NCBI RefSeq assembly: GCF_001718315.1
Contig: NZ_CP013362.1
Coordinates: forward strand, 682,001-746,000
DNA: 64,000 nucleotides
From: Burkholderia diffusa
Lineage (GTDB): Bacteria; Pseudomonadota; Gammaproteobacteria; Burkholderiales; Burkholderiaceae
Direction: 5' to 3'
Below, in pieces: positions 1 through 64,000 of this stretch. The notes beneath the pieces were generated by a model. The model made no database searches. It saw only the letters and a list, made by a program, of their open reading frames with translations, and was not told the origin of the DNA. The translations under genes and the position numbers were made by a program. The stretch's first letter is position 1, and every line of letters starts with the position of its first letter.

Positions 1-391
1 CATGCTGCTGCTCGGTAACGGTCATTGCTTCCGCGATCACGTGCTCGGCGTGTGCCCGGAGCTGATGCGCTTTTCGCAGACGGCCGACGGTATCCAGAAG
101 ACCTTCGAAGGCTCGTCGCTCGAAACGATTCGCCATATGGTCGCGAGCGGCGTCGGCATCACGGTGCTGCCGCGGATGTCGGTCGCCGAAATCGGCCCGC
201 GTGCGAACGGTCCCGACGCCGAATTGCTGTCGTACGTGCCGTTCAACGAACCGGTGCCGGATCGTCGCGTCGTGCTGGTGTGGCGCAAGAGCTTCACGCG
301 GATGCAGGCGATCGACGCGATCAGCGAGGCGATCGCCGCGTGCGAACTGCCGGGCGTCGCGAAGCTCGACATGCCGGCCACGATGAATTGA
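1..391 (+). CDS. oxyR: OxyR, hydrogen peroxide sensor (C-terminal part)
   Basis: This is the 3' end of a LysR-type regulator that begins before the window; the frame starts at base 2. The visible segment has the redox motif GHCFRDHVLGVC, with two cysteines nine residues apart. That matches the C199/C208 disulfide pair of E. coli OxyR. The rest matches the end of the LysR substrate domain (VASGVGITVLP). OxyR senses peroxide by forming this disulfide and activates catalase and Dps-type genes, which fits katG and dps directly downstream on the same strand. A hairpin terminator follows, so katG is probably a separate unit. Confidence 0.93.
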   Translation, partial: MLLLGNGHCFRDHVLGVCPELMRFSQTADGIQKTFEGSSLETIRHMVASGVGITVLPRMSVAEIGPRANGPDAELLSYVPFNEPVPDRRVVLVWRKSFTRMQAIDAISEAIAACELPGVAKLDMPATMN

Positions 392-423
392 GCAAAGTGT
401 GGTGCATCCAACGCAGGCCAATG

Positions 424-452
424 AACGGGGTCAATCGACCCCGTTTATTTTT
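424..452 (+). terminator. Terminator after oxyR
   Basis: The arms AACGGGGTC and GACCCCGTT form a perfect 9-bp stem with an AATC loop, followed by TATTTTT. This is a typical rho-independent terminator, 33 bases after the oxyR stop. Confidence 0.85.
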
Positions 453-454
453 GC

Positions 455-512
455 CTATCGCATAGATGAAATTTATCAAATTCAAATTGTCGATAGATGT
501 AAATAGAATTAC
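455..512 (+). promoter_or_regulatory. AT-rich block, candidate OxyR operator
   Basis: In a roughly 67% GC background this block is mostly A/T. It contains the direct repeat ATAGATG at 462 and 493, 31 bases apart. The ATAG at 462-465 followed by TTAT at 473-476 has the 7-base spacing of the OxyR consensus (ATAG-n7-CTAT-n7-ATAG-n7-CTAT), but the second half is poorly matched. Placement between oxyR and katG supports an OxyR site; the match itself is modest. Confidence 0.4.
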
Positions 513-579
513 TTTCATGGATGGCGTTGGACCGGTGGTCCGATTTGCACGCTGAATGCAGGTGTCAAAGGAGGATGTC

Positions 580-717
580 ATGATGCGGTCGATATTGCAG
601 CACGCGCAGCGGAACATCCCGTCGCGCGACGGGGTCGTAAATCGCGCGAGGGCCGCGGCCCGCAGCCTCCGCCCGATTGCGTTCGCGTATCTGGCGGACC
701 GTGTGTATGGCGGATGA
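580..717 (+). CDS. Small protein, 45 aa, unknown function
   Basis: This is a 45-codon ORF starting MMRSILQHAQRN and ending DRVYGG. It has a near-perfect Shine-Dalgarno AAAGGAGG at 567-574, five bases before the first ATG (a second ATG follows at once). About four fifths of its codons end in G or C, as in real genes of this genome. It is basic (many Arg) and has no membrane segment or signal peptide. It lies between oxyR and katG and would be expressed with peroxide-stress genes if they share a promoter. I do not recognise a family. Conservation across species would settle whether it is real. Confidence 0.5.
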   Translation: MMRSILQHAQRNIPSRDGVVNRARAAARSLRPIAFAYLADRVYGG

Positions 718-920
718 GTGCCGCTGCATGCGGGTTCCGTGTTCCCCGACTCACCGCCATTCAGCCATGAGGGAGCATTGCATGTCCGACGTCCCGCAGC
801 CCGCATCGAAGGCCACACCGCCTGACACCCCGTAGCACGACGGGACCACCCTGTTCCGTTTCATCCCCCCGCGATGCTCCACGAACCGCGCCCGGCAAGT
901 GGGGGCTTACGAGAAAGTAA

Positions 921-3119
<2,199 letters not shown>

Positions 3120-3159
3120 ATGTCGCGATGCGGTAACGCAGTCACGCTGTAACGTGAAA

Positions 3160-3192
3160 CGGCCGGTCGCACGACCGGCCGCTTCTTCTTCC
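3160..3192 (+). terminator. Terminator after katG
   Basis: A perfect 10-bp stem, CGGCCGGTCG / CGACCGGCCG, is followed by the pyrimidine run CTTCTTCTTCC, about 40 bases after the katG stop. The short nominal loop means the innermost pair is probably open. Confidence 0.7.
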
Positions 3193-3218
3193 AATATCGT
3201 GTCGAAGGAGAGACGACC

Positions 3219-3374
3219 ATGACGCAAATGATGCTGAACATGCGCACCGCGTTCACGCCGGCCGAGTGGGCGCGGCGCATCGTCGGTGTCGCGATCGTCG
3301 TCGGCGGTGCGGCCGAGCTGGGCTCGCAGGCGCTGCACGCGCTCGCGCCGCTCGTGTCGAGCGCTGGCGGCTGA
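3219..3374 (+). CDS. Small protein, 51 aa, unknown function
   Basis: This 51-codon ORF starts MTQMMLNMRTAF and ends LVSSAGG. It is preceded by GAAGGAGAGA at about 3203-3212, a good ribosome binding site. Codon use is strongly G/C-ending. Residues 20-32 (RIVGVAIVVGGAA) form a short hydrophobic stretch, so it may be a small membrane-associated peptide. It lies in the katG-dps gap, same strand, after the katG terminator and 117 bases before dps. I recognise no family. It is best treated as a plausible but unproven gene. Confidence 0.5.
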   Translation: MTQMMLNMRTAFTPAEWARRIVGVAIVVGGAAELGSQALHALAPLVSSAGG

Positions 3375-3491
3375 GCGCGCGAGTCGCCGGCCGCGCCGCC
3401 GGCAAGTCGCGAACGGATGCCGTGCGACGCGGCATGCGGATTGCTCGACGCATTTTCTCCGGTTCAACATTTCGAATGAGGAGTCCAGAAG

Positions 3492-3980
3492 ATGGCCAGG
3501 AAAGGCAATGCCACGCAGATCAACATCGGCATCAGCGACAAGGACCGCAGGAAGATCGCGGACGGCCTGTCGCGTCTGCTTGCCGATACGTTCTCGCTGT
3601 ACCTGAAAACCCACAACTTCCACTGGAACGTCACGGGTCCGATGTTCAACACGCTGCACCTGATGTTCGAAGAGCAGTACAACGAACTATGGCTTGCGGT
3701 CGACTCCGTCGCCGAGCGTATTCGCACGCTCGGCGTCGTCGCGCCGGGCACGTTCGCGGATTTCGCGAAGCTGTCGTCGGTGCCGGAAGCGAACGGTGTG
3801 CCGGCGGCCGAAGAGATGATTCGTCAACTCGTCGAAGGGCACGAGACGGTCGTGCGCACCGCGCGCGAAATCTTCCCGATCGCCGATGCGGCAAGCGACG
3901 AGCCGACCGCCGACCTGCTGACGCAGCGCCTGCAGACGCACGAAAAGACCGCGTGGATGCTGCGGTCGCTGCTCGCGTAA
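3492..3980 (+). CDS. dps: Dps-family DNA-binding ferritin-like protein
   Basis: Dps dodecamers oxidise and store iron using hydrogen peroxide and coat DNA during stress. The 162 residues contain the Dps signature [18 protein letters not shown], followed about a dozen residues later by the [17 protein letters not shown] segment. These carry the His, Asp and Glu ligands of the inter-subunit ferroxidase site. The N-terminus is basic (ARKGNATQ), as in DNA-binding members. GAGGAG lies about ten bases before the ATG. The position after oxyR and katG suggests OxyR control. Confidence 0.95.
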
Positions 3981-4225
3981 GTTCGATGCGGCCGGTCGCC
4001 CGCGTGCGGCCGGCATCGGCGGACAGTACGATCGCGAATCGGGGCCGGGTCGCCTGCCTGCCGCACATCCGTCCCTTGATTGGCGCGTGCGACCGCCCCC
4101 GGCCGCTTGCCGCGGGCCGGAACGGCCCACGCGCATGTCGCGGCGCGCGGTCGCGGGCCATCCCGACATGACGCGAACCGCGGCTCGGCTCTAAAATGCC
4201 GGGATTATCTTCCCGGTGCTTCGCC

Positions 4226-5098
4226 ATGCTCGCCCGCTTTCCCCTGTATCTGCGGCTCGTCCGGATGGACAAGCCGATCGGCAGCCTGCTGCTGCTCTGG
4301 CCGACGCTCAACGCACTGTGGATCGCGTCGGACGGCCGTCCGCGCTGGCCGCTGATCGTGATCTTCGCGCTCGGCACGCTGCTGATGCGCTCGGCCGGCT
4401 GCGCGATGAACGACTATGCCGACCGCGATTTCGATCGCCACGTGAAGCGCACGGCCGATCGGCCGCTGACGTCCGGCAAGATCCGCGCATGGGAAGCCGT
4501 CGCGATCGCGGTGGTGCTGTCGTTCATCGCGTTTTTGCTGATCCTGCCGCTTAACACGCTGACGAAGGAGCTGTCGGTCGTCGCGTTGTTCGTCGCCGGT
4601 TCGTATCCGTTCATGAAACGGTTCTTCGCGATTCCACAGGCGTATCTCGGCATCGCGTTCGGCTTCGGCATCCCGATGGCGTTCGCGGCCGTGCAGGACA
4701 CGGTGCCGATGCTCGCGTGGGTGATGCTGATTGCAAATATTTTCTGGTCGGTCGCGTACGACACCGAATACGCGATGGTCGATCGCGACGACGACATCAA
4801 GATCGGCATTCGCACGTCCGCGCTGACGTTCGGCCGCTTCGACGTCGCGGCCGTGATGGCATGCTATGCGATGACGCTCGGTATCTACGTATGGATCGGC
4901 ATGACGCTCGGATTCGGTCTCGCATATTGGGCCGGCTGGGCGGCGGCGGTCGGCTGTGCGCTGTATCACTACACGCTGATCAAGGGGCGCGAGCGGATGC
5001 CGTGCTTCGCGGCGTTCCGGCACAACAACTGGCTGGGTGGCGTGCTGTTCGCGGGAATCGCCGCGCATTACCTGCTGGCGGGTGCGACCGGCAACTGA
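4226..5098 (+). CDS. ubiA: 4-hydroxybenzoate octaprenyltransferase UbiA
   Basis: UbiA attaches the polyprenyl tail to 4-hydroxybenzoate, the first committed membrane step of ubiquinone synthesis. The product is a polytopic membrane protein. The two Asp-rich Mg-diphosphate motifs are present: NDYADRDFD, and [12 protein letters not shown] about 115 residues later. I start at [19 protein letters not shown], giving 290 aa, the usual family length. An upstream in-frame ATG at 4196 would add ten unconserved residues. It converges on proC across a symmetric terminator. Confidence 0.96.
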
Positions 5099-5121
5099 AG
5101 CGGTGCGCGCGCTGGCGCGAT

Positions 5122-5159
5122 GCCAACAAAAAAGCGGCCTCGGCCGCTTTTTTGTTGGC
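5122..5159. terminator. Bidirectional terminator ubiA / proC
   Basis: Two 18-base arms (5122-5139 and 5142-5159) are perfect reverse complements, with a GCGGCC core flanked by A6 and T6. It works in both directions between the convergent genes ubiA and proC. Confidence 0.92.
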
Positions 5160-5192
5160 GGTGCCGGGAATGCACCGCGTTGGTCGTTGCGC

Positions 5193-6005
5193 TTACGCGC
5201 GGCCGAGCTCGTCGCCCATTTCCCTGGCGCGTGCCTCGGCGGCAAGCGCGCCGCGCACGATCGCTTCCTTCACGCCCTGCGCATCGAACGACGCGAGCGC
5301 GGCGGCCGTCGTGCCGCCCTTCGACGTCACGCGCTCGCGCAGCACGCTCGCCGGCTCGCCCGATTGCGCGGCCAGTTGCGCGGCGCCCGCGAACGTGGCG
5401 ACCGCGAGCGCGCGGCCCTGTTCGTCGTTCATGCCGAGGCGGCGCGCGGCTTCCTGCAGCGCTTCGATGAAATAGAACACGTAGGCCGGGCCGCTGCCCG
5501 AGATTGCCGTGACCGCGTCGAGCTGCGCTTCGTCGTCGAACCACACGATTTCGCCGACCGCGCCGAGCACGTTCGACGCGAGCTCGCGACCGGCCGCGTC
5601 GACGCCCGGCAGCGCGGCGAGACCCGTCACGCCCATGCCGACCAGTGCGGGCGTGTTCGGCATCGTGCGCACGACGCGCGCGTAGTCGCCGAGCCAGCGG
5701 GCGAGGTCGGCGCCGCGGATGCCCGCCGCGATGCTGATCACGAGCTGCGATTTCAAATGCGGCGCGAGCGCCTGCGCGACGTCCTTCAGCACCTGCGGTT
5801 TCACCGCGAGCACGATCGCGTCGTAGTCGGCGAGCGTCGCGTCGATGGCGGCACCGGTGCCGATGCCGAACTGCTGCGCCGCGCGCGCGCGGACGTCCTC
5901 GTTGACGTCGATGGCATACAGGCCGTCAGCGCCGACGCCGCGCTTGATCAGGCCGCCGATGAGGGCCGCGGCCATGTTGCCGCCGCCGATGAATGCGATT
6001 TTCAT
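5193..6005 (-). CDS. proC: Pyrroline-5-carboxylate reductase ProC
   Basis: ProC reduces 1-pyrroline-5-carboxylate to proline with NAD(P)H, the last step of proline synthesis. The start MKIAFIGGGNMAAALIGGL carries the GxGxMA dinucleotide-binding loop. The family C-terminal signature is present (AVTAISGSGPAYVFYFIEAL and the threonine/glycine-rich TSKGGTTAAAL). The 270 residues are the expected length. The frame is open well upstream, but the Rossmann loop fixes the ATG at 6005. It lies 50 bases after yggS on the same strand, a very common pairing. Confidence 0.96.
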   Translation of the reverse strand: MKIAFIGGGNMAAALIGGLIKRGVGADGLYAIDVNEDVRARAAQQFGIGTGAAIDATLADYDAIVLAVKPQVLKDVAQALAPHLKSQLVISIAAGIRGADLARWLGDYARVVRTMPNTPALVGMGVTGLAALPGVDAAGRELASNVLGAVGEIVWFDDEAQLDAVTAISGSGPAYVFYFIEALQEAARRLGMNDEQGRALAVATFAGAAQLAAQSGEPASVLRERVTSKGGTTAAALASFDAQGVKEAIVRGALAAEARAREMGDELGRA

Positions 6006-6055
6006 GATGTCCGATTGAGCAGGTAAGTGAACGGAAAGGCGGGAAAGGGCAGCGC

Positions 6056-6754
6056 TCAGTGCGAATAGTCGCGCGCGCCGAAGATCGCGGTGCCGACGCG
6101 CACGATCGTCGCGCCTTCGAGCACCGCGGCTTCGAGATCGGCGGACATGCCCATCGACAACGTGTCGAGCGGCAGGCCTTCGGCGCGCAATGCGTCGAAC
6201 AGCGCGCGCAGCGCGCGATGCGGCACGCGTTGCGCGTCGGTATCGCCGGCCGGCTCGGGAATCGCCATCAGGCCGCGCAGGCGAAGTGCCGGCAGCGCGG
6301 CGACCGCGCGCGCGAACTCGGCCACGTCGGCCGGCGCGACGCCGCTCTTCGACGCCTCGCCGCTGATGTTTACCTGCACGCACACGTTGAGCGGCGGCAG
6401 GTGCGCGGGACGCTGTTCGGCGAGGCGCTGCGCGATCTTCAGCCGGTCGATCGAATGGACCCAGTCGAACCGTTCGGCGACCGGGCGCGTCTTGTTCGAT
6501 TGCAGCGGCCCGATGAAATGCCATTCGAGGTTCGCGCGAAGATCGGCGAGCGCGTCGATCTTGTCGATCGATTCCTGCACGTAGTTCTCGCCGAACGCGC
6601 GTTGTCCGGCCGCATGCGCGGCGCGCACGTCGTCGGCGGGAAAAGTCTTCGACACGGCGAGCAGCGAGACGGCGGCGGGATCGCGGCCGGCGGCGCGGGC
6701 GGCGTCGGCGATGCGGCGGTGAACGGAGTCGAGACGAGCGGCGAAGTCGGACAT
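6056..6754 (-). CDS. yggS: YggS-family PLP homeostasis protein
   Basis: This PLP-binding alanine-racemase-fold protein of the YggS/PROSC family buffers pyridoxal phosphate and has no known catalytic activity. The PLP-lysine motif LLAVSKTFPADDVRAAH is near residue 37. GENYVQE, WHFIGPLQSNK and SMGMSADLEAAV follow in the family order. Length is 232 aa from MSDFAARLDSVHRR. It is upstream of proC in the same direction, the conserved arrangement; co-transcription is likely. Confidence 0.95.
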   Translation of the reverse strand: MSDFAARLDSVHRRIADAARAAGRDPAAVSLLAVSKTFPADDVRAAHAAGQRAFGENYVQESIDKIDALADLRANLEWHFIGPLQSNKTRPVAERFDWVHSIDRLKIAQRLAEQRPAHLPPLNVCVQVNISGEASKSGVAPADVAEFARAVAALPALRLRGLMAIPEPAGDTDAQRVPHRALRALFDALRAEGLPLDTLSMGMSADLEAAVLEGATIVRVGTAIFGARDYSH

Positions 6755-6876
6755 GACGGGCACGGAAGCAGGCACGGGAAGCGAGTACGGCGGCGAGTAC
6801 GGTGACGAATGCGGCACGGCACGCGCCGCTTCGATTCGCCCATTATACGGATGCCGACGCGGACGCCGACGCCGCG

Positions 6877-8103
6877 CTACCCGTACAGCAGATGCTCGAC
6901 CAGCTGGATCCAGTGCGTGACCGGTATCTGCGCGCCGCTTTGCAGATGCGCGATGCAGCCGACGTTGCCGGACACGATCATCTGCGGCTCGAGCGCCTGC
7001 AGCTTTAGCAGCTTCTGCTTGCGCAGCCGGTACGACAGCGACGGCTGCGTGAGCGAATAGGTGCCGGCCGACCCGCAGCACAGATGGCTGTCGGCCGGCA
7101 GCCGCACGTCGATGCCGAGCGTCTCGAGCAGGCGCTCGACCTTGCCGCGCGACTGCTGGCCGTGCTGCAGCGTGCACGGCGGGTGATATGCGACGGTATG
7201 GATCGCGCGGCGCCGCGCAAGCGTCGAGATCTCGGTCTCGAACGCGAGCAGCACGTCGGAGATGTCGCGCGTCAGCGCGCCGATGCGCTGCGCCTTTTCC
7301 GCATAGGCCGGATCGTCGCGCAGCAGGTGCGCGTATTCGAGCACCGTCGCGCCGCAGCCCGATGCATTCATCACGATCGCCTCGGCGCCTTGCTCGACGT
7401 ACGGCCACCACGCGTCGATGTTGCGGCGCGCGTCGTCGAGCGCTTCATCGTGATAGTTCAGGTGCAGGCGGATCGCGCCGCAGCAGCCCGCTTCGGGCGC
7501 GACGACCGTCTCGATGCCGAGCGCGTCGAGCACGCGCGCGGTCGCGATGTTGATGTTCGGCAGCATCGACGGCTGCACGCAGCCGGCGAGCATCAGCATC
7601 TTGCGCGGATGCGTGCGCTGCGGCCATTCGAGCAGCCGCGTGCGCGGCGGCACCTTGTCGCGCAGCCGTTTCGGCAAGAGCGGCCGCACGTGCTGGCCGA
7701 GCCGCATGACCGGCGAGAACAGCGCCGCGTTCGGCACGAGGCTCGCGAGCACGCGGCGCACGAGCCGTTGCTGCACGGGGCGCTGCACTTGCGCTTCGAC
7801 GTGCTTGCGGCCGATCTCGACGAGCCGGCCGTACTGGACACCCGACGGGCAGGTCGTCTCGCAGCTGCGGCAGGTGAGGCAGCGGTCGAGGTGCTGCTGC
7901 GTGCTGCGCGTGACGGGCGCGCCTTCGACCATCTGCTTGATCAGGTAGATGCGGCCGCGCGGGCCGTCGAGTTCGTCGCCGAGCAACTGGTAGGTCGGGC
8001 ACGTCGCGGTGCAGAAGCCGCAATGCACGCACTTGCGCAGGATCGCGTCGGCCTCGTCGCCGTCGGGCGTGTTGCGGATGAAATCGGCGAGGTTCGTTTG
8101 CAT
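6877..8103 (-). CDS. glcF: Glycolate oxidase iron-sulfur subunit GlcF
   Basis: GlcF carries electrons from the FAD subunits GlcD/GlcE to the respiratory chain. Two 4Fe-4S motifs are visible near the N-terminus (CVHCGFCTATCP and CLTCRSCETTCP). Two CCG domains are also present, with the cysteine pairs GCCGAIRLHL and LCCGSAGTYS. At 408 aa it is full length. It is the last gene of the leftward glcD-glcE-glcF set, starting seven bases after the glcE stop. Downstream on the same strand is yggS. Confidence 0.96.
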   Translation of the reverse strand: MQTNLADFIRNTPDGDEADAILRKCVHCGFCTATCPTYQLLGDELDGPRGRIYLIKQMVEGAPVTRSTQQHLDRCLTCRSCETTCPSGVQYGRLVEIGRKHVEAQVQRPVQQRLVRRVLASLVPNAALFSPVMRLGQHVRPLLPKRLRDKVPPRTRLLEWPQRTHPRKMLMLAGCVQPSMLPNINIATARVLDALGIETVVAPEAGCCGAIRLHLNYHDEALDDARRNIDAWWPYVEQGAEAIVMNASGCGATVLEYAHLLRDDPAYAEKAQRIGALTRDISDVLLAFETEISTLARRRAIHTVAYHPPCTLQHGQQSRGKVERLLETLGIDVRLPADSHLCCGSAGTYSLTQPSLSYRLRKQKLLKLQALEPQMIVSGNVGCIAHLQSGAQIPVTHWIQLVEHLLYG

Positions 8104-8110
8104 CGAGCCC

Positions 8111-9199
8111 TCAGAGATCAGGATAGAGCCGGCCGCGATTGAAGATGCGCGCGGGATCGAACGCAGTCTTCAGCCCGCGGTGAATCTTCATCAGCGGCGC
8201 GGGCAGCGGCGTGAACACGCCCGCGCTGCGGTCGTAGGAATCGCCGGCGCGGAACAGCGTCGCATGGCCGCCGGCCTGCTTCGCGCTCATGCGCACCGTT
8301 TGCGCATCGGCGTCGGTGATCCACCAGCGCTGCGCGCCGCCCCATTCCATCAACTGGGTGCCGGGCAGGTGCATCGGTTCGGTGATCGACGGCAGCGCGA
8401 GGCGCCACAGCGCATAGCCGGGCGGAATGCCATTGAAGAATGGATCCGTGTGCTCGCGCAGGCCGGCCCAGAAGCGCTCGGCCTCGACCGCGTCGACGAC
8501 TTCGCCGCCGAGCAGCGTCTTCGCCGATTTCACGGCGGCCTCGGCGCCCGACAGCCGCAGCACCAGCGTGCCGTTGCGCCATGCGCTGGCGCTGACGGGC
8601 AGCGGATGGCCGCCCCATTCGTTGAGCTTGCGCACCGCGTCCGTCGCGGTCATCTCGAACTTCAGCGTGACTTCAGCGACCGGCACCGGCAGCACCTTGA
8701 TCGACAGGTCGAGCATCAGCCCGAGCGTGCCGAGCGAGCCGGCCATCAGCCGCGACACGTCGTAGCCGGCGACATTCTTCACGACCTGTCCGCCGAAGCG
8801 CAGCACTTCGCCGCGCCCGTTCATCAGCGTGACGCCGAGCACGAAATCGCGTGGCGCGCCGCAGGTCGCGCGACGCGGGCCCGCGAGGCCCGCCGCGATG
8901 CAGCCGCCGACGGTGGCCGCGCGGCCAAAATGCGGCGGCTCGAACGGCAGCATCTGGCCGCGCTCGGCGAGGACGGTTTCAAGCTGCGCGAGCGGCGTGC
9001 CCGCGCGGACCGTGACGACGAGCTCGGCCGGGTCGTACGACACGACGCCCTGAAATGCGCGCGTGTCGAGTATTTCGCCGTCCAGCGCCTGGCCGTACCA
9101 GTCCTTGGTGCCGCCGCCGCGAATCCGCAGCGGCCGGCCGTCGGCACTGGCGGCACGGATGCGCTCGGCCCATCCGGCGACGATGTCGTCCTCTTCCAT
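8111..9199 (-). CDS. glcE: Glycolate oxidase FAD-binding subunit GlcE
   Basis: GlcE is the second, shorter FAD-domain subunit of glycolate dehydrogenase, which oxidises glycolate to glyoxylate. It has the PCMH-type FAD domain: IRGGGTKDW near residue 27, GGCIAAGLAGPRR, and NVAGYDVSRLMAGSLGTLG. Length is 362 aa from MEEDDIVAGW, the usual GlcE size. The frame stays open upstream to 9526, but that extension overlaps the glcD end and has no family similarity. It sits between glcD and glcF. Confidence 0.94.
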   Translation of the reverse strand: MEEDDIVAGWAERIRAASADGRPLRIRGGGTKDWYGQALDGEILDTRAFQGVVSYDPAELVVTVRAGTPLAQLETVLAERGQMLPFEPPHFGRAATVGGCIAAGLAGPRRATCGAPRDFVLGVTLMNGRGEVLRFGGQVVKNVAGYDVSRLMAGSLGTLGLMLDLSIKVLPVPVAEVTLKFEMTATDAVRKLNEWGGHPLPVSASAWRNGTLVLRLSGAEAAVKSAKTLLGGEVVDAVEAERFWAGLREHTDPFFNGIPPGYALWRLALPSITEPMHLPGTQLMEWGGAQRWWITDADAQTVRMSAKQAGGHATLFRAGDSYDRSAGVFTPLPAPLMKIHRGLKTAFDPARIFNRGRLYPDL

Positions 9200-9377
9200 G
9201 TTCTGTTGCTGCCTCGTTGTTGTCCGGTCGATTGTACCGGGGTGGCGCGAATCCACATCGCGACTATCCCTAAGCCCGGTATGGCGAAGGCACGCAGCCG
9301 CCGCGCGCACGATCGGCGCGGGCGGGGCGGCACATCGCGGCCCGCGCGTCGACACGGGCCGCGCAACCGTGCGGCGC

Positions 9378-10871
9378 TCAGAAGCGCGGCAGGTCGGGGT
9401 GCGGCAGCAGCCCCCCGCGCACGTGCTGGCGGCCGTACTCCGCGCAACGCGCGCGGGTCGGGATGCCCTTGTCGGGATTGAGCAGCCCGGCCGGATCGAA
9501 CGCGCGCTTGACCGCGAAGAACGCATCGCGCTCCTGCGGCGAGAACTGTACGCACATCGAATTGAGCTTTTCGATGCCGACGCCGTGCTCGCCCGTCACG
9601 CTGCCGCCGAATTCCACGCAGCACTCGAGGATTTCCGCGCCGAACTGTTCGGCGCGGTGCAGTTCGTCCGGATCGTTCGCGTTGTAGAGGATCAGCGGAT
9701 GCATGTTGCCGTCGCCGGCATGGAACACGTTGATGCAGCGCAGCCCGTAGCGCGTCTCGAGTTGTTCGATGCGCGCGAGCAGCGGGCCGATCGCGCGGCG
9801 CGGCACGGTGCCGTCCATGCAGTAATAGTCGGCGGAAATGCGCCCGGCGGCCGGAAACGCGTTCTTGCGGCCGGACCAGAAGCGCAGCCGCTCGCTTTCG
9901 TTGCGCGACACCTGGATGCGCGTCGCGCCATGTTCGCGCAGCACGGCCGTCATGCGGACGATTTCCTCCGCGACCTCCTCGGGCGTGCCATCCGATTCGC
10001 ACAGCAGGATTGCCTTCGCGTCGACGTCGTAGCCCGCGTGCGTGAACGCCTCGACGGCCTGCGTGGCCGGCTTGTCCATCATTTCGAGCCCGGCCGGGAT
10101 GATGCCCGCCGCGATGATCGCGGCGACCGCCTCGCCGCCCTTCACGACATCGTCGAAGCTCGCCATCACGAGCTGCGCGGTCTGCGGTTTCGGGATCAGC
10201 TTCACCGTGACCTCGGTGACGATCGCGAACATCCCTTCGCTGCCGATCATCACCGCGAGCAGGTCGAGGCCCGGCGTGTCGAGGCCGAGCGAGCCGAATT
10301 CGACGATCTCGCCGTCGATCGTGACCGCGCGCACGCGCATCACGTTGTGCACCGTCAGCCCGTATTTCAGGCAGTGGACACCACCGGAATTTTCCGCGAC
10401 GTTGCCGCCGATCGTGCAGGCGATCTGCGACGAAGGATCGGGTGCGTAGTAGAGCCCGTAAGGCGCGGCGGCTTCCGAAATCGCGAGGTTGCGCACGCCG
10501 GGCTGCACGGTGGCGGTGCGCGCGTACGGATCGACCTCGACGATGCGCGTGAAGCGTGCGAGCGACAGCACCACGCCGTTTCCGATCGGCAGCGCGCCGC
10601 CGGACAGGCTCGTGCCGGCGCCGCGCGGCACGATCGGCACCTCCATGCGTCGGCAGATCTGCACGATCCGCTGCACCTGCGATTCGGTTTCGGGCAGCGC
10701 GACCGCGAGCGGCAGCCGGCGATACGCGGACAGGCCGTCGCATTCGTACGGGGCGGTGTCTTCGTCGCGGAACAGCAGGCAATGCGTCGGCAGCACGGCC
10801 ATCAGCGCCTGCACGACTTCGCGCTGGCGCTGGGCGCGCATCGCGCTCGACAGTTCGACGGAAGCGTTCAT
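9378..10871 (-). CDS. glcD: Glycolate oxidase FAD-linked subunit GlcD
   Basis: GlcD is the catalytic FAD subunit of glycolate dehydrogenase. At 497 aa it matches E. coli GlcD in length. The FAD domain shows PRGAGTSLSGGALP and GGNVAENSGGVHCLKYG. The C-terminal cap has FHAGDGNMHPLI and GEHGVGIEK, the typical His-bearing catalytic segments of FAD-linked 2-hydroxyacid oxidases. GGAGACTCC lies just before the ATG. Downstream (leftward) is glcE after 178 non-coding bases; upstream is a related oxidase 38 bases away. Confidence 0.94.
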   Translation of the reverse strand: MNASVELSSAMRAQRQREVVQALMAVLPTHCLLFRDEDTAPYECDGLSAYRRLPLAVALPETESQVQRIVQICRRMEVPIVPRGAGTSLSGGALPIGNGVVLSLARFTRIVEVDPYARTATVQPGVRNLAISEAAAPYGLYYAPDPSSQIACTIGGNVAENSGGVHCLKYGLTVHNVMRVRAVTIDGEIVEFGSLGLDTPGLDLLAVMIGSEGMFAIVTEVTVKLIPKPQTAQLVMASFDDVVKGGEAVAAIIAAGIIPAGLEMMDKPATQAVEAFTHAGYDVDAKAILLCESDGTPEEVAEEIVRMTAVLREHGATRIQVSRNESERLRFWSGRKNAFPAAGRISADYYCMDGTVPRRAIGPLLARIEQLETRYGLRCINVFHAGDGNMHPLILYNANDPDELHRAEQFGAEILECCVEFGGSVTGEHGVGIEKLNSMCVQFSPQERDAFFAVKRAFDPAGLLNPDKGIPTRARCAEYGRQHVRGGLLPHPDLPRF

Positions 10872-10909
10872 GGAGTCTCCTGCGGGCGGCGCGGCTGCGC
10901 GCTGCCGTG

Positions 10910-12319
10910 TCAGCACGTGAAGATCTTGCCGGGATTCATCAGGTTGCGCGGATCGAGCGCGAGCTTGATCGCGCGCATCGCGTCGATCGCGTTATCGCCG
11001 TGCTCCTTCGGCAGGAAGCGCATCTTGTGCAGGCCGACGCCGTGCTCGCCGGTGCAGGTGCCGCCGAGGCGCAGCGCGCGTTCGACGATCCGGTCGTTGA
11101 TGCGTTCGGCTTCGTCGATTTCCTCTGGCTTGTCGGGGTCGATCAGGATCGCGACGTGGAAATTGCCGTCGCCGACGTGGCCGACGATCGGGCAGGGCAG
11201 CGACGATGCGCGCAGGTCGGCTTCGGTTTCCTCGACGCAGGCGGCGAGCTGCGAGATCGGCACGCACACGTCGGTCGTCACCGCGCGGCAGCCGGGTTTC
11301 AGTTGCAGCATCGCGAAGTACGCGTTGTGACGCGCGGCCCAGAGCCGCGTGCGATCCTCGGGGCGGGTCGCCCATTCGAAGCCCTGGCCGTTGTTCTGGC
11401 CCGCGAGCGTCTGCACGAGCTCGGCCTGTTCCTTCACGCCGGCTTCGGTGCCGTGGAATTCGAAGAACAGCGTCGGCGCTTCGGTGAGCGTCAGGTTCGA
11501 GTGGCGGTTGATCGATCGCACGGCGAGCGAGTCGACGAACTCGACGCGCGCGATCGGCACGCCGATCTGGATCGTCTCGATCACGGTGCGCACCGCGTCG
11601 CCCATCGACGGGAACGTGCAGATCGCGGCCGACACGGCTTCGGGCAGCGGATGCAGGCGCAGCGTGATCTCGGTGATCACGCCGAGCGTGCCTTCGGAGC
11701 CGACGAACAGCCGCGTGAGGTCGTAGCCGGCCGACGACTTGCGCGCGCGCGAGCCCGTCTTCACGACACGGCCGTCGGCCAGCACGGCCGTGAGGCCGAG
11801 CACGTTCTCGCGCATGGTTCCATAGCGCACGGCGTTGGTGCCCGATGCGCGAGTCGCGGTCATTCCGCCGATGCTGGCGTCGGCGCCCGGATCGATCGGG
11901 AAGAACAGGCCGGTGTCGCGCAGCGCTTCGTTGAGCGCCTTGCGCGTGATACCCGGTTCGACCGTGACGGTCAGGTCTTCCGCGTTGATCGACAACACGC
12001 GGTTCATTTCCGACAGGTCGAGCGAGACGCCGCCGCGCACGGCGAGCAGGTGGCCTTCGAGCGACGAGCCGGCGCCGTACGGGATCAGCGGCACGCTGTA
12101 GAGCGCGCACAGCGACACAACTTCGCGAACTTCGTCGGCGTTGTGGGCGAATACGACGGCGTCGGGCAATTGCGGGTCGAACGGCGATTCGTCGCGGCCG
12201 TGATGGGCGCGCACGGCATCGGCGGTCGACACGCGCTCGCCGAAGGCGGCGCGCAGCGCATCGAGCATGGCGGGGGGCAGCGGGCGGCGCGCGGTGGCCG
12301 GCGGGGCAGGGTGATTCAC
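10910..12319 (-). CDS. FAD-linked oxidase, D-lactate dehydrogenase (cytochrome) type
   Basis: This is a second VAO/PCMH flavoprotein of the GlcD/D-lactate dehydrogenase group (469 aa), only partly similar to the adjacent glcD. The FAD domain has PYGAGSSLEGHLL, GGMTATRASGTNAVRYGTM and SSAGYDLTRLFVGSEGTLG. The end has GHVGDGNFHVA and GEHGVGLHKM. These motifs resemble D-lactate dehydrogenases of the DLD1/LDHD type; D-2-hydroxyglutarate is an alternative substrate I cannot exclude. I choose the GTG at 12319 because AGGAGA lies six bases before it. Placement ahead of glcDEF suggests a joint 2-hydroxyacid oxidation operon. Confidence 0.85.
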   Translation of the reverse strand: MNHPAPPATARRPLPPAMLDALRAAFGERVSTADAVRAHHGRDESPFDPQLPDAVVFAHNADEVREVVSLCALYSVPLIPYGAGSSLEGHLLAVRGGVSLDLSEMNRVLSINAEDLTVTVEPGITRKALNEALRDTGLFFPIDPGADASIGGMTATRASGTNAVRYGTMRENVLGLTAVLADGRVVKTGSRARKSSAGYDLTRLFVGSEGTLGVITEITLRLHPLPEAVSAAICTFPSMGDAVRTVIETIQIGVPIARVEFVDSLAVRSINRHSNLTLTEAPTLFFEFHGTEAGVKEQAELVQTLAGQNNGQGFEWATRPEDRTRLWAARHNAYFAMLQLKPGCRAVTTDVCVPISQLAACVEETEADLRASSLPCPIVGHVGDGNFHVAILIDPDKPEEIDEAERINDRIVERALRLGGTCTGEHGVGLHKMRFLPKEHGDNAIDAMRAIKLALDPRNLMNPGKIFTC

Positions 12320-12459
12320 GAATGTCTCCTGTCGACTGCTTGTCAAACTTTCGGCCCATTCTACGCTGTAACGCCCGCTGCGCCCGCCGCCGCGGGCTGC
12401 GATAATCGCGTTCCTACGCAACCGGGCCGCATCACGGCCGCGCACGAAAGGACATTCGC

Positions 12460-13011
12460 ATGGGCAACCGCTTGAGCAAGATCGCGACGCGCACGGGCGA
12501 CGACGGCACCACCGGCCTCGGCGACGGACGGCGCATCGGCAAGGACGACGCGCGGATCGTCGCGATCGGCGACGTCGACGAACTGAACTCGAACCTCGGC
12601 GTGCTGCTCGCCGAGCCGCTGCCGGACGACGTGCGCACTGCGCTGGTCACGGTCCAGCACGACCTGTTCGATCTCGGCGGCGAGCTGTGCATTCCCGGCC
12701 ATGCGGTACTCGACGACACGCACCTCGCGCGCCTCGACCGGTGGCTCGCCGACTACAACGCGACGCTGCCGCCGCTGAAGGAATTCATCCTGCCGGCCGG
12801 CTCGCGCGCGGCGTCGCTCGCGCACGTGTGCCGGACGGTGTGCAGGCGCGCCGAGCGCTCGATCGTCGCGCTCGGGCGTACCGACACGCTCAATGATGCG
12901 CCGCGGCGTTACGTGAACCGGCTGTCGGACCTGCTGTTCGTGCTGGCGCGCGTGCTGAACCGCGCGGACGGCGGGGCGGACGTGCTGTGGGAGCGCGGGC
13001 GCGCCCGCTGA
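12460..13011 (+). CDS. Cob(I)alamin adenosyltransferase, PduO type
   Basis: The enzyme transfers the adenosyl group of ATP to cob(I)alamin, making coenzyme B12. The N-terminal ATP-binding loop TRTGDDGTTGLGDG is intact. So are the conserved GDVDELNSNLG helix and the C-terminal CRTVCRRAERSIVALG segment with the catalytic Arg and Glu. Length is 183 aa, typical of PduO-type single-domain enzymes. GAAAGGA precedes the ATG. It diverges from the FAD-oxidase operon and lies just upstream of hmp without an obvious functional link. Confidence 0.93.
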   Translation: MGNRLSKIATRTGDDGTTGLGDGRRIGKDDARIVAIGDVDELNSNLGVLLAEPLPDDVRTALVTVQHDLFDLGGELCIPGHAVLDDTHLARLDRWLADYNATLPPLKEFILPAGSRAASLAHVCRTVCRRAERSIVALGRTDTLNDAPRRYVNRLSDLLFVLARVLNRADGGADVLWERGRAR

Positions 13012-13064
13012 CGCCCGGCAGCGTTTTTGCGCGGTGCGACAATTTGCCCGAGGGAGATCGATTT

Positions 13065-13093
13065 TTAAACATGTATTGTATGTGCATGTTTAA
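13065..13093 (+). promoter_or_regulatory. NsrR-type operator upstream of hmp
   Basis: There is a perfect 9-bp inverted repeat, TTAAACATG - 11 bases - CATGTTTAA, centred at 13079. Written as 11-1-11 (AACATGTATTG T ATGTGCATGTT) it has the size and symmetry of the NsrR box (AAGATGCATTT N AAATGCATCTT). It ends just before the ribosome binding site of hmp, a place where a repressor could block transcription. NsrR is the usual nitric-oxide-sensing repressor of hmp in proteobacteria; the assignment here is by motif only. Confidence 0.7.
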
Positions 13094-13107
13094 CGGAGAG
13101 AACGAGC

Positions 13108-14316
13108 ATGACCCACATCACCGCTGACCAAATGGCCCGTGTGAAGGCCACCGCCCCCGTCCTGGCCGAGCATGGCGCGACGATTACGAAGCATTTCTAT
13201 CAGCGCATGTTCGCGCGTCATCCGGAACTGAAGAACCTGTTCAACCAGACGCACCAGAAGACCGGCAGCCAGCCCGAAACCCTGGCGAAGGCCGTCTACG
13301 CGTATGCGGCGAACATCGACAATCTCGGCGTGCTCGGCGGCGCGGTGTCGCACATCGCGCACAAGCACGCAAGCCTGAACATCCGCCCCGAGCATTACCC
13401 GATCGTCGGCGAGAACCTGCTCGCGTCGATCGTCGAAGTGCTCGGGGACGCGGTCGATGCGGAGACGCTCGAGGCATGGCGCGTCGCGTACGGCCAGCTC
13501 GCGCAGATCCTGATCGGCGCGGAGGCCGACCTCTACGCGGGCGCCGCGTGGAGCGGTTTCCGTCCGTTCAAGGTCGCCCGCAAGGTGCGTGAAAGCGACG
13601 AGATCACCTCGTTCTACCTGACACCCGCCGACGGCGGCGAGGCGCCGACCTTCGAGCCGGGCCAGTACATCACGGTGAAGCGCTTCGTCGGCGACCTCGG
13701 CGTCGATCAGCCGCGTCAGTACAGCCTGTCCGACGCGCCGCACGGCAAGTGGCTGCGCATCTCGGTGAAGCGCGAGGCCGGCCAGCCGGAGGCCATCCCG
13801 CCCGGCAAGGTGTCGACGCTGATGCATGACGGCGTGGAGGAGGGCGCGATCGTCGAAGTGACCGCGCCGATGGGCGAATTCTCGCTGAAGCGCGGCGTCG
13901 ATACGCCGGTGGTGCTGATCTCCGGCGGCGTCGGCCTGACGCCGATGGTGTCGATGGCATCGACGCTGGTCGGCGAAGGCAGCACGCGCGAGGTGCGGTT
14001 TGTCCACGCATGCCGGTCGGGCGCGGTGCATGCGTTCCGCGACTGGCTGAACGATACGGTGCGCGAACGCGCGAACGTAAAGCGCACGGTGCTGTACGAG
14101 CTGGTCGGCCCGAACGACCGGGGCGGCGTCGATCACGACCTCGAAGGGCGCCTGACGCCGGAGCGCGTGAAGCAATACGCGCTGGTGCCGGATGCCGACT
14201 ACTACGTCTGCGGCCCGATCGCGTTCATGAAGGCGCAACGCGACGCGCTGGTCGCGCTGGGCGTCGAGCCGGAACGCATCAATACCGAGATCTTCGGTTC
14301 GGGTGCGCTCGAGTGA
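13108..14316 (+). CDS. hmp: Flavohaemoglobin Hmp (nitric oxide dioxygenase)
   Basis: Hmp converts nitric oxide and oxygen to nitrate with NAD(P)H, the main aerobic NO detoxification. The globin domain (about residues 1-140) has the proximal haem ligand H87 (AHKHASLNI), the distal Tyr B10 at Y31 (KHFYQRMF) and Gln at Q55, equivalent to H85, Y29 and Q53 of E. coli Hmp. An FAD domain follows (RQYSLSDAP), then the NAD domain (ISGGVGLTPM, YYVCGP). At 402 aa it is full length. The dyad just upstream predicts NO-responsive repression. Confidence 0.97.
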   Translation: MTHITADQMARVKATAPVLAEHGATITKHFYQRMFARHPELKNLFNQTHQKTGSQPETLAKAVYAYAANIDNLGVLGGAVSHIAHKHASLNIRPEHYPIVGENLLASIVEVLGDAVDAETLEAWRVAYGQLAQILIGAEADLYAGAAWSGFRPFKVARKVRESDEITSFYLTPADGGEAPTFEPGQYITVKRFVGDLGVDQPRQYSLSDAPHGKWLRISVKREAGQPEAIPPGKVSTLMHDGVEEGAIVEVTAPMGEFSLKRGVDTPVVLISGGVGLTPMVSMASTLVGEGSTREVRFVHACRSGAVHAFRDWLNDTVRERANVKRTVLYELVGPNDRGGVDHDLEGRLTPERVKQYALVPDADYYVCGPIAFMKAQRDALVALGVEPERINTEIFGSGALE

Positions 14317-14345
14317 GATCCTGACGGCGGTTCCCGCCAACGAAG

Positions 14346-14370
14346 AGGCCCGGCGCGAGCCGGGCCTTGT
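14346..14370. terminator. Terminator hmp / aroG
   Basis: The stem AGGCCCGGC / GCCGGGCCT with a GCGA loop is followed by TGTT on the plus strand. The T tract is short, but the position 30 bases after hmp and between convergent genes fits a terminator. Confidence 0.65.
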
Positions 14371-14429
14371 TCATTGCAGCGCGGGCCGCAGGCCGCGGGC
14401 GGCATGCGCCGCCTCGGCCCTGTCGGCGC

Positions 14430-15503
14430 TCAGTTGCCGCTGCCGCGCGCGACGCGCCGTGCCTTCACCGATTCCGCGAGGCCTTCGAGCACCTTCACGC
14501 TGTCGTCCCACGCGATGCACGCATCGGTGATGCTCTGGCCGTAGGTCAGCGGGCAGCCTTCCTTCAGGTCCTGACGCCCCTCGACGAGGTGCGACTCGAT
14601 CATCACGCCGACAATGCGCTCGTCGCCGGCCGCAACCTGGCGGCCGATGTCCGCGCACACGGGGATCTGGTTCTCGTGCTTCTTCGAGCTGTTCGCGTGG
14701 CTCGCGTCGATCATCAGGCGCGCGGCGAGGCCGGCCTTGCCGATGTCAGCGCAGGCGGCGTTCACGCTGTCCGCGTCGTAGTTCGGCGTCTTGCCGCCGC
14801 GCAGGATCACGTGGCAGTCCTCGTTGCCGGCCGTTGACACGATCGCCGAGTGACCACCCTTGGTCACCGACAGGAAATGGTGCGGCTGCGATGCGGCCTT
14901 GATCGCGTCGACCGCGATCTTCACGTTGCCGTCGGTGCCGTTCTTGAAGCCGACAGGGCACGACAGTCCCGACGCGAGCTCGCGGTGCACCTGCGACTCG
15001 GTCGTGCGCGCGCCGATCGCGCCCCACGAGATCAGATCGGCGATGTACTGCGGGCTGATCATGTCGAGGTACTCGGTCGCGGCCGGCAGCCCCATCTCGT
15101 TGATCTGCAGCAGCAGTTCGCGCGCGGTGCGCAGCCCTTCGTTGATCTTGAAGCTGTTGTCGAGGTGCGGATCGTTGATGAGCCCCTTCCAGCCGACCGT
15201 CGTGCGCGGCTTTTCGAAGTACACGCGCATCACGATTTCCAGCTCGCCCTTGAAGCGCTCGCGCTCCTTCACGAGCCGCCCCGCGTACTCGATCGCCGCC
15301 TTCGTATCGTGGATCGAGCACGGCCCGATCACGACGATCAGCCGGTCATCCATCCCGTGCAGGATGCGGTGCATCGACTGGCGCGAATTGTAGATCAGCT
15401 CGGACGCGGCCTCGGAGCATGCGAATTCGCGGATCAGGTGGGCGGGCGGCGTCAGTTCCTTGAGTTCGCGAATGCGGACGTCGTCGGTGTTGTGCGGGGG
15501 CAT
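14430..15503 (-). CDS. aroG: 3-deoxy-7-phosphoheptulonate (DAHP) synthase, class I
   Basis: This enzyme condenses phosphoenolpyruvate and erythrose-4-phosphate, the first step of the shikimate pathway to Phe, Tyr and Trp. Its 357 aa carry the class I features: IGPCSIHDTKAAIEYA with the metal/PEP-binding Cys, SQVHRELASGLSCPVGFKNGTDG, and a C-terminal DASHANSSKKHENQ metal site. AGGAG is seven bases before the ATG. Expression appears to be controlled by the attenuator upstream (leader peptide at 15696-15761, terminator at 15634-15666), which would sense aromatic amino acid supply. Which amino acid inhibits the enzyme allosterically cannot be read from sequence by eye; Phe- or Tyr-sensitive forms are both possible. 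Confidence 0.95.
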   Translation of the reverse strand: MPPHNTDDVRIRELKELTPPAHLIREFACSEAASELIYNSRQSMHRILHGMDDRLIVVIGPCSIHDTKAAIEYAGRLVKERERFKGELEIVMRVYFEKPRTTVGWKGLINDPHLDNSFKINEGLRTARELLLQINEMGLPAATEYLDMISPQYIADLISWGAIGARTTESQVHRELASGLSCPVGFKNGTDGNVKIAVDAIKAASQPHHFLSVTKGGHSAIVSTAGNEDCHVILRGGKTPNYDADSVNAACADIGKAGLAARLMIDASHANSSKKHENQIPVCADIGRQVAAGDERIVGVMIESHLVEGRQDLKEGCPLTYGQSITDACIAWDDSVKVLEGLAESVKARRVARGSGN

Positions 15504-15633
15504 GCTGTTTCTCCTAATTTTGCGGGCGCCGTTCGGTTAGTGCGCGTGCGGCAGATTCATCAATTCAAGCGATTCAGTGATTTCGGTCGGGGCCGCGGGA
15601 TCCGCTGGGGCGGCGACCGGGTGGCGAAGGGCG

Positions 15634-15666
15634 AAAAAAAACCGCCGGGTTCGCCGGCGGTTTTTT
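15634..15666 (-). terminator. Attenuator terminator in the aroG leader
   Basis: Read on the minus strand, CCGCCGG - CGAAC - CCGGCGG is followed by eight T. This is a strong intrinsic terminator located between the leader peptide and aroG. Its upstream arm, extended to CCGCCGGCG (15652-15660), is complementary over nine bases (one G-U) to CGCTGGCGG in the leader (15710-15718). That pairing would form an alternative antiterminator. Confidence 0.82.
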
Positions 15667-15695
15667 CGGGAATTTCGGTTGCGCTTTACGCGCCA

Positions 15696-15761
15696 TCAAC
15701 CCTCTCGATCCGCCAGCGGTCTGAGATGCCAAAAAAAGTAAAAATAAAACTTGGCGGACAT
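15696..15761 (-). CDS. aroG leader peptide, 21 aa, Phe/Tyr/Trp-rich
   Basis: A 21-codon ORF begins MSAKFYFYFFW, with seven aromatic codons in a row at positions 5-11, and ends LADREG-stop. Such runs are diagnostic of leader peptides that measure charged tRNA supply, as in pheA and trp attenuation. RNA segment 1 (TCCGCCA, codons 2-4, 15752-15758) can pair with segment 2 (TGGCGGA, 15709-15715). Segment 2 can instead pair with the upstream arm of the terminator. A ribosome stalled on the aromatic codons covers segment 1 and frees segment 2; one that reaches the stop codon covers segment 2. No clear Shine-Dalgarno is seen before the ATG, which is the weak point. Confidence 0.75.
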   Translation of the reverse strand: MSAKFYFYFFWHLRPLADREG

Positions 15762-15798
15762 GACGGAGATTTGGTTCGTCAAAAAAGTTGATTCGGAA

Positions 15799-15827
15799 TT
15801 TATACCCGGTCGCCGGCCCGCTGGCAA
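15799..15827 (-). promoter_or_regulatory. aroG: Sigma-70 promoter of the aroG leader
   Basis: On the minus strand TTGCCA (15822-15827) and TATAAA (15799-15804) are separated by exactly 17 bases. Transcription would start near 15792, about 30 bases before the leader peptide, and run through the attenuator into aroG. Confidence 0.72.
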
Positions 15828-15851
15828 CCGGGGGTGCTCGAAAATGCGGAC

Positions 15852-15883
15852 AATCCGCGCGTTTCTGTCAAAATGCGCGGATT
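15852..15883 (-). terminator. Hairpin after tldD, possible terminator
   Basis: The arms AATCCGCGC and GCGCGGATT form a perfect 9-bp stem with a 14-base loop, starting 19 bases past the tldD stop. There is no good T run on the minus strand, so it may be an RNA-stabilising hairpin or a weak terminator. Confidence 0.4.
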
Positions 15884-15901
15884 ATCTGCGCCGCGATGCG
15901 G

Positions 15902-17368
15902 TTATGCCGTACCGCCGACCGTCATCTTGTCGATCCGCAGGGTCGGCTGGCCGACGCCGACCGGCACGCTCTGACCTTCCTTGCCGCACACGCCGACGCC
16001 CGAGTCGAGCGACATGTCGTTGCCGATCATGCTCACGTACTTCAGCGATTCCGGGCCGCTGCCGATCAGCGTCGCGCCCTTCACCGGGTACGTGATCTTG
16101 CCGTTCTCGATCATGTATGCCTCGGACGCCGAGAACACGAACTTGCCGTTCGTGATGTCGACCTGGCCACCGCCGAAGTTCACCGCGTACAGGCCGTTCT
16201 TCACCGACGCGATGATCTCCTGCGGATCCTTGTCGCCGTTCAGCATGTACGTGTTGGTCATGCGCGGCATCGGCAGCGCCGCATACGACTCGCGCCGTGC
16301 GTTGCCGGTGACGGGCATCTTCATCAGGCGCGCGTTCAGCGTGTCCTGGATGTAGCCCTTCAGGATGCCGTCCTCGATCAGCGTCGTGCACTGCGTCGGG
16401 TTGCCTTCGTCGTCGATGTTCAGCGAGCCGCGGCGATTCGGCAGCGTGCCGTCGTCGACCACCGTCACGCCCTTCGCGGCGACCTGCTCGCCGATGCGGC
16501 CGGCGAACGCCGACGAGCCCTTGCGGTTGAAGTCGCCCTCGAGGCCATGGCCGATCGCCTCGTGCAGCAGCACGCCCGGCCAGCCCGGCCCGAGCACGAC
16601 CGTCATCGCGCCGGCCGGGGCCGGGCGCGCGTCGAGATTCACGAGTGCCGCGTGCACGGCATCGTCGACGTAGCGCGACAGCACTTCGTCGGTGAAGTAG
16701 CCGTAGTCGAAGCGACCGCCGCCGCCGCCGGAGCCGATCTCGCGGCGGCCGTTCTGTTCGGCGATCACCGTGACCGACACACGCACGAGCGGGCGGATGT
16801 CGGCCGCGAGCGCGCCGTCGCTGCGCGCGACCAGCACGACGTCGTATTCGCCGGCGAGGCCCGCCATCACCTGCGTGACGCGCGGGTCGCGCCCGCGCGC
16901 CATTTGCTCGATGCGCTCGAGCAACTTGACCTTGGCCGTTGCATCGAGCGACGCGAGCGGATCGGACGGCAGGTACAGGTCGCGGCCCGAGATGCCCTTC
17001 AGCGAAGTCGCGGCCTTGATCTTCTGGCGGCCACCGCCGGCCGCCGCGATCGCCTTGGTGGCCGCGGCCGCCTGGGCGATCGCCTCCGGCGACAGGTCGT
17101 CCGAGTACGCGAACGCGGTGCGGTCGCCCGCGACCGCGCGCACGCCGACGCCTTGATCGATGCTGAAGCTGCCCGACTTCACGATGCCTTCCTCGAGGCT
17201 CCACGCTTCGCTGCGGGTCGCCTGGAAGTACAGGTCCGCGTAGTCGACGCGATGCGTGAAGATGTCGGCGATCGTGCGCGTGAGCAGGCTCTCGTCGAGG
17301 CCGTACGGCGTGAGGAGGATGTCCTTCGCCAGCGCAAGATTGCGGATGCCGGGTTCGATGATGTTCAT
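15902..17368 (-). CDS. tldD: Metalloprotease subunit TldD
   Basis: TldD pairs with TldE/PmbA to form a zinc protease that trims unfolded or modified peptides (microcin B17, CcdA in E. coli). The 488-residue protein has the metal motif HEAIGHGLEGDFNRKG, with two His and a following Glu, near residue 260. It ends with the GVCGKEGQSVPVGVGQP segment containing the Cys that acts as a metal ligand in this family. The start is at MNIIEPGIRNLAL. It lies downstream of a nitrilase-type gene and yhdP on the same strand; the yhdP-tldD neighbourhood is also found in enterobacteria. Confidence 0.95.
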   Translation of the reverse strand: MNIIEPGIRNLALAKDILLTPYGLDESLLTRTIADIFTHRVDYADLYFQATRSEAWSLEEGIVKSGSFSIDQGVGVRAVAGDRTAFAYSDDLSPEAIAQAAAATKAIAAAGGGRQKIKAATSLKGISGRDLYLPSDPLASLDATAKVKLLERIEQMARGRDPRVTQVMAGLAGEYDVVLVARSDGALAADIRPLVRVSVTVIAEQNGRREIGSGGGGGRFDYGYFTDEVLSRYVDDAVHAALVNLDARPAPAGAMTVVLGPGWPGVLLHEAIGHGLEGDFNRKGSSAFAGRIGEQVAAKGVTVVDDGTLPNRRGSLNIDDEGNPTQCTTLIEDGILKGYIQDTLNARLMKMPVTGNARRESYAALPMPRMTNTYMLNGDKDPQEIIASVKNGLYAVNFGGGQVDITNGKFVFSASEAYMIENGKITYPVKGATLIGSGPESLKYVSMIGNDMSLDSGVGVCGKEGQSVPVGVGQPTLRIDKMTVGGTA

Positions 17369-17456
17369 GCGGGTATCGAGGGTTCTCAAAAAGTTGTCGG
17401 GTGCGTTCTGGGCAGATGGGTTGGCCGGGCGGCGTTTCAAGCGCCGGGGCAGCGGT

Positions 17457-18284
17457 TCAGGCCAGCACGCGATGCCGCCACGCGGGCAGGCTCTGGCGCA
17501 CATCGGCGATGCGCTGCGGATCGAGCGCGCCGGTCACGACGCTCGCGCCTTCGTCGCGGACCGCGACGATCTCGCCCCACGGGTCGATCAGCATGCTGTG
17601 GCCCCAGGTGCGCCGGCCGTTCTCGTGCTTGCCGCCTTGCGCGGCCGCGAGCACATAACACTGGTTCTCGACGGCCCGCGCGCGCAGCAGCATGTCCCAG
17701 TGCGCGCGGCCCGTCGTATACGTAAACGCCGATGGCACGACGATCAGCGCGCAGTCGCCCATCCTGCGATACAGCTCCGGAAAGCGCAGATCGTAACAGA
17801 CCGACAGGCCCACCCGCCCGAACGGCGCGTCGAACGCGACGACGGTGTCGCCCGCGCGGATCGTGCGCGCCTCGTCGAACGATTCGTCGCCTTTCTCGAA
17901 GTTGAATAGGTGGATCTTGTCGTAGCGCGCTGCTTCGTGGCCGGTCGGGTCGAATACGAGCGTCGTGTTCAGCACGCGATCGGGTTCGGGCGCCTTCAGC
18001 GGCAGCGTGCCGCCGATCACCCAGATGCCGTGACGGTGCGCGGCCTCCGAGAGGAAGCGCTGGATCGGGCCGTCGCGGTAGGGTTCGGCGAGCGCGAGCT
18101 TGTCGGTGTCGCGATGGCCCATGAAGCAGAAATACTCGGGCAGCAGCACGAGCTGCGCGCCGTCGCCGGCCGCTTCCGCGATCAGGCGGCCGGCTTCGGC
18201 GAGATTGCGTGCGACGTCCGGCGTGCTCACCATCTGCAGCGCGGCGACCCGAAAGGGTGTGGCGGAACGGGTGTGATCGGTCAT
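17457..18284 (-). CDS. Nit1-type carbon-nitrogen hydrolase (probable deaminated-glutathione amidase)
   Basis: This member of the nitrilase superfamily is 275 aa long. The catalytic triad is visible as E50 (LLPEYF), K123 (YDKIHLF) and C163 ([13 protein letters not shown]). The HLFNFE...F/Y-rich signature and its close spacing match the Nit1/YbeM branch, whose members hydrolyse deaminated glutathione as metabolite repair. Substrate assignment is by family resemblance only. It lies between yhdP and tldD, all leftward with short gaps (51 and 88 bases), so it is probably co-transcribed. Confidence 0.85.
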
Positions 18285-18335
18285 CGCTGGATCGATTGCG
18301 TCATAAATGGGGTGCGGCCCGGCACCCTGCGCGCG

Positions 18336-21300
18336 TCAGTGGTTTGCCGCATCGGCCGGACCGTGATTCATCTTACCCTGATCGCTCCGCACCCGCTCGA
18401 TGTGCGGATGCGCCCACGAGCCGGTGATCGCGTAGTCGAGCGCGAACGCGTGCGACAGCGTCTCCGACAGCGCGTAGTTCGCGGCCAGCACGCCGACACC
18501 GAGCAGCGGATTGATGATCGCGGCCGCGATCGCGGCCGTGCCGGCGCCGATCTTCGGCGCGACGTGCGCGTGCAGATCCTGCGTCTCGGTGCCGAGGTCG
18601 ACCGCGCCGCGCACGGTCACGTTCGCCGGCGCGGTCGTCATCGAGAAGTCGTCGGTGCGTGCGATCCCGTTCGAGATCCGGCTGGTGCCCGTGATCTTGT
18701 CGAACGGCAGTCCCTTGCCGATCACGTCGCGGAAGTTCAGCGTCAGGAAGCGCGCGAGACTTTGCAGGCTCAGCACGCCGAGCAGTTTCGCGGCGCCCGG
18801 ATCGACCTTCAGGATCTGGCCGTGCTCCAGGTCGAGCGCGACCTGGCCGCCGAGCGACGGGAGGTCGACCGCGGTGGGGCCGCCGCGCCAGCCGACCTTG
18901 CCGGTCACCGTGCCGTGGCCGTCCGCCAGCGTGCGCGGCAGGCCGACGAGGTCGAGCAGCGCGCCCGCGTTGCCGACGTCGAGCTTGAAGTCGAACACGC
19001 TGCGGCGCGGCGCATCGTTTTCGTCGACGCCGCGAGCCAGCGCGCGGCGGGACGTGCGCCAGTTGCCGGTCGCCGTCAGCTTCGCGGCCGGGTTCGCCAG
19101 TTCGAGCTTGTCGAGCTGCCACACCGGCGCGCCGTCTTCGTCGATGTTGCGCGCATTGACGACGAGCCGACCGATGTCGTGATCGCGTGCAACGACCTGG
19201 TCGACGATCAGGTCGACCGACGGCATCGGCCGGTCGGTCGGCGTCGGCAGGTTCATCGCGCGGCCGACGAGGTCGTGCTGCGCGCTCTGCGGAATCACGA
19301 GCTTCGCGAGCCGTGCGTTCAGCACGCCGGCTCCGTTGTGGCCGCCGCCCGGCGCCCACGACAGGTAGCCCGATACCTGGTTGGAAGCGATGTTGGCCTG
19401 CCACAGCTCGTCGACGTGCGACGCGCCGACGATCACGTTTTCCCAGTTGCGCTTGAGCAGCTTCAGCGTGCCGAAGTGAAGCGCGAAGCGCTTCGGCGTA
19501 AAGCTCGCGATGTCGACGCGCGGCGCGGCTTGCGGCTCCTGCGTGCGCGGCGTGTCGTGCTGCAGCGTGCGGGCCAGTGCGAGCCAGGCGTCGGCGTCGA
19601 GTTCGTCGACGTCGACGGCGGCGCTCACGCCGTCCTGCGGCAGATCGGGCATCCGGTGGATGCCCATCGCGCCGCGCGCCGCGCGCAGCGGCTGGCCGGG
19701 CGTCGCGTCGAGCAGGTAGGTCGCGGACACGGGGCCGAGTGTCAGGTCGGCATGCTCGAGGCGCTTGCCGCCCGCCTGGGCGGCCGGCTGCAGCGTGAAG
19801 CGGAATGGCATCGGCGTGCCGGCCGGTTTCGCGAACGGCGCCGGGAAGTTGAGCGCGACGCCCGTCAGGTCCGAACGCGCGGTGACCTCCGGCAGTCGGC
19901 CCGGCGCGCCGCGCACGGCGATCTGGTACGGCGCGTCGCCGACCACGTGCTCGAGCAGCGCCGCGGCCGTGCCGCGCAGATTCAGGCCGCGCGCGGCGTC
20001 GAGCGCGAGCTTGCCGTCGACGTCCACCGCGTACGGGCCGTGCGACTGGAAGTTGCCGTTCGCGCGCACCGGACCGCCAAGGAAGCGCGCCGACAGGCCG
20101 TGCAGCGATGCACCGGCCTCGGTGAAGCCCACGCTGCCGCGCAGCGCGGACAGCGGCGGCAAGCCGTCGGTCGACAGCGTGTTGCCGCCGAACGCGAGTG
20201 CGCCTTCGACGTGGGTATGCGGATGCGGAACGTGCTGCGGAATCGTGATCTTGAGCGCGAGCGCCGCAGGCCCCTGCGCATCGATCCGCTGGCCGATGTG
20301 TCCGCTCATCGAGCCGAGCGAGCTGTTGTCCGCGTAGTCGATCAGGTCCGCGAGCGGGCCTTGCGCATGGCCGTCGATGACGAGCGGCGATTTCGACGGG
20401 TTGCCGAGATCGTCGATCCGGCCGGCGACCTTCGTCAGCGCGACGCGCTTGTAGTGCGCGCGCGCGATGTCGAAGCGCAGCTTGTTCTGCGCGAGCTCGA
20501 ACACGCCGTCGATTCCGTCGAGTGCGGGCCACACGCTCGGCGTGCCGTTCGCGAGCTTGCGCGGCGGGTACGGCGTCGGCTCGAAGCGGCCGCCGGTGAA
20601 CGGCGCGACGATATGGAACACCCCGGCGTCCGGCTCGTGTTCGAACGGGAATTTCTCGAGCGGGCCGCGGGCGACGATCGACGCGCCCTTCGTCACCTGG
20701 CCATTCTGCAGCGCATGGCCGAGATAGGTGCGCAGGTGCTCGGACATCCCGGTCGGCAGGTAGCGTGGAATGCGCGCCACCGACGCGCGCGCGAAATCCG
20801 CGCGCAAGTCGAGCGAGCCGCGGCCGTGGCCGGGGTTCGTGTACGAGCCCGACACCGCGATTTCCGCATCGGGGTTCGCGACGAACAGGTCGGGCAGCGT
20901 CACGTCGACACGCGCGTGCTTTTCGCCCGGCGCCGGCGTGATCACCCATTTCGCGTTGCCGCGCAACCGGTCGAAGGTGAGGCGTGGCTCGTCGAATTCG
21001 CCGGGCACCGTGACCGCCGCGTTGACCGTGTCGAAGTGCGCGGCGCCGCCCGTCTCGTTCGCGTCGACGCGGCCCCACAGGTTCTCGACGCCCGGCCAGC
21101 CGGCGCGCGGATGGCCGCGCGGCGAGAGGCCCGGGGGCGGCTCCTGCGCGGCGAAGCTGATGCCCTGCAGGTCGCCGAGGAAGCGGTAGCGGACGATCGG
21201 TGCGGCGCCGGTGCGGCGCTCTTCGTCGGCGAGCTCGGCCCGCGCCGGCTTCGCGCGTTCGACCTCGATGTGATAATTCGACACCATCCCGCGCGGGTCG

Positions 21301-22535
21301 AGCTTGATCAGTTCGTTGCGCAGCCGTGCCGGCAGCGGCAGCCCGCGGATGAACTCGCTCAGAATGCCGAGATCGACGCGGTCGCCGACGACGCTCAGGA
21401 GTTGCCCCTGGTCGGCGGCCGGCACGCGGTAGCGGGCGGTCAGCGTCGACAGCGCGAGCGAGCGGGCGAGCGGCGTGCCGTCCGGCAGTGGCGGCTGGCC
21501 GAGCTCCGCGTTGAAGCGCGTCAGGTGCAGCGTGTAGTCGCGGCCGGTGTCCAGCGCCATGTCCCAGCCGAAGCCGACCGTCGGCACGTCGAGGCGTGGC
21601 TGGGTCGGCCGCACGCGCAGCACGACGTCGGCGCCCTGCAGGTCGCCGCCGGCGGAGCGCAGGTGGCCGTCCTGGAAGGTCGCCCAGATTGCGTTGTCGA
21701 TTCGGCCCGCATGGATCGTGAGCGGGATGTCGAGATAGCGACCAAGCGTCTGCAGGTCGACCGGGCCGGTCGACAGATACGCATCGCCGGTCCAGTTCGT
21801 CGGCTTGCCGATCGGCGCGAGCGGCTTGTGCCGGAAGCGCGCGCGGAAATCGAGCGGGCCGAGCAGCAGCGTGCCGTTCGCGGGCGCCTGCAGCGCGGCC
21901 TTGTGCTCGCGGCCGTGGTTGAGCACCGCGAGGCGGATGCCGGACAGCGCGAGCTCCGGTGCGTTGTGCTGCGCGTCGCGCCAGCGCAGCGTGCCATTGC
22001 GCAGCACGATCGCTTCCTGCTTCAGCAACCAGGTGCTGAACGTGTCGTTGCCGCCATGGGTGGTCGCGACGCCGACGCCCGCGATGCTCAGCGAGCCGTC
22101 GGTCGCGCGCGCGACGACCAGATCCGGATGGTCGACGATCAGGCTCGACAGCGCGGGCGACAGCCGCAACAGCGACATCCACGACAGCGCAGCAGTCGCG
22201 TGCGGAACCGACAGCGCGATCTGGCCGTCACGGCCGCGAATGGTGAGGTTGGCGACTTCGACGCCCGGCTGCATGCCGGACCAGTGGGGAGACAGTTTGC
22301 CGATCGAAAGCTGCGCGTGGAGCTTGTCGGAGACCGCGCGCTCGATGCGCGGGCGAAATTCGTCGATGCGCGGCAGCACCACGTAGCGCAACCCGAGGAA
22401 CGCGCCGGCCGCGACGAAGTAGGTGCCGATCCCGACTGCCAGCGTCACCCTGAACACGCGACGCAGGACCGGATGATCGTGCTTCGGAGGTCCCGCTTCG
22501 GGCTCAGCTACGGCGGATTCCTGACGGTCGGACAT
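18336..22535 (-). CDS. yhdP: YhdP-family AsmA-like envelope protein
   Basis: This is a very large (1399 aa) inner-membrane-anchored periplasmic protein. A single hydrophobic helix lies at about residues 28-50 (VFRVTLAVGIGTYFVAAGAFLGL). It is followed by a long beta-rich AsmA-like body and ends with the family C-terminal domain (DVIGKGLPFDKITGTSRI, ATETQDLHAHVAPKIG-like region, then NPLLGVGVLAANYAL). YhdP, TamB and YdbH form redundant bridges that carry phospholipids to the outer membrane in E. coli. Gene order yhdP - amidase - tldD is leftward. The plus strand over this gene also has a huge open frame, which is a codon-bias artefact. Confidence 0.9.
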   Translation of the reverse strand: MSDRQESAVAEPEAGPPKHDHPVLRRVFRVTLAVGIGTYFVAAGAFLGLRYVVLPRIDEFRPRIERAVSDKLHAQLSIGKLSPHWSGMQPGVEVANLTIRGRDGQIALSVPHATAALSWMSLLRLSPALSSLIVDHPDLVVARATDGSLSIAGVGVATTHGGNDTFSTWLLKQEAIVLRNGTLRWRDAQHNAPELALSGIRLAVLNHGREHKAALQAPANGTLLLGPLDFRARFRHKPLAPIGKPTNWTGDAYLSTGPVDLQTLGRYLDIPLTIHAGRIDNAIWATFQDGHLRSAGGDLQGADVVLRVRPTQPRLDVPTVGFGWDMALDTGRDYTLHLTRFNAELGQPPLPDGTPLARSLALSTLTARYRVPAADQGQLLSVVGDRVDLGILSEFIRGLPLPARLRNELIKLDPRGMVSNYHIEVERAKPARAELADEERRTGAAPIVRYRFLGDLQGISFAAQEPPPGLSPRGHPRAGWPGVENLWGRVDANETGGAAHFDTVNAAVTVPGEFDEPRLTFDRLRGNAKWVITPAPGEKHARVDVTLPDLFVANPDAEIAVSGSYTNPGHGRGSLDLRADFARASVARIPRYLPTGMSEHLRTYLGHALQNGQVTKGASIVARGPLEKFPFEHEPDAGVFHIVAPFTGGRFEPTPYPPRKLANGTPSVWPALDGIDGVFELAQNKLRFDIARAHYKRVALTKVAGRIDDLGNPSKSPLVIDGHAQGPLADLIDYADNSSLGSMSGHIGQRIDAQGPAALALKITIPQHVPHPHTHVEGALAFGGNTLSTDGLPPLSALRGSVGFTEAGASLHGLSARFLGGPVRANGNFQSHGPYAVDVDGKLALDAARGLNLRGTAAALLEHVVGDAPYQIAVRGAPGRLPEVTARSDLTGVALNFPAPFAKPAGTPMPFRFTLQPAAQAGGKRLEHADLTLGPVSATYLLDATPGQPLRAARGAMGIHRMPDLPQDGVSAAVDVDELDADAWLALARTLQHDTPRTQEPQAAPRVDIASFTPKRFALHFGTLKLLKRNWENVIVGASHVDELWQANIASNQVSGYLSWAPGGGHNGAGVLNARLAKLVIPQSAQHDLVGRAMNLPTPTDRPMPSVDLIVDQVVARDHDIGRLVVNARNIDEDGAPVWQLDKLELANPAAKLTATGNWRTSRRALARGVDENDAPRRSVFDFKLDVGNAGALLDLVGLPRTLADGHGTVTGKVGWRGGPTAVDLPSLGGQVALDLEHGQILKVDPGAAKLLGVLSLQSLARFLTLNFRDVIGKGLPFDKITGTSRISNGIARTDDFSMTTAPANVTVRGAVDLGTETQDLHAHVAPKIGAGTAAIAAAIINPLLGVGVLAANYALSETLSHAFALDYAITGSWAHPHIERVRSDQGKMNHGPADAANH

Positions 22536-22762
22536 GCGGCGGAAGGGCGGCGATATGGTAGTTTTGCAGACTGACGTTGAAATGTATCACAGGGGTTCGT
22601 GCCGGCGGCCGTCGCGGCAGCGCGGCACGGGCTTTCCGGCGCGCGGTTTTCGCGGCGGCGCATCCGCGTCGCGACACCGCGCCGAGTCCACGGGGCCCGT
22701 CGGCTGCGGGGCGCGCAAGCGTTCCCCGCGGCGGCGGACCTTACCGCCAGGCCCGCTTTTCG

Positions 22763-25564
22763 ATGACCGACGCTTCCGCCCTGATCAGCCCGTCCTACTC
22801 CCGCTATATCGCCCGCGCGGCCGCCGCGCGTCCCGCGCTGTCCGACCAGATCGCCGCATGGGCCGCCGCGCCGCTTGTCCGCGCGCAGCTCGACGCGCGC
22901 CTGACCGAGCTGCTCGCATCGCCGGCCGGCGCGGTCGCGCCGGGCGACGAGCAACTGAAGCGCGCGCTGCGGCAGTTGCGTGCCGAGGTGTTCGGCGCGG
23001 TCGCTGAGCGCGACCTGCGCGGCGTCGCGGACGTCGCCGAGGTGACGTCCGCGATGACCGATCTGGCCGAGGTGGCCGTGCAGCGTTCGCTCGCGCTGCT
23101 GTCCGCCGAGCTCGAGGCGATGTACGGCGAGCCGCGAGCGGCCGACGGTCAGCGCGTCGTGCTGGGCGTGGTCGGGATGGGCAAGCTCGGCGGCCGCGAG
23201 CTGAACGTGTCGTCGGACATCGACCTGATCTTCGTCTACGAGGACGACGGCGAGACGGCCGGCGGCACGCGCTCGCCGCTGTCCACCCAAGAATATTTCA
23301 CGCGGCTCGGCCGGCGCCTGATCGGCGTGCTGTCCGAGGTCACCGCCGACGGCTACGTGTTTCGCGTCGACATGCGGCTGCGGCCGAACGGCGATTCGGG
23401 GCCGCTCGTCTGCAGTCTCGGGATGCTCGAGGAATATTTCTACGTGCAGGGGCGCGAATGGGAGCGCTATGCGTGGATCAAGGGGCGGCTCGTGTCGGAA
23501 GGCGACAGCGACGCGGCGCGGCGGCTCGCGTCGCAGCTCGAATCGATCGTCAAGCCGTTCGTGTACCGCCGCTATCTCGACTTCGGCGTGATCGGCGCGA
23601 TCCGTTCGCTGCACCAGCAGATTCGCCAGGAAGCCGCGCGCCGCGCGTCGATGCGCCCCGACAAGGCCGACGACATCAAGCTCGGGCGCGGCGGCATCCG
23701 CGAGATCGAATTCAGCGCGCAGGTGTTCCAGCTGATCCGCGGCGGCCAGGATGCGGAATTCCGCGTGCGGCCGACGCTCGCGGTGCTGCGCCATGCGCAG
23801 GCGCGCGGGCTGATCGGCGAGGACGTGCGCGAGCGCCTGACCGACGCCTACAACTTCCTGCGCACGCTCGAGCACCGGCTGCAGTACCGAGACGACGCGC
23901 AGACGCACGCGATGCCGGTCGATCCGGTCGAGCGCGCGGCGCTGGCCGCGTCGCTCGGCTTTGCCGACTACGCGGCGCTGATGACGGTGCTCGACGGCCA
24001 CCGTACCTTCGTCGAGGCGCAGTTCGACCAGATTTTTGCCGACAAGGCGAGCGGCGGCCCCTGCGCGGCGGGCGAGGACACCACCGCGTCGTGGATCTGG
24101 AGCGGGGCGCTCGCCGACGACGGCGAAGACGACGCGCTGCGCGCGCGCCTCGACGGGTTGGGCTTCACCGATCCGGCGACCGTGCTCGCGCGGCTGCGCG
24201 CGATCTGGCAGTCGTCGCGCTACGCGGGCTTGCCGGAAAAGAGCCGGCAACGCTTCGACAGCGTCGCGCAGCGCGCGCTCGAGGCGGCGCCGCGGATCGA
24301 CACCGCGCGCCGCGACGACACCATCGTGCGGCTGTTCGACCTGCTCGAGACGGTCAGCCGGCGCGGCGTCTATCTCGCGCTGCTGACGGAGTATCCGGCC
24401 GCGCTCGATCGCGTGCTGTCGGTGCTTGGCGCGACGCGCTGGGGCGGCGGCTACCTGATCCGCCATCCGCAACTGCTCGATGAACTGCTCGACGACGAAG
24501 CGATCGCCAGTCCGTTCGACTGGCCCGCGTTCAAGGACGCATTGCGTGCGCGCCTCGCGGCCGCCGACGGCCCCGAGCAGCAGATGGACCTGCTGCGGCA
24601 TGCGCAGCACGCGGAGGTGTTCCGCATCCTGCTGATCGATCTGGCGGGCCAGCTGTCGGTCGAGCACGTGAGCGATCGCCTCTCGGAGCTCGCCGACGCG
24701 GTGCTGGACGTGACGATCGAGGTCGTCTGGTCGCAGCTCGCGAAGCGTCACCGCGACGTGCCGAAGTTCGCGGTGATCGCATACGGCAAGCTCGGCGGCA
24801 AGGAGCTCGGCTATGCGTCGGATCTCGACCTGATCTTCCTGTACGACGACCCCGACGAGCGCTCGGCGGATGTCTACACGACGTTTACGCGACGGCTGAT
24901 CACGTGGCTCACGACCGCGACCGGCGCGGGCGCGCTGTTCGACATCGACTTGCGGCTGCGGCCGAACGGCGAGGCCGGACTGCTCGTGACCGATCTCGAC
25001 GCGTTTCGCCGCTACCAGCTGCGCGAGGGCGACGCGGCGAACACCGCGTGGGTGTGGGAGCACCAGGCGCTCACCCGTGCCCGCTACAGCGCGGGCGACA
25101 CGCAGATCGGCGCGGACTTCGAGGTGATTCGCCAGCAGGTGCTGACGACGCCGCGCGACGGCGCGGTGCTTGCGAAGGAGATCGTCGACATGCGCACCAA
25201 GGTGTTCGCCGGCCACCCGAACCAGACCGAGCTGTTCGATCTGAAGCACGATCGCGGCGGGATGGTCGACATCGAGTTCATCGTTCAGTACTGGGTGCTG
25301 CTGCATGCATCGAGCGATGCCGAGCTGATCCGCAACACCGGCAACATCGCGTTGCTGCGCGAGGTCGCGCGGTTCGGGCTGATGGGCGAGGACGAAGCCG
25401 AGCGCGTCGGCGCCGCGTACCGCAAGTATCGGAAGCTGCAGCACAAGCTGCGGCTCGACGGGATGGAAAAGGCCCGCGTCGATCCGGCGCTCGTGGCCGA
25501 CGAGCGGGCGGCCGTGATGGCGTTGTGGGAGCGGGTGTTCGGCGCGATCGAAACGGGTGTTTGA
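22763..25564 (+). CDS. glnE: Bifunctional glutamine synthetase adenylyltransferase / adenylyl-removing enzyme GlnE
   Basis: GlnE adds and removes AMP on glutamine synthetase in response to PII, setting nitrogen assimilation. The 933 residues hold two nucleotidyltransferase domains. The N-terminal one has GMGKLGGRELNVSSDIDLIFVYED and the C-terminal one AYGKLGGKELGYASDLDLIFLYDD, both with the GKLGG...D-x-D metal motif. A PII-associated helical domain lies between. I use the ATG at 22763 (MTDASALISPSYSRY); the open frame upstream to 22577 is Arg-rich and unlike the family. It is divergent from yhdP. Confidence 0.95.
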   Translation: MTDASALISPSYSRYIARAAAARPALSDQIAAWAAAPLVRAQLDARLTELLASPAGAVAPGDEQLKRALRQLRAEVFGAVAERDLRGVADVAEVTSAMTDLAEVAVQRSLALLSAELEAMYGEPRAADGQRVVLGVVGMGKLGGRELNVSSDIDLIFVYEDDGETAGGTRSPLSTQEYFTRLGRRLIGVLSEVTADGYVFRVDMRLRPNGDSGPLVCSLGMLEEYFYVQGREWERYAWIKGRLVSEGDSDAARRLASQLESIVKPFVYRRYLDFGVIGAIRSLHQQIRQEAARRASMRPDKADDIKLGRGGIREIEFSAQVFQLIRGGQDAEFRVRPTLAVLRHAQARGLIGEDVRERLTDAYNFLRTLEHRLQYRDDAQTHAMPVDPVERAALAASLGFADYAALMTVLDGHRTFVEAQFDQIFADKASGGPCAAGEDTTASWIWSGALADDGEDDALRARLDGLGFTDPATVLARLRAIWQSSRYAGLPEKSRQRFDSVAQRALEAAPRIDTARRDDTIVRLFDLLETVSRRGVYLALLTEYPAALDRVLSVLGATRWGGGYLIRHPQLLDELLDDEAIASPFDWPAFKDALRARLAAADGPEQQMDLLRHAQHAEVFRILLIDLAGQLSVEHVSDRLSELADAVLDVTIEVVWSQLAKRHRDVPKFAVIAYGKLGGKELGYASDLDLIFLYDDPDERSADVYTTFTRRLITWLTTATGAGALFDIDLRLRPNGEAGLLVTDLDAFRRYQLREGDAANTAWVWEHQALTRARYSAGDTQIGADFEVIRQQVLTTPRDGAVLAKEIVDMRTKVFAGHPNQTELFDLKHDRGGMVDIEFIVQYWVLLHASSDAELIRNTGNIALLREVARFGLMGEDEAERVGAAYRKYRKLQHKLRLDGMEKARVDPALVADERAAVMALWERVFGAIETGV

Positions 25565-25640
25565 GTCGGGCGTTCGAACCGAATGTTCGAATCGCCGAGG
25601 CAGGGCGCGCGCAATCGGGCGGCGGCTGCCGCCCGTCAAA

Positions 25641-25666
25641 AAAGACCGGCGCATGCGCCGGTCTTT
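25641..25666. terminator. Bidirectional terminator glnE / recN
   Basis: A perfect 26-base palindrome, AAAGACCGGCGCA and its reverse complement, is flanked by A and T runs. It sits between the convergent genes glnE and recN. Confidence 0.88.
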
Positions 25667-25692
25667 GTATATTCAGCGATTGGGCGCCCGCG

Positions 25693-27342
25693 TCAGGCCG
25701 CCAGCATTTCCTTCGCGTGCTTGCGCGTCGTCGCGGTGATCTCCAGCCCGCCGAGCATCCGGGCGACTTCCTCGATCCGGCTGGCCTTGTCGAGCGGGAC
25801 GACCGACGAGACTGTGCCGCCGTGCTCGTCGGCACCCTTCGCGACCTGGTAGTGATGGTCGCCGCGCGCGGCGACTTGCGGCAGGTGCGTCACGCACAGT
25901 ACCTGGCGGTCACGCCCGAGCTGATGCAGCAGGCGGCCCACCACCTCGGCGACGCCGCCGCCGATGCCCGTGTCGACTTCGTCGAAAATCAGCGTCGGCG
26001 TCGGGCTGGCGGCACTCGCAATTACCGCGAGCGCAAGGCTGATCCGTGCGAGTTCGCCGCCCGACGCGACTTTCGCGAGCGGCCGCAGCGGCACGCCGGG
26101 GTGTCCGGCGACCCGGAATTCGACCTGCTCGAGCCCGTGCGGGCCACCATCGGCGAGCGGCACGAGCGCGACTTCGAAGCTGCCGCCCGCCATCGACAGT
26201 TCCTGCATGCCGGCCGTGACGGCCGTGCCGAGCGCCTTCGCGGCCTGCGCGCGCGCCTTCGACAAGTGCTTCGCGTCGGCGAGGTAGGCTTCCCATGCCT
26301 TGGCCTGCGCGGCTTCGAGCGCGCCCAGATCGGCGGCCGCGTCGAGCGCGGCGAGTTGCGCGCGGCGTGCCGCATGTTCCTCGTGCAGCGTGTCGGGCGG
26401 CAGCCGGAACTTGCGGGCGGTCGAGTGCAGCGCGTCGAGGCGCGTTTCGACCTGCGCGAGCCGGGCCGGGTCGAGATCGAGGCGCTGCGCGTAGTGCGAC
26501 AGCGAATAGACGGCTTCCTGCAGCTGGATCTCGGCCGGTTCGAGGGATGCGAGCGCGTCGCCGAGCCCCGTGTCGTAGTCGGCCAGGCTGCGCAGTTTCG
26601 ACACGATCGCGCCGAGCTGCGGGAGCATCGCGTCGTCAGCCTCGGACAGCGCGTTGAGTGCGCCCTGCACGCCGGCGATCAGGTTCGCCGAATGCGACAG
26701 GCGCTTGTGCTCGCTGCCGACTTCGTCCCATTCGCCTGGCTGAGGCGCGAGCTTGTCGAGCTCGGCGAGCTGCCATGCGAGCTTCTCGCGTTCGAGCTGC
26801 AGTTCCCGCTCGTGCGCCTTCGCGGCGTCGATCGCCTGCGTCGCGTCGCGCCAGACGCGCCACGCGCGGGCGACGTTCGCGGCATCGGCGACGAGCCCCG
26901 CGTGCGTATCGAACAGCTCGCGCTGCGCATCGGGGCGCATCAGCAACTGGTGCGCGTGCTGGCCGTGGATGTCGACCAGCATTTCGCCGAGCTCGCGCAG
27001 TTGCGCGAGCGTCGCGCTGGTGCCGTTGATGAACGCGCGCGAGCGGCCATTCGCATCGATCACGCGGCGCAGCATCACGGTGTCCTCGGCATCGAACGCG
27101 TGTTCGTCGAGCCAGCGCGCGACGCGGTCGTGCGGCGTGAATTCGGCGGTGATGTCGGCGCGGCCGCAGCCGGCGCGCACGACGCTCGCATCGGCGCGTT
27201 CGCCGAGCGCGAGAGCCAGGGCGTCGATCAGGATCGATTTGCCGGCGCCGGTTTCGCCGGAAAAAACGGTAAAGCCGCTGTCGAATTCGAGATCGAGCGC
27301 GGCGACGATGACGAAGTCGCGAATCGAGAGGTGGCGAAGCAT
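25693..27342 (-). CDS. recN: DNA repair protein RecN
   Basis: RecN is an SMC-like ATPase that helps join DNA ends during recombinational repair of double-strand breaks. Walker A is GETGAGKSILIDAL near residue 30. The ABC signature is ASGGELARISLAL and Walker B is TLIFDEVDTGIGG near the C-terminus. A long coiled-coil region lies between the two ATPase halves. The 549 aa are typical. It starts 19 bases after the nadK stop, same strand, a conserved pair. Confidence 0.96.
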   Translation of the reverse strand: MLRHLSIRDFVIVAALDLEFDSGFTVFSGETGAGKSILIDALALALGERADASVVRAGCGRADITAEFTPHDRVARWLDEHAFDAEDTVMLRRVIDANGRSRAFINGTSATLAQLRELGEMLVDIHGQHAHQLLMRPDAQRELFDTHAGLVADAANVARAWRVWRDATQAIDAAKAHERELQLEREKLAWQLAELDKLAPQPGEWDEVGSEHKRLSHSANLIAGVQGALNALSEADDAMLPQLGAIVSKLRSLADYDTGLGDALASLEPAEIQLQEAVYSLSHYAQRLDLDPARLAQVETRLDALHSTARKFRLPPDTLHEEHAARRAQLAALDAAADLGALEAAQAKAWEAYLADAKHLSKARAQAAKALGTAVTAGMQELSMAGGSFEVALVPLADGGPHGLEQVEFRVAGHPGVPLRPLAKVASGGELARISLALAVIASAASPTPTLIFDEVDTGIGGGVAEVVGRLLHQLGRDRQVLCVTHLPQVAARGDHHYQVAKGADEHGGTVSSVVPLDKASRIEEVARMLGGLEITATTRKHAKEMLAA

Positions 27343-27361
27343 GGTGTCGGGCTCGGGTGCG

Positions 27362-28264
27362 TCAGGGCGCCTTGTCGTCTTCGTTCGATGCGTGTTCGTT
27401 CCAGTGCAGCTTCTTGCGCAGCGTCGCGTAATAGCTGTAGCCGACCGGATGCAGGAACGGTACCGTGTGCTTCGAGCGGCGCACCTCGATCGTGTCGTTC
27501 AGCTCCAGCGCGGTAAACGACTGCATGTCGAAGTTCACGTTGACGTCGCGGCCGCCGACGATCTGGATCGCGATCTTCGAATCGTCGGGCAGCACGATCG
27601 GCCTGTTCGACAGCGCATGCGGGGCGATCGGCACGAGCACGATGCCCTGGAGTTGCGGGTGCAGGATCGGCCCGGCCGATGACAGCGCGTATGCGGTCGA
27701 GCCGGTCGGCGTGGCGACGATCAGGCCGTCCGAGCGCTGGTTGTACATATACCGGCCGTCGACCGACGCGCGCAGCTCGACCATCCCGGAAAAGCCGCTG
27801 CGGTTCACGACGACGTCGTTGAACGCGAGTGCGTGGTAGATCGGCTCGCCGTCGCGCACGATCCGGGCCTCGAGCAGCGAGCGCTCCTCGCGCTCGAACT
27901 TGCCCGACAGGATCACCGGGACGAGCGCCTGCATGTCGGCCGCCGCGATGTCGGTGATGAAGCCGAGCCGCCCGTGGTTGATCCCGATCAGCGGTGTCTT
28001 GTACGGCGCGAGCTGGCGGCCGATGCCGAGCATCGTGCCGTCGCCGCCGAGCACGACCGCCACGTCCGCGCGCGCGCCGATTTCCGCCGGGGTAAGCGCC
28101 GGATAGCCGGAGATGCCGATCTCGCGCGCGGTTTCGGTTTCGAACACGACCTCGAAGCCGAGCTTCGCGATGCAGCCAGCCAGCATGGCGAGCGGCTCGG
28201 CGATGCCGGGCGTGTTGCTCCGGCCCACGAGCGCGACAGTATTGAACTGATTACCGGTTTTCAT
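27362..28264 (-). CDS. nadK: NAD kinase
   Basis: The enzyme phosphorylates NAD to NADP. The GGDGT motif ([14 protein letters not shown]) near residue 75 and the [12 protein letters not shown] and [16 protein letters not shown] motifs are all present. Length is 300 aa from [17 protein letters not shown]. The frame is open further upstream to 28396, but that overlaps the hrcA start and lacks homology. It diverges from hrcA and precedes recN, the order seen in many beta- and gammaproteobacteria. Confidence 0.96.
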
Positions 28265-28394
28265 GCCGGCATTACACCATAGCTCGTTGACGAAAAGAAC
28301 CGGCTGCGTGAGGACGGGGCCGGATCGGTCAGCCCGCGCGACAGTGGCCGTGGCCACTCGCCGTGCTCGCGCGGTTGCGCTAAAATTTTCCACC

Positions 28395-29417
28395 ATGCTA
28401 GATCCTCGCGCACGAACCCTCCTGAAAACCCTGATCGAACGGTATATCGCCGACGGTCAGCCGGTCGGCTCGCGCACGTTGTCCCGTTACTCCGGGCTCG
28501 AACTGAGCCCGGCAACGATCCGCAACGTGATGTCCGACCTGGAGGAGCTCGGCCTCGTGTCGAGCCCGCACACGTCGGCCGGCCGCGTGCCGACGCCGCG
28601 CGGCTACCGTCTGTTCGTCGACACGATGCTGACGGTCGAGGCGCCGATCGATGCCGAGGCCGTTGCGCGCCAGGTGCAGAACACGCTGCAAGCCGGCGAG
28701 CCGCAGCAGCGGGTGGTGGCCGCCGCGGCGAGCGTGCTGTCGAACCTGTCGCAGTTCGCGGGTGTCGTGCTGACGCCACGCCGCAGCCATGTATTCAAAC
28801 AGATCGAGTTCATGCGGCTGTCGGACAAGCGCATCCTGCTGATCATCGTCACGCCCGAGGGTGACGTGCAGAACCGGATGCTTGCGACGCCGCGCGACTA
28901 TTCGCCTTCGCAGCTCACAGAGGCGTCCAACTACATCAATGCGCATTTCGCCGGGCTGTCGTTCGACGAGGTGCGCCGCCGCCTGCGCGACGAGATCGAC
29001 CAGCTGCGCGGCGACATGACCACGCTGATGCATGCGGCCGTGACGGCCAGCACGGAGGTGCCCGACACGGAGGACACCGTGCTCATTTCCGGCGAGCGCA
29101 ACCTGCTCGAGGTGGCTGATCTGTCGTCCGACATGGCGCGGTTGCGCAAGCTGTTCGACGTGTTCGACCAAAAGACGGGCCTCCTTCAATTGCTCGACGT
29201 GTCGAGCCACGCCCAGGGCGTGCAGATATTCATCGGCGGCGAATCGACGCTGGTGCCGATCGAGGAAATGAGCGTCGTGACCGCGCCCTACGAGGTGAAC
29301 GGCCAGATCGTCGGCACGCTCGGCGTGATCGGCCCGACCCGCATGGCGTACAACCGCGTGATCCCGATCGTCGACATCACCGCGCGGCTGCTGTCGCTCA
29401 CGCTGAGCCAGCAGTAA
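28395..29417 (+). CDS. hrcA: Heat-inducible transcription repressor HrcA
   Basis: HrcA represses chaperonin genes by binding the CIRCE inverted repeat; GroESL helps it fold. The winged-helix domain is at the N-terminus ([32 protein letters not shown]). The GAF-like and C-terminal domains follow ([35 protein letters not shown]). Length is 340 aa from [11 protein letters not shown] saw no CIRCE element (TTAGCACTC-n9-GAGTGCTAA) in front of grpE, dnaK or dnaJ in this window. The HrcA targets are therefore probably elsewhere (groESL), while the genes here look sigma-32 driven. Confidence 0.95.
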
Positions 29418-29561
29418 TCCCAACCCGAGCCGATACCGTTTCGCCATCGTGCCGCGATGCCGCGTGCACCGCCAGTCGGCCGAACGGCCAGCCGACCCGA
29501 ACGAGGCGGCCCGCTATAATTGAGGGCCGTCCGACTGCGTGCCCCGAGCACGTTCCTGCCC

Positions 29562-30626
29562 ATGCGTTTCGATCTCGAGCCGCCTTCGAGCATTGCCGCC
29601 GCCCATCGCATCGGCGTGCTGCTGATCAATCTCGGTACGCCCGACGCTCCGACGCCGCGTGCGGTGCGGCGCTATCTGGCCGAATTCCTGTCGGATCCCC
29701 GCGTGGTCGAAATCCCGCAGGTCGTCTGGCAGGTACTGCTACGCACGCTGATCCTGCCGCTGCGCGGCCGTGCGTCCGCGAAGAAATATGCGGCCGTCTG
29801 GATGCCGGAGGGTTCGCCGCTGCGCGTGTACACCGAGCGGCAGACCGAAGGTGTGCGCCATCTGCTCGCATCGAACGGCTACCAGGTAACGGTCGACTAC
29901 GCGATGCGCTACGGCAGTCCGGGCATTGCGCAGGCACTCGCGCAGTTCAAGCGCGCGGGCGTCGAGCGCGTGCTGCTGATGCCGATGTATCCGCAATACT
30001 CGGCGTCCACCACCGCCACCGCATTCGATGCCGCGTTCGCCGCGCTCGCGCGGATGCGCAACCAGCCGGAGGTGCGCACGGTGCGGCAATATGCCGACCA
30101 TCCGGCCTACATCCATGCGCTCGCCGAGCAGGTGCGCCAGTACTGGGCGCAGCACGGCCGCCCCGACTTCGCGGCCGGCGACAAGCTCGTGCTGAGTTTT
30201 CACGGGGTGCCGAAACGCACGCTCGACCTGGGCGACCCGTATCACGATCAATGCCAGCAGACGGGCGCGCTGCTGATGGCCGCGCTCGGATTGTCGACGC
30301 TCGAATGCCGCGTGACGTTCCAGTCGCGCTTCGGCAAGGCCGAGTGGCTGCAGCCGTACACGGCGCCGACGCTGCGCGAACTCGGTGAGGCTGGCGTGCG
30401 GCGGGCCGACGTGTTCTGTCCCGGTTTTACGGCCGATTGTCTGGAGACGATCGAGGAGATCGGGATGGAGGTGCGCGACGAGTTCATCGCGGGCGGCGGC
30501 CAGGCCTTCCACCGGATTCCCTGCCTGAACGGGGCGCCCGCGTGGATCGGCGCGGTGAGCGAAATCGTCGCCGAGAATCTGCAGGGCTGGCCGGTGAAGG
30601 CCGCACAGCCCGAAACGGTGAGTTGA
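29562..30626 (+). CDS. hemH: Ferrochelatase HemH
   Basis: HemH inserts ferrous iron into protoporphyrin IX, the final step of haem synthesis. Family motifs are [12 protein letters not shown] at the N-terminus, [34 protein letters not shown] with the catalytic His, and the C-terminal [15 protein letters not shown]. Length is 354 aa from [10 protein letters not shown]; the upstream ATG at 29520 adds only unconserved residues. hslR follows after five bases, so the two are probably one transcript. Confidence 0.95.
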
Positions 30627-30631
30627 ATGCG

Positions 30632-31039
30632 ATGAACTACAAGATTTCGACGGAACCTGGAGCTAAGCTGCGCATCGACAAATGGCTGTGGGCAGCGCGC
30701 TTCTTCAAGACGCGCTCGCTCGCGTCCGATGCAGTCGACAAAGGCCACGTGAAGATCGGCGGCGCGGCGGTCAAGCCGGCGAAAGAGGTGCGCGTGGGCG
30801 ACGAGGTCGAGATTGCGATCGACGGTATCGTCTGGCACATAGCCGTGCTGGGCATTTGCGACGTGCGCGGGCCCGCGAGCATCGCGCAGACGCTTTACGA
30901 GGAAACCGAAGCGGGGCGCGTCGCGCGGCTCGCTGAACTGGAGCGGCGCCGCACGTATCGTGAGCCGGCGGCGGAACTGCACGGCCGGCCGACCAAGCGC
31001 GACCGGCGCATCATCGACAGATTTTCTGGTGGGAGCTGA
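30632..31039 (+). CDS. hslR: Heat shock protein 15 (S4-domain RNA-binding) HslR
   Basis: Hsp15 binds stalled 50S subunits carrying peptidyl-tRNA and helps recycle them. The S4 RNA-binding motif is at the start: LRIDKWLWAARFFKTRSLASDAVDKGHVKIGG. The 135-residue length and the basic C-terminal tail (RPTKRDRRIIDRF) agree with the family. It follows hemH and precedes the grpE-dnaK-dnaJ region, consistent with heat-shock function. Its last 29 bases overlap a small ORF on the other strand. Confidence 0.93.
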   Translation: MNYKISTEPGAKLRIDKWLWAARFFKTRSLASDAVDKGHVKIGGAAVKPAKEVRVGDEVEIAIDGIVWHIAVLGICDVRGPASIAQTLYEETEAGRVARLAELERRRTYREPAAELHGRPTKRDRRIIDRFSGGS

Positions 31040-31172
31040 ACATCTGGTCGAAGGTTGCCCGCGCGCTTCCGTATTCGGTCGTGCGGTCGGTCACGGCTCC
31101 GGACAGGCAGATGGTGGTGGTGCCGGCAATCAGTACCAGCGCGACCACCGATATGGCAAAGGTCAGTTTCAC
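31011..31172 (-). CDS. Small membrane-anchored or exported protein, 53 aa, unknown
   Basis: A GTG-initiated ORF starts VKLTFAISVVALVLIAG with one strong N-terminal hydrophobic helix. A short polar tail follows (TDRTTEYGSARATFDQMF...). GAGGCGAG lies about six bases before the GTG. It could be a small inner-membrane protein; the cysteine just after the helix (TTTICLSG) is not in a convincing lipobox. It is convergent with hslR and overlaps its end by 29 bases. I recognise no family. Confidence 0.5.
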   Translation of the reverse strand: MKLTFAISVVALVLIAGTTTICLSGAVTDRTTEYGSARATFDQMFSSHQKICR

Positions 31173-31523
31173 GGTACTCGCCTCGATGGGACGGTGAATG
31201 CGGCGCCAGGTGGATGTCAGGCGGCGGTAAGCTAGGGTAAACGCGCTTTTTCGACGCTTGAATGGAGTGTAGTGCAGCCCCCTGTGCCGAGCTAGTACTT
31301 GCCTGGTAAGCGTTGTTACCGGCCGTTTCGTCCGATCTGGCGACAAATGCGCGCAATCGGGCTGCGCGCGGTGCGGTTGTTTCGCGGTATTGGCGAATAC
31401 CGGCGAATAGCCCTCTTGAAATCGCAGTTTTCGCCCTTATTTGCACCAACAATGTGCGGTGCCGCCAGCATACGGTCCGGCGGTTGCCGATTTGGCTTCA
31501 ACCTCTAATCGACTTTCAGCGAC
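31173..31523. other. Intergenic region before grpE
   Basis: The right part holds the grpE heat-shock promoter (31415-31441). The left part would contain the promoter of the leftward small gene. A short inverted repeat GGTAA-n6-TTACC at 31305-31320 and a direct repeat CGAATA near 31395-31409 are the only other structures I see. Confidence 0.5.
31415..31441 (+). promoter_or_regulatory. grpE: Sigma-32 (heat-shock) promoter of grpE
   Basis: CTTGAA (31415-31420), 13 bases, then CCCTTATT matches the sigma-32 consensus CTTGAA-n13/14-CCCCATNT well. Transcription would start about 75 bases before the grpE ATG. Confidence 0.7.
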
Positions 31524-32069
31524 ATGGAAAACACGCAAGAGAACCCGGCTACCCAATCGGCCGAAGACATCGGCAGCGAGAAGCAGGCGGCGCAAGGCGC
31601 TGCTCCCGCCGCTGAAGCAGCCGACGCGGCGCTCGCGGAGGCTCAAGCCAAGGTCGCCGAGCTGCAGGAGAGCTTCCTCCGGGCGAAGGCCGAGACCGAG
31701 AACGTCCGCCGCCGTGCGCAGGAAGACGTCTCGAAGGCGCACAAGTTTGCGATCGAGGGCTTCGCGGAGCACCTGCTTCCCGTGCTGGACAGCCTCGAGG
31801 CCGCCGTCAGCGACACGTCCGGCGACATCACGAAGGTGCGCGAAGGCGTCGAGCTGACGCTGCGCCAGCTGACGAGCGCGCTCGAGAAGGGCCGCGTCGT
31901 CGCGATCAACCCGGTCGGCGAGAAGTTCGATCCGCACCAGCACCAGGCGATTTCGATGGTGCCGGCCGATCAGGAGCCGAACACCGTCGTGACCGTGCTG
32001 CAAAAGGGTTACACGATCGCAGACCGCGTGCTGCGCCCGGCGCTCGTCACGGTCGCCCAGCCGAAGTAA
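31524..32069 (+). CDS. grpE: GrpE, nucleotide exchange factor for DnaK
   Basis: GrpE releases ADP from DnaK and so resets the chaperone cycle. The 181-residue protein has a low-complexity Ala/Glu-rich N-terminus and then the long dimerisation helix ([23 protein letters not shown]). It ends with the beta domain signature [46 protein letters not shown]. It is followed by a thioredoxin-like gene (10-base gap) and dnaK. Confidence 0.96.
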
Positions 32070-32079
32070 GGCTGCCGCG

Positions 32080-32520
32080 ATGGCTCCCGGCGGCGTCGAT
32101 CCGGCCGCGTTCGACGCGTTCGACATGCAGGCGCTGGCGGCCGACACGTTCGACGCCGCGATTGCCGGCGCCGCAGACGCGCTCGCCGTGGTGTTCTTCT
32201 GGGGCGTCGACTGCTTCAACTGCGAGATCGCGAAGAAGGCGATGCTCGCGCAGCCGGACGCGATCCGCGCGCTGGATCTGAAGTGGTTCCACTGCAACGT
32301 GTACGAACATCACGAACTGGGGCGCCGCTTCGGCCTGCACGGCGTGCCGACGTGGTTCTTTTTCCACCGCGGCAAGCGGCTCGGCCGCGCGACCGGCTGG
32401 CATGGCATGGCGCAGTTCCAGGCGGCGGTGTCGGCGGCGCGCGCGAAGATCGCCGCGGCGGCCGGTGCGCCATCGGGCCGCGACGACGGTCCGCACGATC
32501 CGGCTACCCGCGGCGATTGA
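32080..32520 (+). CDS. Thioredoxin-like protein
   Basis: A 146-residue thioredoxin-fold protein with the active-site segment VVFFWGVDCFNCEIAKKAML, a CxxC of sequence CFNC rather than CGPC, and a cis-proline loop GVPTWFFFHRGKRLG. No signal peptide is visible, so it is probably cytoplasmic. It lies between grpE and dnaK and may help chaperone-associated thiol repair, but that is inference. The CFNC motif differs from housekeeping thioredoxin, so redox potential and partners may differ. Confidence 0.85.
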   Translation: MAPGGVDPAAFDAFDMQALAADTFDAAIAGAADALAVVFFWGVDCFNCEIAKKAMLAQPDAIRALDLKWFHCNVYEHHELGRRFGLHGVPTWFFFHRGKRLGRATGWHGMAQFQAAVSAARAKIAAAAGAPSGRDDGPHDPATRGD

Positions 32521-32551
32521 AAAAATTTAATATCCGCATCGCTTGGCGGGT

Positions 32552-32579
32552 CTTGAAAACGGATCGGCCGGACGCATTT
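32552..32579 (+). promoter_or_regulatory. dnaK: Sigma-32 (heat-shock) promoter of dnaK
   Basis: CTTGAA (32552-32557), 14 bases, then ACGCATTT (consensus CCCCATNT). It sits in the 147-base gap before dnaK and gives a leader of about 80 bases. Confidence 0.6.
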
Positions 32580-32667
32580 CGGGAACAGAGTTGAATTCTG
32601 GCGCGCGAAACTACCCGTAAAAGCGGCGTTTCGCGCAGCAAACAGGCATTTCTGGAGATTAGGAAAA

Positions 32668-34617
32668 ATGGGAAAGATCATCGGTATTGACCTCGGCACC
32701 ACGAACTCGTGCGTCGCCATCATGGAAGGCAACCAGGTCAAGGTCATCGAGAACTCGGAAGGCACCCGCACGACGCCGTCGATCATCGCCTACATGGACG
32801 ATAACGAAGTGCTCGTCGGCGCACCGGCCAAGCGTCAGTCCGTGACCAACCCGAAGAACACGCTGTTCGCGGTGAAGCGCCTGATCGGCCGCCGCTTCGA
32901 AGAGAAGGAAGTCCAGAAGGACATCGGCCTGATGCCGTACGCGATCATCAAGGCCGACAACGGCGACGCATGGGTCGAAGCGCACGGCGAGAAGCTCGCG
33001 CCGCCGCAGGTTTCGGCGGAAGTGCTGCGCAAGATGAAGAAGACGGCCGAAGACTACCTCGGCGAGCCGGTCACGGAAGCCGTGATCACGGTGCCGGCTT
33101 ACTTCAACGACAGCCAGCGTCAGGCAACCAAGGACGCCGGCCGCATCGCGGGCCTCGAAGTCAAGCGGATCATCAACGAGCCGACCGCGGCTGCGCTCGC
33201 GTTCGGCCTCGACAAGGCCGAGAAGGGCGACCGCAAGATCGCCGTGTATGACCTCGGCGGCGGCACGTTCGACGTGTCGATCATCGAGATCGCGGACGTC
33301 GACGGCGAAATGCAGTTCGAAGTGCTGTCGACCAACGGCGACACGTTCCTCGGCGGCGAGGACTTCGACCAGCGCATCATCGATTACATCATCGGCGAGT
33401 TCAAGAAGGAGCAGGGCGTCGACCTGTCGAAGGACGTGCTCGCGCTGCAGCGCCTGAAGGAAGCCGCTGAAAAGGCGAAGATCGAACTGTCGTCGAGCCA
33501 GCAGACCGAAATCAACCTGCCGTACATCACGGCCGACGCATCGGGCCCGAAGCACCTGAACCTGAAGATCACCCGCGCGAAGCTGGAAGCGCTGGTCGAG
33601 GACCTGGTCGAGCGCACGATCGAACCGTGCCGCATCGCAATCAAGGACGCGGGCGTCAAGGTGTCGGACATCGACGACGTGATTCTGGTCGGCGGCCAGA
33701 CCCGTATGCCGAAGGTGCAGGAGAAGGTGAAGGAATTCTTCGGCAAGGATCCGCGCCGTGACGTGAACCCGGACGAAGCTGTCGCAGTTGGCGCGGCGAT
33801 CCAGGGCCAGGTCCTGTCGGGCGATCGCAAGGACGTGCTGCTGCTCGACGTGACCCCACTGTCGCTCGGCATCGAGACGCTCGGCGGCGTGATGACGAAG
33901 ATGATCAACAAGAACACGACGATCCCGACGAAGCACGCACAGGTGTATTCGACGGCGGACGACAACCAGTCGGCCGTGACGATCAAGGTGTTCCAGGGCG
34001 AACGCGAGATGGCGGCAGGCAACAAGCTGCTCGGCGAATTCAACCTCGAAGGCATCCCGCCGTCGCCGCGCGGCGTGCCGCAGATCGAAGTGACCTTCGA
34101 CATCGACGCAAACGGCATCCTGCACGTCGGCGCGAAGGACAAGGCGACCGGCAAGGAAAACAAGATCACGATCAAGGCGAACTCGGGCCTGTCCGACGCT
34201 GAAATCGACCAGATGATCAAGGACGCGGAAGCGAACGCAGCGGAAGACCACAAGCTGCGCGAGCTGGCCGATTCGCGCAACCAGGGCGACGCGCTGGTCC
34301 ACAGCACGAAGAAGGCGCTCACCGAGTACGGCGACAAGCTGGACGCGGGCGAGAAGGAAAAGATCGAAGCGGCGCTGAAGTCGCTCGAGGACGTGCTGAA
34401 GGATACGTCGGCCGACAAGGCAGCGATCGACGCGAAGGTCGAGGAACTCGGTCAGGCTTCGCAGAAGCTCGGCGAAAAGATGTACGCCGACATGCAGGCG
34501 CAGCAGGCCGGTGCGGCCGGTGCGGCGGGCGCAGCGGAAGGCGCGGCCCACGCGGGTGCGCAGCAGGCTGCGGACGACGTCGTCGACGCCGAGTTCAAGG
34601 AAGTGAAGAAGGACTGA
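32668..34617 (+). CDS. dnaK: Chaperone DnaK (Hsp70)
   Basis: DnaK binds hydrophobic peptide stretches under ATP control, with DnaJ and GrpE as partners. The N-terminal ATPase domain has [33 protein letters not shown] and [15 protein letters not shown]. The linker [18 protein letters not shown] leads into the substrate domain. A Gly/Ala-rich tail ([14 protein letters not shown]) precedes the typical C-terminal [14 protein letters not shown]. The 649 aa are full length. It is flanked by grpE, a thioredoxin-like gene and dnaJ. Confidence 0.99.
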
Positions 34618-34637
34618 GCCGGGTTGCCATGGCACCG

Positions 34638-34666
34638 CACGCCGCGCGCGACACGCGCGCGGCGTG
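34638..34666 (+). other. Very stable hairpin between dnaK and dnaJ
   Basis: A 13-bp perfect stem, CACGCCGCGCGCG / CGCGCGCGGCGTG, with a 3-base loop begins about 20 bases after the dnaK stop. It has no T tract. It could protect dnaK mRNA or lower read-through to dnaJ, giving the usual DnaK excess. The remaining 200 bases up to dnaJ show nothing else clear. Confidence 0.6.
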
Positions 34667-34870
34667 GCTGAACAGCGGTCTGTCTTTCCTTCCGGATGGC
34701 CGGATCGACTCCACGCCTGGCGGGCTTCGCGGCCCTCCGGGCACATTTGTTTTTTGGCGGGTGCTGCGCGAGCCGTCCGCGGACGGCGCAGCGCCAGACG
34801 AGTCGAGAGACTTTACTGCGGGCGAAAGGAGCCGCCGCGTGCGTGACGCGCGACGGCACAGCGAATCGAT

Positions 34871-36007
34871 ATGGCGAAACGGGATTACTACGAGGTTCTG
34901 GGCGTCGCGAAGAATGCGAGCGACGACGAAATCAAGAAGGCGTATCGCAAGCTTGCGATGAAGTATCACCCTGACCGCAATCCGGACAGCAAGGATGCGG
35001 AAGAGCATTTCAAGGAAGCGAAGGAAGCCTATGAAATGCTGTCGGACGACCAGAAGCGCGCGGCGTACGACCAGTACGGCCACGCCGGCGTCGATCCGAA
35101 CATGGGCGGTGCGGGCGGACAGGGTTTCGGCGGCTTCGCGGATGCGTTCGGCGACATCTTCGGCGACATCTTCGGTCAGGCCGCGGGCGGCGCCGCGCGC
35201 GGCGGCCGCGGCGGTCCGCAGGTGTATCGCGGTGCCGACCTGCGCTACAGCATGGAAATCACGCTCGAGCAGGCCGCGCATGGCTACGACACGCAGATCC
35301 GCGTGCCGAGCTGGGTGTCGTGCGAAGTCTGTCACGGGTCCGGCGCGAAGCCGGGCACGAAGCCGGAAACCTGCCCGACGTGCCACGGCCAGGGCACGGT
35401 GCGCATGTCGCAGGGCTTCTTCAGCATCCAGCAGACCTGCCCGAAGTGTCACGGCACCGGCACCTACATCCCCGAACCGTGCGCGCACTGCCACGGGTCG
35501 GGCAAGGTGAAGGAAACCAAGACGCTCGAAGTGAAGATCCCGGCCGGCATCGACGACGGGATGCGGATCCGCTCGGCCGGCAACGGCGAGCCGGGCATCA
35601 ACGGCGGGCCGCCGGGCGACCTGTACGTCGAGATCCACATCAAGCCGCACTCGGTATTCGAGCGCGACGGCGACGATCTCCACTGCCAGATGCCGATTCC
35701 GTTCACGACCGCCGCACTCGGCGGCGAGATCGAGGTGCCGACGCTGGCCGGCCGTGCGTCGTTCCCGGTGCCGGAAGGCACGCAGTCGGGCAAGACGTTC
35801 CGCCTGCGCGGCAAGGGGATCAAGGGTCTGCGTTCGAGCATCGCGGGCGATCTGTACGTCCACGTGCAGGTCGAGACGCCCGTGAAGCTGACCGAGCAGC
35901 AGCGGGACCTGCTCAAGCAGTTCGAGAAGTCGCTGGCCGAGGGCGGTGCGCGTCACAGCCCGCAGAGCAAGAGCTGGTTCGACCGGGTGAAGAGCTTCTT
36001 CGAGTAA
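34871..36007 (+). CDS. dnaJ: Chaperone DnaJ (Hsp40)
   Basis: DnaJ delivers substrates to DnaK and stimulates its ATPase. The J-domain has the HPD motif ([18 protein letters not shown]). A Gly/Phe-rich linker follows ([17 protein letters not shown]). Four zinc-finger repeats are intact: [30 protein letters not shown] and [10 protein letters not shown]. The substrate-binding C-terminal domains follow. Length is 378 aa. The next gene starts five bases after its stop. Confidence 0.98.
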
Positions 36008-36011
36008 CGGC

Positions 36012-37931
36012 ATGACTGAAGGCAACGAGAGCGCGTCGTTCGCGCTCTTGGACGATTGCGACTCGACCGCGTCCGCGCGGTCGAGTCGTTTGTATTCCGG
36101 TTTCGTGCGCGAACGCGTGTGTACGGATCAGGCGCGGCTCGATGAACTCGATGCAGCGGTGGCGCAGGATTTGCGCGACGGGCTCCATGCGATCGTCGTA
36201 GGCGATTACGAATTCGGACGCAATCTCGAAAGAGCGCAGCCGGGCCATGCCCCGCTGCGCTTTTTGCTGTATGCGCGCTGCGAGCATCTGTCGCGCGACG
36301 AAGTCGATGCGTGGCTCGCGCAGCAGGACGGCGGCGGCCCGCCGTCGATCGCGGGCGTCGCGCATGTCGCGAAGAGCGTGTCGCGCGATGCGTTCGACAC
36401 GGCGATCGCCGCGGTGCACGACGCGCTGCGCGCGGGCGATTCGTACCAGATCAACTACACGTACCGGCTGAATTTCGACATGTTCGGCATACCGCTCGCG
36501 CTGTACCGGCGGTTGCGTGCGCGTCAACCCGTGCGTTACGGCGCGCTGATCGCGCTGCCCGACGGCACGTGGGTCGTGTCGTGCTCCCCCGAACTGTTCG
36601 TCGAGAAGCACGGCGACGTGCTGCGCGCGCGGCCGATGAAGGGCACCGCGCCGCGCTCGGTTGATCCGCGCGACGACGCGGCGGCCGCCGCGTTCCTCGC
36701 GAACGATCCGAAGAACCGTGCGGAAAACGTGATGATCGTCGACCTGCTGCGCAACGACGTGTCGCGGATCGCGCGCACGGGCACGGTCAGGGTGCCGGCG
36801 CTGTTCTCGGTCGAACCGTACGCGTCGGTATGGCAGATGACGTCGACGGTCGAAGCCGGCTGGCGCGACGGCACCACGTTCGCGCAGATGCTGCGTGCGC
36901 TGTTTCCATGCGGATCGATCACCGGTGCGCCGAAGCACAAGACGATGGAACTCATCGACGCGATCGAGTCGACGCCGCGCGGGCTCTATACGGGCGCGAT
37001 CGGCTGGCTCGACGCGCCGAAGAATGAGGCATCGGCAGGCGCTGCGTCGCGCGACGATGCGACCGGCTGCGGCGATTTCTGCCTGTCGGTCGCGATCCGG
37101 ACGCTGACGCTCGAGGCGGTCGATGCCGACGCTGCCGCCACGATCGACACGCGCGACGCGGCAACGGCCGCTGTCGGCCGGCGACGCGGCACGATGGGTG
37201 TCGGCGCGGGCATCGTGCTCGACAGCGTTGCCGCCGACGAATATGCGGAGTGCGAATTGAAGGCGCGATTCCTGACCGACGCCGATCCCGGCTTCCAGTT
37301 GTTCGAAACCACCGGTGCGACGCGAGCGAACGGCATCCGGCATCTCGAGCGCCATCTCGCGCGGCTGCGGCGTAGCGCGGATGCATTCGGTTTCCGCCTC
37401 GATGCCGATGCGTTGCGCCGCGAGATCGACGCGCGCTGCGCGGCGCTCGACGGCGACGGCCCGTATCGGATGAAGCTCACGCTCGCAAAGGACGGCGCGA
37501 TCGACATCACGGCCGCGGCGCTGAAGCCGCTGCCCGCCGGGCCGGTCGGCGTGATTCTCGCGTCCGCGCACGGCTTCGCATCGACCCGCGCGGACGACGC
37601 GCTGCTGCTGCACAAGACGACGCGCCGTGCCGAATTCGACCGCGCATGGAAAGCGGCGGAAGCGCTCGGCGGCTTCGACATGCTGTTCGTCAACGAGCGC
37701 GGCGAGGTGACGGAAGGCGGGCGCTCGAATTTGTTCGTGAAGCTCGATGGCCAGTGGGTGACCCCGCCGCTGTCGAGCGGCGTGCTGCCGGGCGTGATGC
37801 GCGGCGTGCTGCTCGACGACCGCACGTTCGGCGCCGAGGAGCGCATCGTCACGCTCGACGATCTGGCGCGCGCCGACGCGCTGCTGCTGACCAATGCACT
37901 GCGCGGCGCGCTCGATGCGGTATTGAAATGA
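36012..37931 (+). CDS. pabB: PabB-PabC fusion: aminodeoxychorismate synthase component I / 4-amino-4-deoxychorismate lyase
   Basis: This 639-residue fusion covers both chorismate steps to p-aminobenzoate for folate. The N-terminal two thirds (to about residue 425) are the chorismate-binding domain, with YQINYTYRLNF, RPMKGTAPRS, NVMIVDLLRNDVSRI and CGSITGAPKHKTMELI. The C-terminal third, from about DADPGFQLFETT, is the PLP-dependent class IV lyase. It has the catalytic lysine in LLLHKTTRRAEFD and the EGGRSNLFVK cofactor loop. The gene begins five bases after dnaJ, so it may be translationally coupled to the chaperone operon. The fusion makes a separate pabC unnecessary. Confidence 0.93.
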   Translation: MTEGNESASFALLDDCDSTASARSSRLYSGFVRERVCTDQARLDELDAAVAQDLRDGLHAIVVGDYEFGRNLERAQPGHAPLRFLLYARCEHLSRDEVDAWLAQQDGGGPPSIAGVAHVAKSVSRDAFDTAIAAVHDALRAGDSYQINYTYRLNFDMFGIPLALYRRLRARQPVRYGALIALPDGTWVVSCSPELFVEKHGDVLRARPMKGTAPRSVDPRDDAAAAAFLANDPKNRAENVMIVDLLRNDVSRIARTGTVRVPALFSVEPYASVWQMTSTVEAGWRDGTTFAQMLRALFPCGSITGAPKHKTMELIDAIESTPRGLYTGAIGWLDAPKNEASAGAASRDDATGCGDFCLSVAIRTLTLEAVDADAAATIDTRDAATAAVGRRRGTMGVGAGIVLDSVAADEYAECELKARFLTDADPGFQLFETTGATRANGIRHLERHLARLRRSADAFGFRLDADALRREIDARCAALDGDGPYRMKLTLAKDGAIDITAAALKPLPAGPVGVILASAHGFASTRADDALLLHKTTRRAEFDRAWKAAEALGGFDMLFVNERGEVTEGGRSNLFVKLDGQWVTPPLSSGVLPGVMRGVLLDDRTFGAEERIVTLDDLARADALLLTNALRGALDAVLK

Positions 37932-38001
37932 CGCGATGAACGACCGGGCCGCATGCCCGCAGAACCGGTACCGCCGATCTTCGGCAATACGGTACCCAAA
38001 G

Positions 38002-38039
38002 AAAAAGCGCGGCACCCCGCAAAGGGTGCCGCGCTTTTT
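38002..38039. terminator. Bidirectional terminator pabB / panB
   Basis: The arms AAAAAGCGCGGCACCC and GGGTGCCGCGCTTTTT (16 bases, perfect) flank a CGCAAA loop. It serves both convergent genes. Confidence 0.93.
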
Positions 38040-38063
38040 TGTCGGACGGTCGCCGGCCGCGCG

Positions 38064-38879
38064 TCAGAACGAGTGTTCCGGGCCCGGGAACGTGCCGTCC
38101 TTCACCGCGCTCACGTACGCCTCGACGGCCGCCTGGATGTTCGGCTGGCCCTGCATGAAATCCTTCACGAAACGCGGGCGCTTCCCGGGGAAAATGCCGA
38201 GCATGTCGTGCAACACCAGCACCTGGCCCGAGCAGTCGAGGCCCGCGCCGATGCCGATCGTCGGGATCTTCAGCATGTGCGTGACTTCGGACGCGACGAG
38301 CGTCGGCACCGCTTCCAGCACCACGAGCTGCGCGCCAGCATCTTCGATCGCGCGCGCATCGCGCAGCAGCTGCGCGGCGCCGGCTTCCGTGCGGCCCTGC
38401 ACCTTGAAGCCGCCGAACGCATGCACCGACTGCGGCGTGAGGCCGAGGTGCGCGCACACCGGCACCGAGCGTTCGACGAGGAAGCGGATCGTGTCGGCGA
38501 GCCATTCGCCACCTTCGAGCTTGATCATCTGCGCGCCGGCGCGCATCAGCGTGACGGCGTTCGCGAACGCCTCGGCCGGCGTGCCGTACGTGCCGAACGG
38601 CAGATCGGCAACGACGAGCGCGCGCGGCTGCGCACGCGCGACGCACGCGGTGTGGTACGCGATGTCGTCGATCGACACGGGGAGCGTGGTGGTGTGGCCC
38701 TGCAGCACGTTGCCGAGCGAGTCGCCGATCAGCAGCACGTCGGTGCCGGCGCGATCGAGCAGTGCGGAAAAGCTCGCGTCGTAGCAGGTGAGCATCGCGA
38801 TCTTCTCGCCGGCCTCGCGCATTGCCTGCAGCTTGGGCACTGTCACGGCAGGCCGGCTCGATTCCTGGAGATAGGTCAT
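38064..38879 (-). CDS. panB: Ketopantoate hydroxymethyltransferase PanB
   Basis: PanB adds a hydroxymethyl group from methylene-tetrahydrofolate to ketoisovalerate, the first step of pantothenate synthesis. Motifs include [27 protein letters not shown] (Mg-binding Asp), [20 protein letters not shown] and [20 protein letters not shown]. The 271 aa are normal. It is the last gene of a leftward folate/nucleoside group (folK, deoxynucleoside kinase, panB). Confidence 0.96.
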
Positions 38880-38922
38880 GGGAAATCCGGTTCGATGGGG
38901 GGAACGACCAAGCGAGGACGCG

Positions 38923-39609
38923 TCAGCGCGTCGTCTCGCCCTTGACGAAGAATTCCTTGCGGCCGCGCATCGTGTCGATGCGTTCGATCAGCAGCGCCAG
39001 GTCTTCGGGAGAGTCTTGCGGGTTCAGGTGTTCGGCTGCGACCGTGAGCACCGGCGTGCGGTCGTAGTGGTAGAAGAACTCGTTGTACGCGTCGACGAGC
39101 GAGCGCAGGTACGCGTCGCTGATCTGCAGCTCCATCGGCAGCCCGCGCTTCTGGATGCGCGAGAACAGCACCTCGGGGCTCGCCTGCAGGTAGACGACGA
39201 GATCGGGCGCGGGGGCCTGCGGCACGTCGAGGTGCGTCGCGATCGACCGGTACAACTGCCATTCGTCTTCCGGCAGGTTCAGCCGCGCGAAGATGTCGTT
39301 CTTCTGCGGCATGAAATCGGCGACGACGGGCCGGCCCGTATCGAGCGCGCCGATCAGCTCGCGCGCCTGCTGCGCGCGCTGCAGCGCGAACGACAGCTGC
39401 GCGGGCAGCGCGTAGCGCGCGGTGTCGCGATAGAAGCGTTCGAGGAACGGGTTGTCCTGCGGGCGCTCGAGCAGCGTCTGCATCGACCAGCGCTCGGCGA
39501 AGAGGCGCGCGAGCGTCGTCTTGCCGACGCCGATCGGCCCTTCGATCACCAGATAGCGATGCGGGGCGCGCAGGTCGGGCGCGGTGACGGTCAGCGGAGT
39601 GATGTTCAT
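38923..39609 (-). CDS. Deoxynucleoside kinase
   Basis: This 228-residue member of the deoxyadenosine/deoxyguanosine kinase family salvages deoxynucleosides. Walker A is [19 protein letters not shown] at about residues 22-40. The substrate region [22 protein letters not shown] and the [16 protein letters not shown] segment (the family's DRS/DF-type motif) follow, and then a lid with Arg residues (SRIQKRG). Which base is preferred cannot be told by eye. It overlaps the folK stop by four bases (ATGA), so translation is coupled. Confidence 0.9.
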
Positions 39610-40148
39610 CGGCAGCGGTTCTTGTCGGCGTCAGCGCCGGCGGCAAGGGCCTTCTGCATCAGGCATTGACAGGTCTGCACCTTCTCGACGCGCTGATCCG
39701 CGACGGAGGCGAGGTACGCATCGGCGCGGCCGCGCGCGGGGATGTCGAGCGCCGGCTCGATCTCGACGAGCGGCACGAGCGCAAATGCGCGATCGGTCAG
39801 GCGCGGATGCGGGACGATCAGGTCGGGCTCGTCGATCGAATCGGAGCCGAACAGCAGGATATCGAGGTCGAGTGTGCGCGGCGCGTTGCGATACGGGCGC
39901 TCGCGCCCGAAGTGATGTTCGATCTTCTGGCAGAGTGCGAGCAGCTCACGGGCCGACAGCGTCGTATCGAGCTTGACGACGCAGTTGTAGTAGTCGTCGC
40001 CGCCCGCTTCGAAGGGCGCCGTGCGATACAGGCTCGATTTGCCGAGGATCGAGATGGTGCGCTGCTGCGCGAGGCACACCACCGCGTCCTTCAGGGTCTG
40101 GCGCGCATCGCCGAGATTCGCCCCCAGTCCGATATATGCAACCGTCAT
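39606..40148 (-). CDS. folK: 2-amino-4-hydroxy-6-hydroxymethyldihydropteridine pyrophosphokinase FolK
   Basis: FolK transfers pyrophosphate from ATP to the pterin alcohol, preparing it for joining with p-aminobenzoate. The start MTVAYIGLGANLGD and the motifs YRTAPFEAGGDDYYNCVV and RNAPRTLDLDILLFG (the Mg-binding DLD) are typical. The 180 aa include a short Cys- and Ala-rich tail beyond the conserved core. It is 35 bases after pcnB; the pcnB-folK pair is widely conserved. Confidence 0.95.
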   Translation of the reverse strand: MTVAYIGLGANLGDARQTLKDAVVCLAQQRTISILGKSSLYRTAPFEAGGDDYYNCVVKLDTTLSARELLALCQKIEHHFGRERPYRNAPRTLDLDILLFGSDSIDEPDLIVPHPRLTDRAFALVPLVEIEPALDIPARGRADAYLASVADQRVEKVQTCQCLMQKALAAGADADKNRCR

Positions 40149-40183
40149 GGCATCACTTCCTACGTCGTTCGCCGGCGTGCGCG

Positions 40184-41719
40184 TCAGTCGTCGGAACCGC
40201 CCGCGGTGTCCGGCGCCTGCTCGGCGGCGCCTTCGCCCGGCTTGCGGTTTCGCGCGCCGCCGCGGCGGCGCCGCTTGCGGGGCGATTTTTCCTTCGAGCC
40301 GCCCTGCGTGAGGAGTGCCTCGCGCGCGGCCGCGTCGCCTTCGATGAAATCCGTCCACCACTGTCCGACTTCCGCATCGAGCTCGCCGGATTCGCAGCGT
40401 AACAGGAGGAAATCATACCCCGCTCTAAATCTTTGGTGTTCCAGCAGCCGCATCGCGCTGCGGCCCGAGCGTTTTTCGAGGCGCAGCTGCAGGCCCCAGA
40501 TCTCGCGCATGTCGGCCGAGTAGCGCTTGTGGATCGCGAGTTTCTCGGTCTGCATGTCGATCACGTCGTCCATCGCGCGATGGAGCGCCGGCACCGGGAA
40601 CTCGCCTTCCGCCGTGTATTGCTCGAAGCGCTGGCGCATGTCGTGCCACAGCAGCGTCGCGAACAGGAAACCCGGCGACACCGGCTTGCCGGCGCGCACG
40701 CGCGCGTCGGTGTTGTTCAGCGCGAGCGTGATGAACTTCTCGCCTTGCGGTTGTTCGAGCACGACGTCGAGGAGCGGCAGCAGCCCGTGGTGCAGCCCTT
40801 CCTTGCGCAGCCGCTGCAGGCATGCGAGCGCATGGCCCGACAGCAGCAGCTTCAGCATTTCGTCGAACAGACGTGCGGCCGGCACGTTGTTGATGAGATC
40901 GGCGAGCGCGTTGATCGGCTCGCGCGTGTGCGGCTCGATTTCGAAGCCGAGCTTCGCCGCGAAACGCACGACGCGCAGCATCCGCACCGGATCCTCGCGA
41001 TAGCGCGTGGCCGGGTCGCCGATCATCCGCAGCAGACGGGCGCGCATGTCGGCCATCCCGTCGTGGTAATCGAGCACCGTCTGCGTCGACGGGTCGTAGT
41101 ACATCGCGTTGATCGTGAAATCGCGGCGCGCGGCGTCTTCGTGCTGCTCGCCCCACACGTTGTCGCGCAGCACGCGGCCGCTGGCGTCCACCGCATGCGT
41201 GCGGCGATCGAGCTCGTCGCGCTTCAGGCGCTTCGGCGGCTCGGCCGCGGCGGCTTCGGGCGGCGCATCGACCAGCGCGCGGAACGTCGACACCTCGATC
41301 AGCTCCTGGCCGAACTGCACGTGGACGATCTGGAAGCGGCGGCCGATCAGGCGCGCGCGGCGGAACAGGCGCTGCACCTCGGTCGGCGTTGCGTCGGTTG
41401 CGACGTCGAAGTCCTTCGGCGCGATGCCGAGCAGCAGGTCGCGCACCGCGCCGCCGACGATGAAGGCGCGGAAGCCCGCCTGCTGCAGCGTGTCGGTCAC
41501 GCGCACGGCATTGCGCGAGATCAGCGAGGGATCGATCTGGTGCACGCTGGCCGGCACGACGGTCGGTTCGTGATTGCTGCGCGGCTTCCTGGCGCCGCCG
41601 CCGCGACTGCCCTTCGCGGGGCGCTGCGCAGGGGCCGTGTCGGCGGCGGGTGCCTCGGCGGGCAACGTTTGTTCGGCGCCGTCCTGGCCGAGCAGCTTGC
41701 GAATGAATTTTTTGATCAC
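40184..41719 (-). CDS. pcnB: Poly(A) polymerase I PcnB
   Basis: PcnB adds 3' poly(A) tails that speed RNA decay. The nucleotidyltransferase domain has IVGGAVRDLLLGIAPKDFDVATDATP, with GG and the DxD carboxylates, and RRDFTINAMYYDP. The RNA-binding domain follows. The Lys/Arg-rich C-terminus (KEKSPRKRRRRGGARNRK) is typical of beta- and gammaproteobacterial enzymes. I use the GTG at 41719 (VIKKFIRKLLGQ), which lies five bases past the upstream stop; no strong ribosome site is visible, so coupling is likely. Length is 511 aa. Confidence 0.92.
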   Translation of the reverse strand: MIKKFIRKLLGQDGAEQTLPAEAPAADTAPAQRPAKGSRGGGARKPRSNHEPTVVPASVHQIDPSLISRNAVRVTDTLQQAGFRAFIVGGAVRDLLLGIAPKDFDVATDATPTEVQRLFRRARLIGRRFQIVHVQFGQELIEVSTFRALVDAPPEAAAAEPPKRLKRDELDRRTHAVDASGRVLRDNVWGEQHEDAARRDFTINAMYYDPSTQTVLDYHDGMADMRARLLRMIGDPATRYREDPVRMLRVVRFAAKLGFEIEPHTREPINALADLINNVPAARLFDEMLKLLLSGHALACLQRLRKEGLHHGLLPLLDVVLEQPQGEKFITLALNNTDARVRAGKPVSPGFLFATLLWHDMRQRFEQYTAEGEFPVPALHRAMDDVIDMQTEKLAIHKRYSADMREIWGLQLRLEKRSGRSAMRLLEHQRFRAGYDFLLLRCESGELDAEVGQWWTDFIEGDAAAREALLTQGGSKEKSPRKRRRRGGARNRKPGEGAAEQAPDTAGGSDD

Positions 41720-41724
41720 GACGT

Positions 41725-42402
41725 TCAGAAGAGATCGAGGATGCGCCAGCCGCGGTCGCTTGCATGCGCACGCAGCGTGTCGTCGGGGTTGGTCGCGATC
41801 GGGTCGGTGACTTTCTCGAGCAACGGGATGTCGTTGTGCGAGTCGCTGTAGAAGTAGCTGTGTTCGAAGTCGTCCCAGTGCTTGCCGAGCGACGCGAGCC
41901 ACGCTTCGGTGCGCACGATCTTGCCTTCGCGATAGCTCGGCGTGCCGGTCGGCCGGCCCGTGTACGGCGAATCGGGATGCCCGTCGGTCGTTTCGACCTC
42001 GCACGCAATCAGCGTGTCGACGCCGAACGCGGTCGCGATCGGACGCGTGATGAACTCGTTGGTCGCGGTCACGACGCAGCACAGATCGCCGGCATCGAGG
42101 TGCTTGCGTACGAGTTCGAGCGCGGCGGGCGTCATCGCGGGGCGGATCACTTCGTGCATGTACTGCTCGTGCCATTCGGCGAGCTGCGCGCGCGAATACT
42201 TCGCGAGCGGCGTGAGCATCGCGCACAGGTAAGCATGGATGTCGAGCTTGCCGGCCTTGTAGTCGGCGAAGAACTGATCGTTCTGACGCGAGAAGCTTTC
42301 CGCGTCGACGATGCCGAGCTTCACCATGAAGCGGCCCCATTCGTGGTCGCTATCGGTCGGGATCAGCGTGTGATCGAGGTCAAAGAGTGCCAGATTAGTC
42401 AT
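41725..42402 (-). CDS. HAD-superfamily subclass IB phosphatase (SerB-like)
   Basis: A 225-residue phosphatase with the catalytic motif FDLDHTLIPTDSD, the second-motif Thr (VVTATNEFITRP), a lysine in the SYREGKIV segment and the acidic SDSHNDIPLLE metal motif. Subclass IB includes phosphoserine phosphatase SerB and histidinol-phosphatases. The substrate is undecided; the true serB of Burkholderia is often a longer, ACT-domain protein. It is in a leftward set between hda and pcnB. Confidence 0.85.
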   Translation of the reverse strand: MTNLALFDLDHTLIPTDSDHEWGRFMVKLGIVDAESFSRQNDQFFADYKAGKLDIHAYLCAMLTPLAKYSRAQLAEWHEQYMHEVIRPAMTPAALELVRKHLDAGDLCCVVTATNEFITRPIATAFGVDTLIACEVETTDGHPDSPYTGRPTGTPSYREGKIVRTEAWLASLGKHWDDFEHSYFYSDSHNDIPLLEKVTDPIATNPDDTLRAHASDRGWRILDLF

Positions 42403-42413
42403 GGATGCGCATT

Positions 42414-43148
42414 TTACTCGAAGCGGTTCGGGCCTGTGCCCGGCGGCGCGATGTCGTCGCCGGGACGGGCCAGCATCCGGCGCAGCAGCGGCAGCGTGAC
42501 GGCGCGCTTCTGCTCGAGCGAGAAGCGGTCGAGCGCGTCGAGCAACGCCATCAGGCTCGGCATGTCGCGGCGGAAATGGGTCAGCAGGTAGGCGGCGATG
42601 TCGTCGGTGAGCGCGATCCCGCGCTCCTTCGCCGCGAGCTTCAGTACGGCGATCTTGCCGGCGTCGGACGGCGGCGACAGGTGAAACACGAGCCCCCAGC
42701 CGAGGCGCGTGCGCAGATCCTCGCGCACGTCGAGCGCGAGCGGCGCCGCGGGGCCCGCCGCGACGAACGCGCTCGACGGATGCGCGCGAACCTCGTTGAA
42801 CAGGTTGAACAGCGCGACCTGCTGCGTATCGCTCATCTTGTCGCAGTCGTCGATCGCGTAGATGCCGATGCGCGGGTCGAACGTGAACGCGCCGAGCGGG
42901 CTTTGCGGCGTCAGGTAGCGCGCATAGCCGTACGACGCGTCGCTCACGAGCGCCTGCAGCAGGTGGGTGCGGCCGCTGCCGGGCTCGCCCCAGATATAGA
43001 ACGACCGGTCCGGCACGGGCCCCGCCGCGAGCGCGAGGTCGAGCTTCTGGAGCCGCGAGATGAGCTCGTCGTTCTCCTCATTCATGATGAAGTTGTCGAA
43101 CGTGGCGGGCGGCGGCGTGCCGAGATCGAGCGTCAGTTGACGGGACAC
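42414..43148 (-). CDS. hda: Hda-type DnaA regulatory protein
   Basis: Hda, bound to the sliding clamp, triggers ATP hydrolysis by DnaA and prevents re-initiation of replication. The N-terminal clamp-binding motif RQLTLDL is at residues 3-9. The AAA+ domain has the Walker A variant GEPGSGRTHLLQAL (Arg in place of the usual Lys) and the Walker B YAIDDCDKM. It is 244 aa from the GTG at 43148; a second GTG nine bases upstream is equally possible. It diverges from purM. Confidence 0.88.
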   Translation of the reverse strand: MSRQLTLDLGTPPPATFDNFIMNEENDELISRLQKLDLALAAGPVPDRSFYIWGEPGSGRTHLLQALVSDASYGYARYLTPQSPLGAFTFDPRIGIYAIDDCDKMSDTQQVALFNLFNEVRAHPSSAFVAAGPAAPLALDVREDLRTRLGWGLVFHLSPPSDAGKIAVLKLAAKERGIALTDDIAAYLLTHFRRDMPSLMALLDALDRFSLEQKRAVTLPLLRRMLARPGDDIAPPGTGPNRFE

Positions 43149-43395
43149 AACAGTCACAATGCGAGTCGGTTGATGAAACGCGCGCCGTACGCCGGGCACG
43201 CGCGGGGGGCTGCTCCGGCGCCTGCACACGCGGCCGCACGCACGGCGGCGCGCGCGTTTCGGCGCGGCTCGCGTAGCGATGAAAACGGGGACGTGTCGAC
43301 CAAGATGCAATCCCTGACGATTCGGTGCTGGGAATTCCGGCCAACGGGCCGGCTTCGGGTAAAATCGCATTTTACCGACCTTCTCGCATTCCCCC

Positions 43396-44451
43396 ATGAA
43401 TCCTCCGAAATCCGCTCCCGACGCTCAGGGTCTGTCCTACCGCGACGCAGGCGTCGACATCGACGCGGGCGACGCCCTCATCGACAAGATCAAGCCTTTT
43501 GCGAAGAAAACCCTGCGCGATGGCGTGCTCGGCGGCATCGGCGGGTTCGGCGCGCTGTTCGAGGTGCCGAAGAAGTACAAGGAGCCCGTGCTCGTGTCGG
43601 GCACCGACGGCGTGGGCACCAAGCTCAAGCTGGCCTTTCATCTGAACAAACACGACACCGTCGGCCAGGACCTGGTGGCGATGAGCGTGAACGACATCCT
43701 CGTGCAGGGCGCCGAGCCGCTGTTCTTCCTCGACTACTTCGCGTGCGGCAAGCTCGACGTCGACACGGCCGCAACGGTCGTCAAGGGCATCGCGCACGGC
43801 TGCGAACTGTCGGGCTGCGCGCTGATCGGCGGCGAGACGGCCGAAATGCCGGGCATGTACCCGGACGGCGAATACGACCTGGCCGGTTTTGCGGTCGGCG
43901 CGGTCGAGAAGAGCAAGATCATCGACGGCAGCACGATCGCCGAAGGCGACGTGGTGCTCGGCCTTGCGTCGAGCGGCATCCACTCGAACGGCTTCTCGCT
44001 CGTGCGCAAGATCATCGAGCGCGCGAATCCCGATCTGTCGGCCGATTTCCACGGCCGCTCGCTGGCCGACACGCTGATGGCGCCCACGCGCATCTACGTG
44101 AAGCCGCTGCTCGCGCTGATGCAGAAGCTGGCGGTGAAGGGCATGGCCCACATCACCGGTGGCGGCCTCGTCGAGAATATTCCGCGCGTGCTGCGCGAAG
44201 GCCTCACGGCCGAGCTCGACCAGAACGCATGGCCGTTGCCGCCGCTGTTCAAGTGGCTGCAGGAGCACGGCGGCGTCGCCGACGCGGAAATGCACCGCGT
44301 GTTCAACTGCGGGATCGGGATGGCCGTGATCGTCGCGGCGGCCGATGCCGACGCAGCGATCGCCGACCTGACGGCCGCCGGCGAACAAGTGTGGAAGATC
44401 GGCACCGTGCGTGCAAGCCGTGAAGGCGAGGCGCAGACGGTCGTGGTCTGA
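43396..44451 (+). CDS. purM: Phosphoribosylaminoimidazole synthetase PurM
   Basis: PurM (AIR synthase) closes the imidazole ring in purine synthesis using ATP. The 351 residues show [60 protein letters not shown] and [18 protein letters not shown], all family hallmarks. It diverges from hda. A strong terminator follows 30 bases after the stop. Confidence 0.97.
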
Positions 44452-44479
44452 CGCACCGCACGCCAGATGCAGCAAGGAA

Positions 44480-44512
44480 AGCCGCCCGGAGTTGATCCGG
44501 GCGGCTTTTTTT
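44480..44512 (+). terminator. Terminator after purM
   Basis: A perfect 11-bp stem, AGCCGCCCGGA / TCCGGGCGGCT, with GTTGA loop, is followed by seven T. Confidence 0.92.
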
Positions 44513-44558
44513 CTGGCGCGGCCCGGCGTATCGCCGGGCCGCCGAAGGAGTAACGACG

Positions 44559-44954
44559 ATGACCGAAGACGAACGCGCAATTCGGGATCTGGTGGAAACC
44601 TGGTTCGTGTCGAGCCGGCGTGGCGATCTGGCGACCGTACTCGACCTGATCGCCGACGACGCGATTTTCATGGTGACCGGCAAGCCGCCGTTCGACAAGG
44701 CGGCGTTCGCGGCCGCGTCGCGCGACGCAAATGCGGCGGCGGGCAATGGGCCGAAGGTCGATGGCCGTTACCGGATCGACGAACTGCGCGTGATGGGCGA
44801 CTGGGCGTACATGCGCAATTTCATCGAGATCGACGTGACGCCACCGGGCGGCGACGCCGTGCGCCGCTCCGGCCATACGCTGACGATCTTCCGCAAGTCG
44901 GATGGCCGATGGCAGCTTGTGCGGGACGCGAATCTCGTCACGCTCGCGCACTGA
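44559..44954 (+). CDS. SnoaL-like / SgcJ-family small protein (DUF4440 type)
   Basis: A 131-residue NTF2-fold protein. The start ERAIRDLVETWFVSSRRGDLATVLDLIADDAIFM and the end GHTLTIFRKSDGRWQLVRDANLV follow the pattern of the SgcJ/EcaC and DUF4440 families, small ligand-binding or isomerase-like domains of diverse function. No substrate can be given. AAGGAG precedes the ATG. It stands alone between purM and the convergent tetA-like gene. Confidence 0.8.
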   Translation: MTEDERAIRDLVETWFVSSRRGDLATVLDLIADDAIFMVTGKPPFDKAAFAAASRDANAAAGNGPKVDGRYRIDELRVMGDWAYMRNFIEIDVTPPGGDAVRRSGHTLTIFRKSDGRWQLVRDANLVTLAH

Positions 44955-45002
44955 GACTGCCGTCACCTGGCGGGCGCATCGTCCTGCCATTGCAGCCGAT
45001 GC

Positions 45003-46211
45003 TCACGCGGATGGCCGCGCCGCGCCCGCGGCGCGCGCGCCGGCCAGCAGCGGCGGTACGAACATGTACAGCATCCCGGCCGCGGCCCAGACGAGCCCTG
45101 GCCACGTGTCGCGCGTCGCCGCGTAGGTCGCGGTGACGACGAGCGGACCCGCGACGCCGATCAGGCTCGCGACGCTGGCGAGCGCACCCTGCAACTCGCC
45201 TTGCCGCGCATCGTCGACCTGTCGCGCGAGCATCGCCTGCAGCGACGGCAGCGTCATCCCGCCAGCAGCAAAGAGCGGCAGCAGCGCGAACGGCACCCAG
45301 GCGGTCGTCGCGAACGCGATGGCCGCGAACGCGAGCGCATCGCCAACGAGGCCGAGTGCGAGCGCGCGGCGCTCGCCTAGGCGCGCGATCAGCGGCCCGA
45401 TCGCGAACGCCTGCGCGAGCGTATGGCAGGCGCCGTAGCCCGTGAGCGACAGCCCCGCGACCAGCGTGGACCAGCCGAAGCGCTCCTGCCCGTAGAGGAT
45501 CCACAGCGTCGCGGGCACCTGCGACACCAGCGCGACGATCACGTAGATGCCGACGAGCGGCGCGAGCGCCGCCGCGCCGTGCAACCGCCTCAGGCTCGCG
45601 AACGGATTGACGGCGGCAAAGGCGCGACCGTTGCGCGCAGACGGCGGACGCGACTCCGGCAGCACCCGCCACACGAGCGCGAGATTGAGCGCGTTGAACA
45701 GCGCGGCCGCGACGAACGGCGCGCGCAGATGCCACGCGCCGAGCAGCCCGCCGAGCAGCGGACCCGCGATGAAGCCGATGCCCATCATCGCGCCGAGCTG
45801 GCCGAAGCGCCGAGCGCGATCGGGTTCGGCCGTCACGTCGGTGACGTACGCGGTTGCAACGGCGACGTTCGCGCCGGTGACGCCCGCGATCAGGCGCCCC
45901 GCGTAGAGCCATGCAAGCGACGGCGCACCGGCCATCAGCAGGTAGTCGAACGCGGCGCCGCCGAGCGACGCGAGCAGCACGGGCCGGCGGCCGAAGCGGT
46001 CGCTCAGCGCACCGAGCAGCGGCGCGCACAGGAACTGCGCGAGCGCATACAGCGCGAGCAGCATTCCGTAATGGGTACCGGTGCTGCCGGAGGCTGTACC
46101 GCCCAGCGAGCGCAGCAGGCCGGGCAGGATCGGCATCACGAGCCCGACGCCGATCGCGTCGAGCAGGGCCGTCGCCAGGATGGCAATCAGGGAAGGATTC
46201 AAGGGATACAT
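45003..46211 (-). CDS. Tetracycline-efflux-type MFS transporter (TetA-like)
   Basis: A 402-residue proton-coupled exporter with twelve predicted membrane helices. It resembles TetA: the start ATALLDAIGVGLVMPILPGLL, motif A GALSDRFGRRPVLLASLGGAAFDYL, and the conserved helix-5 region GFIAGPLLGGLLGAWHLRAPF. The frame is open upstream, but the extension overlaps the divergent regulator. I take the ATG at 46211, directly adjacent to a tet operator, with no separate ribosome binding site. The mRNA may be leaderless or the true start slightly downstream. Close relatives are tetracycline exporters, but the substrate here is unproven, and the GC-rich codon use is native to this genome. Confidence 0.85.
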   Translation of the reverse strand: MYPLNPSLIAILATALLDAIGVGLVMPILPGLLRSLGGTASGSTGTHYGMLLALYALAQFLCAPLLGALSDRFGRRPVLLASLGGAAFDYLLMAGAPSLAWLYAGRLIAGVTGANVAVATAYVTDVTAEPDRARRFGQLGAMMGIGFIAGPLLGGLLGAWHLRAPFVAAALFNALNLALVWRVLPESRPPSARNGRAFAAVNPFASLRRLHGAAALAPLVGIYVIVALVSQVPATLWILYGQERFGWSTLVAGLSLTGYGACHTLAQAFAIGPLIARLGERRALALGLVGDALAFAAIAFATTAWVPFALLPLFAAGGMTLPSLQAMLARQVDDARQGELQGALASVASLIGVAGPLVVTATYAATRDTWPGLVWAAAGMLYMFVPPLLAGARAAGAARPSA

Positions 46212-46229
46212 CCCTATCGGTGATAGAGT
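46211..46229. promoter_or_regulatory. tet-type operator 1
   Basis: TCCCTATCGGTGATAGAGT differs from the classical tetO2 (TCCCTATCAGTGATAGAGA) at only two positions, and the CTATC/GATAG arms are intact. It lies against the start codon of the tetA-like gene. Confidence 0.88.
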
Positions 46230-46248
46230 GGCGATTATTCCACGATTT

Positions 46249-46267
46249 CCCCTATCGGTGATAGAGA
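46249..46267. promoter_or_regulatory. tet-type operator 2
   Basis: CCCCTATCGGTGATAGAGA is a second operator with a core identical to operator 1, its centre 38 bases further right. Its last A is the first base of the regulator ATG. The 19-base AT-richer spacer between the operators (GATTATTCC) probably holds the overlapping -10 elements. Confidence 0.88.
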
Positions 46268-46899
46268 TGAAGGATATGAGCGCGCGGTTGACGCGCGACA
46301 TGGTCTTGCGCGCGGCGCTCGACCTGCTGAACGAGGTCGGCATCGACGCGTTGTCGACGCGCCGGCTCGCGGAGCGGCTCGGCGTGCAATCGCCGACGCT
46401 TTACTGGCATTTCAAGAACAAGGGTGAACTGCTCGAAGCGATGTCGGAAGCGATCATGCTCGAGCGCCACGATGCGTCGCTGCCGCGGCAGGGCGACGCG
46501 TGGGATGCATGGCTCGTCGCGAATGCGTGCAGTTTCCGCGCGGCGTTGCTGGCCTATCGCGACGGTGCGCGACTGCATGCCGGCACGCGGCCGCGCGACC
46601 CGCACTACGGTGCGGTCGAACGGAAGGTCGCGTTGCTGTGCGGCGCGGGTTTCACGCCGGACGAGGCGGTCGACGTGATGTACGGCCTCGGCCGTTTCGT
46701 GGTCGGCTGGGTGCTGGAAGAGCAGGCGCAACAGAGTGGGGACGCCGATCCGTCGCTGCCGGATGCGGCTGCGTATCCACTGCTCGCGCAGGGCTGGGCC
46801 GCATTGCGCGAGCGCGGTGGCGACGAAGCGTTCGTGCGCGGCGTCATGCTGTTCGTCGATGGCGCGCGTGCGCGCGTGGCGGCGCGCAAGCCGGGTTGA
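46267..46899 (+). CDS. TetR-type tetracycline-responsive repressor
   Basis: This is a close relative of the true tetracycline repressor TetR, not only of its broad superfamily. From the inner ATG at 46276 it has 207 residues, and the DNA-binding segment STRRLAERLGVQSPTLYWHFKNK aligns without gaps. In that numbering H65, N83, F87 and H101 correspond to TetR H64, N82, F86 and H100, which hold tetracycline-Mg; the GTRP loop is intact. TetR Q116 is replaced by Lys (K117), which may alter ligand preference. It is divergent from the exporter with two tet operators between, the classical autoregulated layout. Start 46267 (MKDMSARL) or 46276 (MSARL) is undecided. Confidence 0.9.
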   Translation: MKDMSARLTRDMVLRAALDLLNEVGIDALSTRRLAERLGVQSPTLYWHFKNKGELLEAMSEAIMLERHDASLPRQGDAWDAWLVANACSFRAALLAYRDGARLHAGTRPRDPHYGAVERKVALLCGAGFTPDEAVDVMYGLGRFVVGWVLEEQAQQSGDADPSLPDAAAYPLLAQGWAALRERGGDEAFVRGVMLFVDGARARVAARKPG

Positions 46900-46921
46900 T
46901 ACCGCTGTCGGCGCCGCAGGT

Positions 46922-47896
46922 TCAATCGGGCATGTGCCCGTCGAGCACGCGTTCGAGCGCGTCCACCGCGTGCGCGGTCGAGTCGGCCGCGATGCAATCG
47001 ACGACGACGCGCTCGGGCATCGCGCGCAACCACGTGATCTGCCGTTTGCACAGCTGGCGCGTCGCGAAAATGCCTTTGTCGCGCATCGTCCGGTAGTCGA
47101 TGTCGCCGTCGAGGAATTCCCACGCCTGCCGATAGCCGACGCAACGCATCGACGGCAGGCCGAGATGCAGATCCTCGCGGCGGCGCAGCCGTTCGACTTC
47201 GTCGATGAAGCCCGCATCGAGCATCGCGTCGAAGCGTTGCGCGATGCGCGCGTGCAGCACCGCGCGGTCCGACGGTTCGAGCGCCACCGGCACGAAGCGG
47301 TACGCGGCGGCCGCGTCGTCCGCGCGCCGCGGTGCGGCGAGCAGCGCCGACATCGGCTGCCCGCTCAGCAGGAACACTTCGAGCGCGCGCTGGATCCGCT
47401 GCGAGTCGTTCGGTGCGAGCCGCGCGGCCGTCGCGGGGTCGACCTGCGCGAGCCGCGCATGGAGTGCCGGCCAGCCGGCGCGTGCGGCGTCGGCATCGAG
47501 TGCCGCGCGCACGGCCGGATCGGCGGTCGGCAGGTCGTTGAGGCCCTGCGTCAGCGCCTTGTAGTACAGCATCGTGCCGCCCGCGAGCAGCGGCGTGCGG
47601 CCGCGTGCGGCGATCTCGCCAATCACGCGCAGCGCGTCCGTGCGGAATTCGGCCGCCGAGTAGGCGTCGGCCGGATCGATGATGTCGATCAGATGGTGCG
47701 GCACGCTCGCGCGCTCGTCGCGCGTCGGCTTCGCGGTGCCGATATCCATGTCGCGGTAGACGAGCGCCGAATCGACGCTGACGATCTCGATCGGACGGTG
47801 CGCGGCGAGCGCCAGCGCGGCCGCCGTCTTGCCGGAGGCGGTCGGGCCGAGCAGACAGGCGATCGTCGTTGGACGGGACTGCGGTGAAGCGCTCAT
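46922..47896 (-). CDS. miaA: tRNA dimethylallyltransferase MiaA
   Basis: MiaA attaches the isoprenyl group to A37 of tRNAs reading UNN codons. Walker A is [17 protein letters not shown] near residue 16. [19 protein letters not shown] and [10 protein letters not shown] and the C-terminal [14 protein letters not shown] are family motifs. Length is 324 aa. It overlaps the mutL stop by four bases (ATGA), so the two are translationally coupled, as in many bacteria. Confidence 0.96.
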
Positions 47897-49887
47897 TGGC
47901 CGCGCATGAAGAGACGGTCGAGATCGTTCAGCGTGAGCTGATACCAGGTCGGTCGGCCGTGATTGCACTGGTCCGCGCGTTCGGTCGCTTCCATCTGGCG
48001 CAGCAGCGCGTTCATCTCGTCGAGCGTCAGGCGCCGGTTCGCGCGCACCGCGTGGTGACACGCGAGCGTGCCGAGCAGCTCGTGCTGGCGCTCGGTGAGC
48101 ACGCGCGAACCGCCGAACGCGTGCAGGTCGGCGAGCACCGCGCGCGCGAGCGACTGCAAGTCGGCGTCCTTCAGCAGCGCGGGCACGGCGCGGATCGCGA
48201 GCGTCGTCGGCGACAGCACCGCGAGGTCGAAGCCGAGCGATTCGAGCGTCTCGCGTTCTTCCTCGACCGTGCCGATCTCGACCGGCGTCGCCGTCATCGA
48301 AATCGGCAGCAGCAGCGACTGCACGGCGACCGTGCGGTCGGCGAGCGCGTTCTTGAACTGTTCGTAGAGGATCCGCTCGTGCGCCGCGTGCATGTCGACG
48401 ATCACGAGCCCGTGCGCGTTTTGCGCGAGCACGTAGATCCCGTGAATCTGGCCGAGCGCGAAGCCGAGCGGCTGCTCGTCGTGTACGGTGGCGGCAGCGG
48501 GCGACGCGGCGAAGCCCGGCAGCGGCGCGACTGGCGCATTGGCCGCCTCTGCCGAATCGCGCGCGATGGTCGTCGTGCCGTCCGGTGTACCCGCACCCGT
48601 GTCCTTGCGGCCGAACAGCGCATCGTAGAGCGCGAGCGGTTGCGCGACCGGCAGCGTGCCCTGCGTCATGCGTGCCTGACGCATCCAAGTGTTGCCCGCC
48701 GACGACGATGACGGCGGCGACGAGAAGCCGCTACCGCCCGTGCCGGTGGTCGCGCCCTGGCCGAGCGGCGTATTCAGGAACGACGCGGGGCCGCTCGGCG
48801 CCGGCGAGAGTTGCGCGGCATGGCCGCCCGCGGTGGTTTCGGGCGACGCGCCCGCATGGCGCGCGAGCGCGCGCTGCACCGCGTGGAACACGTACTGGTG
48901 GATCGAGCGCGAATCGCGGAATCGCACCTCGATCTTCGACGGGTGCACGTTCACGTCGACGGCTTCCGGCGGCAGGTCGAGGAACAGCACATACGACGGG
49001 TAGCGGTCGCCGTGGAGGACGTCCTCGTAGGCCGCGCGCACTGCGTGCGTGAGCAGCTTGTCGCGCACGAAGCGGCCGTTGACGAAGAAGTATTGCTGGT
49101 CGGCGCGGCCGCGGCTGGCGGTCGGCAGGCCCGCGCAGCCGTAGACAGCCAGCGGGCCGGCCTGCTCGTCGAGCGGCAGGTGCGCGGTCGCGAAGCTGTC
49201 GCCGAGAATCTTCGCGACCCGCACTGCGGGCTCGGTCGCGTTCCAGTGCTCGACGGCCTTGCCGTTGTGCAGCACCGAGATCGCGACGTCCGGCCGCGCG
49301 AGCGCCGCGCGGCGGATCATTTCGAGGCAGTGGCCGAACTCGGTCTGCTCGCTCTTCAGGAATTTGCGGCGCGCGGGCGTGTTGAAGTACAGCTCGCGCA
49401 CCTCGATCGTCGTGCCCACCGCGCCGGCGGCCGGCGACAGCGCGCCGGTGGTCGCGTCGATCTTCGTCGCATGCGCGACGTCGGCCGTGCGGCTCGTGAT
49501 CGACATCTCGGCGACCGACGCGATCGACGCGAGGGCTTCGCCGCGAAAACCCAGCGTCGCGACCGCCTCGAGCTCCTCGAGCGAGCGGATCTTGCTCGTC
49601 GCGTGACGCATCAGCGCGAGCGGCAGTTCGGCGGGAGGGATGCCGCAGCCGTCGTCGGTGATCGAGATGCGCTTGACGCCGCCTTCCTCGAGCACGATGC
49701 GCAGCGTCGTTGCGCCGGCATCCATCGCGTTCTCGAGCAGCTCCTTGACGACAGACGCCGGGCGTTCGACGACCTCGCCGGCAGCGATCTGGCTGATCAG
49801 CTGGTCGGGCAGGGGCTGGATCGCGCGTAGCGGGCGCGGAGCAGGGGCGGGCGCGGCGCCCGCGCCCGTTTCGGTGATTTCGGACAT
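47893..49887 (-). CDS. mutL: DNA mismatch repair protein MutL
   Basis: MutL links MutS to downstream repair enzymes. The GHKL ATPase motifs are intact: [33 protein letters not shown] and [16 protein letters not shown] Pro/Ser/Gly-rich linker (about residues 390-430) leads to the C-terminal dimerisation domain with [16 protein letters not shown] see no DQHA(X)2E(X)4E endonuclease motif; the [12 protein letters not shown] version is the non-nuclease form expected when a MutH or other strand signal is used. Length is 664 aa from MSEITETG. miaA follows. Confidence 0.95.
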
Positions 49888-50059
49888 GGCCAAATTATAG
49901 CGAGGCGGCGTGAGCGTGCCGGGGCGGCGGCGGTTACGTTTTTTCACGGAGCCTTAAGGTAGTTTCGGTATGATGGCTCCGTTCCGCGCGCCGCCTTGTC
50001 CGGCGCGCGCTTTCGCATTTTTCGGCCGTTCGGGCCCTTTCGCCATCGAGGAATCGCAT

Positions 50060-50743
50060 TTGGATACGCTGCTTCATTTCGTCAACCTGGTCCTGCATAT
50101 CGACGCGTTCCTCGGCGACTTCATCCGGCAGTACGGTGCGTGGGTGTATCTGGTGCTGTTCCTGATCGTGTTCTGCGAGACGGGCCTCGTCGTGCTGCCG
50201 TTCCTGCCGGGCGATTCGCTGCTGTTCATCGGCGGCGCGTTCGCGGCGACGGGCGACATGAACGTCGCCGCGCTGATCGTGCTGCTGCTCGTCGCGGCGA
50301 CTGCCGGCAATACCGTGAACTACATGATCGGCCGCTGGATCGGGCCGAAGGTCTTCAATACGCATATTCCGGTGCTCGAGCGCTTTCTCGATCGCGCCGC
50401 GCTGCAGAAGACCCACACGTTCTACGACAAGCACGGCGGCAAGACGATCGTGCTTGCGCGCTTCATTCCGGTCGTGCGCACGTTCGCGCCGTTCGTCGCC
50501 GGCGCGTCGTCGATGAGCATCGCGCGCTTCCAGCTGTTCAACGTGATCGGCGCGCTGGTCTGGGTGCTGCTGCTGGTGCTGCTCGGCTACTTCTTCGGCA
50601 ATATTCCGTTCATCCGCCAGTATCTGAACGTGATCGTGCTGGCAGGGATCGGTGCGGCGATCGTGCCGGTTGCGCTGGGCGCGCTGTGGAAGCTGGTGCG
50701 CGGGCGGCGATCGGGCAGTACGCCGAACGCGGGCGGCCATTGA
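50060..50743 (+). CDS. DedA-family membrane protein
   Basis: DedA proteins are lipid flippases or scramblases (undecaprenyl-phosphate recycling in several members). The protein has several membrane helices, the motif FCETGLVVLPFLPGDSLLFIGG and the RFIPVVRTFAPFVAGASSMS arginine-proline segment needed for function. I place the start at a TTG (LDTLLHFVNLVLHIDAFLG, 227 aa) because GAGGA lies about nine bases before it. The alternative ATG at 49970 adds 30 unconserved residues. In Burkholderia DedA proteins have been linked to envelope and polymyxin tolerance. Confidence 0.9.
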   Translation: MDTLLHFVNLVLHIDAFLGDFIRQYGAWVYLVLFLIVFCETGLVVLPFLPGDSLLFIGGAFAATGDMNVAALIVLLLVAATAGNTVNYMIGRWIGPKVFNTHIPVLERFLDRAALQKTHTFYDKHGGKTIVLARFIPVVRTFAPFVAGASSMSIARFQLFNVIGALVWVLLLVLLGYFFGNIPFIRQYLNVIVLAGIGAAIVPVALGALWKLVRGRRSGSTPNAGGH

Positions 50744-50772
50744 GCCGAGCGTTTTCGCTCCGGCGCAGTAAC

Positions 50773-50800
50773 AAAGCGTGGCGGTTGCCACGCTTTTTTT
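50773..50800 (+). terminator. Terminator after dedA-family gene
   Basis: The stem AAAGCGTGGC / GCCACGCTTT with a GGTT loop is followed by a T run, 30 bases after the stop and ahead of the convergent mscS-like gene. Confidence 0.9.
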
Positions 50801-50908
50801 TCGTCCGTGCGGGCCGACCGATTGCCGATTTGCGGTACCGGCCGATCCCGTTGCTCGACGTCGGCTGCCTCGGTCAGAACCCCGCGGACCGGCGGCGACG
50901 CTGTTTCG

Positions 50909-51721
50909 TCAGGCCGTGCGATGCGAGATCGGCGTTTCGGGCGTCGGGTATTGCGCGTCGCGGAACGTCTCGAGAATCACGCGGTTGGTATCGCAGTACA
51001 CCTGCCAGTAATTCTCCGGCTGCGTCGACGGACGCACGAACAGCAGCGGGCCTTCCGGCGTGAACTGCAGCACGCCGACGTCCGGCGCCGGCACTTTCAG
51101 CACGTTCGGGATCAGCTGGATCTGCGTCTTCAGGCGATTGATCGCATCGGCCGCGTCGACGCCGTTCGCGATCTTGGCGGTCAGGTCGACGCGGCGATGC
51201 GGCGTCGCGCTGTAGTTCGCGATGTTGTCCGAGAAGATCTTGTTGTTGCCGACGATCGTCACGACGTTGTCGGCGGTGATGATCGTCGTGCCGAACAGGC
51301 CGAGCTCCTTCACCGTGCCGGTGACGCCGCCCGCGCTGATCACGTCGCCGATCTTGAACGGACGCAGTACCTGCATGAACACGCCGGCGGCGAAGTGGGC
51401 GAGCAGGCCGCCCCAGGCGGTGCCGATCGCGAGGCCGAGGCCGGCGAGCAGCGCGGCGAACGACGTGGTCTGCACACCGAAGATCTGCAGGATCGCGAGG
51501 ATAAGCAGGATCGTCAGCAGCACGCTGACGACCGAGGTCAGGTAGTCGGTGAGCGTCGGATCGACCTTGCCGCTGCGGCGCACGACCTTGCCGAGCAGGC
51601 GCGTGGCGATGCGGATCGCCCAGCGGCCGACGAACCATAAGACGATCGCGGCGAGAAGGTTGAGGCCGAAGTCGAGACCGCGGGTCATCAGGAATTGCTG
51701 GGCGGATTCCAGGTTCAGCAT
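50909..51721 (-). CDS. Small-conductance mechanosensitive channel (MscS family)
   Basis: A 270-residue MscS-type channel that opens on hypo-osmotic shock. Three N-terminal membrane helices end in the pore helix (LLAGLGLAIGTAWGGLLAHFAAGVFMQVLRPF). The cytoplasmic beta domain follows (FKIGDVISAGGVTGTVKELGLFGTTIITADNVVTIVGNNKIFSDNIANYS). Size and layout match the core E. coli MscS. It is a single gene, convergent with dedA and divergent from the capsule operon. Confidence 0.93.
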   Translation of the reverse strand: MLNLESAQQFLMTRGLDFGLNLLAAIVLWFVGRWAIRIATRLLGKVVRRSGKVDPTLTDYLTSVVSVLLTILLILAILQIFGVQTTSFAALLAGLGLAIGTAWGGLLAHFAAGVFMQVLRPFKIGDVISAGGVTGTVKELGLFGTTIITADNVVTIVGNNKIFSDNIANYSATPHRRVDLTAKIANGVDAADAINRLKTQIQLIPNVLKVPAPDVGVLQFTPEGPLLFVRPSTQPENYWQVYCDTNRVILETFRDAQYPTPETPISHRTA

Positions 51722-52437
51722 GAAGGCTCCAAGGCGGGTTTAAAGAAGGGCCAACGGCCGATAATCGTCGCACGGTTATAACCGACCTGTGAGACCGAGA
51801 CAACTACCGCGCCTGCGTGTGCGCTGGTATCGAAAACGTTTCAATCAGCACGACGCACGCCGTTTTCCCCCGGCGCGAACATTGTTAAATCCGCAGCGCA
51901 ATCCGAATTAATTACAGCCTATTACCGAAGGGTCGCGGTTGCGGACTGATCCTGTAGTTTTCGGACTAAATTCGGACGCGTCCTACTTCCATGCGATAAT
52001 GCCGGCGTTAGGGAGACCTGCGCTGTAAGTTGCGAGAACCTGAGCGGACAGTGCGATTGCCGGAGCGGGATCGACCACCCCGATAACAGGCGCAGACGGC
52101 CGGCTGGCAAGGCCGGGCGCGGTTTTAAGACGTACCGTCGTTTCGGTTATTTCCCATGAATTTCTGAAGTTCGTTCGCCATCGAGCCTGAATCCGTGGCG
52201 GAAATTGACATGCAGTAACCATTTCTTCTGCTGTCACAGAGGGTGGGTTTGTTGCTTTTTCGGTCGCCAATGGCCGAAAGAATGCAAATTTAAGTGAAGA
52301 ATTTTTGAGCGGTCGATGGCCTGATCGAGCCAATCGACTGATGAAAAAGCGGCCGGGTGTTCGGGGGGATGCGTTGATTGAACGCCCGGGAAATGACGCT
52401 GGCAAATCAATAGTAAAAAGTCTTGACCTCAAGATCC
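51722..52437 (+). other. Long non-coding region in front of the capsule operon
   Basis: These 716 bases are richer in A/T than the rest and hold no convincing gene. An extended -10 TGCGATAAT (GATAAT at 51995-52000) with a poor -35 TCGGAC 17 bases before it is the best promoter candidate, leaving a leader of about 430 bases. A hairpin CCGGGTGTTC (52353-52362) / GAACGCCCGG (52380-52389) lies shortly before the first gene. A leftward open frame (51983-52555) has mixed codon usage and I do not accept it. The left edge should hold the mscS promoter. I see no JUMPStart/ops (GGCGGTAG) element. Confidence 0.6.
51972..52000 (+). promoter_or_regulatory. Candidate promoter of the capsule operon
   Basis: There is an extended -10, TGCGATAAT, with a weak -35 (TCGGAC). 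The -10 is good but the -35 is poor, so an activator or alternative sigma factor may be needed. Confidence 0.3.
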
Positions 52438-53604
52438 ATGAAAAAGAGTTTATTGGCAATCTCCGTTCTTGCCGCTTTGGCGCTTTCGGGGTGTGGGACC
52501 TATCCGGATTGGATACCCGCTTCCGGTGCGTCTCGCCAGAAGGTGCAGCAAGCACCCGAGACCGGCGGGCGCATCGAAGGCATTCAACTGGTGGACGTCA
52601 ACGACACGTTGGCGAGGAAGCTTGCCGATAGCAAGAAGCTGGGCCAGTTCGCGACCATCTTTCCGAGTGCGGTTACCAATAACTACTTGATCGGCCCGGG
52701 CGACGTCATCGAGGTGACGATCTGGGAGGCGCCGCCGGCGATGCTGTTCAGCACGCTGGCGCCCGCGCAGCCGATGACGACGGCCACGGCCAATAGCGTC
52801 ACGTTGCCCAACCAGATGGTGGCCTCGGACGGCACGATCACCATCCCGTTCGCGGGGCGGATCGCCGTCAAGGGGCGGACGACCGAGCAGATCGAGGCGA
52901 GCATCGTCAGCCATCTCAAGGGCAAGGCGAATCTGCCGCAGGTGCTCGTCAGCGTCACCAAGAACAATGCGTCGAACATCACGGTCGTGGGTGAGGTCAA
53001 CACGAGCGCACTGATGCCGTTGACCCCGAAGGGCGAGCGTCTGCTCGATGCGCTGGCATTCGCCGGCGGCGTGAAGCAGTCGGTCAACCGCATGGCCGTG
53101 CAGCTTTCGCGAGGCAGTGTCACTGCAACGATGCCGCTCGATTCGGTCATTCGCGACCCGCGCCAGAACATCGTGCTCAAGCCGGACGATGTCGTGACGG
53201 CGCTCTTCCAGTCGCAAAGCTTCTCGGTGTTGGGCGCGACGGGCAAGAACGACGAGATTCCGTTCGAGGCGCAAGGCATTTCGCTGGCCCAGGCGCTCGC
53301 GCGTTCGGGTGGTCTCAACGACAACCGTGCCGACGCGCGTGGCGTGTTCGTGTTCCGGTTCGAAGACGCGAAGCTGGTCGATGCGCAGGACAAGACGGTT
53401 CGGGCTGTCAATGGCACGGTGCCGGTGGTCTACGAGATCAACCTGCGGGATCCCGCCGCGTTCTTCGTGACGCAGAATTTCCCGATTCAGAATCATGACG
53501 TGATTTACGTCTCGAACTCGCCCGAGGTCGAGTTCAAGAAGTTCCTGACGCTCGTCGTGATGGTGGCCAGTCCGGCGGCAACCATCAACCGGGAACTGGA
53601 GTAA
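52438..53604 (+). CDS. Capsule polysaccharide export lipoprotein (Wza/KpsD/CtrA-type)
   Basis: This outer-membrane polysaccharide-export channel is 388 aa long. The lipoprotein signal MKKSLLAISVLAALALSGC has its lipobox (LSGC) at C19. The polysaccharide-export domain begins near residue 83 (YLIGPGDVIEVTIWE) and is followed by SLBB-type repeats (ITVVGEVNTSALMPLTPKG; FSVLGATGKNDEIPF). It ends without a long extra domain. It is the first gene of the capsule operon and acts with the ABC transporter and KpsE-like protein that follow, carrying polymer through the outer membrane. The upstream TTG at 52423 is not favoured. Confidence 0.9.
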   Translation: MKKSLLAISVLAALALSGCGTYPDWIPASGASRQKVQQAPETGGRIEGIQLVDVNDTLARKLADSKKLGQFATIFPSAVTNNYLIGPGDVIEVTIWEAPPAMLFSTLAPAQPMTTATANSVTLPNQMVASDGTITIPFAGRIAVKGRTTEQIEASIVSHLKGKANLPQVLVSVTKNNASNITVVGEVNTSALMPLTPKGERLLDALAFAGGVKQSVNRMAVQLSRGSVTATMPLDSVIRDPRQNIVLKPDDVVTALFQSQSFSVLGATGKNDEIPFEAQGISLAQALARSGGLNDNRADARGVFVFRFEDAKLVDAQDKTVRAVNGTVPVVYEINLRDPAAFFVTQNFPIQNHDVIYVSNSPEVEFKKFLTLVVMVASPAATINRELE

Positions 53605-53610
53605 GTCGCG

Positions 53611-54426
53611 ATGGCGGGAAAGGTGCGTACTCCGATGGAGATCACGGTTTCGGTCTGGCGCGCGATGTTTCTGCGCGAGGCGTTGGATCGCCTCTTTGAG
53701 GCACGGGCGGCCTGGCTCTGGCTACTGCTTGAGCCTGTGTTCTATATCGCGATCCATGCCTTTGGATATATCACGTTCCACATTCACCAGATTGGTGGAA
53801 TCGAGATAACCATGTGGATTATCGCGGGCTTTATCGGATTTCTGCTCTGGCGGCGTACCTGGGTCCAGGTGTTGCATGGGATCGATTGCAACAAGGCCTT
53901 CTTCGTATACCGGCAGGTCAAGCCCTTCGACGCGGCGTTCATGCGGGCCGTCCTCGAGTTGTTTCTGATGATTCCGGTTTCAATCATCATCTTCTTTATC
54001 GCAATCGCTGCGGGCCGAATGATCACGCCGGGTATGCTCAATCCGGTTTTGTTGCCGGTCGATCCATTGCTGATGATTGTCAGCATTTTCGGGCTGTGGT
54101 TGTTTGCGCTTGGCTTCGGTCTGATTACTTCGGTTGCGATGAAATTCGTTCCGGAACTCGATCACGTATTTAAAATACTTTTTCTGCCGTTGTTTTACAT
54201 CTCCGGGGCGATGTTTCCGATTGCGCTGGTGCCAACGCCTTACCGTGAGATATTGCTGATCAATCCGGTTGTCCATGGCGTTGAGCTGCTGCGGCTTGGA
54301 TTTTTGCCTTCATATCACACGCTCCCGGAAGTGAGCCTTGCCTACCTATATGAAGGCGGGATCATATTTATGCTTGCTGGTCTGATGCTCTATCGGCGAT
54401 TTGCAAAAAAGCTGGTGATGAAATGA
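53611..54426 (+). CDS. Capsule ABC transporter permease (KpsM/BexB-type)
   Basis: An ABC-2-type membrane subunit, 271 aa, with about six hydrophobic helices and the family pattern near the N-terminus (EALDRLFEARAAWLWLLLEPVFYIAI). It ends MKKLVMK-like after the helix MLAGLMLYRRFAKK. It pairs with the ATPase whose ATG overlaps its stop by four bases. Base composition (about 53700-54400) is noticeably A/T-richer than in the chromosomal core, hinting at horizontal origin of the export genes. Confidence 0.92.
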   Translation: MAGKVRTPMEITVSVWRAMFLREALDRLFEARAAWLWLLLEPVFYIAIHAFGYITFHIHQIGGIEITMWIIAGFIGFLLWRRTWVQVLHGIDCNKAFFVYRQVKPFDAAFMRAVLELFLMIPVSIIIFFIAIAAGRMITPGMLNPVLLPVDPLLMIVSIFGLWLFALGFGLITSVAMKFVPELDHVFKILFLPLFYISGAMFPIALVPTPYREILLINPVVHGVELLRLGFLPSYHTLPEVSLAYLYEGGIIFMLAGLMLYRRFAKKLVMK

Positions 54427-55085
54427 TCATTATCGAAGATGTTCATAAGCGATATCTGACAGAGCACGGTGCGGGCAAGTGGGTACTGCAGGGTATCAAC
54501 ATGACGATTCCACCGAAACGGAATATTGCTCTGATCGGTGTGAACGGTGCAGGCAAGTCGACACTGCTGCGCATTATTGGGAACGTTGATTATCCGACCA
54601 AGGGGCGGGTCGAACGGCGCTGTCGCGTGTCCTGGCCGGTCGGTGGAGGAGGATTGGAAGGGACGTTGACCGGGCGTCAGAATACGAAATTCGTTTGCAG
54701 AGTATACGGCCGTGAAGACGAGTTGAAGGATCGACTCTCGTTTATTCAGGACTTCACCGAACTGGGTGATTCATTCGACGAGCCTGTGCAGACGTATTCG
54801 TCTGGGATGCGATCGCGTCTCCAGTTTGCGCTGTCGATTGCTTTCGATTTCGATGTCTATATTTCGGACGAGGTGACGGCCGCAGGCGATGCCAGATTCA
54901 GAAAAAAGGCTGCAGATGCTTTCAAAAGCAAAGTCGATCGAGCAAGTGTGATCATGGTGTCTCATGACGAAGGCACGCTAAAACAGTTTTGCCAGTCCGG
55001 TATCTGGATCAATGGTGGTAAGGCATATTGGTTCGATGAACTTGATGAAGCATTGAGGGCTTATAAGGACGCTATCTTGGTATGA
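54423..55085 (+). CDS. Capsule ABC transporter ATPase (KpsT/BexA-type)
   Basis: A 220-residue ATP-binding subunit energising polymer export. Walker A is IGVNGAGKSTLLRIIG (residues 38-53). The signature is TYSSGMRSRLQFALSIAF and Walker B is VYISDEVTAAGD at about residues 145-156. The small size without a C-terminal carbohydrate-binding domain points to KpsT-type lipid-linked capsule export rather than Wzt O-antigen export. It overlaps its neighbours by four bases on both sides. Confidence 0.93.
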   Translation: MIIIEDVHKRYLTEHGAGKWVLQGINMTIPPKRNIALIGVNGAGKSTLLRIIGNVDYPTKGRVERRCRVSWPVGGGGLEGTLTGRQNTKFVCRVYGREDELKDRLSFIQDFTELGDSFDEPVQTYSSGMRSRLQFALSIAFDFDVYISDEVTAAGDARFRKKAADAFKSKVDRASVIMVSHDEGTLKQFCQSGIWINGGKAYWFDELDEALRAYKDAILV

Positions 55086-56254
55086 AAGAACTAACAGTGA
55101 GCAGAGGGGGGCGCATTGGTGCCAAGCTGGCGGCAGCATATGGTAAGGGGAAGTCGACGCTTTTTTCGATGGGGTTATTTCGACTGATTATCAAGATGAT
55201 CTTGATGTATGCGGTGCTTGCCACAGTGTATTGGCTATTCATCGCTTCCGATCGATTTGTGTCGGTTGCCAACGTAATTATCCGATCCACTGATCAGATC
55301 AGCAGTCCGAGTGTCGACGTATCAACGCTCGTTCCCGGCGCTGGTGGTCCCAATCGCGGCGATCAACTGCTGTTGCGCGAATATCTTCTGTCGGAAGATG
55401 TTCTTAAGAAGCTCGATGTCGCTTTGGATTTACGCTCTCATTTCAGCGATGGGCATCGAGATCCCGTCTCACGGATGTGGTTCAAGAACGCACCGATGGA
55501 GTGGTTCTATCACTATTGGCTGTCACGTGTCGATGTCGAGTACGACGACTACAGCGGTGTATTGCGTATCCAGGCGCAGGCCTATGATTCAAAAACCGCG
55601 CAGGAAATCGTCAATTTCATGGTTCGCGAGGGTGAAGCACACATGAATCAGATTGATCATGAATTGGCTTTTTCGCAAGTGCGCTTCCTCGAGCGGCAGG
55701 TGACGCTTGCGCATGGAGGTCTTCTGGACGCGACACATGCGCTGATCGATTTTCAGAATCGCAAGGGGTTAATGGCGCCACAGGCAACGGCGGAGAGCCA
55801 GAATGCGTTGATCGACAAGCTCGAAGCGCAGAAGGTTGACGTGCAGACGCAAATTGCTGCATTACCTCCGACGTTGAACCCGGATCAGCCCACCGTGGTG
55901 ATGCTTCGGAACAACCTTAACGCGCTTCAAAAGCAGATCGCGCAGAAGCGGGCTGAACTGGCGTCACCATCGAAAGGGACGCTCAACTACACCGTAGAGG
56001 AGTTTCAGCGCTTGCAGATGCAGGTGAGCTTCGCACAGGACTTGTATAAAACCGCGCTTTCGGCGCTTGAGAAAGGGCGGATGGACGCAGCCCGTACGCT
56101 CAAGAAGGTTTCAATCCTGCAAGCACCGACGAGACCGAGCTATCCATTGCAGCCGAAGCGGCTCTATAACGCATTTCTGACTCTGCTGCTTGCTGCCTCA
56201 TTGATTGGTGTTCTGAAGCTACTGGAAAGCATCATTCGCGATCACGTAGATTGA
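55082..56254 (+). CDS. Capsule export inner-membrane protein (KpsE/BexC/CtrB-type)
   Basis: A 390-residue polysaccharide co-polymerase. It has one N-terminal membrane helix at about 33-54, a large periplasmic coiled-coil domain (residues about 190-330, rich in Gln/Leu/Ala) and a C-terminal helix at about 364-380. It ends with the PCP motif TRPSYPLQPKRLYN. It bridges the ABC transporter and the outer-membrane lipoprotein. It overlaps the ATPase stop by four bases. Confidence 0.9.
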   Translation: MKELTVSRGGRIGAKLAAAYGKGKSTLFSMGLFRLIIKMILMYAVLATVYWLFIASDRFVSVANVIIRSTDQISSPSVDVSTLVPGAGGPNRGDQLLLREYLLSEDVLKKLDVALDLRSHFSDGHRDPVSRMWFKNAPMEWFYHYWLSRVDVEYDDYSGVLRIQAQAYDSKTAQEIVNFMVREGEAHMNQIDHELAFSQVRFLERQVTLAHGGLLDATHALIDFQNRKGLMAPQATAESQNALIDKLEAQKVDVQTQIAALPPTLNPDQPTVVMLRNNLNALQKQIAQKRAELASPSKGTLNYTVEEFQRLQMQVSFAQDLYKTALSALEKGRMDAARTLKKVSILQAPTRPSYPLQPKRLYNAFLTLLLAASLIGVLKLLESIIRDHVD

Positions 56255-56269
56255 ATTTCGGGGGAATCA

Positions 56270-57388
56270 ATGAGGGCCTTGATTATCCTTGGAACCCGAC
56301 CAGAAGCGATAAAAATGGCACCGCTGGTCGGTGTACTGAGGAACGAACCTGGGATCGAGACGAAAGTCTGCGTTACGGCACAGCATCGTCAGATGCTCGA
56401 CTCGATGCTCGATTTTTTCGGCATTTGTCCCGACTACGATCTTGACGTCATGGCGCCGGATCAAACGCTGACCGGGATGACGAGCAGAGCGCTGGTTGGC
56501 CTCGACACCGTATTGAGCGAGGCCCGACCGGATCTGGTTTTGGTGCAAGGAGACACGTCGACCACGCTTGCCGCGGCTCTGTCCGCGCACTATCGACAGA
56601 TCGAAGTCGGGCACGTCGAGGCCGGTCTTCGGACCGGTGACATGCTGGCTCCTTGGCCCGAGGAGGCAAATCGCAGGCTGACGAGCGTTCTGGCCAAATA
56701 CCATTTCGCGCCGACATGCGGCGCTCGTGACAATCTGCTTCGGGAAGGCATTGCTGAATCGAATATCCACATCACCGGAAACACCGTTATCGATGCCCTC
56801 CTGGCTACTGCGGCAAGGATGCGTGACGACACGGCACGGCGCAGCGAGCTTGATTCGCGATTCGGCTTTCTCGATCCGAAGAAACGCTTGATTCTTGTCA
56901 CCGGACATCGCCGGGAGAATTTGGCCGGTGGTCTCGACTCCGTGTGTCATGCGTTGCGGGAAATTGCTCAGCGTGGCGATGTGGAAATCGCCTTTCCGGT
57001 CCATCTCAATCCTCGGGTCCGACAATGTGTATATCGCCTTCTCGGCAACGTTCCGGGCGTATTTCTGATGGAGCCGCAGGATTATCTGCCCTTCGTTTAC
57101 CTGATGGACAGAGCTGCGCTGCTGATTACGGATTCGGGCGGAATTCAGGAGGAGGCACCGGCCTTGGGCAAGCCGGTGCTTGTGACACGTGAGACCACGG
57201 AGCGTCCGGAAGCGGTGGCTGCCGGCACCGTGCGAATCGTCGGTACTGGCCAAGCGGCGATCGTCGCCGAGGCGAGCAGACTTCTCGACGATCCAATCGG
57301 ATATGCCGCCATGGCCCGGGCGGCCAACCCTTATGGCGATGGCAATGCTGCCCAGCGCATCCGCGATATTTTGGTGAACGCATGCTGA
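56270..57388 (+). CDS. wecB: UDP-N-acetylglucosamine 2-epimerase (non-hydrolysing)
   Basis: The enzyme interconverts UDP-GlcNAc and UDP-ManNAc. The N-terminal LGTRPEAIKMAPLV, the acidic VQGDTSTTLA, the HVEAGLRTGD loop and HRRENLAGGLDSV contain the catalytic Asp, Glu and His residues. The PDQ-type C-terminal DSGGIQEEAPALGKPVLVTRETTERPEA binds UDP. At 372 aa it is full length. It is followed by wecC with a seven-base overlap, so the pair makes UDP-ManNAcA for the polymer. Confidence 0.94.
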   Translation: MRALIILGTRPEAIKMAPLVGVLRNEPGIETKVCVTAQHRQMLDSMLDFFGICPDYDLDVMAPDQTLTGMTSRALVGLDTVLSEARPDLVLVQGDTSTTLAAALSAHYRQIEVGHVEAGLRTGDMLAPWPEEANRRLTSVLAKYHFAPTCGARDNLLREGIAESNIHITGNTVIDALLATAARMRDDTARRSELDSRFGFLDPKKRLILVTGHRRENLAGGLDSVCHALREIAQRGDVEIAFPVHLNPRVRQCVYRLLGNVPGVFLMEPQDYLPFVYLMDRAALLITDSGGIQEEAPALGKPVLVTRETTERPEAVAAGTVRIVGTGQAAIVAEASRLLDDPIGYAAMARAANPYGDGNAAQRIRDILVNAC

Positions 57389-58653
57389 ATACGATTTCGA
57401 TAATCGGCCTTGGCTACATAGGCCTGCCGACCGCTACGTTGTTTGCGTCGCGAAAGATGCGGGTTATTGGCGTCGATGTGTCTTCGCATGTCGTCGATAC
57501 CATCAACCGGGGAAATATCCATATTGTCGAACCAGAACTCGATATTCTGGTTCACGCAGCCGTGGGTGCCGGCTATCTGCGCGCGACGACACGCGTCGAG
57601 CCTGCCGACGCGTTCATCATTGCCGTGCCGACGCCACTGACGGCGGACCGAAGGCCGGATTTGAGCTACATCGAGGCTGCGGCCAAATCGATTGCACCCG
57701 TGTTGGTCAAGGGCAACTTGGTCATTCTCGAATCGACATCGTCGGTCGGTGCGACCGAATTGCTGGCCAGCTGGCTGGCGGAAATCCGCCCGGATCTGAC
57801 TTTTCCACAACAGGCCGGCGATGCATCCGATATTCGGATCGCTCACTGTCCCGAGCGCGTTCTACCTGGCCGTATCGTGCATGAGTTGGTCGTTAATGAC
57901 CGTGTGATCGGAGGCATGACCACGAGCTGTTCCAAGGCGGCGATTGCGCTGTACAGCTTGGTGGTACAAGGCGACTGCATTGTCACGGATGTTCGCACTG
58001 CAGAAATGTGCAAGCTTGCTGAAAACAGTTTCCGTGACGTCAATATCGCCTTTGCGAATGAACTGTCGATGATATGCGACAAGCAAGGTATCGACGTTTG
58101 GGAACTGATCAAGCTGGCCAACCGGCATCCACGCGTCAATATTCTACAACCGGGGTGCGGTGTGGGGGGGCACTGCATTGCGGTCGATCCGTGGTTCATC
58201 GTGGACGGCGCACCGCAGGACGCGAAGCTCATTCGGGCGGCGCGCAGTGTCAACGATGCGAAGCCGGACTGGGTGATTCGCAAGGTCGGTGAGGCTGTCG
58301 AAGCGCTGGTCCGTTCGGGGGTCCCGGCCGAGGAAATCAGTGTTGCTTGCCTCGGCATTACGTACAAGGCGGATATTGACGACTTGCGCGAAAGCCCGGC
58401 CCTTGAAATTGCGCAGGCGCTTGCGAATTGCCACCGCGGAAAAATCGCGATCGTGGAACCCAACCTGCAAACGCTACCCGATGAGCTGGCGGTAGGAAGA
58501 GCGACATTGTCCACACTGGATGATGCGATGGCGGAGGCTCACATTCTCGTTCTGCTTGTCGATCATGCGGAGTTCAAAAGCCTGAAGCCCGAGCTTGGCG
58601 GCAGACAGGTGCTTGTCGACACGCGTGGTATCTGGCAAACACAAAGTAAATGA
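57382..58653 (+). CDS. wecC: UDP-N-acetyl-D-mannosamine dehydrogenase
   Basis: This NAD-dependent enzyme oxidises UDP-ManNAc twice to UDP-ManNAcA. The Rossmann start is SIIGLGYIGLPTATLFA. The central EMCKLAENSFRDVNIAFANE has the catalytic Lys. The catalytic Cys is C265 in PGCGVGGHCIAVDPWF. Length is 423 aa. The product is the likely sugar precursor of the capsule; it could also be used for enterobacterial-common-antigen-like glycans, but the operon context favours capsule. Confidence 0.94.
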   Translation: MLNTISIIGLGYIGLPTATLFASRKMRVIGVDVSSHVVDTINRGNIHIVEPELDILVHAAVGAGYLRATTRVEPADAFIIAVPTPLTADRRPDLSYIEAAAKSIAPVLVKGNLVILESTSSVGATELLASWLAEIRPDLTFPQQAGDASDIRIAHCPERVLPGRIVHELVVNDRVIGGMTTSCSKAAIALYSLVVQGDCIVTDVRTAEMCKLAENSFRDVNIAFANELSMICDKQGIDVWELIKLANRHPRVNILQPGCGVGGHCIAVDPWFIVDGAPQDAKLIRAARSVNDAKPDWVIRKVGEAVEALVRSGVPAEEISVACLGITYKADIDDLRESPALEIAQALANCHRGKIAIVEPNLQTLPDELAVGRATLSTLDDAMAEAHILVLLVDHAEFKSLKPELGGRQVLVDTRGIWQTQSK

Positions 58654-61268
58654 CAATGGACCAGAAAATTCAGGCCGATCTCGAGTCTCGTCTCAACGAG
58701 ATGGGAGAAGAAAACGAGTTGTTACTCCTGCAACTCCATCAGGTTCAGGAGGCGCTCGAGCGTCACCATTTGCTGAATGAAGCGTCTGCGACCGAACTTC
58801 CTGCCTTGCCGCAAGCCAGTGATGCGATCTGCAGGGGGTGGGTAGACGACGAACTGCCCGAAGCGTTGGCGGAGCGCCGTCGTTTGCTCACTTTGGTGGA
58901 CGTTCAGCGGCAAGTCCATCAGACCGAGACGCGCAACGCATTGAATTCGAAGCTGGGGGACTTGTTGATCGAGGGTGCGGATTCCCCGGGCTCGATTGCG
59001 ACGCTGCCCGGAAAGCTCTGGAAGATCTGGCGGTCATATAGTCGGCAGACGCCCCCTGGATCGCTCGGCGGAAAAGGATTCGACAAGGTCATCGTCGCGT
59101 ACGGTGAGGGGAGTTTCGACGCGGTGGACAAACTCATGTCGCAGACGTCGAGTTCACCCGCCATGCAGGCCAATGGTTACACCGCGTTGGCGCGACATCT
59201 GATGAAGTGCGATCGCCCGCGTGCGGCCGAGGCCGCACGTCGCGCATATGCGTTGGATCCGAAACCTTACCGATTGAAATGGCTCGCATTCCGGCTTCAT
59301 GAAGCGGGTGACGTCATCGAGGCGAGTGCGATGCTGGACGTACTGCCTTCCGATATTCAGCTTAGCGAGTCGGAAGGGCGGCAGGCCGCCCAGTTGCGCC
59401 ATGAGGCGCGCCACGCGCTGCAGCGTGAGGCCAAGCAGAAGACCGGGTTTTCCGAGCGCCGTGCCGAGATCGAACGTCAGTTGAGCAGTCTGCTACAGGA
59501 AAGGGACGAGCAATCGAAGCAGCTCGGCGCACTTCGCGACGAAAACAAGACGCTCAAGCAGGCGAACGCCCGGCTTGAGCAGGACAAGCAGTCGTTGACG
59601 AATCTTCATGGAGAAATTGCTCGGCAAGTTCGCGAACGGGCGGGCGAGGTTGAGGCACTGAAGCAGATCAATGCTCGGCTCGAGCAGGAACAGTTGGTTC
59701 TCGCGCGCCGGTACGAAGAGGCCCTTACGCAAGCGCAAGAATACGTCCTGGAAATCAGGAGCCTAAAGCAAGCCAACGCAAGGTTCGGGCAACAGCAGGT
59801 GGCATTGACGTGGCAGCATCGGGAAGCGGCGAAGCAGGCTGCGGACCGTAGTCGTGCGGTCGAAGCGCTGAAGCAGGCGAAGTTGCAACTCAAGCAGCAG
59901 AAATCGGCACTGGAGATGCGGTGCGAACAAGTCACGAAACAGGCGACCGAGCAAACACGGAAAGTCGATGCGCTGGAGCGCGTCATGGCGCAGCTCAAGC
60001 AGGACAAAATCGTACTGGCCGATCTGCACGACGATGCGGTGAAGCGTGCGTCCGAGCGCAATCGCGAGATCGAAGCACTGAAGCGACTCAACGCACAGCT
60101 CGAGGAAGACAAGACGACTTTGGCCAGCTTGCATCAGACGGCCGAGAAACTGCTGGCTGAGCGCAGCAGCGACGTCGATGCATTAAAGCAGGTCAACACG
60201 CGATTGGAAGAGGACCACGCAGCCTTGATGGAGCGGCATGAAGATGTCGCAAAGCAAGTTGCGGAACGTGTTCAGGAAACCAACGCGTTAAAGAGCATCA
60301 ACACCAAACTGGAGCAGGAAAGGCAGGTATTGGCGCAGCAGGGCGAAGAAGCGGCGCAGCGAATGGCCGAGCATAGCCGCGAGGTCGACACACTGAAGCA
60401 ACGCAATGTGCAGCTCGAGCAGGACAAGGCGACGCTGATGGCGCAACGTGAAGAAGCTGCGAAGCAGATCGTCGAGCATACCCGCGAGATCGACTCGCTC
60501 AAGCAATTCACTTCGCAGCTGGAGCGGGACAAGGTGACGCTGGCGGAGCAGCGTGAAGATGCTGCGAATCAGCTGGCTGAGCGTAGCCAGGAAGTTGTAA
60601 CGCTGCAAAATGCCAACGCTCGGCTGGAGCAGGAGAAGCTGGCGTTGGCGGGACAGCGAGAAGAAGCGTCGAAGCAGGCGACAGAGAAGAGCCGTGAGGT
60701 CGAGGCGCTGAAGCAGACGAATGCACTGCTGGAACGAGACAAGGCCGCACTTGCGACTCGACATCGGGAACTTGCGCAGCAGGCTGCCGAGCGGTGCGAG
60801 GAAGTCGAGGTGCTGAAGCAAGCAAGGGCGCAACTGGAGCAGAGCAAGCTCCTGCTGGCGAGCCAGTACGAAGAGGCCGCGAAGCAATCGGGAGAGCGCA
60901 GCCGAGAGGTTGAAACCCTGAAGCAGGCCAAGGCGCAATTGGAGCAGGATATGGCAGCGCTCACCGGCCGGTACGAACAGGCCGCCACGCAGATGGTCGA
61001 GCGCAGTCACGAAATCGAAGCCTTGAAGCAAGCCAGGGCACAGCTGGAGCAGGAGAAGTCAGTGCTCGCCGGCCAGCACAATGACTCTGCCAGACAGGCA
61101 ACTGAACGCCTTGCGCGAGTCAACGTATTGGAACAGCTGATTCAAAGTCGCCAGGTGTACGAGGCGGAGCTGGCGGCGCGTCAGAAGATTGTGCAAGAGG
61201 AGATGGTTCGGGCCGAGGCTCAACTCGATCTGATCAAGGACATTCTGCTTCGAGAGTCCGGGTTATGA
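58650..61268 (+). CDS. Large coiled-coil protein with fifteen 35-residue repeats and a TPR-like N-terminus
   Basis: An 872-residue protein without a signal peptide or membrane helix. A short coil at residues 1-40 is followed by a globular N-terminal region with a TPR-like helical pair near 165-235 (GYTALARHLMKCDRPRAAEAARRAYALDP). A predicted rod of about 600 residues then runs to the end. Within it fifteen consecutive repeats of exactly 35 residues (five heptads; unit LKQxNAxLEQDKxxL...) occupy residues 302-826. It overlaps wecC and the next gene by four bases each, so it belongs to the operon. Function is unknown. By analogy with the coiled-coil ruler of the O-antigen terminator WbdD it might set polymer length or act as a scaffold; this is inference. 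Confidence 0.85.
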   Translation: MTMDQKIQADLESRLNEMGEENELLLLQLHQVQEALERHHLLNEASATELPALPQASDAICRGWVDDELPEALAERRRLLTLVDVQRQVHQTETRNALNSKLGDLLIEGADSPGSIATLPGKLWKIWRSYSRQTPPGSLGGKGFDKVIVAYGEGSFDAVDKLMSQTSSSPAMQANGYTALARHLMKCDRPRAAEAARRAYALDPKPYRLKWLAFRLHEAGDVIEASAMLDVLPSDIQLSESEGRQAAQLRHEARHALQREAKQKTGFSERRAEIERQLSSLLQERDEQSKQLGALRDENKTLKQANARLEQDKQSLTNLHGEIARQVRERAGEVEALKQINARLEQEQLVLARRYEEALTQAQEYVLEIRSLKQANARFGQQQVALTWQHREAAKQAADRSRAVEALKQAKLQLKQQKSALEMRCEQVTKQATEQTRKVDALERVMAQLKQDKIVLADLHDDAVKRASERNREIEALKRLNAQLEEDKTTLASLHQTAEKLLAERSSDVDALKQVNTRLEEDHAALMERHEDVAKQVAERVQETNALKSINTKLEQERQVLAQQGEEAAQRMAEHSREVDTLKQRNVQLEQDKATLMAQREEAAKQIVEHTREIDSLKQFTSQLERDKVTLAEQREDAANQLAERSQEVVTLQNANARLEQEKLALAGQREEASKQATEKSREVEALKQTNALLERDKAALATRHRELAQQAAERCEEVEVLKQARAQLEQSKLLLASQYEEAAKQSGERSREVETLKQAKAQLEQDMAALTGRYEQAATQMVERSHEIEALKQARAQLEQEKSVLAGQHNDSARQATERLARVNVLEQLIQSRQVYEAELAARQKIVQEEMVRAEAQLDLIKDILLRESGL
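59553..61127 (+). repeat. Fifteen tandem 105-bp coding repeats
   Basis: The unit encodes 35 residues with a constant frame: Leu-Lys-Gln at the start, AxLEQ, then E-A-A-K-Q and E-R-S-R-E-V-E/D. Every copy is exactly 105 bases, without insertions or deletions, though the DNA sequences have diverged. A sixteenth partial copy (LEQLIQ) follows at 61128. Confidence 0.92.
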
Positions 61269-63124
61269 GAAAGAAGTCTGCGCCCATTCGCTATACGACG
61301 ACGGTGAAGGAGTCCGCACAGCCTGTCACGGTAGTCGAGGTCGATTCTGTACATTCCGTTGTTCCTTACGACGAGAATCTGTTGGAGCGTGCGCGTACGC
61401 AATGGCAGTTCGGCGACTGGCACAGTCTCGCCCAACTCGGGCGCGGTGTCTTGCAGCACCATCCGGATCGAGCCAAGCTGGCCCTGCTCGCAGCGGCAGG
61501 TCGCCTGCAAACTGGGCAACTCGCCGAAGCCAAACAGTTCATTCGACTCGCCCAGGATTGGGGAATCAGCCAGAAGCTCCTTTGTCAGATTCTTGCAGCA
61601 GGCGTGCACAACAGCTTGGGGCGTGCTGCCGCCGTGGCCGGAAATTTGCCACGGGCGCTCACGCATTTCGAATCTTCCATTGCTGTCGGTACACCGGAGG
61701 CCGACAGAGCTCTGTTGACCAAGGCGCGCATCCACCAGCAGTGCAGCGAACTTGGCGTAGCGCCAGGTCATCTTGAAAGAGAGCTGGGGAGCATTGCGCG
61801 ATCGGATCGAACTTCCTCGCAGTCCGCACGACGTTTTCACATCGTCAAGCTGGCCAAGTTCGATCTAGGTGATGCTTGGGCTGGGAATACGATCAATACG
61901 GTTATCTTTCGCCATCACGGTGTTCTGACTCATCAGGGAAAACAAATCACGGCTTTTTACGTCGATGCTCATACACTGCGTGTCGTACGCCGTGATCTGG
62001 AGACAGACGATCTCCAGACATTTGATTTGTGCGGTAAATACAATTTGGCGGACGCCCACAACAGTATCAGTCTGGGTGTCGATCGCGCTGACCATCTGCA
62101 TATTTGTTACGACCACCACGCTACGCAGTTGCGATATCGCCGAAGCACGCGACCCCACGATATATCGAGTTGGACCGATGAACTGCCCATGACTGGGGCG
62201 GCGGAAACGAAGGTGACCTATCCGACTTTCATGCAGCCGCATCATGGCTTTCCGTTGACGCTGCTGTATCGCGATGGCGTGCACAACAACGGTACCGCAC
62301 GTTTCAAGACCTATGACGAGGCATCTGCAGATTGGACAGATCATCCAACACCTGTTTTGAGCGGTAGCGAGTCAAAACCGTGGACCAGCAACGCCTATTG
62401 GAACCACCCGGCCATTGGTCGAAACGGCAGCCTTCACCTGAGCTTTGTCTGGCGCACACATACGCTGGGCGTGGAGGAGCGGGTCAACAACATCAATATC
62501 GGCTACGCCTGCTCGCTGGACAATGGAATCAGTTGGGTAACTTCCAAGGGGCGAGGCTACCAGCTTCCGATTACGCCGGTAAATGCCGAAACCGTGCATC
62601 CGGTGTCTCCGGGCAGCAACCTCATTAACCAATGCAGCATGGCGCTCGACAGCTGCAACCGTCCGCATATTGTTTTTTATGCCGATGATTCCAACGGCAT
62701 CCCGCAGTATCAACATTTACGGTACGACGGCAAGCAATGGCATCACCAGATTGTGTCGCAACGCATTGAACCATTTGCGTTGAAGGGTGGTGGAACGCTT
62801 CAGATTCCGATCAGTCGACCGGAAATCGTTATTGATCGCCAGGACAATGCGTACATCATCACTCGGGGAGATCACAGCGACGGAAGAATGGTCGCGACTG
62901 TACTGGCCGCGCCCGAATACACCTGGCATCAAGACGACACTCGAGTTCTGTGGGATGAGGACCTCGGATTTGCGGAACCCGTAATCGACCGATTGCGGTG
63001 GGAGCAGGAAAACGTATTGAGTATGTTGTTGCAGTACAACGAGCAACCCAGTCATGACATCGGCTGGCGGCAGACGAATGGGCCCGTCACACTGCTGGAC
63101 ATCCAATTCAAATTTAAGAACTAA
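61265..63124 (+). CDS. Protein with TPR-like N-terminus and BNR_4-like beta-propeller domain (possible polysaccharide lyase or hydrolase)
   Basis: A 619-residue protein with two parts. Residues about 40-170 form TPR-like helices (ARTQWQFGDWHSLAQLGRGVLQHHPD, GRLQTGQLAEAKQFIRLA). From about 195 on it shows the signature of the BNR_4 propeller family, which includes ulvan and other uronate polysaccharide lyases: DAHNSISLGVDRADHLHICYDHHATQLRYRRS, YPTFMQPHHGFPLTLLYRDG, NRPHIVFYADDSNGIPQYQHLRYDGKQW. No signal peptide is visible, so it is probably cytoplasmic, unusual for a lyase. It overlaps the coiled-coil gene by four bases. A lyase acting on a ManNAcA-containing polymer, or a non-catalytic binding role, are both possible. 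Confidence 0.75.
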   Translation: MRKKSAPIRYTTTVKESAQPVTVVEVDSVHSVVPYDENLLERARTQWQFGDWHSLAQLGRGVLQHHPDRAKLALLAAAGRLQTGQLAEAKQFIRLAQDWGISQKLLCQILAAGVHNSLGRAAAVAGNLPRALTHFESSIAVGTPEADRALLTKARIHQQCSELGVAPGHLERELGSIARSDRTSSQSARRFHIVKLAKFDLGDAWAGNTINTVIFRHHGVLTHQGKQITAFYVDAHTLRVVRRDLETDDLQTFDLCGKYNLADAHNSISLGVDRADHLHICYDHHATQLRYRRSTRPHDISSWTDELPMTGAAETKVTYPTFMQPHHGFPLTLLYRDGVHNNGTARFKTYDEASADWTDHPTPVLSGSESKPWTSNAYWNHPAIGRNGSLHLSFVWRTHTLGVEERVNNINIGYACSLDNGISWVTSKGRGYQLPITPVNAETVHPVSPGSNLINQCSMALDSCNRPHIVFYADDSNGIPQYQHLRYDGKQWHHQIVSQRIEPFALKGGGTLQIPISRPEIVIDRQDNAYIITRGDHSDGRMVATVLAAPEYTWHQDDTRVLWDEDLGFAEPVIDRLRWEQENVLSMLLQYNEQPSHDIGWRQTNGPVTLLDIQFKFKN

Positions 63125-63134
63125 GACCAAGAAA

Positions 63135-64000
63135 ATGAAAAATATGGATACGTCTCTCGCACTTGGCAACGCATCGATGCGGGCGGGAAACTTCGAAGAC
63201 GCCATTCGCCAATACGCGAGGGTGTTGCTCACGGCTCCGGGGTTGGCCAAGCACATCTCGGCGAACTTCGTTCTGGCGCGGAGGAAGTACCTGAGAGAGC
63301 GCCAATGCATCAAAAGAAAGCGCGTAGGTGTGTGCGGTTGGGATCTCGGGCGTAATCCCGCCGGACGTGCGTACACGCTGGCCATGCTGTACGAAGATTT
63401 TGCGGACGTGGAAATCGTCGGCAGCGTTTTTCCGAAGGACGGGCGACAGATCTGGGAGCCTATTCGAGGAAGTCGAATCGAGAAGCACTGCTTCGTGGCG
63501 GACGACGAATCGCGCTATATCCATCAGGCAATCGAACTGGTTGCGGATCATCCTTTTGACATCGTGCATCTGTCCAAGCCCCGAGCCCCGAATATTTTCT
63601 TGGGGATTCTCTACAAGCTGATGTGGGGGGCCAAGGTCATCGTTGATGTCGACGACGACGAACTTGCCTTTTTCGGTGAAGACGCGTCGGTCGGCGTCGG
63701 TGAATTCATCGAGAAACACCATCAGCTGCCTGCTCTAGCGGACCTTGCGGGGAAGAATTGGACGCGTTTGGCCGTCGGGCTTGCCGAGTCTTTCGACGGC
63801 GTTACTGTGTCGAACACTGTTCTCAAGAAACGCTACGGTGGCCAGGTCATTCAGCATGCACGGAATGAACAGCTCTTTGATGCATCCCCGGAGTTCAAGC
63901 GAAAGTGCCGGGAAAAGCACGGTGTGCCGCAAAAGAAGAGGGTCGTACTGTTTTTCGGTACGCCGAGGACGCACAAGGGGTTGCTTGAAACCGCCGAGGC
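63135..64000 (+). CDS. Glycosyltransferase with N-terminal TPR-like segment (partial)
   Basis: The open frame starts at ATG 63135, ten bases after the previous stop, and runs to the window end without a stop. Residues about 5-50 (LALGNASMRAGNFEDAIRQYARVLLTAPG) look like one TPR. A GT-B-type glycosyltransferase N-domain follows: GVCGWDLGRNPAGRAYTLAMLYEDFADVEIVGSVFP, DIVHLSKPRAPNIFLGILYKLMWGAKVIVDVDDDELAFFG. The start of the second domain is KRVVLFFGTPRTHKGLLETAEA. This resembles family-4 retaining transferases. It is probably one of several sugar transferases assembling the capsule repeat; its donor is unknown. Confidence 0.82.
   Translation, partial: MKNMDTSLALGNASMRAGNFEDAIRQYARVLLTAPGLAKHISANFVLARRKYLRERQCIKRKRVGVCGWDLGRNPAGRAYTLAMLYEDFADVEIVGSVFPKDGRQIWEPIRGSRIEKHCFVADDESRYIHQAIELVADHPFDIVHLSKPRAPNIFLGILYKLMWGAKVIVDVDDDELAFFGEDASVGVGEFIEKHHQLPALADLAGKNWTRLAVGLAESFDGVTVSNTVLKKRYGGQVIQHARNEQLFDASPEFKRKCREKHGVPQKKRVVLFFGTPRTHKGLLETAE

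Follow-up and report, generated by a model that had tools for sequence, protein, structure and literature searches.

A candidate leader-peptide attenuator with Phe, Tyr, and Trp codons upstream of aroG in Burkholderia and other Proteobacteria

Introduction

Control of DAHP synthase by a leader peptide is already known in kind. In Corynebacterium glutamicum, the aroR leader peptide controls the DAHP-synthase gene aroF (Neshat et al. 2014, cited in PMC11802643). As this system is summarized in the citing source, a Phe-Tyr-Phe leader precedes the gene and stalling under Phe limitation raises expression, whereas Tyr supply has no effect and the summary reports no Trp codon (PMC11802643). The uORFC-13-1 motif, which precedes aroF in Acholeplasma, is a computational proposal based on 24 representatives from Acholeplasma and environmental sequences, in which a candidate uORF with at least one Phe codon and a ribosome-binding site is accompanied by a promoter and an intrinsic terminator (PMC8632094). 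For Escherichia coli, the system described is the repression of DAHP synthases by regulators that bind upstream of their genes (PMC11802643). In Sinorhizobium meliloti, the trpL leader ORF has been demonstrated to be leaderless, its transcript starting at the ATG (PMC7298713).

Ribosome-mediated attenuation through a Phe-rich leader and a terminator/antiterminator switch operates in E. coli at pheL-pheA and pheM-pheST, where the target is a terminal-branch enzyme or a tRNA synthetase. Both of these leaders read Phe only. A leader ORF, regulatory codons, and competing hairpins are common to the proteobacterial Trp, Phe, His, Thr, and branched-chain leaders, and proteobacterial attenuators are said to have been studied by Vitreschak and colleagues in 2004.

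We analysed a 64-kb stretch of Burkholderia diffusa DNA (hereafter the window) in which a comparable arrangement is found upstream of aroG. It has the leader ORF, the regulatory codons, and the competing hairpins of the proteobacterial leaders cited above but precedes another gene and carries other codons. Compared by their published descriptions, C. glutamicum aroR and Acholeplasma uORFC-13-1 resemble it in function, as both place Phe codons before a DAHP-synthase gene. Unlike it, the former belongs to an actinobacterium and the latter has a ribosome-binding site and a narrow taxon range. S. meliloti trpL (rnTrpL) shares the leaderless state that we predict for part of the family, but reads Trp only and controls trpE(G) (PMC7298713). 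The preliminary description of this locus presented DAHP synthase as a matter of repressors and feedback, which is right for E. coli but passes over the C. glutamicum and Acholeplasma leaders; the element is less novel in kind, though far more widespread, than that account held. What appears to be new is the family itself: how broadly it occurs in Proteobacteria, the combination of Phe and Tyr codons, often together with Trp codons, and a predicted start that is leaderless or lacks a Shine-Dalgarno motif.

Results and discussion

A leader ORF with a run of aromatic codons

The gene aroG (14430–15503), located like all the features described below on the minus strand, encodes a type I DAHP synthase of 357 aa (Pfam DAHP_synth_1 PF00793, E 3e-99) and is preceded by a Shine-Dalgarno motif (GGAG, 15514–15511). 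Between it and the upstream neighbour, which ends at 15902 and whose name, tldD, is that of the preliminary description, the sequence reads as a sigma-70-type promoter (15799–15827), composed of a −35 box TTGCCA (15827–15822), a 17-nt spacer, and a −10 box TATAAA (15804–15799), followed by a leader peptide ORF of 21 codons and a stop (MSAKFYFYFFWHLRPLADREG, 15696–15761) that is conserved in relatives. Codons 5–11 (15729–15749) specify seven consecutive aromatic residues, FYFYFFW. Promoter, ORF, and the pairing segments described below are present base for base at the coordinates first given, and matching promoters (TTGCCA/TTGTCA-17/18-TATAAA) precede the leaders of Paraburkholderia and Caballeronia.

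The possibility of a chance occurrence was judged on the window and on a search of the genome with a covariance model built from 45 leaders. Among the 615 ATG-started ORFs of 8–60 aa in the window, the leader alone contains at least six F/Y/W in nine codons, and FYFYFFW is the sole run of at least five aromatic codons in its six frames. In the 6.9-Mb genome, the single significant full-length match to the model is the window locus (120.7 bits, E 1.6e-27). Folding of the RNA also speaks against chance (z = −3.6).

Comparison of 16 distinct ORFs of Burkholderia and its near relatives shows aromatic codons that differ at their third positions (TTT/TTC, TAT/TAC) and a single amino acid replacement, F to L, so that changes are almost only synonymous. 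Codons 15–20, which comprise segment 2 of the pairings described below and what follows it, are almost frozen at all three positions. TTT is strongly preferred within the aromatic run, representing 77% of the Phe codons of the leaders (139/181) versus 20% of those of the aroG genes of the same loci (60/307; p = 2e-36); codons of related loci are non-independent in this statistic, although 44 of the 47 loci go in the same direction. This preference fits slow decoding, or the avoidance of structure within the run. Tyr codons lean to TAT, and the 47 leaders contain 177 F, 109 Y, and 26 W codons.

The leader of the symbiont Candidatus Burkholderia humilis (L012) has a frameshift in its TTT/TTC tract and has lost the Trp codon and the normal stop, with segment 2 and the terminator still there. 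It is probably a decaying attenuator, or else a sequencing error.

Competing hairpins and their covariation

Segment 2 (CGCUGGCGG, 15718–15710), located within the end of the ORF (PLADREG), can pair with segment 3 (CCGCCGGCG, 15660–15652) over 9 bp, including one G-U, to form an antiterminator. Alternatively, the first seven bases of segment 3 (15660–15654) pair with segment 4 (CCGGCGG, 15648–15642) in a terminator stem of seven GC pairs closed by a loop at 15653–15649 (CCGCCGG-CGAAC-CCGGCGG) and followed by a T8 tract (15641–15634). These two structures, already recognized in the preliminary description, which called for both to be examined in relatives, show compensatory changes there, with 20 double-changed cells for the terminator (0/500 shuffles) and 12 for the antiterminator (0/500 shuffles); 84% of antiterminator cells are paired, compared with at most 57% in slid controls. 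Within Burkholderia, a terminator A-U pair has become G-C and the antiterminator has been retained via a G-U pair. All loci of the first set that carry a leader have an intrinsic terminator, located 85–122 nt past its AUG. The segment-2 bases are read in other frames in Massilia (L023, PWRW) and Quisquiliibacterium (L028, CQRW), which indicates that the RNA, and not the end of the peptide, is under selection.

A third pairing involves segment 1 (UCCGCCA, 15758–15752), a possible protector strand found in Burkholderia and close relatives only, which is complementary to UGGCGGA (15715–15709). When compared with shuffled sequence, this 7-bp stem is better in Burkholderia, Paraburkholderia, Caballeronia, and Cupriavidus, is mostly unremarkable elsewhere, and lacks support across the whole alignment (30/500 shuffles). 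The segment 1:2 stem of the preliminary description is thus specific to Burkholderia and close relatives and not a general feature. A universal protector role was rejected outside Burkholderia and close relatives on this shuffle comparison. As read from the aligned sequences, the conserved core is segment 2 with the antiterminator and the terminator, and the leader alignment revealed no conservation of structure beyond segments 2–4.

In the minimum-energy fold, a strand of the 5'UTR (UCAACUUUUUUGA, 15791–15779) can also pair with the end of the ORF (UCGAGAGGGUUGA, 15708–15696). This tentative and unproven helix is a perfect 13–14 bp in most Burkholderia and shows CACC/GGUG for CAAC/GUUG in Paraburkholderia, a suggestive compensation. 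We do not claim it, as a comparison with shuffled 5'UTRs favoured the real sequence in no more than 8 of 69 leaders at 0.05, a result of the simple pyrimidine/purine tracts that make up the two strands.

A probable ribosome-mediated switch

From this set of elements, we propose that aroG is very probably controlled by classical ribosome-mediated transcription attenuation, responding to the supply of charged tRNA for Phe, Tyr, and probably Trp. Transcription would begin near 15792 and the leader ORF would be translated while emerging from the polymerase. With aromatic aminoacyl-tRNAs scarce, the ribosome would stall in codons 5–11 and leave segment 2 free to pair with segment 3, blocking the terminator and allowing RNA polymerase to continue into aroG. 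With these tRNAs plentiful, a ribosome located at the stop codon would mask segment 2, segment 3 would pair with segment 4, and transcription would stop at the T8 tract with an RNA of ~150 nt as its product. If the leader is not translated, the segment 1:2 pairing of Burkholderia and close relatives would favour termination.

The geometry observed across loci can be compared with this scheme. The GGCGG core starts 11–20 nt, mostly 14 nt, past the first base of the last aromatic codon, two atypical leaders having 12 and 24, the latter being the frameshifted L012. The leading edge of a ribosome lies ~11–12 nt from the A-site base, and the core would sit just past the expected edge of a ribosome stalled at the last aromatic codon.

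We also folded the RNA as it would be prior to the synthesis of segment 4, with the footprint of a ribosome imposed on it, a crude, equilibrium-based model in which the antiterminator of the window has a probability of 0.99–1.00 with a stall at any of codons 5–11 and of 0.00 with a ribosome at the stop codon. The model thus reproduces for the window RNA the logic advanced in the preliminary description, with a stalled ribosome freeing segment 2 and one at the stop covering it. Over 47 loci, the mean antiterminator probability is 0.71 for a mid-run stall versus 0.28 at the stop. Masking of segment 2 at the stop codon fails in about one third of the other loci under this simple model. In some genera, the stop codon is too far downstream to cover it (e.g., L009, L010, and L020), and for a few loci (L019, L060) the generic model itself fails. 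In equilibrium folding without a ribosome, the antiterminator is also preferred in the window, meaning that an untranslated leader would terminate only through kinetic trapping by an earlier pairing; the strong structure of the 5' region, which forms earlier in transcription, could trap segment 2.

Predicted translation start without a Shine-Dalgarno motif

Placing the transcription start from the −10 box at ~15792, the predicted 5'UTR of the leader (15762–15792) should be ~31 nt long and U-rich in Burkholderia. The preliminary description correctly pointed out that it lacks a Shine-Dalgarno motif and named this the weak point. The lack does count against the proposed attenuation, but it is a shared, conserved feature: 46 of 47 leaders have none before the AUG and a single one has a Shine-Dalgarno-like motif. 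Predicted leaderless transcripts would partly explain this. All 11 rows of the Bordetella/Xanthomonadales/Devosia clade have their best −10 box ending 6–9 nt ahead of the AUG, which predicts leaderless leader-peptide mRNAs, and several metagenome-assembled genomes have the same spacing, also without Shine-Dalgarno. Among the loci with the −10 box in this position are L020, L043, L045, L055, L061, L065, L068, L071, L075, and L079. The window differs from these leaderless-type loci, its −10 box lying 37 nt upstream of the AUG.

Alternative explanations

The discrete RNA of ~150 nt predicted as the terminated product recalls rnTrpL/peTrpL of Sinorhizobium (PMC7298713), and premature termination might primarily yield a stable small RNA or a trans-acting peptide, with the control of aroG as a secondary matter. 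We consider this very unlikely, given that from genus to genus the end of the peptide differs in sequence, and even in reading frame, whereas the RNA complementarity is maintained, and that the element is almost always located directly 5' of aroG; a small-RNA or peptide role would, moreover, be compatible with attenuation. Even less probable is that a metabolite-binding riboswitch or an RNA-binding protein acts on the terminator, the aromatic ORF being incidental. A terminator with an alternative pairing would suit any such sensor, and the leader has a stable minimum-energy fold, but the conserved element is the ORF, with its aromatic codons kept through synonymous change, rather than structure outside segments 2–4, and no Rfam family matches at gathering score.

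Ribosome-mediated attenuation also has to be weighed against a hairpin serving as a mere terminator or insulator between tldD and aroG, with the aroG promoter located downstream of it. The 130-nt spacer between the T tract and aroG (15504–15633) offers space for a promoter in the window. However, the gap is only ~27–60 nt in most related genera and these short gaps give no sign of a conserved promoter 3' of the terminator, which bears on the possibility, raised in the preliminary description, of a sole aroG promoter past 15634. The leader itself is preceded by a conserved promoter. A consensus promoter scan of 15450–15950 detected no promoter-like site, but it missed the leader promoter too, because it demands a T at the sixth −10 position. 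We give the insulator explanation hardly any credence.

Distribution and novelty of the leader family

With the covariance model, the element was detected in all 65 Burkholderia species and, at E ≤ 1e-6, in 158 of 200 genomes of the family, many of the negatives being small genomes. In the order, ~70 of 300 genomes yielded a full-length match at the same threshold, and by hand comparison and locus reading all but one of the checkable full-length matches lie directly 5' of a DAHP-synthase gene. The conservation of the aromatic run, for which the preliminary description had asked, extends over these 65 species and many genera.

We also surveyed aroG upstream regions for short ORFs with clustered F/Y/W codons, covering 80 AroG homologues of the genome collection plus 30 Burkholderia species, the taxon names resting on the 80 named loci. 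The leader was present in all surveyed entries of Burkholderia, Paraburkholderia, Caballeronia, Trinickia, Cupriavidus, and Oxalobacteraceae, and likewise of Bordetella, Xanthomonas, Stenotrophomonas, Dyella, and Devosia. The same survey found no convincing leader upstream of the AroG homologues of Rhodocyclaceae, Methylophilaceae, Chromobacteriaceae, Vibrionaceae, and enterobacteria. In 20 aroG upstream regions negative with the model, aromatic leaders (0/20) and GGCGG-type terminators (0/20) were absent and a few unrelated hairpins were seen, and the other DAHP-synthase gene in the genome that contains the window (G000 C2:2512647) has neither leader nor terminator in its upstream region.

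The distribution of the leader follows the AroG protein tree, its label requiring 8 changes there versus 26 when shuffled. With midpoint rooting, a single group of 48 rows, which includes the alphaproteobacterium Devosia, holds 44 of the 47 leaders. The AroG of Devosia and relatives (L045, L071, L079) groups with that of Xanthomonadales and a like leader is present, which suggests that the Devosia-type gene and its leader were transferred together.

Searches of 13 loci against Rfam 15, whose families include Trp, Phe, His, Leu, and Thr leaders, gave no match at gathering score, and the only hits in the window were sub-threshold and unrelated. In agreement with the preliminary description, which knew of no leader-peptide attenuator described for Burkholderia aroG, our literature search, which took in papers on the start sites and sRNAs of B. 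cenocepacia, yielded no such leader; Table S3 of PMC5688073 (82 short 5'UTRs) was outside its scope. The covariance model is supplied for annotating this leader, missing from Rfam 15.

If the proposed attenuation is true, it would explain in concrete terms how the enzyme that opens aromatic synthesis is controlled in a very large bacterial group, whose members include species from soil and plants as well as industrial strains and opportunistic pathogens. The leader joins Phe, Tyr, and Trp codons before the gene on which all three products depend, and the choice among these three signals, including which of them would matter most, becomes directly testable. The family is also a natural set for studying attenuator translation without Shine-Dalgarno. 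A broader proposition, to which we give about an even chance, is that the attenuator family is an ancient one, with no description in the literature and libraries searched, which reads the three aromatic amino acids via Shine-Dalgarno-free leaders (leaderless in Xanthomonadales, Bordetella, and Devosia). It would then be the principal means by which Burkholderiales control entry into the shikimate pathway at the level of transcription, and at least one family of this order would have it in front of a different gene, of unknown function, to which it has moved.

Weak covariance-model matches also occur elsewhere in genomes; those examined were mostly terminator-only (CCGCC..GGCGG hairpin) or full-length but without an aromatic ORF, and we rejected them. 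Three like leaders (MITFSAVFNAYFYWYRSS...; L176, L177, and L178, in genomes G153, G289, and G319, respectively) are not upstream of aroG, and the aroG upstream region examined from another genome of their family, G228, lacks a leader of this kind. Each of the three comes with an intrinsic terminator and precedes an uncharacterised gene of ~205 codons whose product has no Pfam match above the cut-off.
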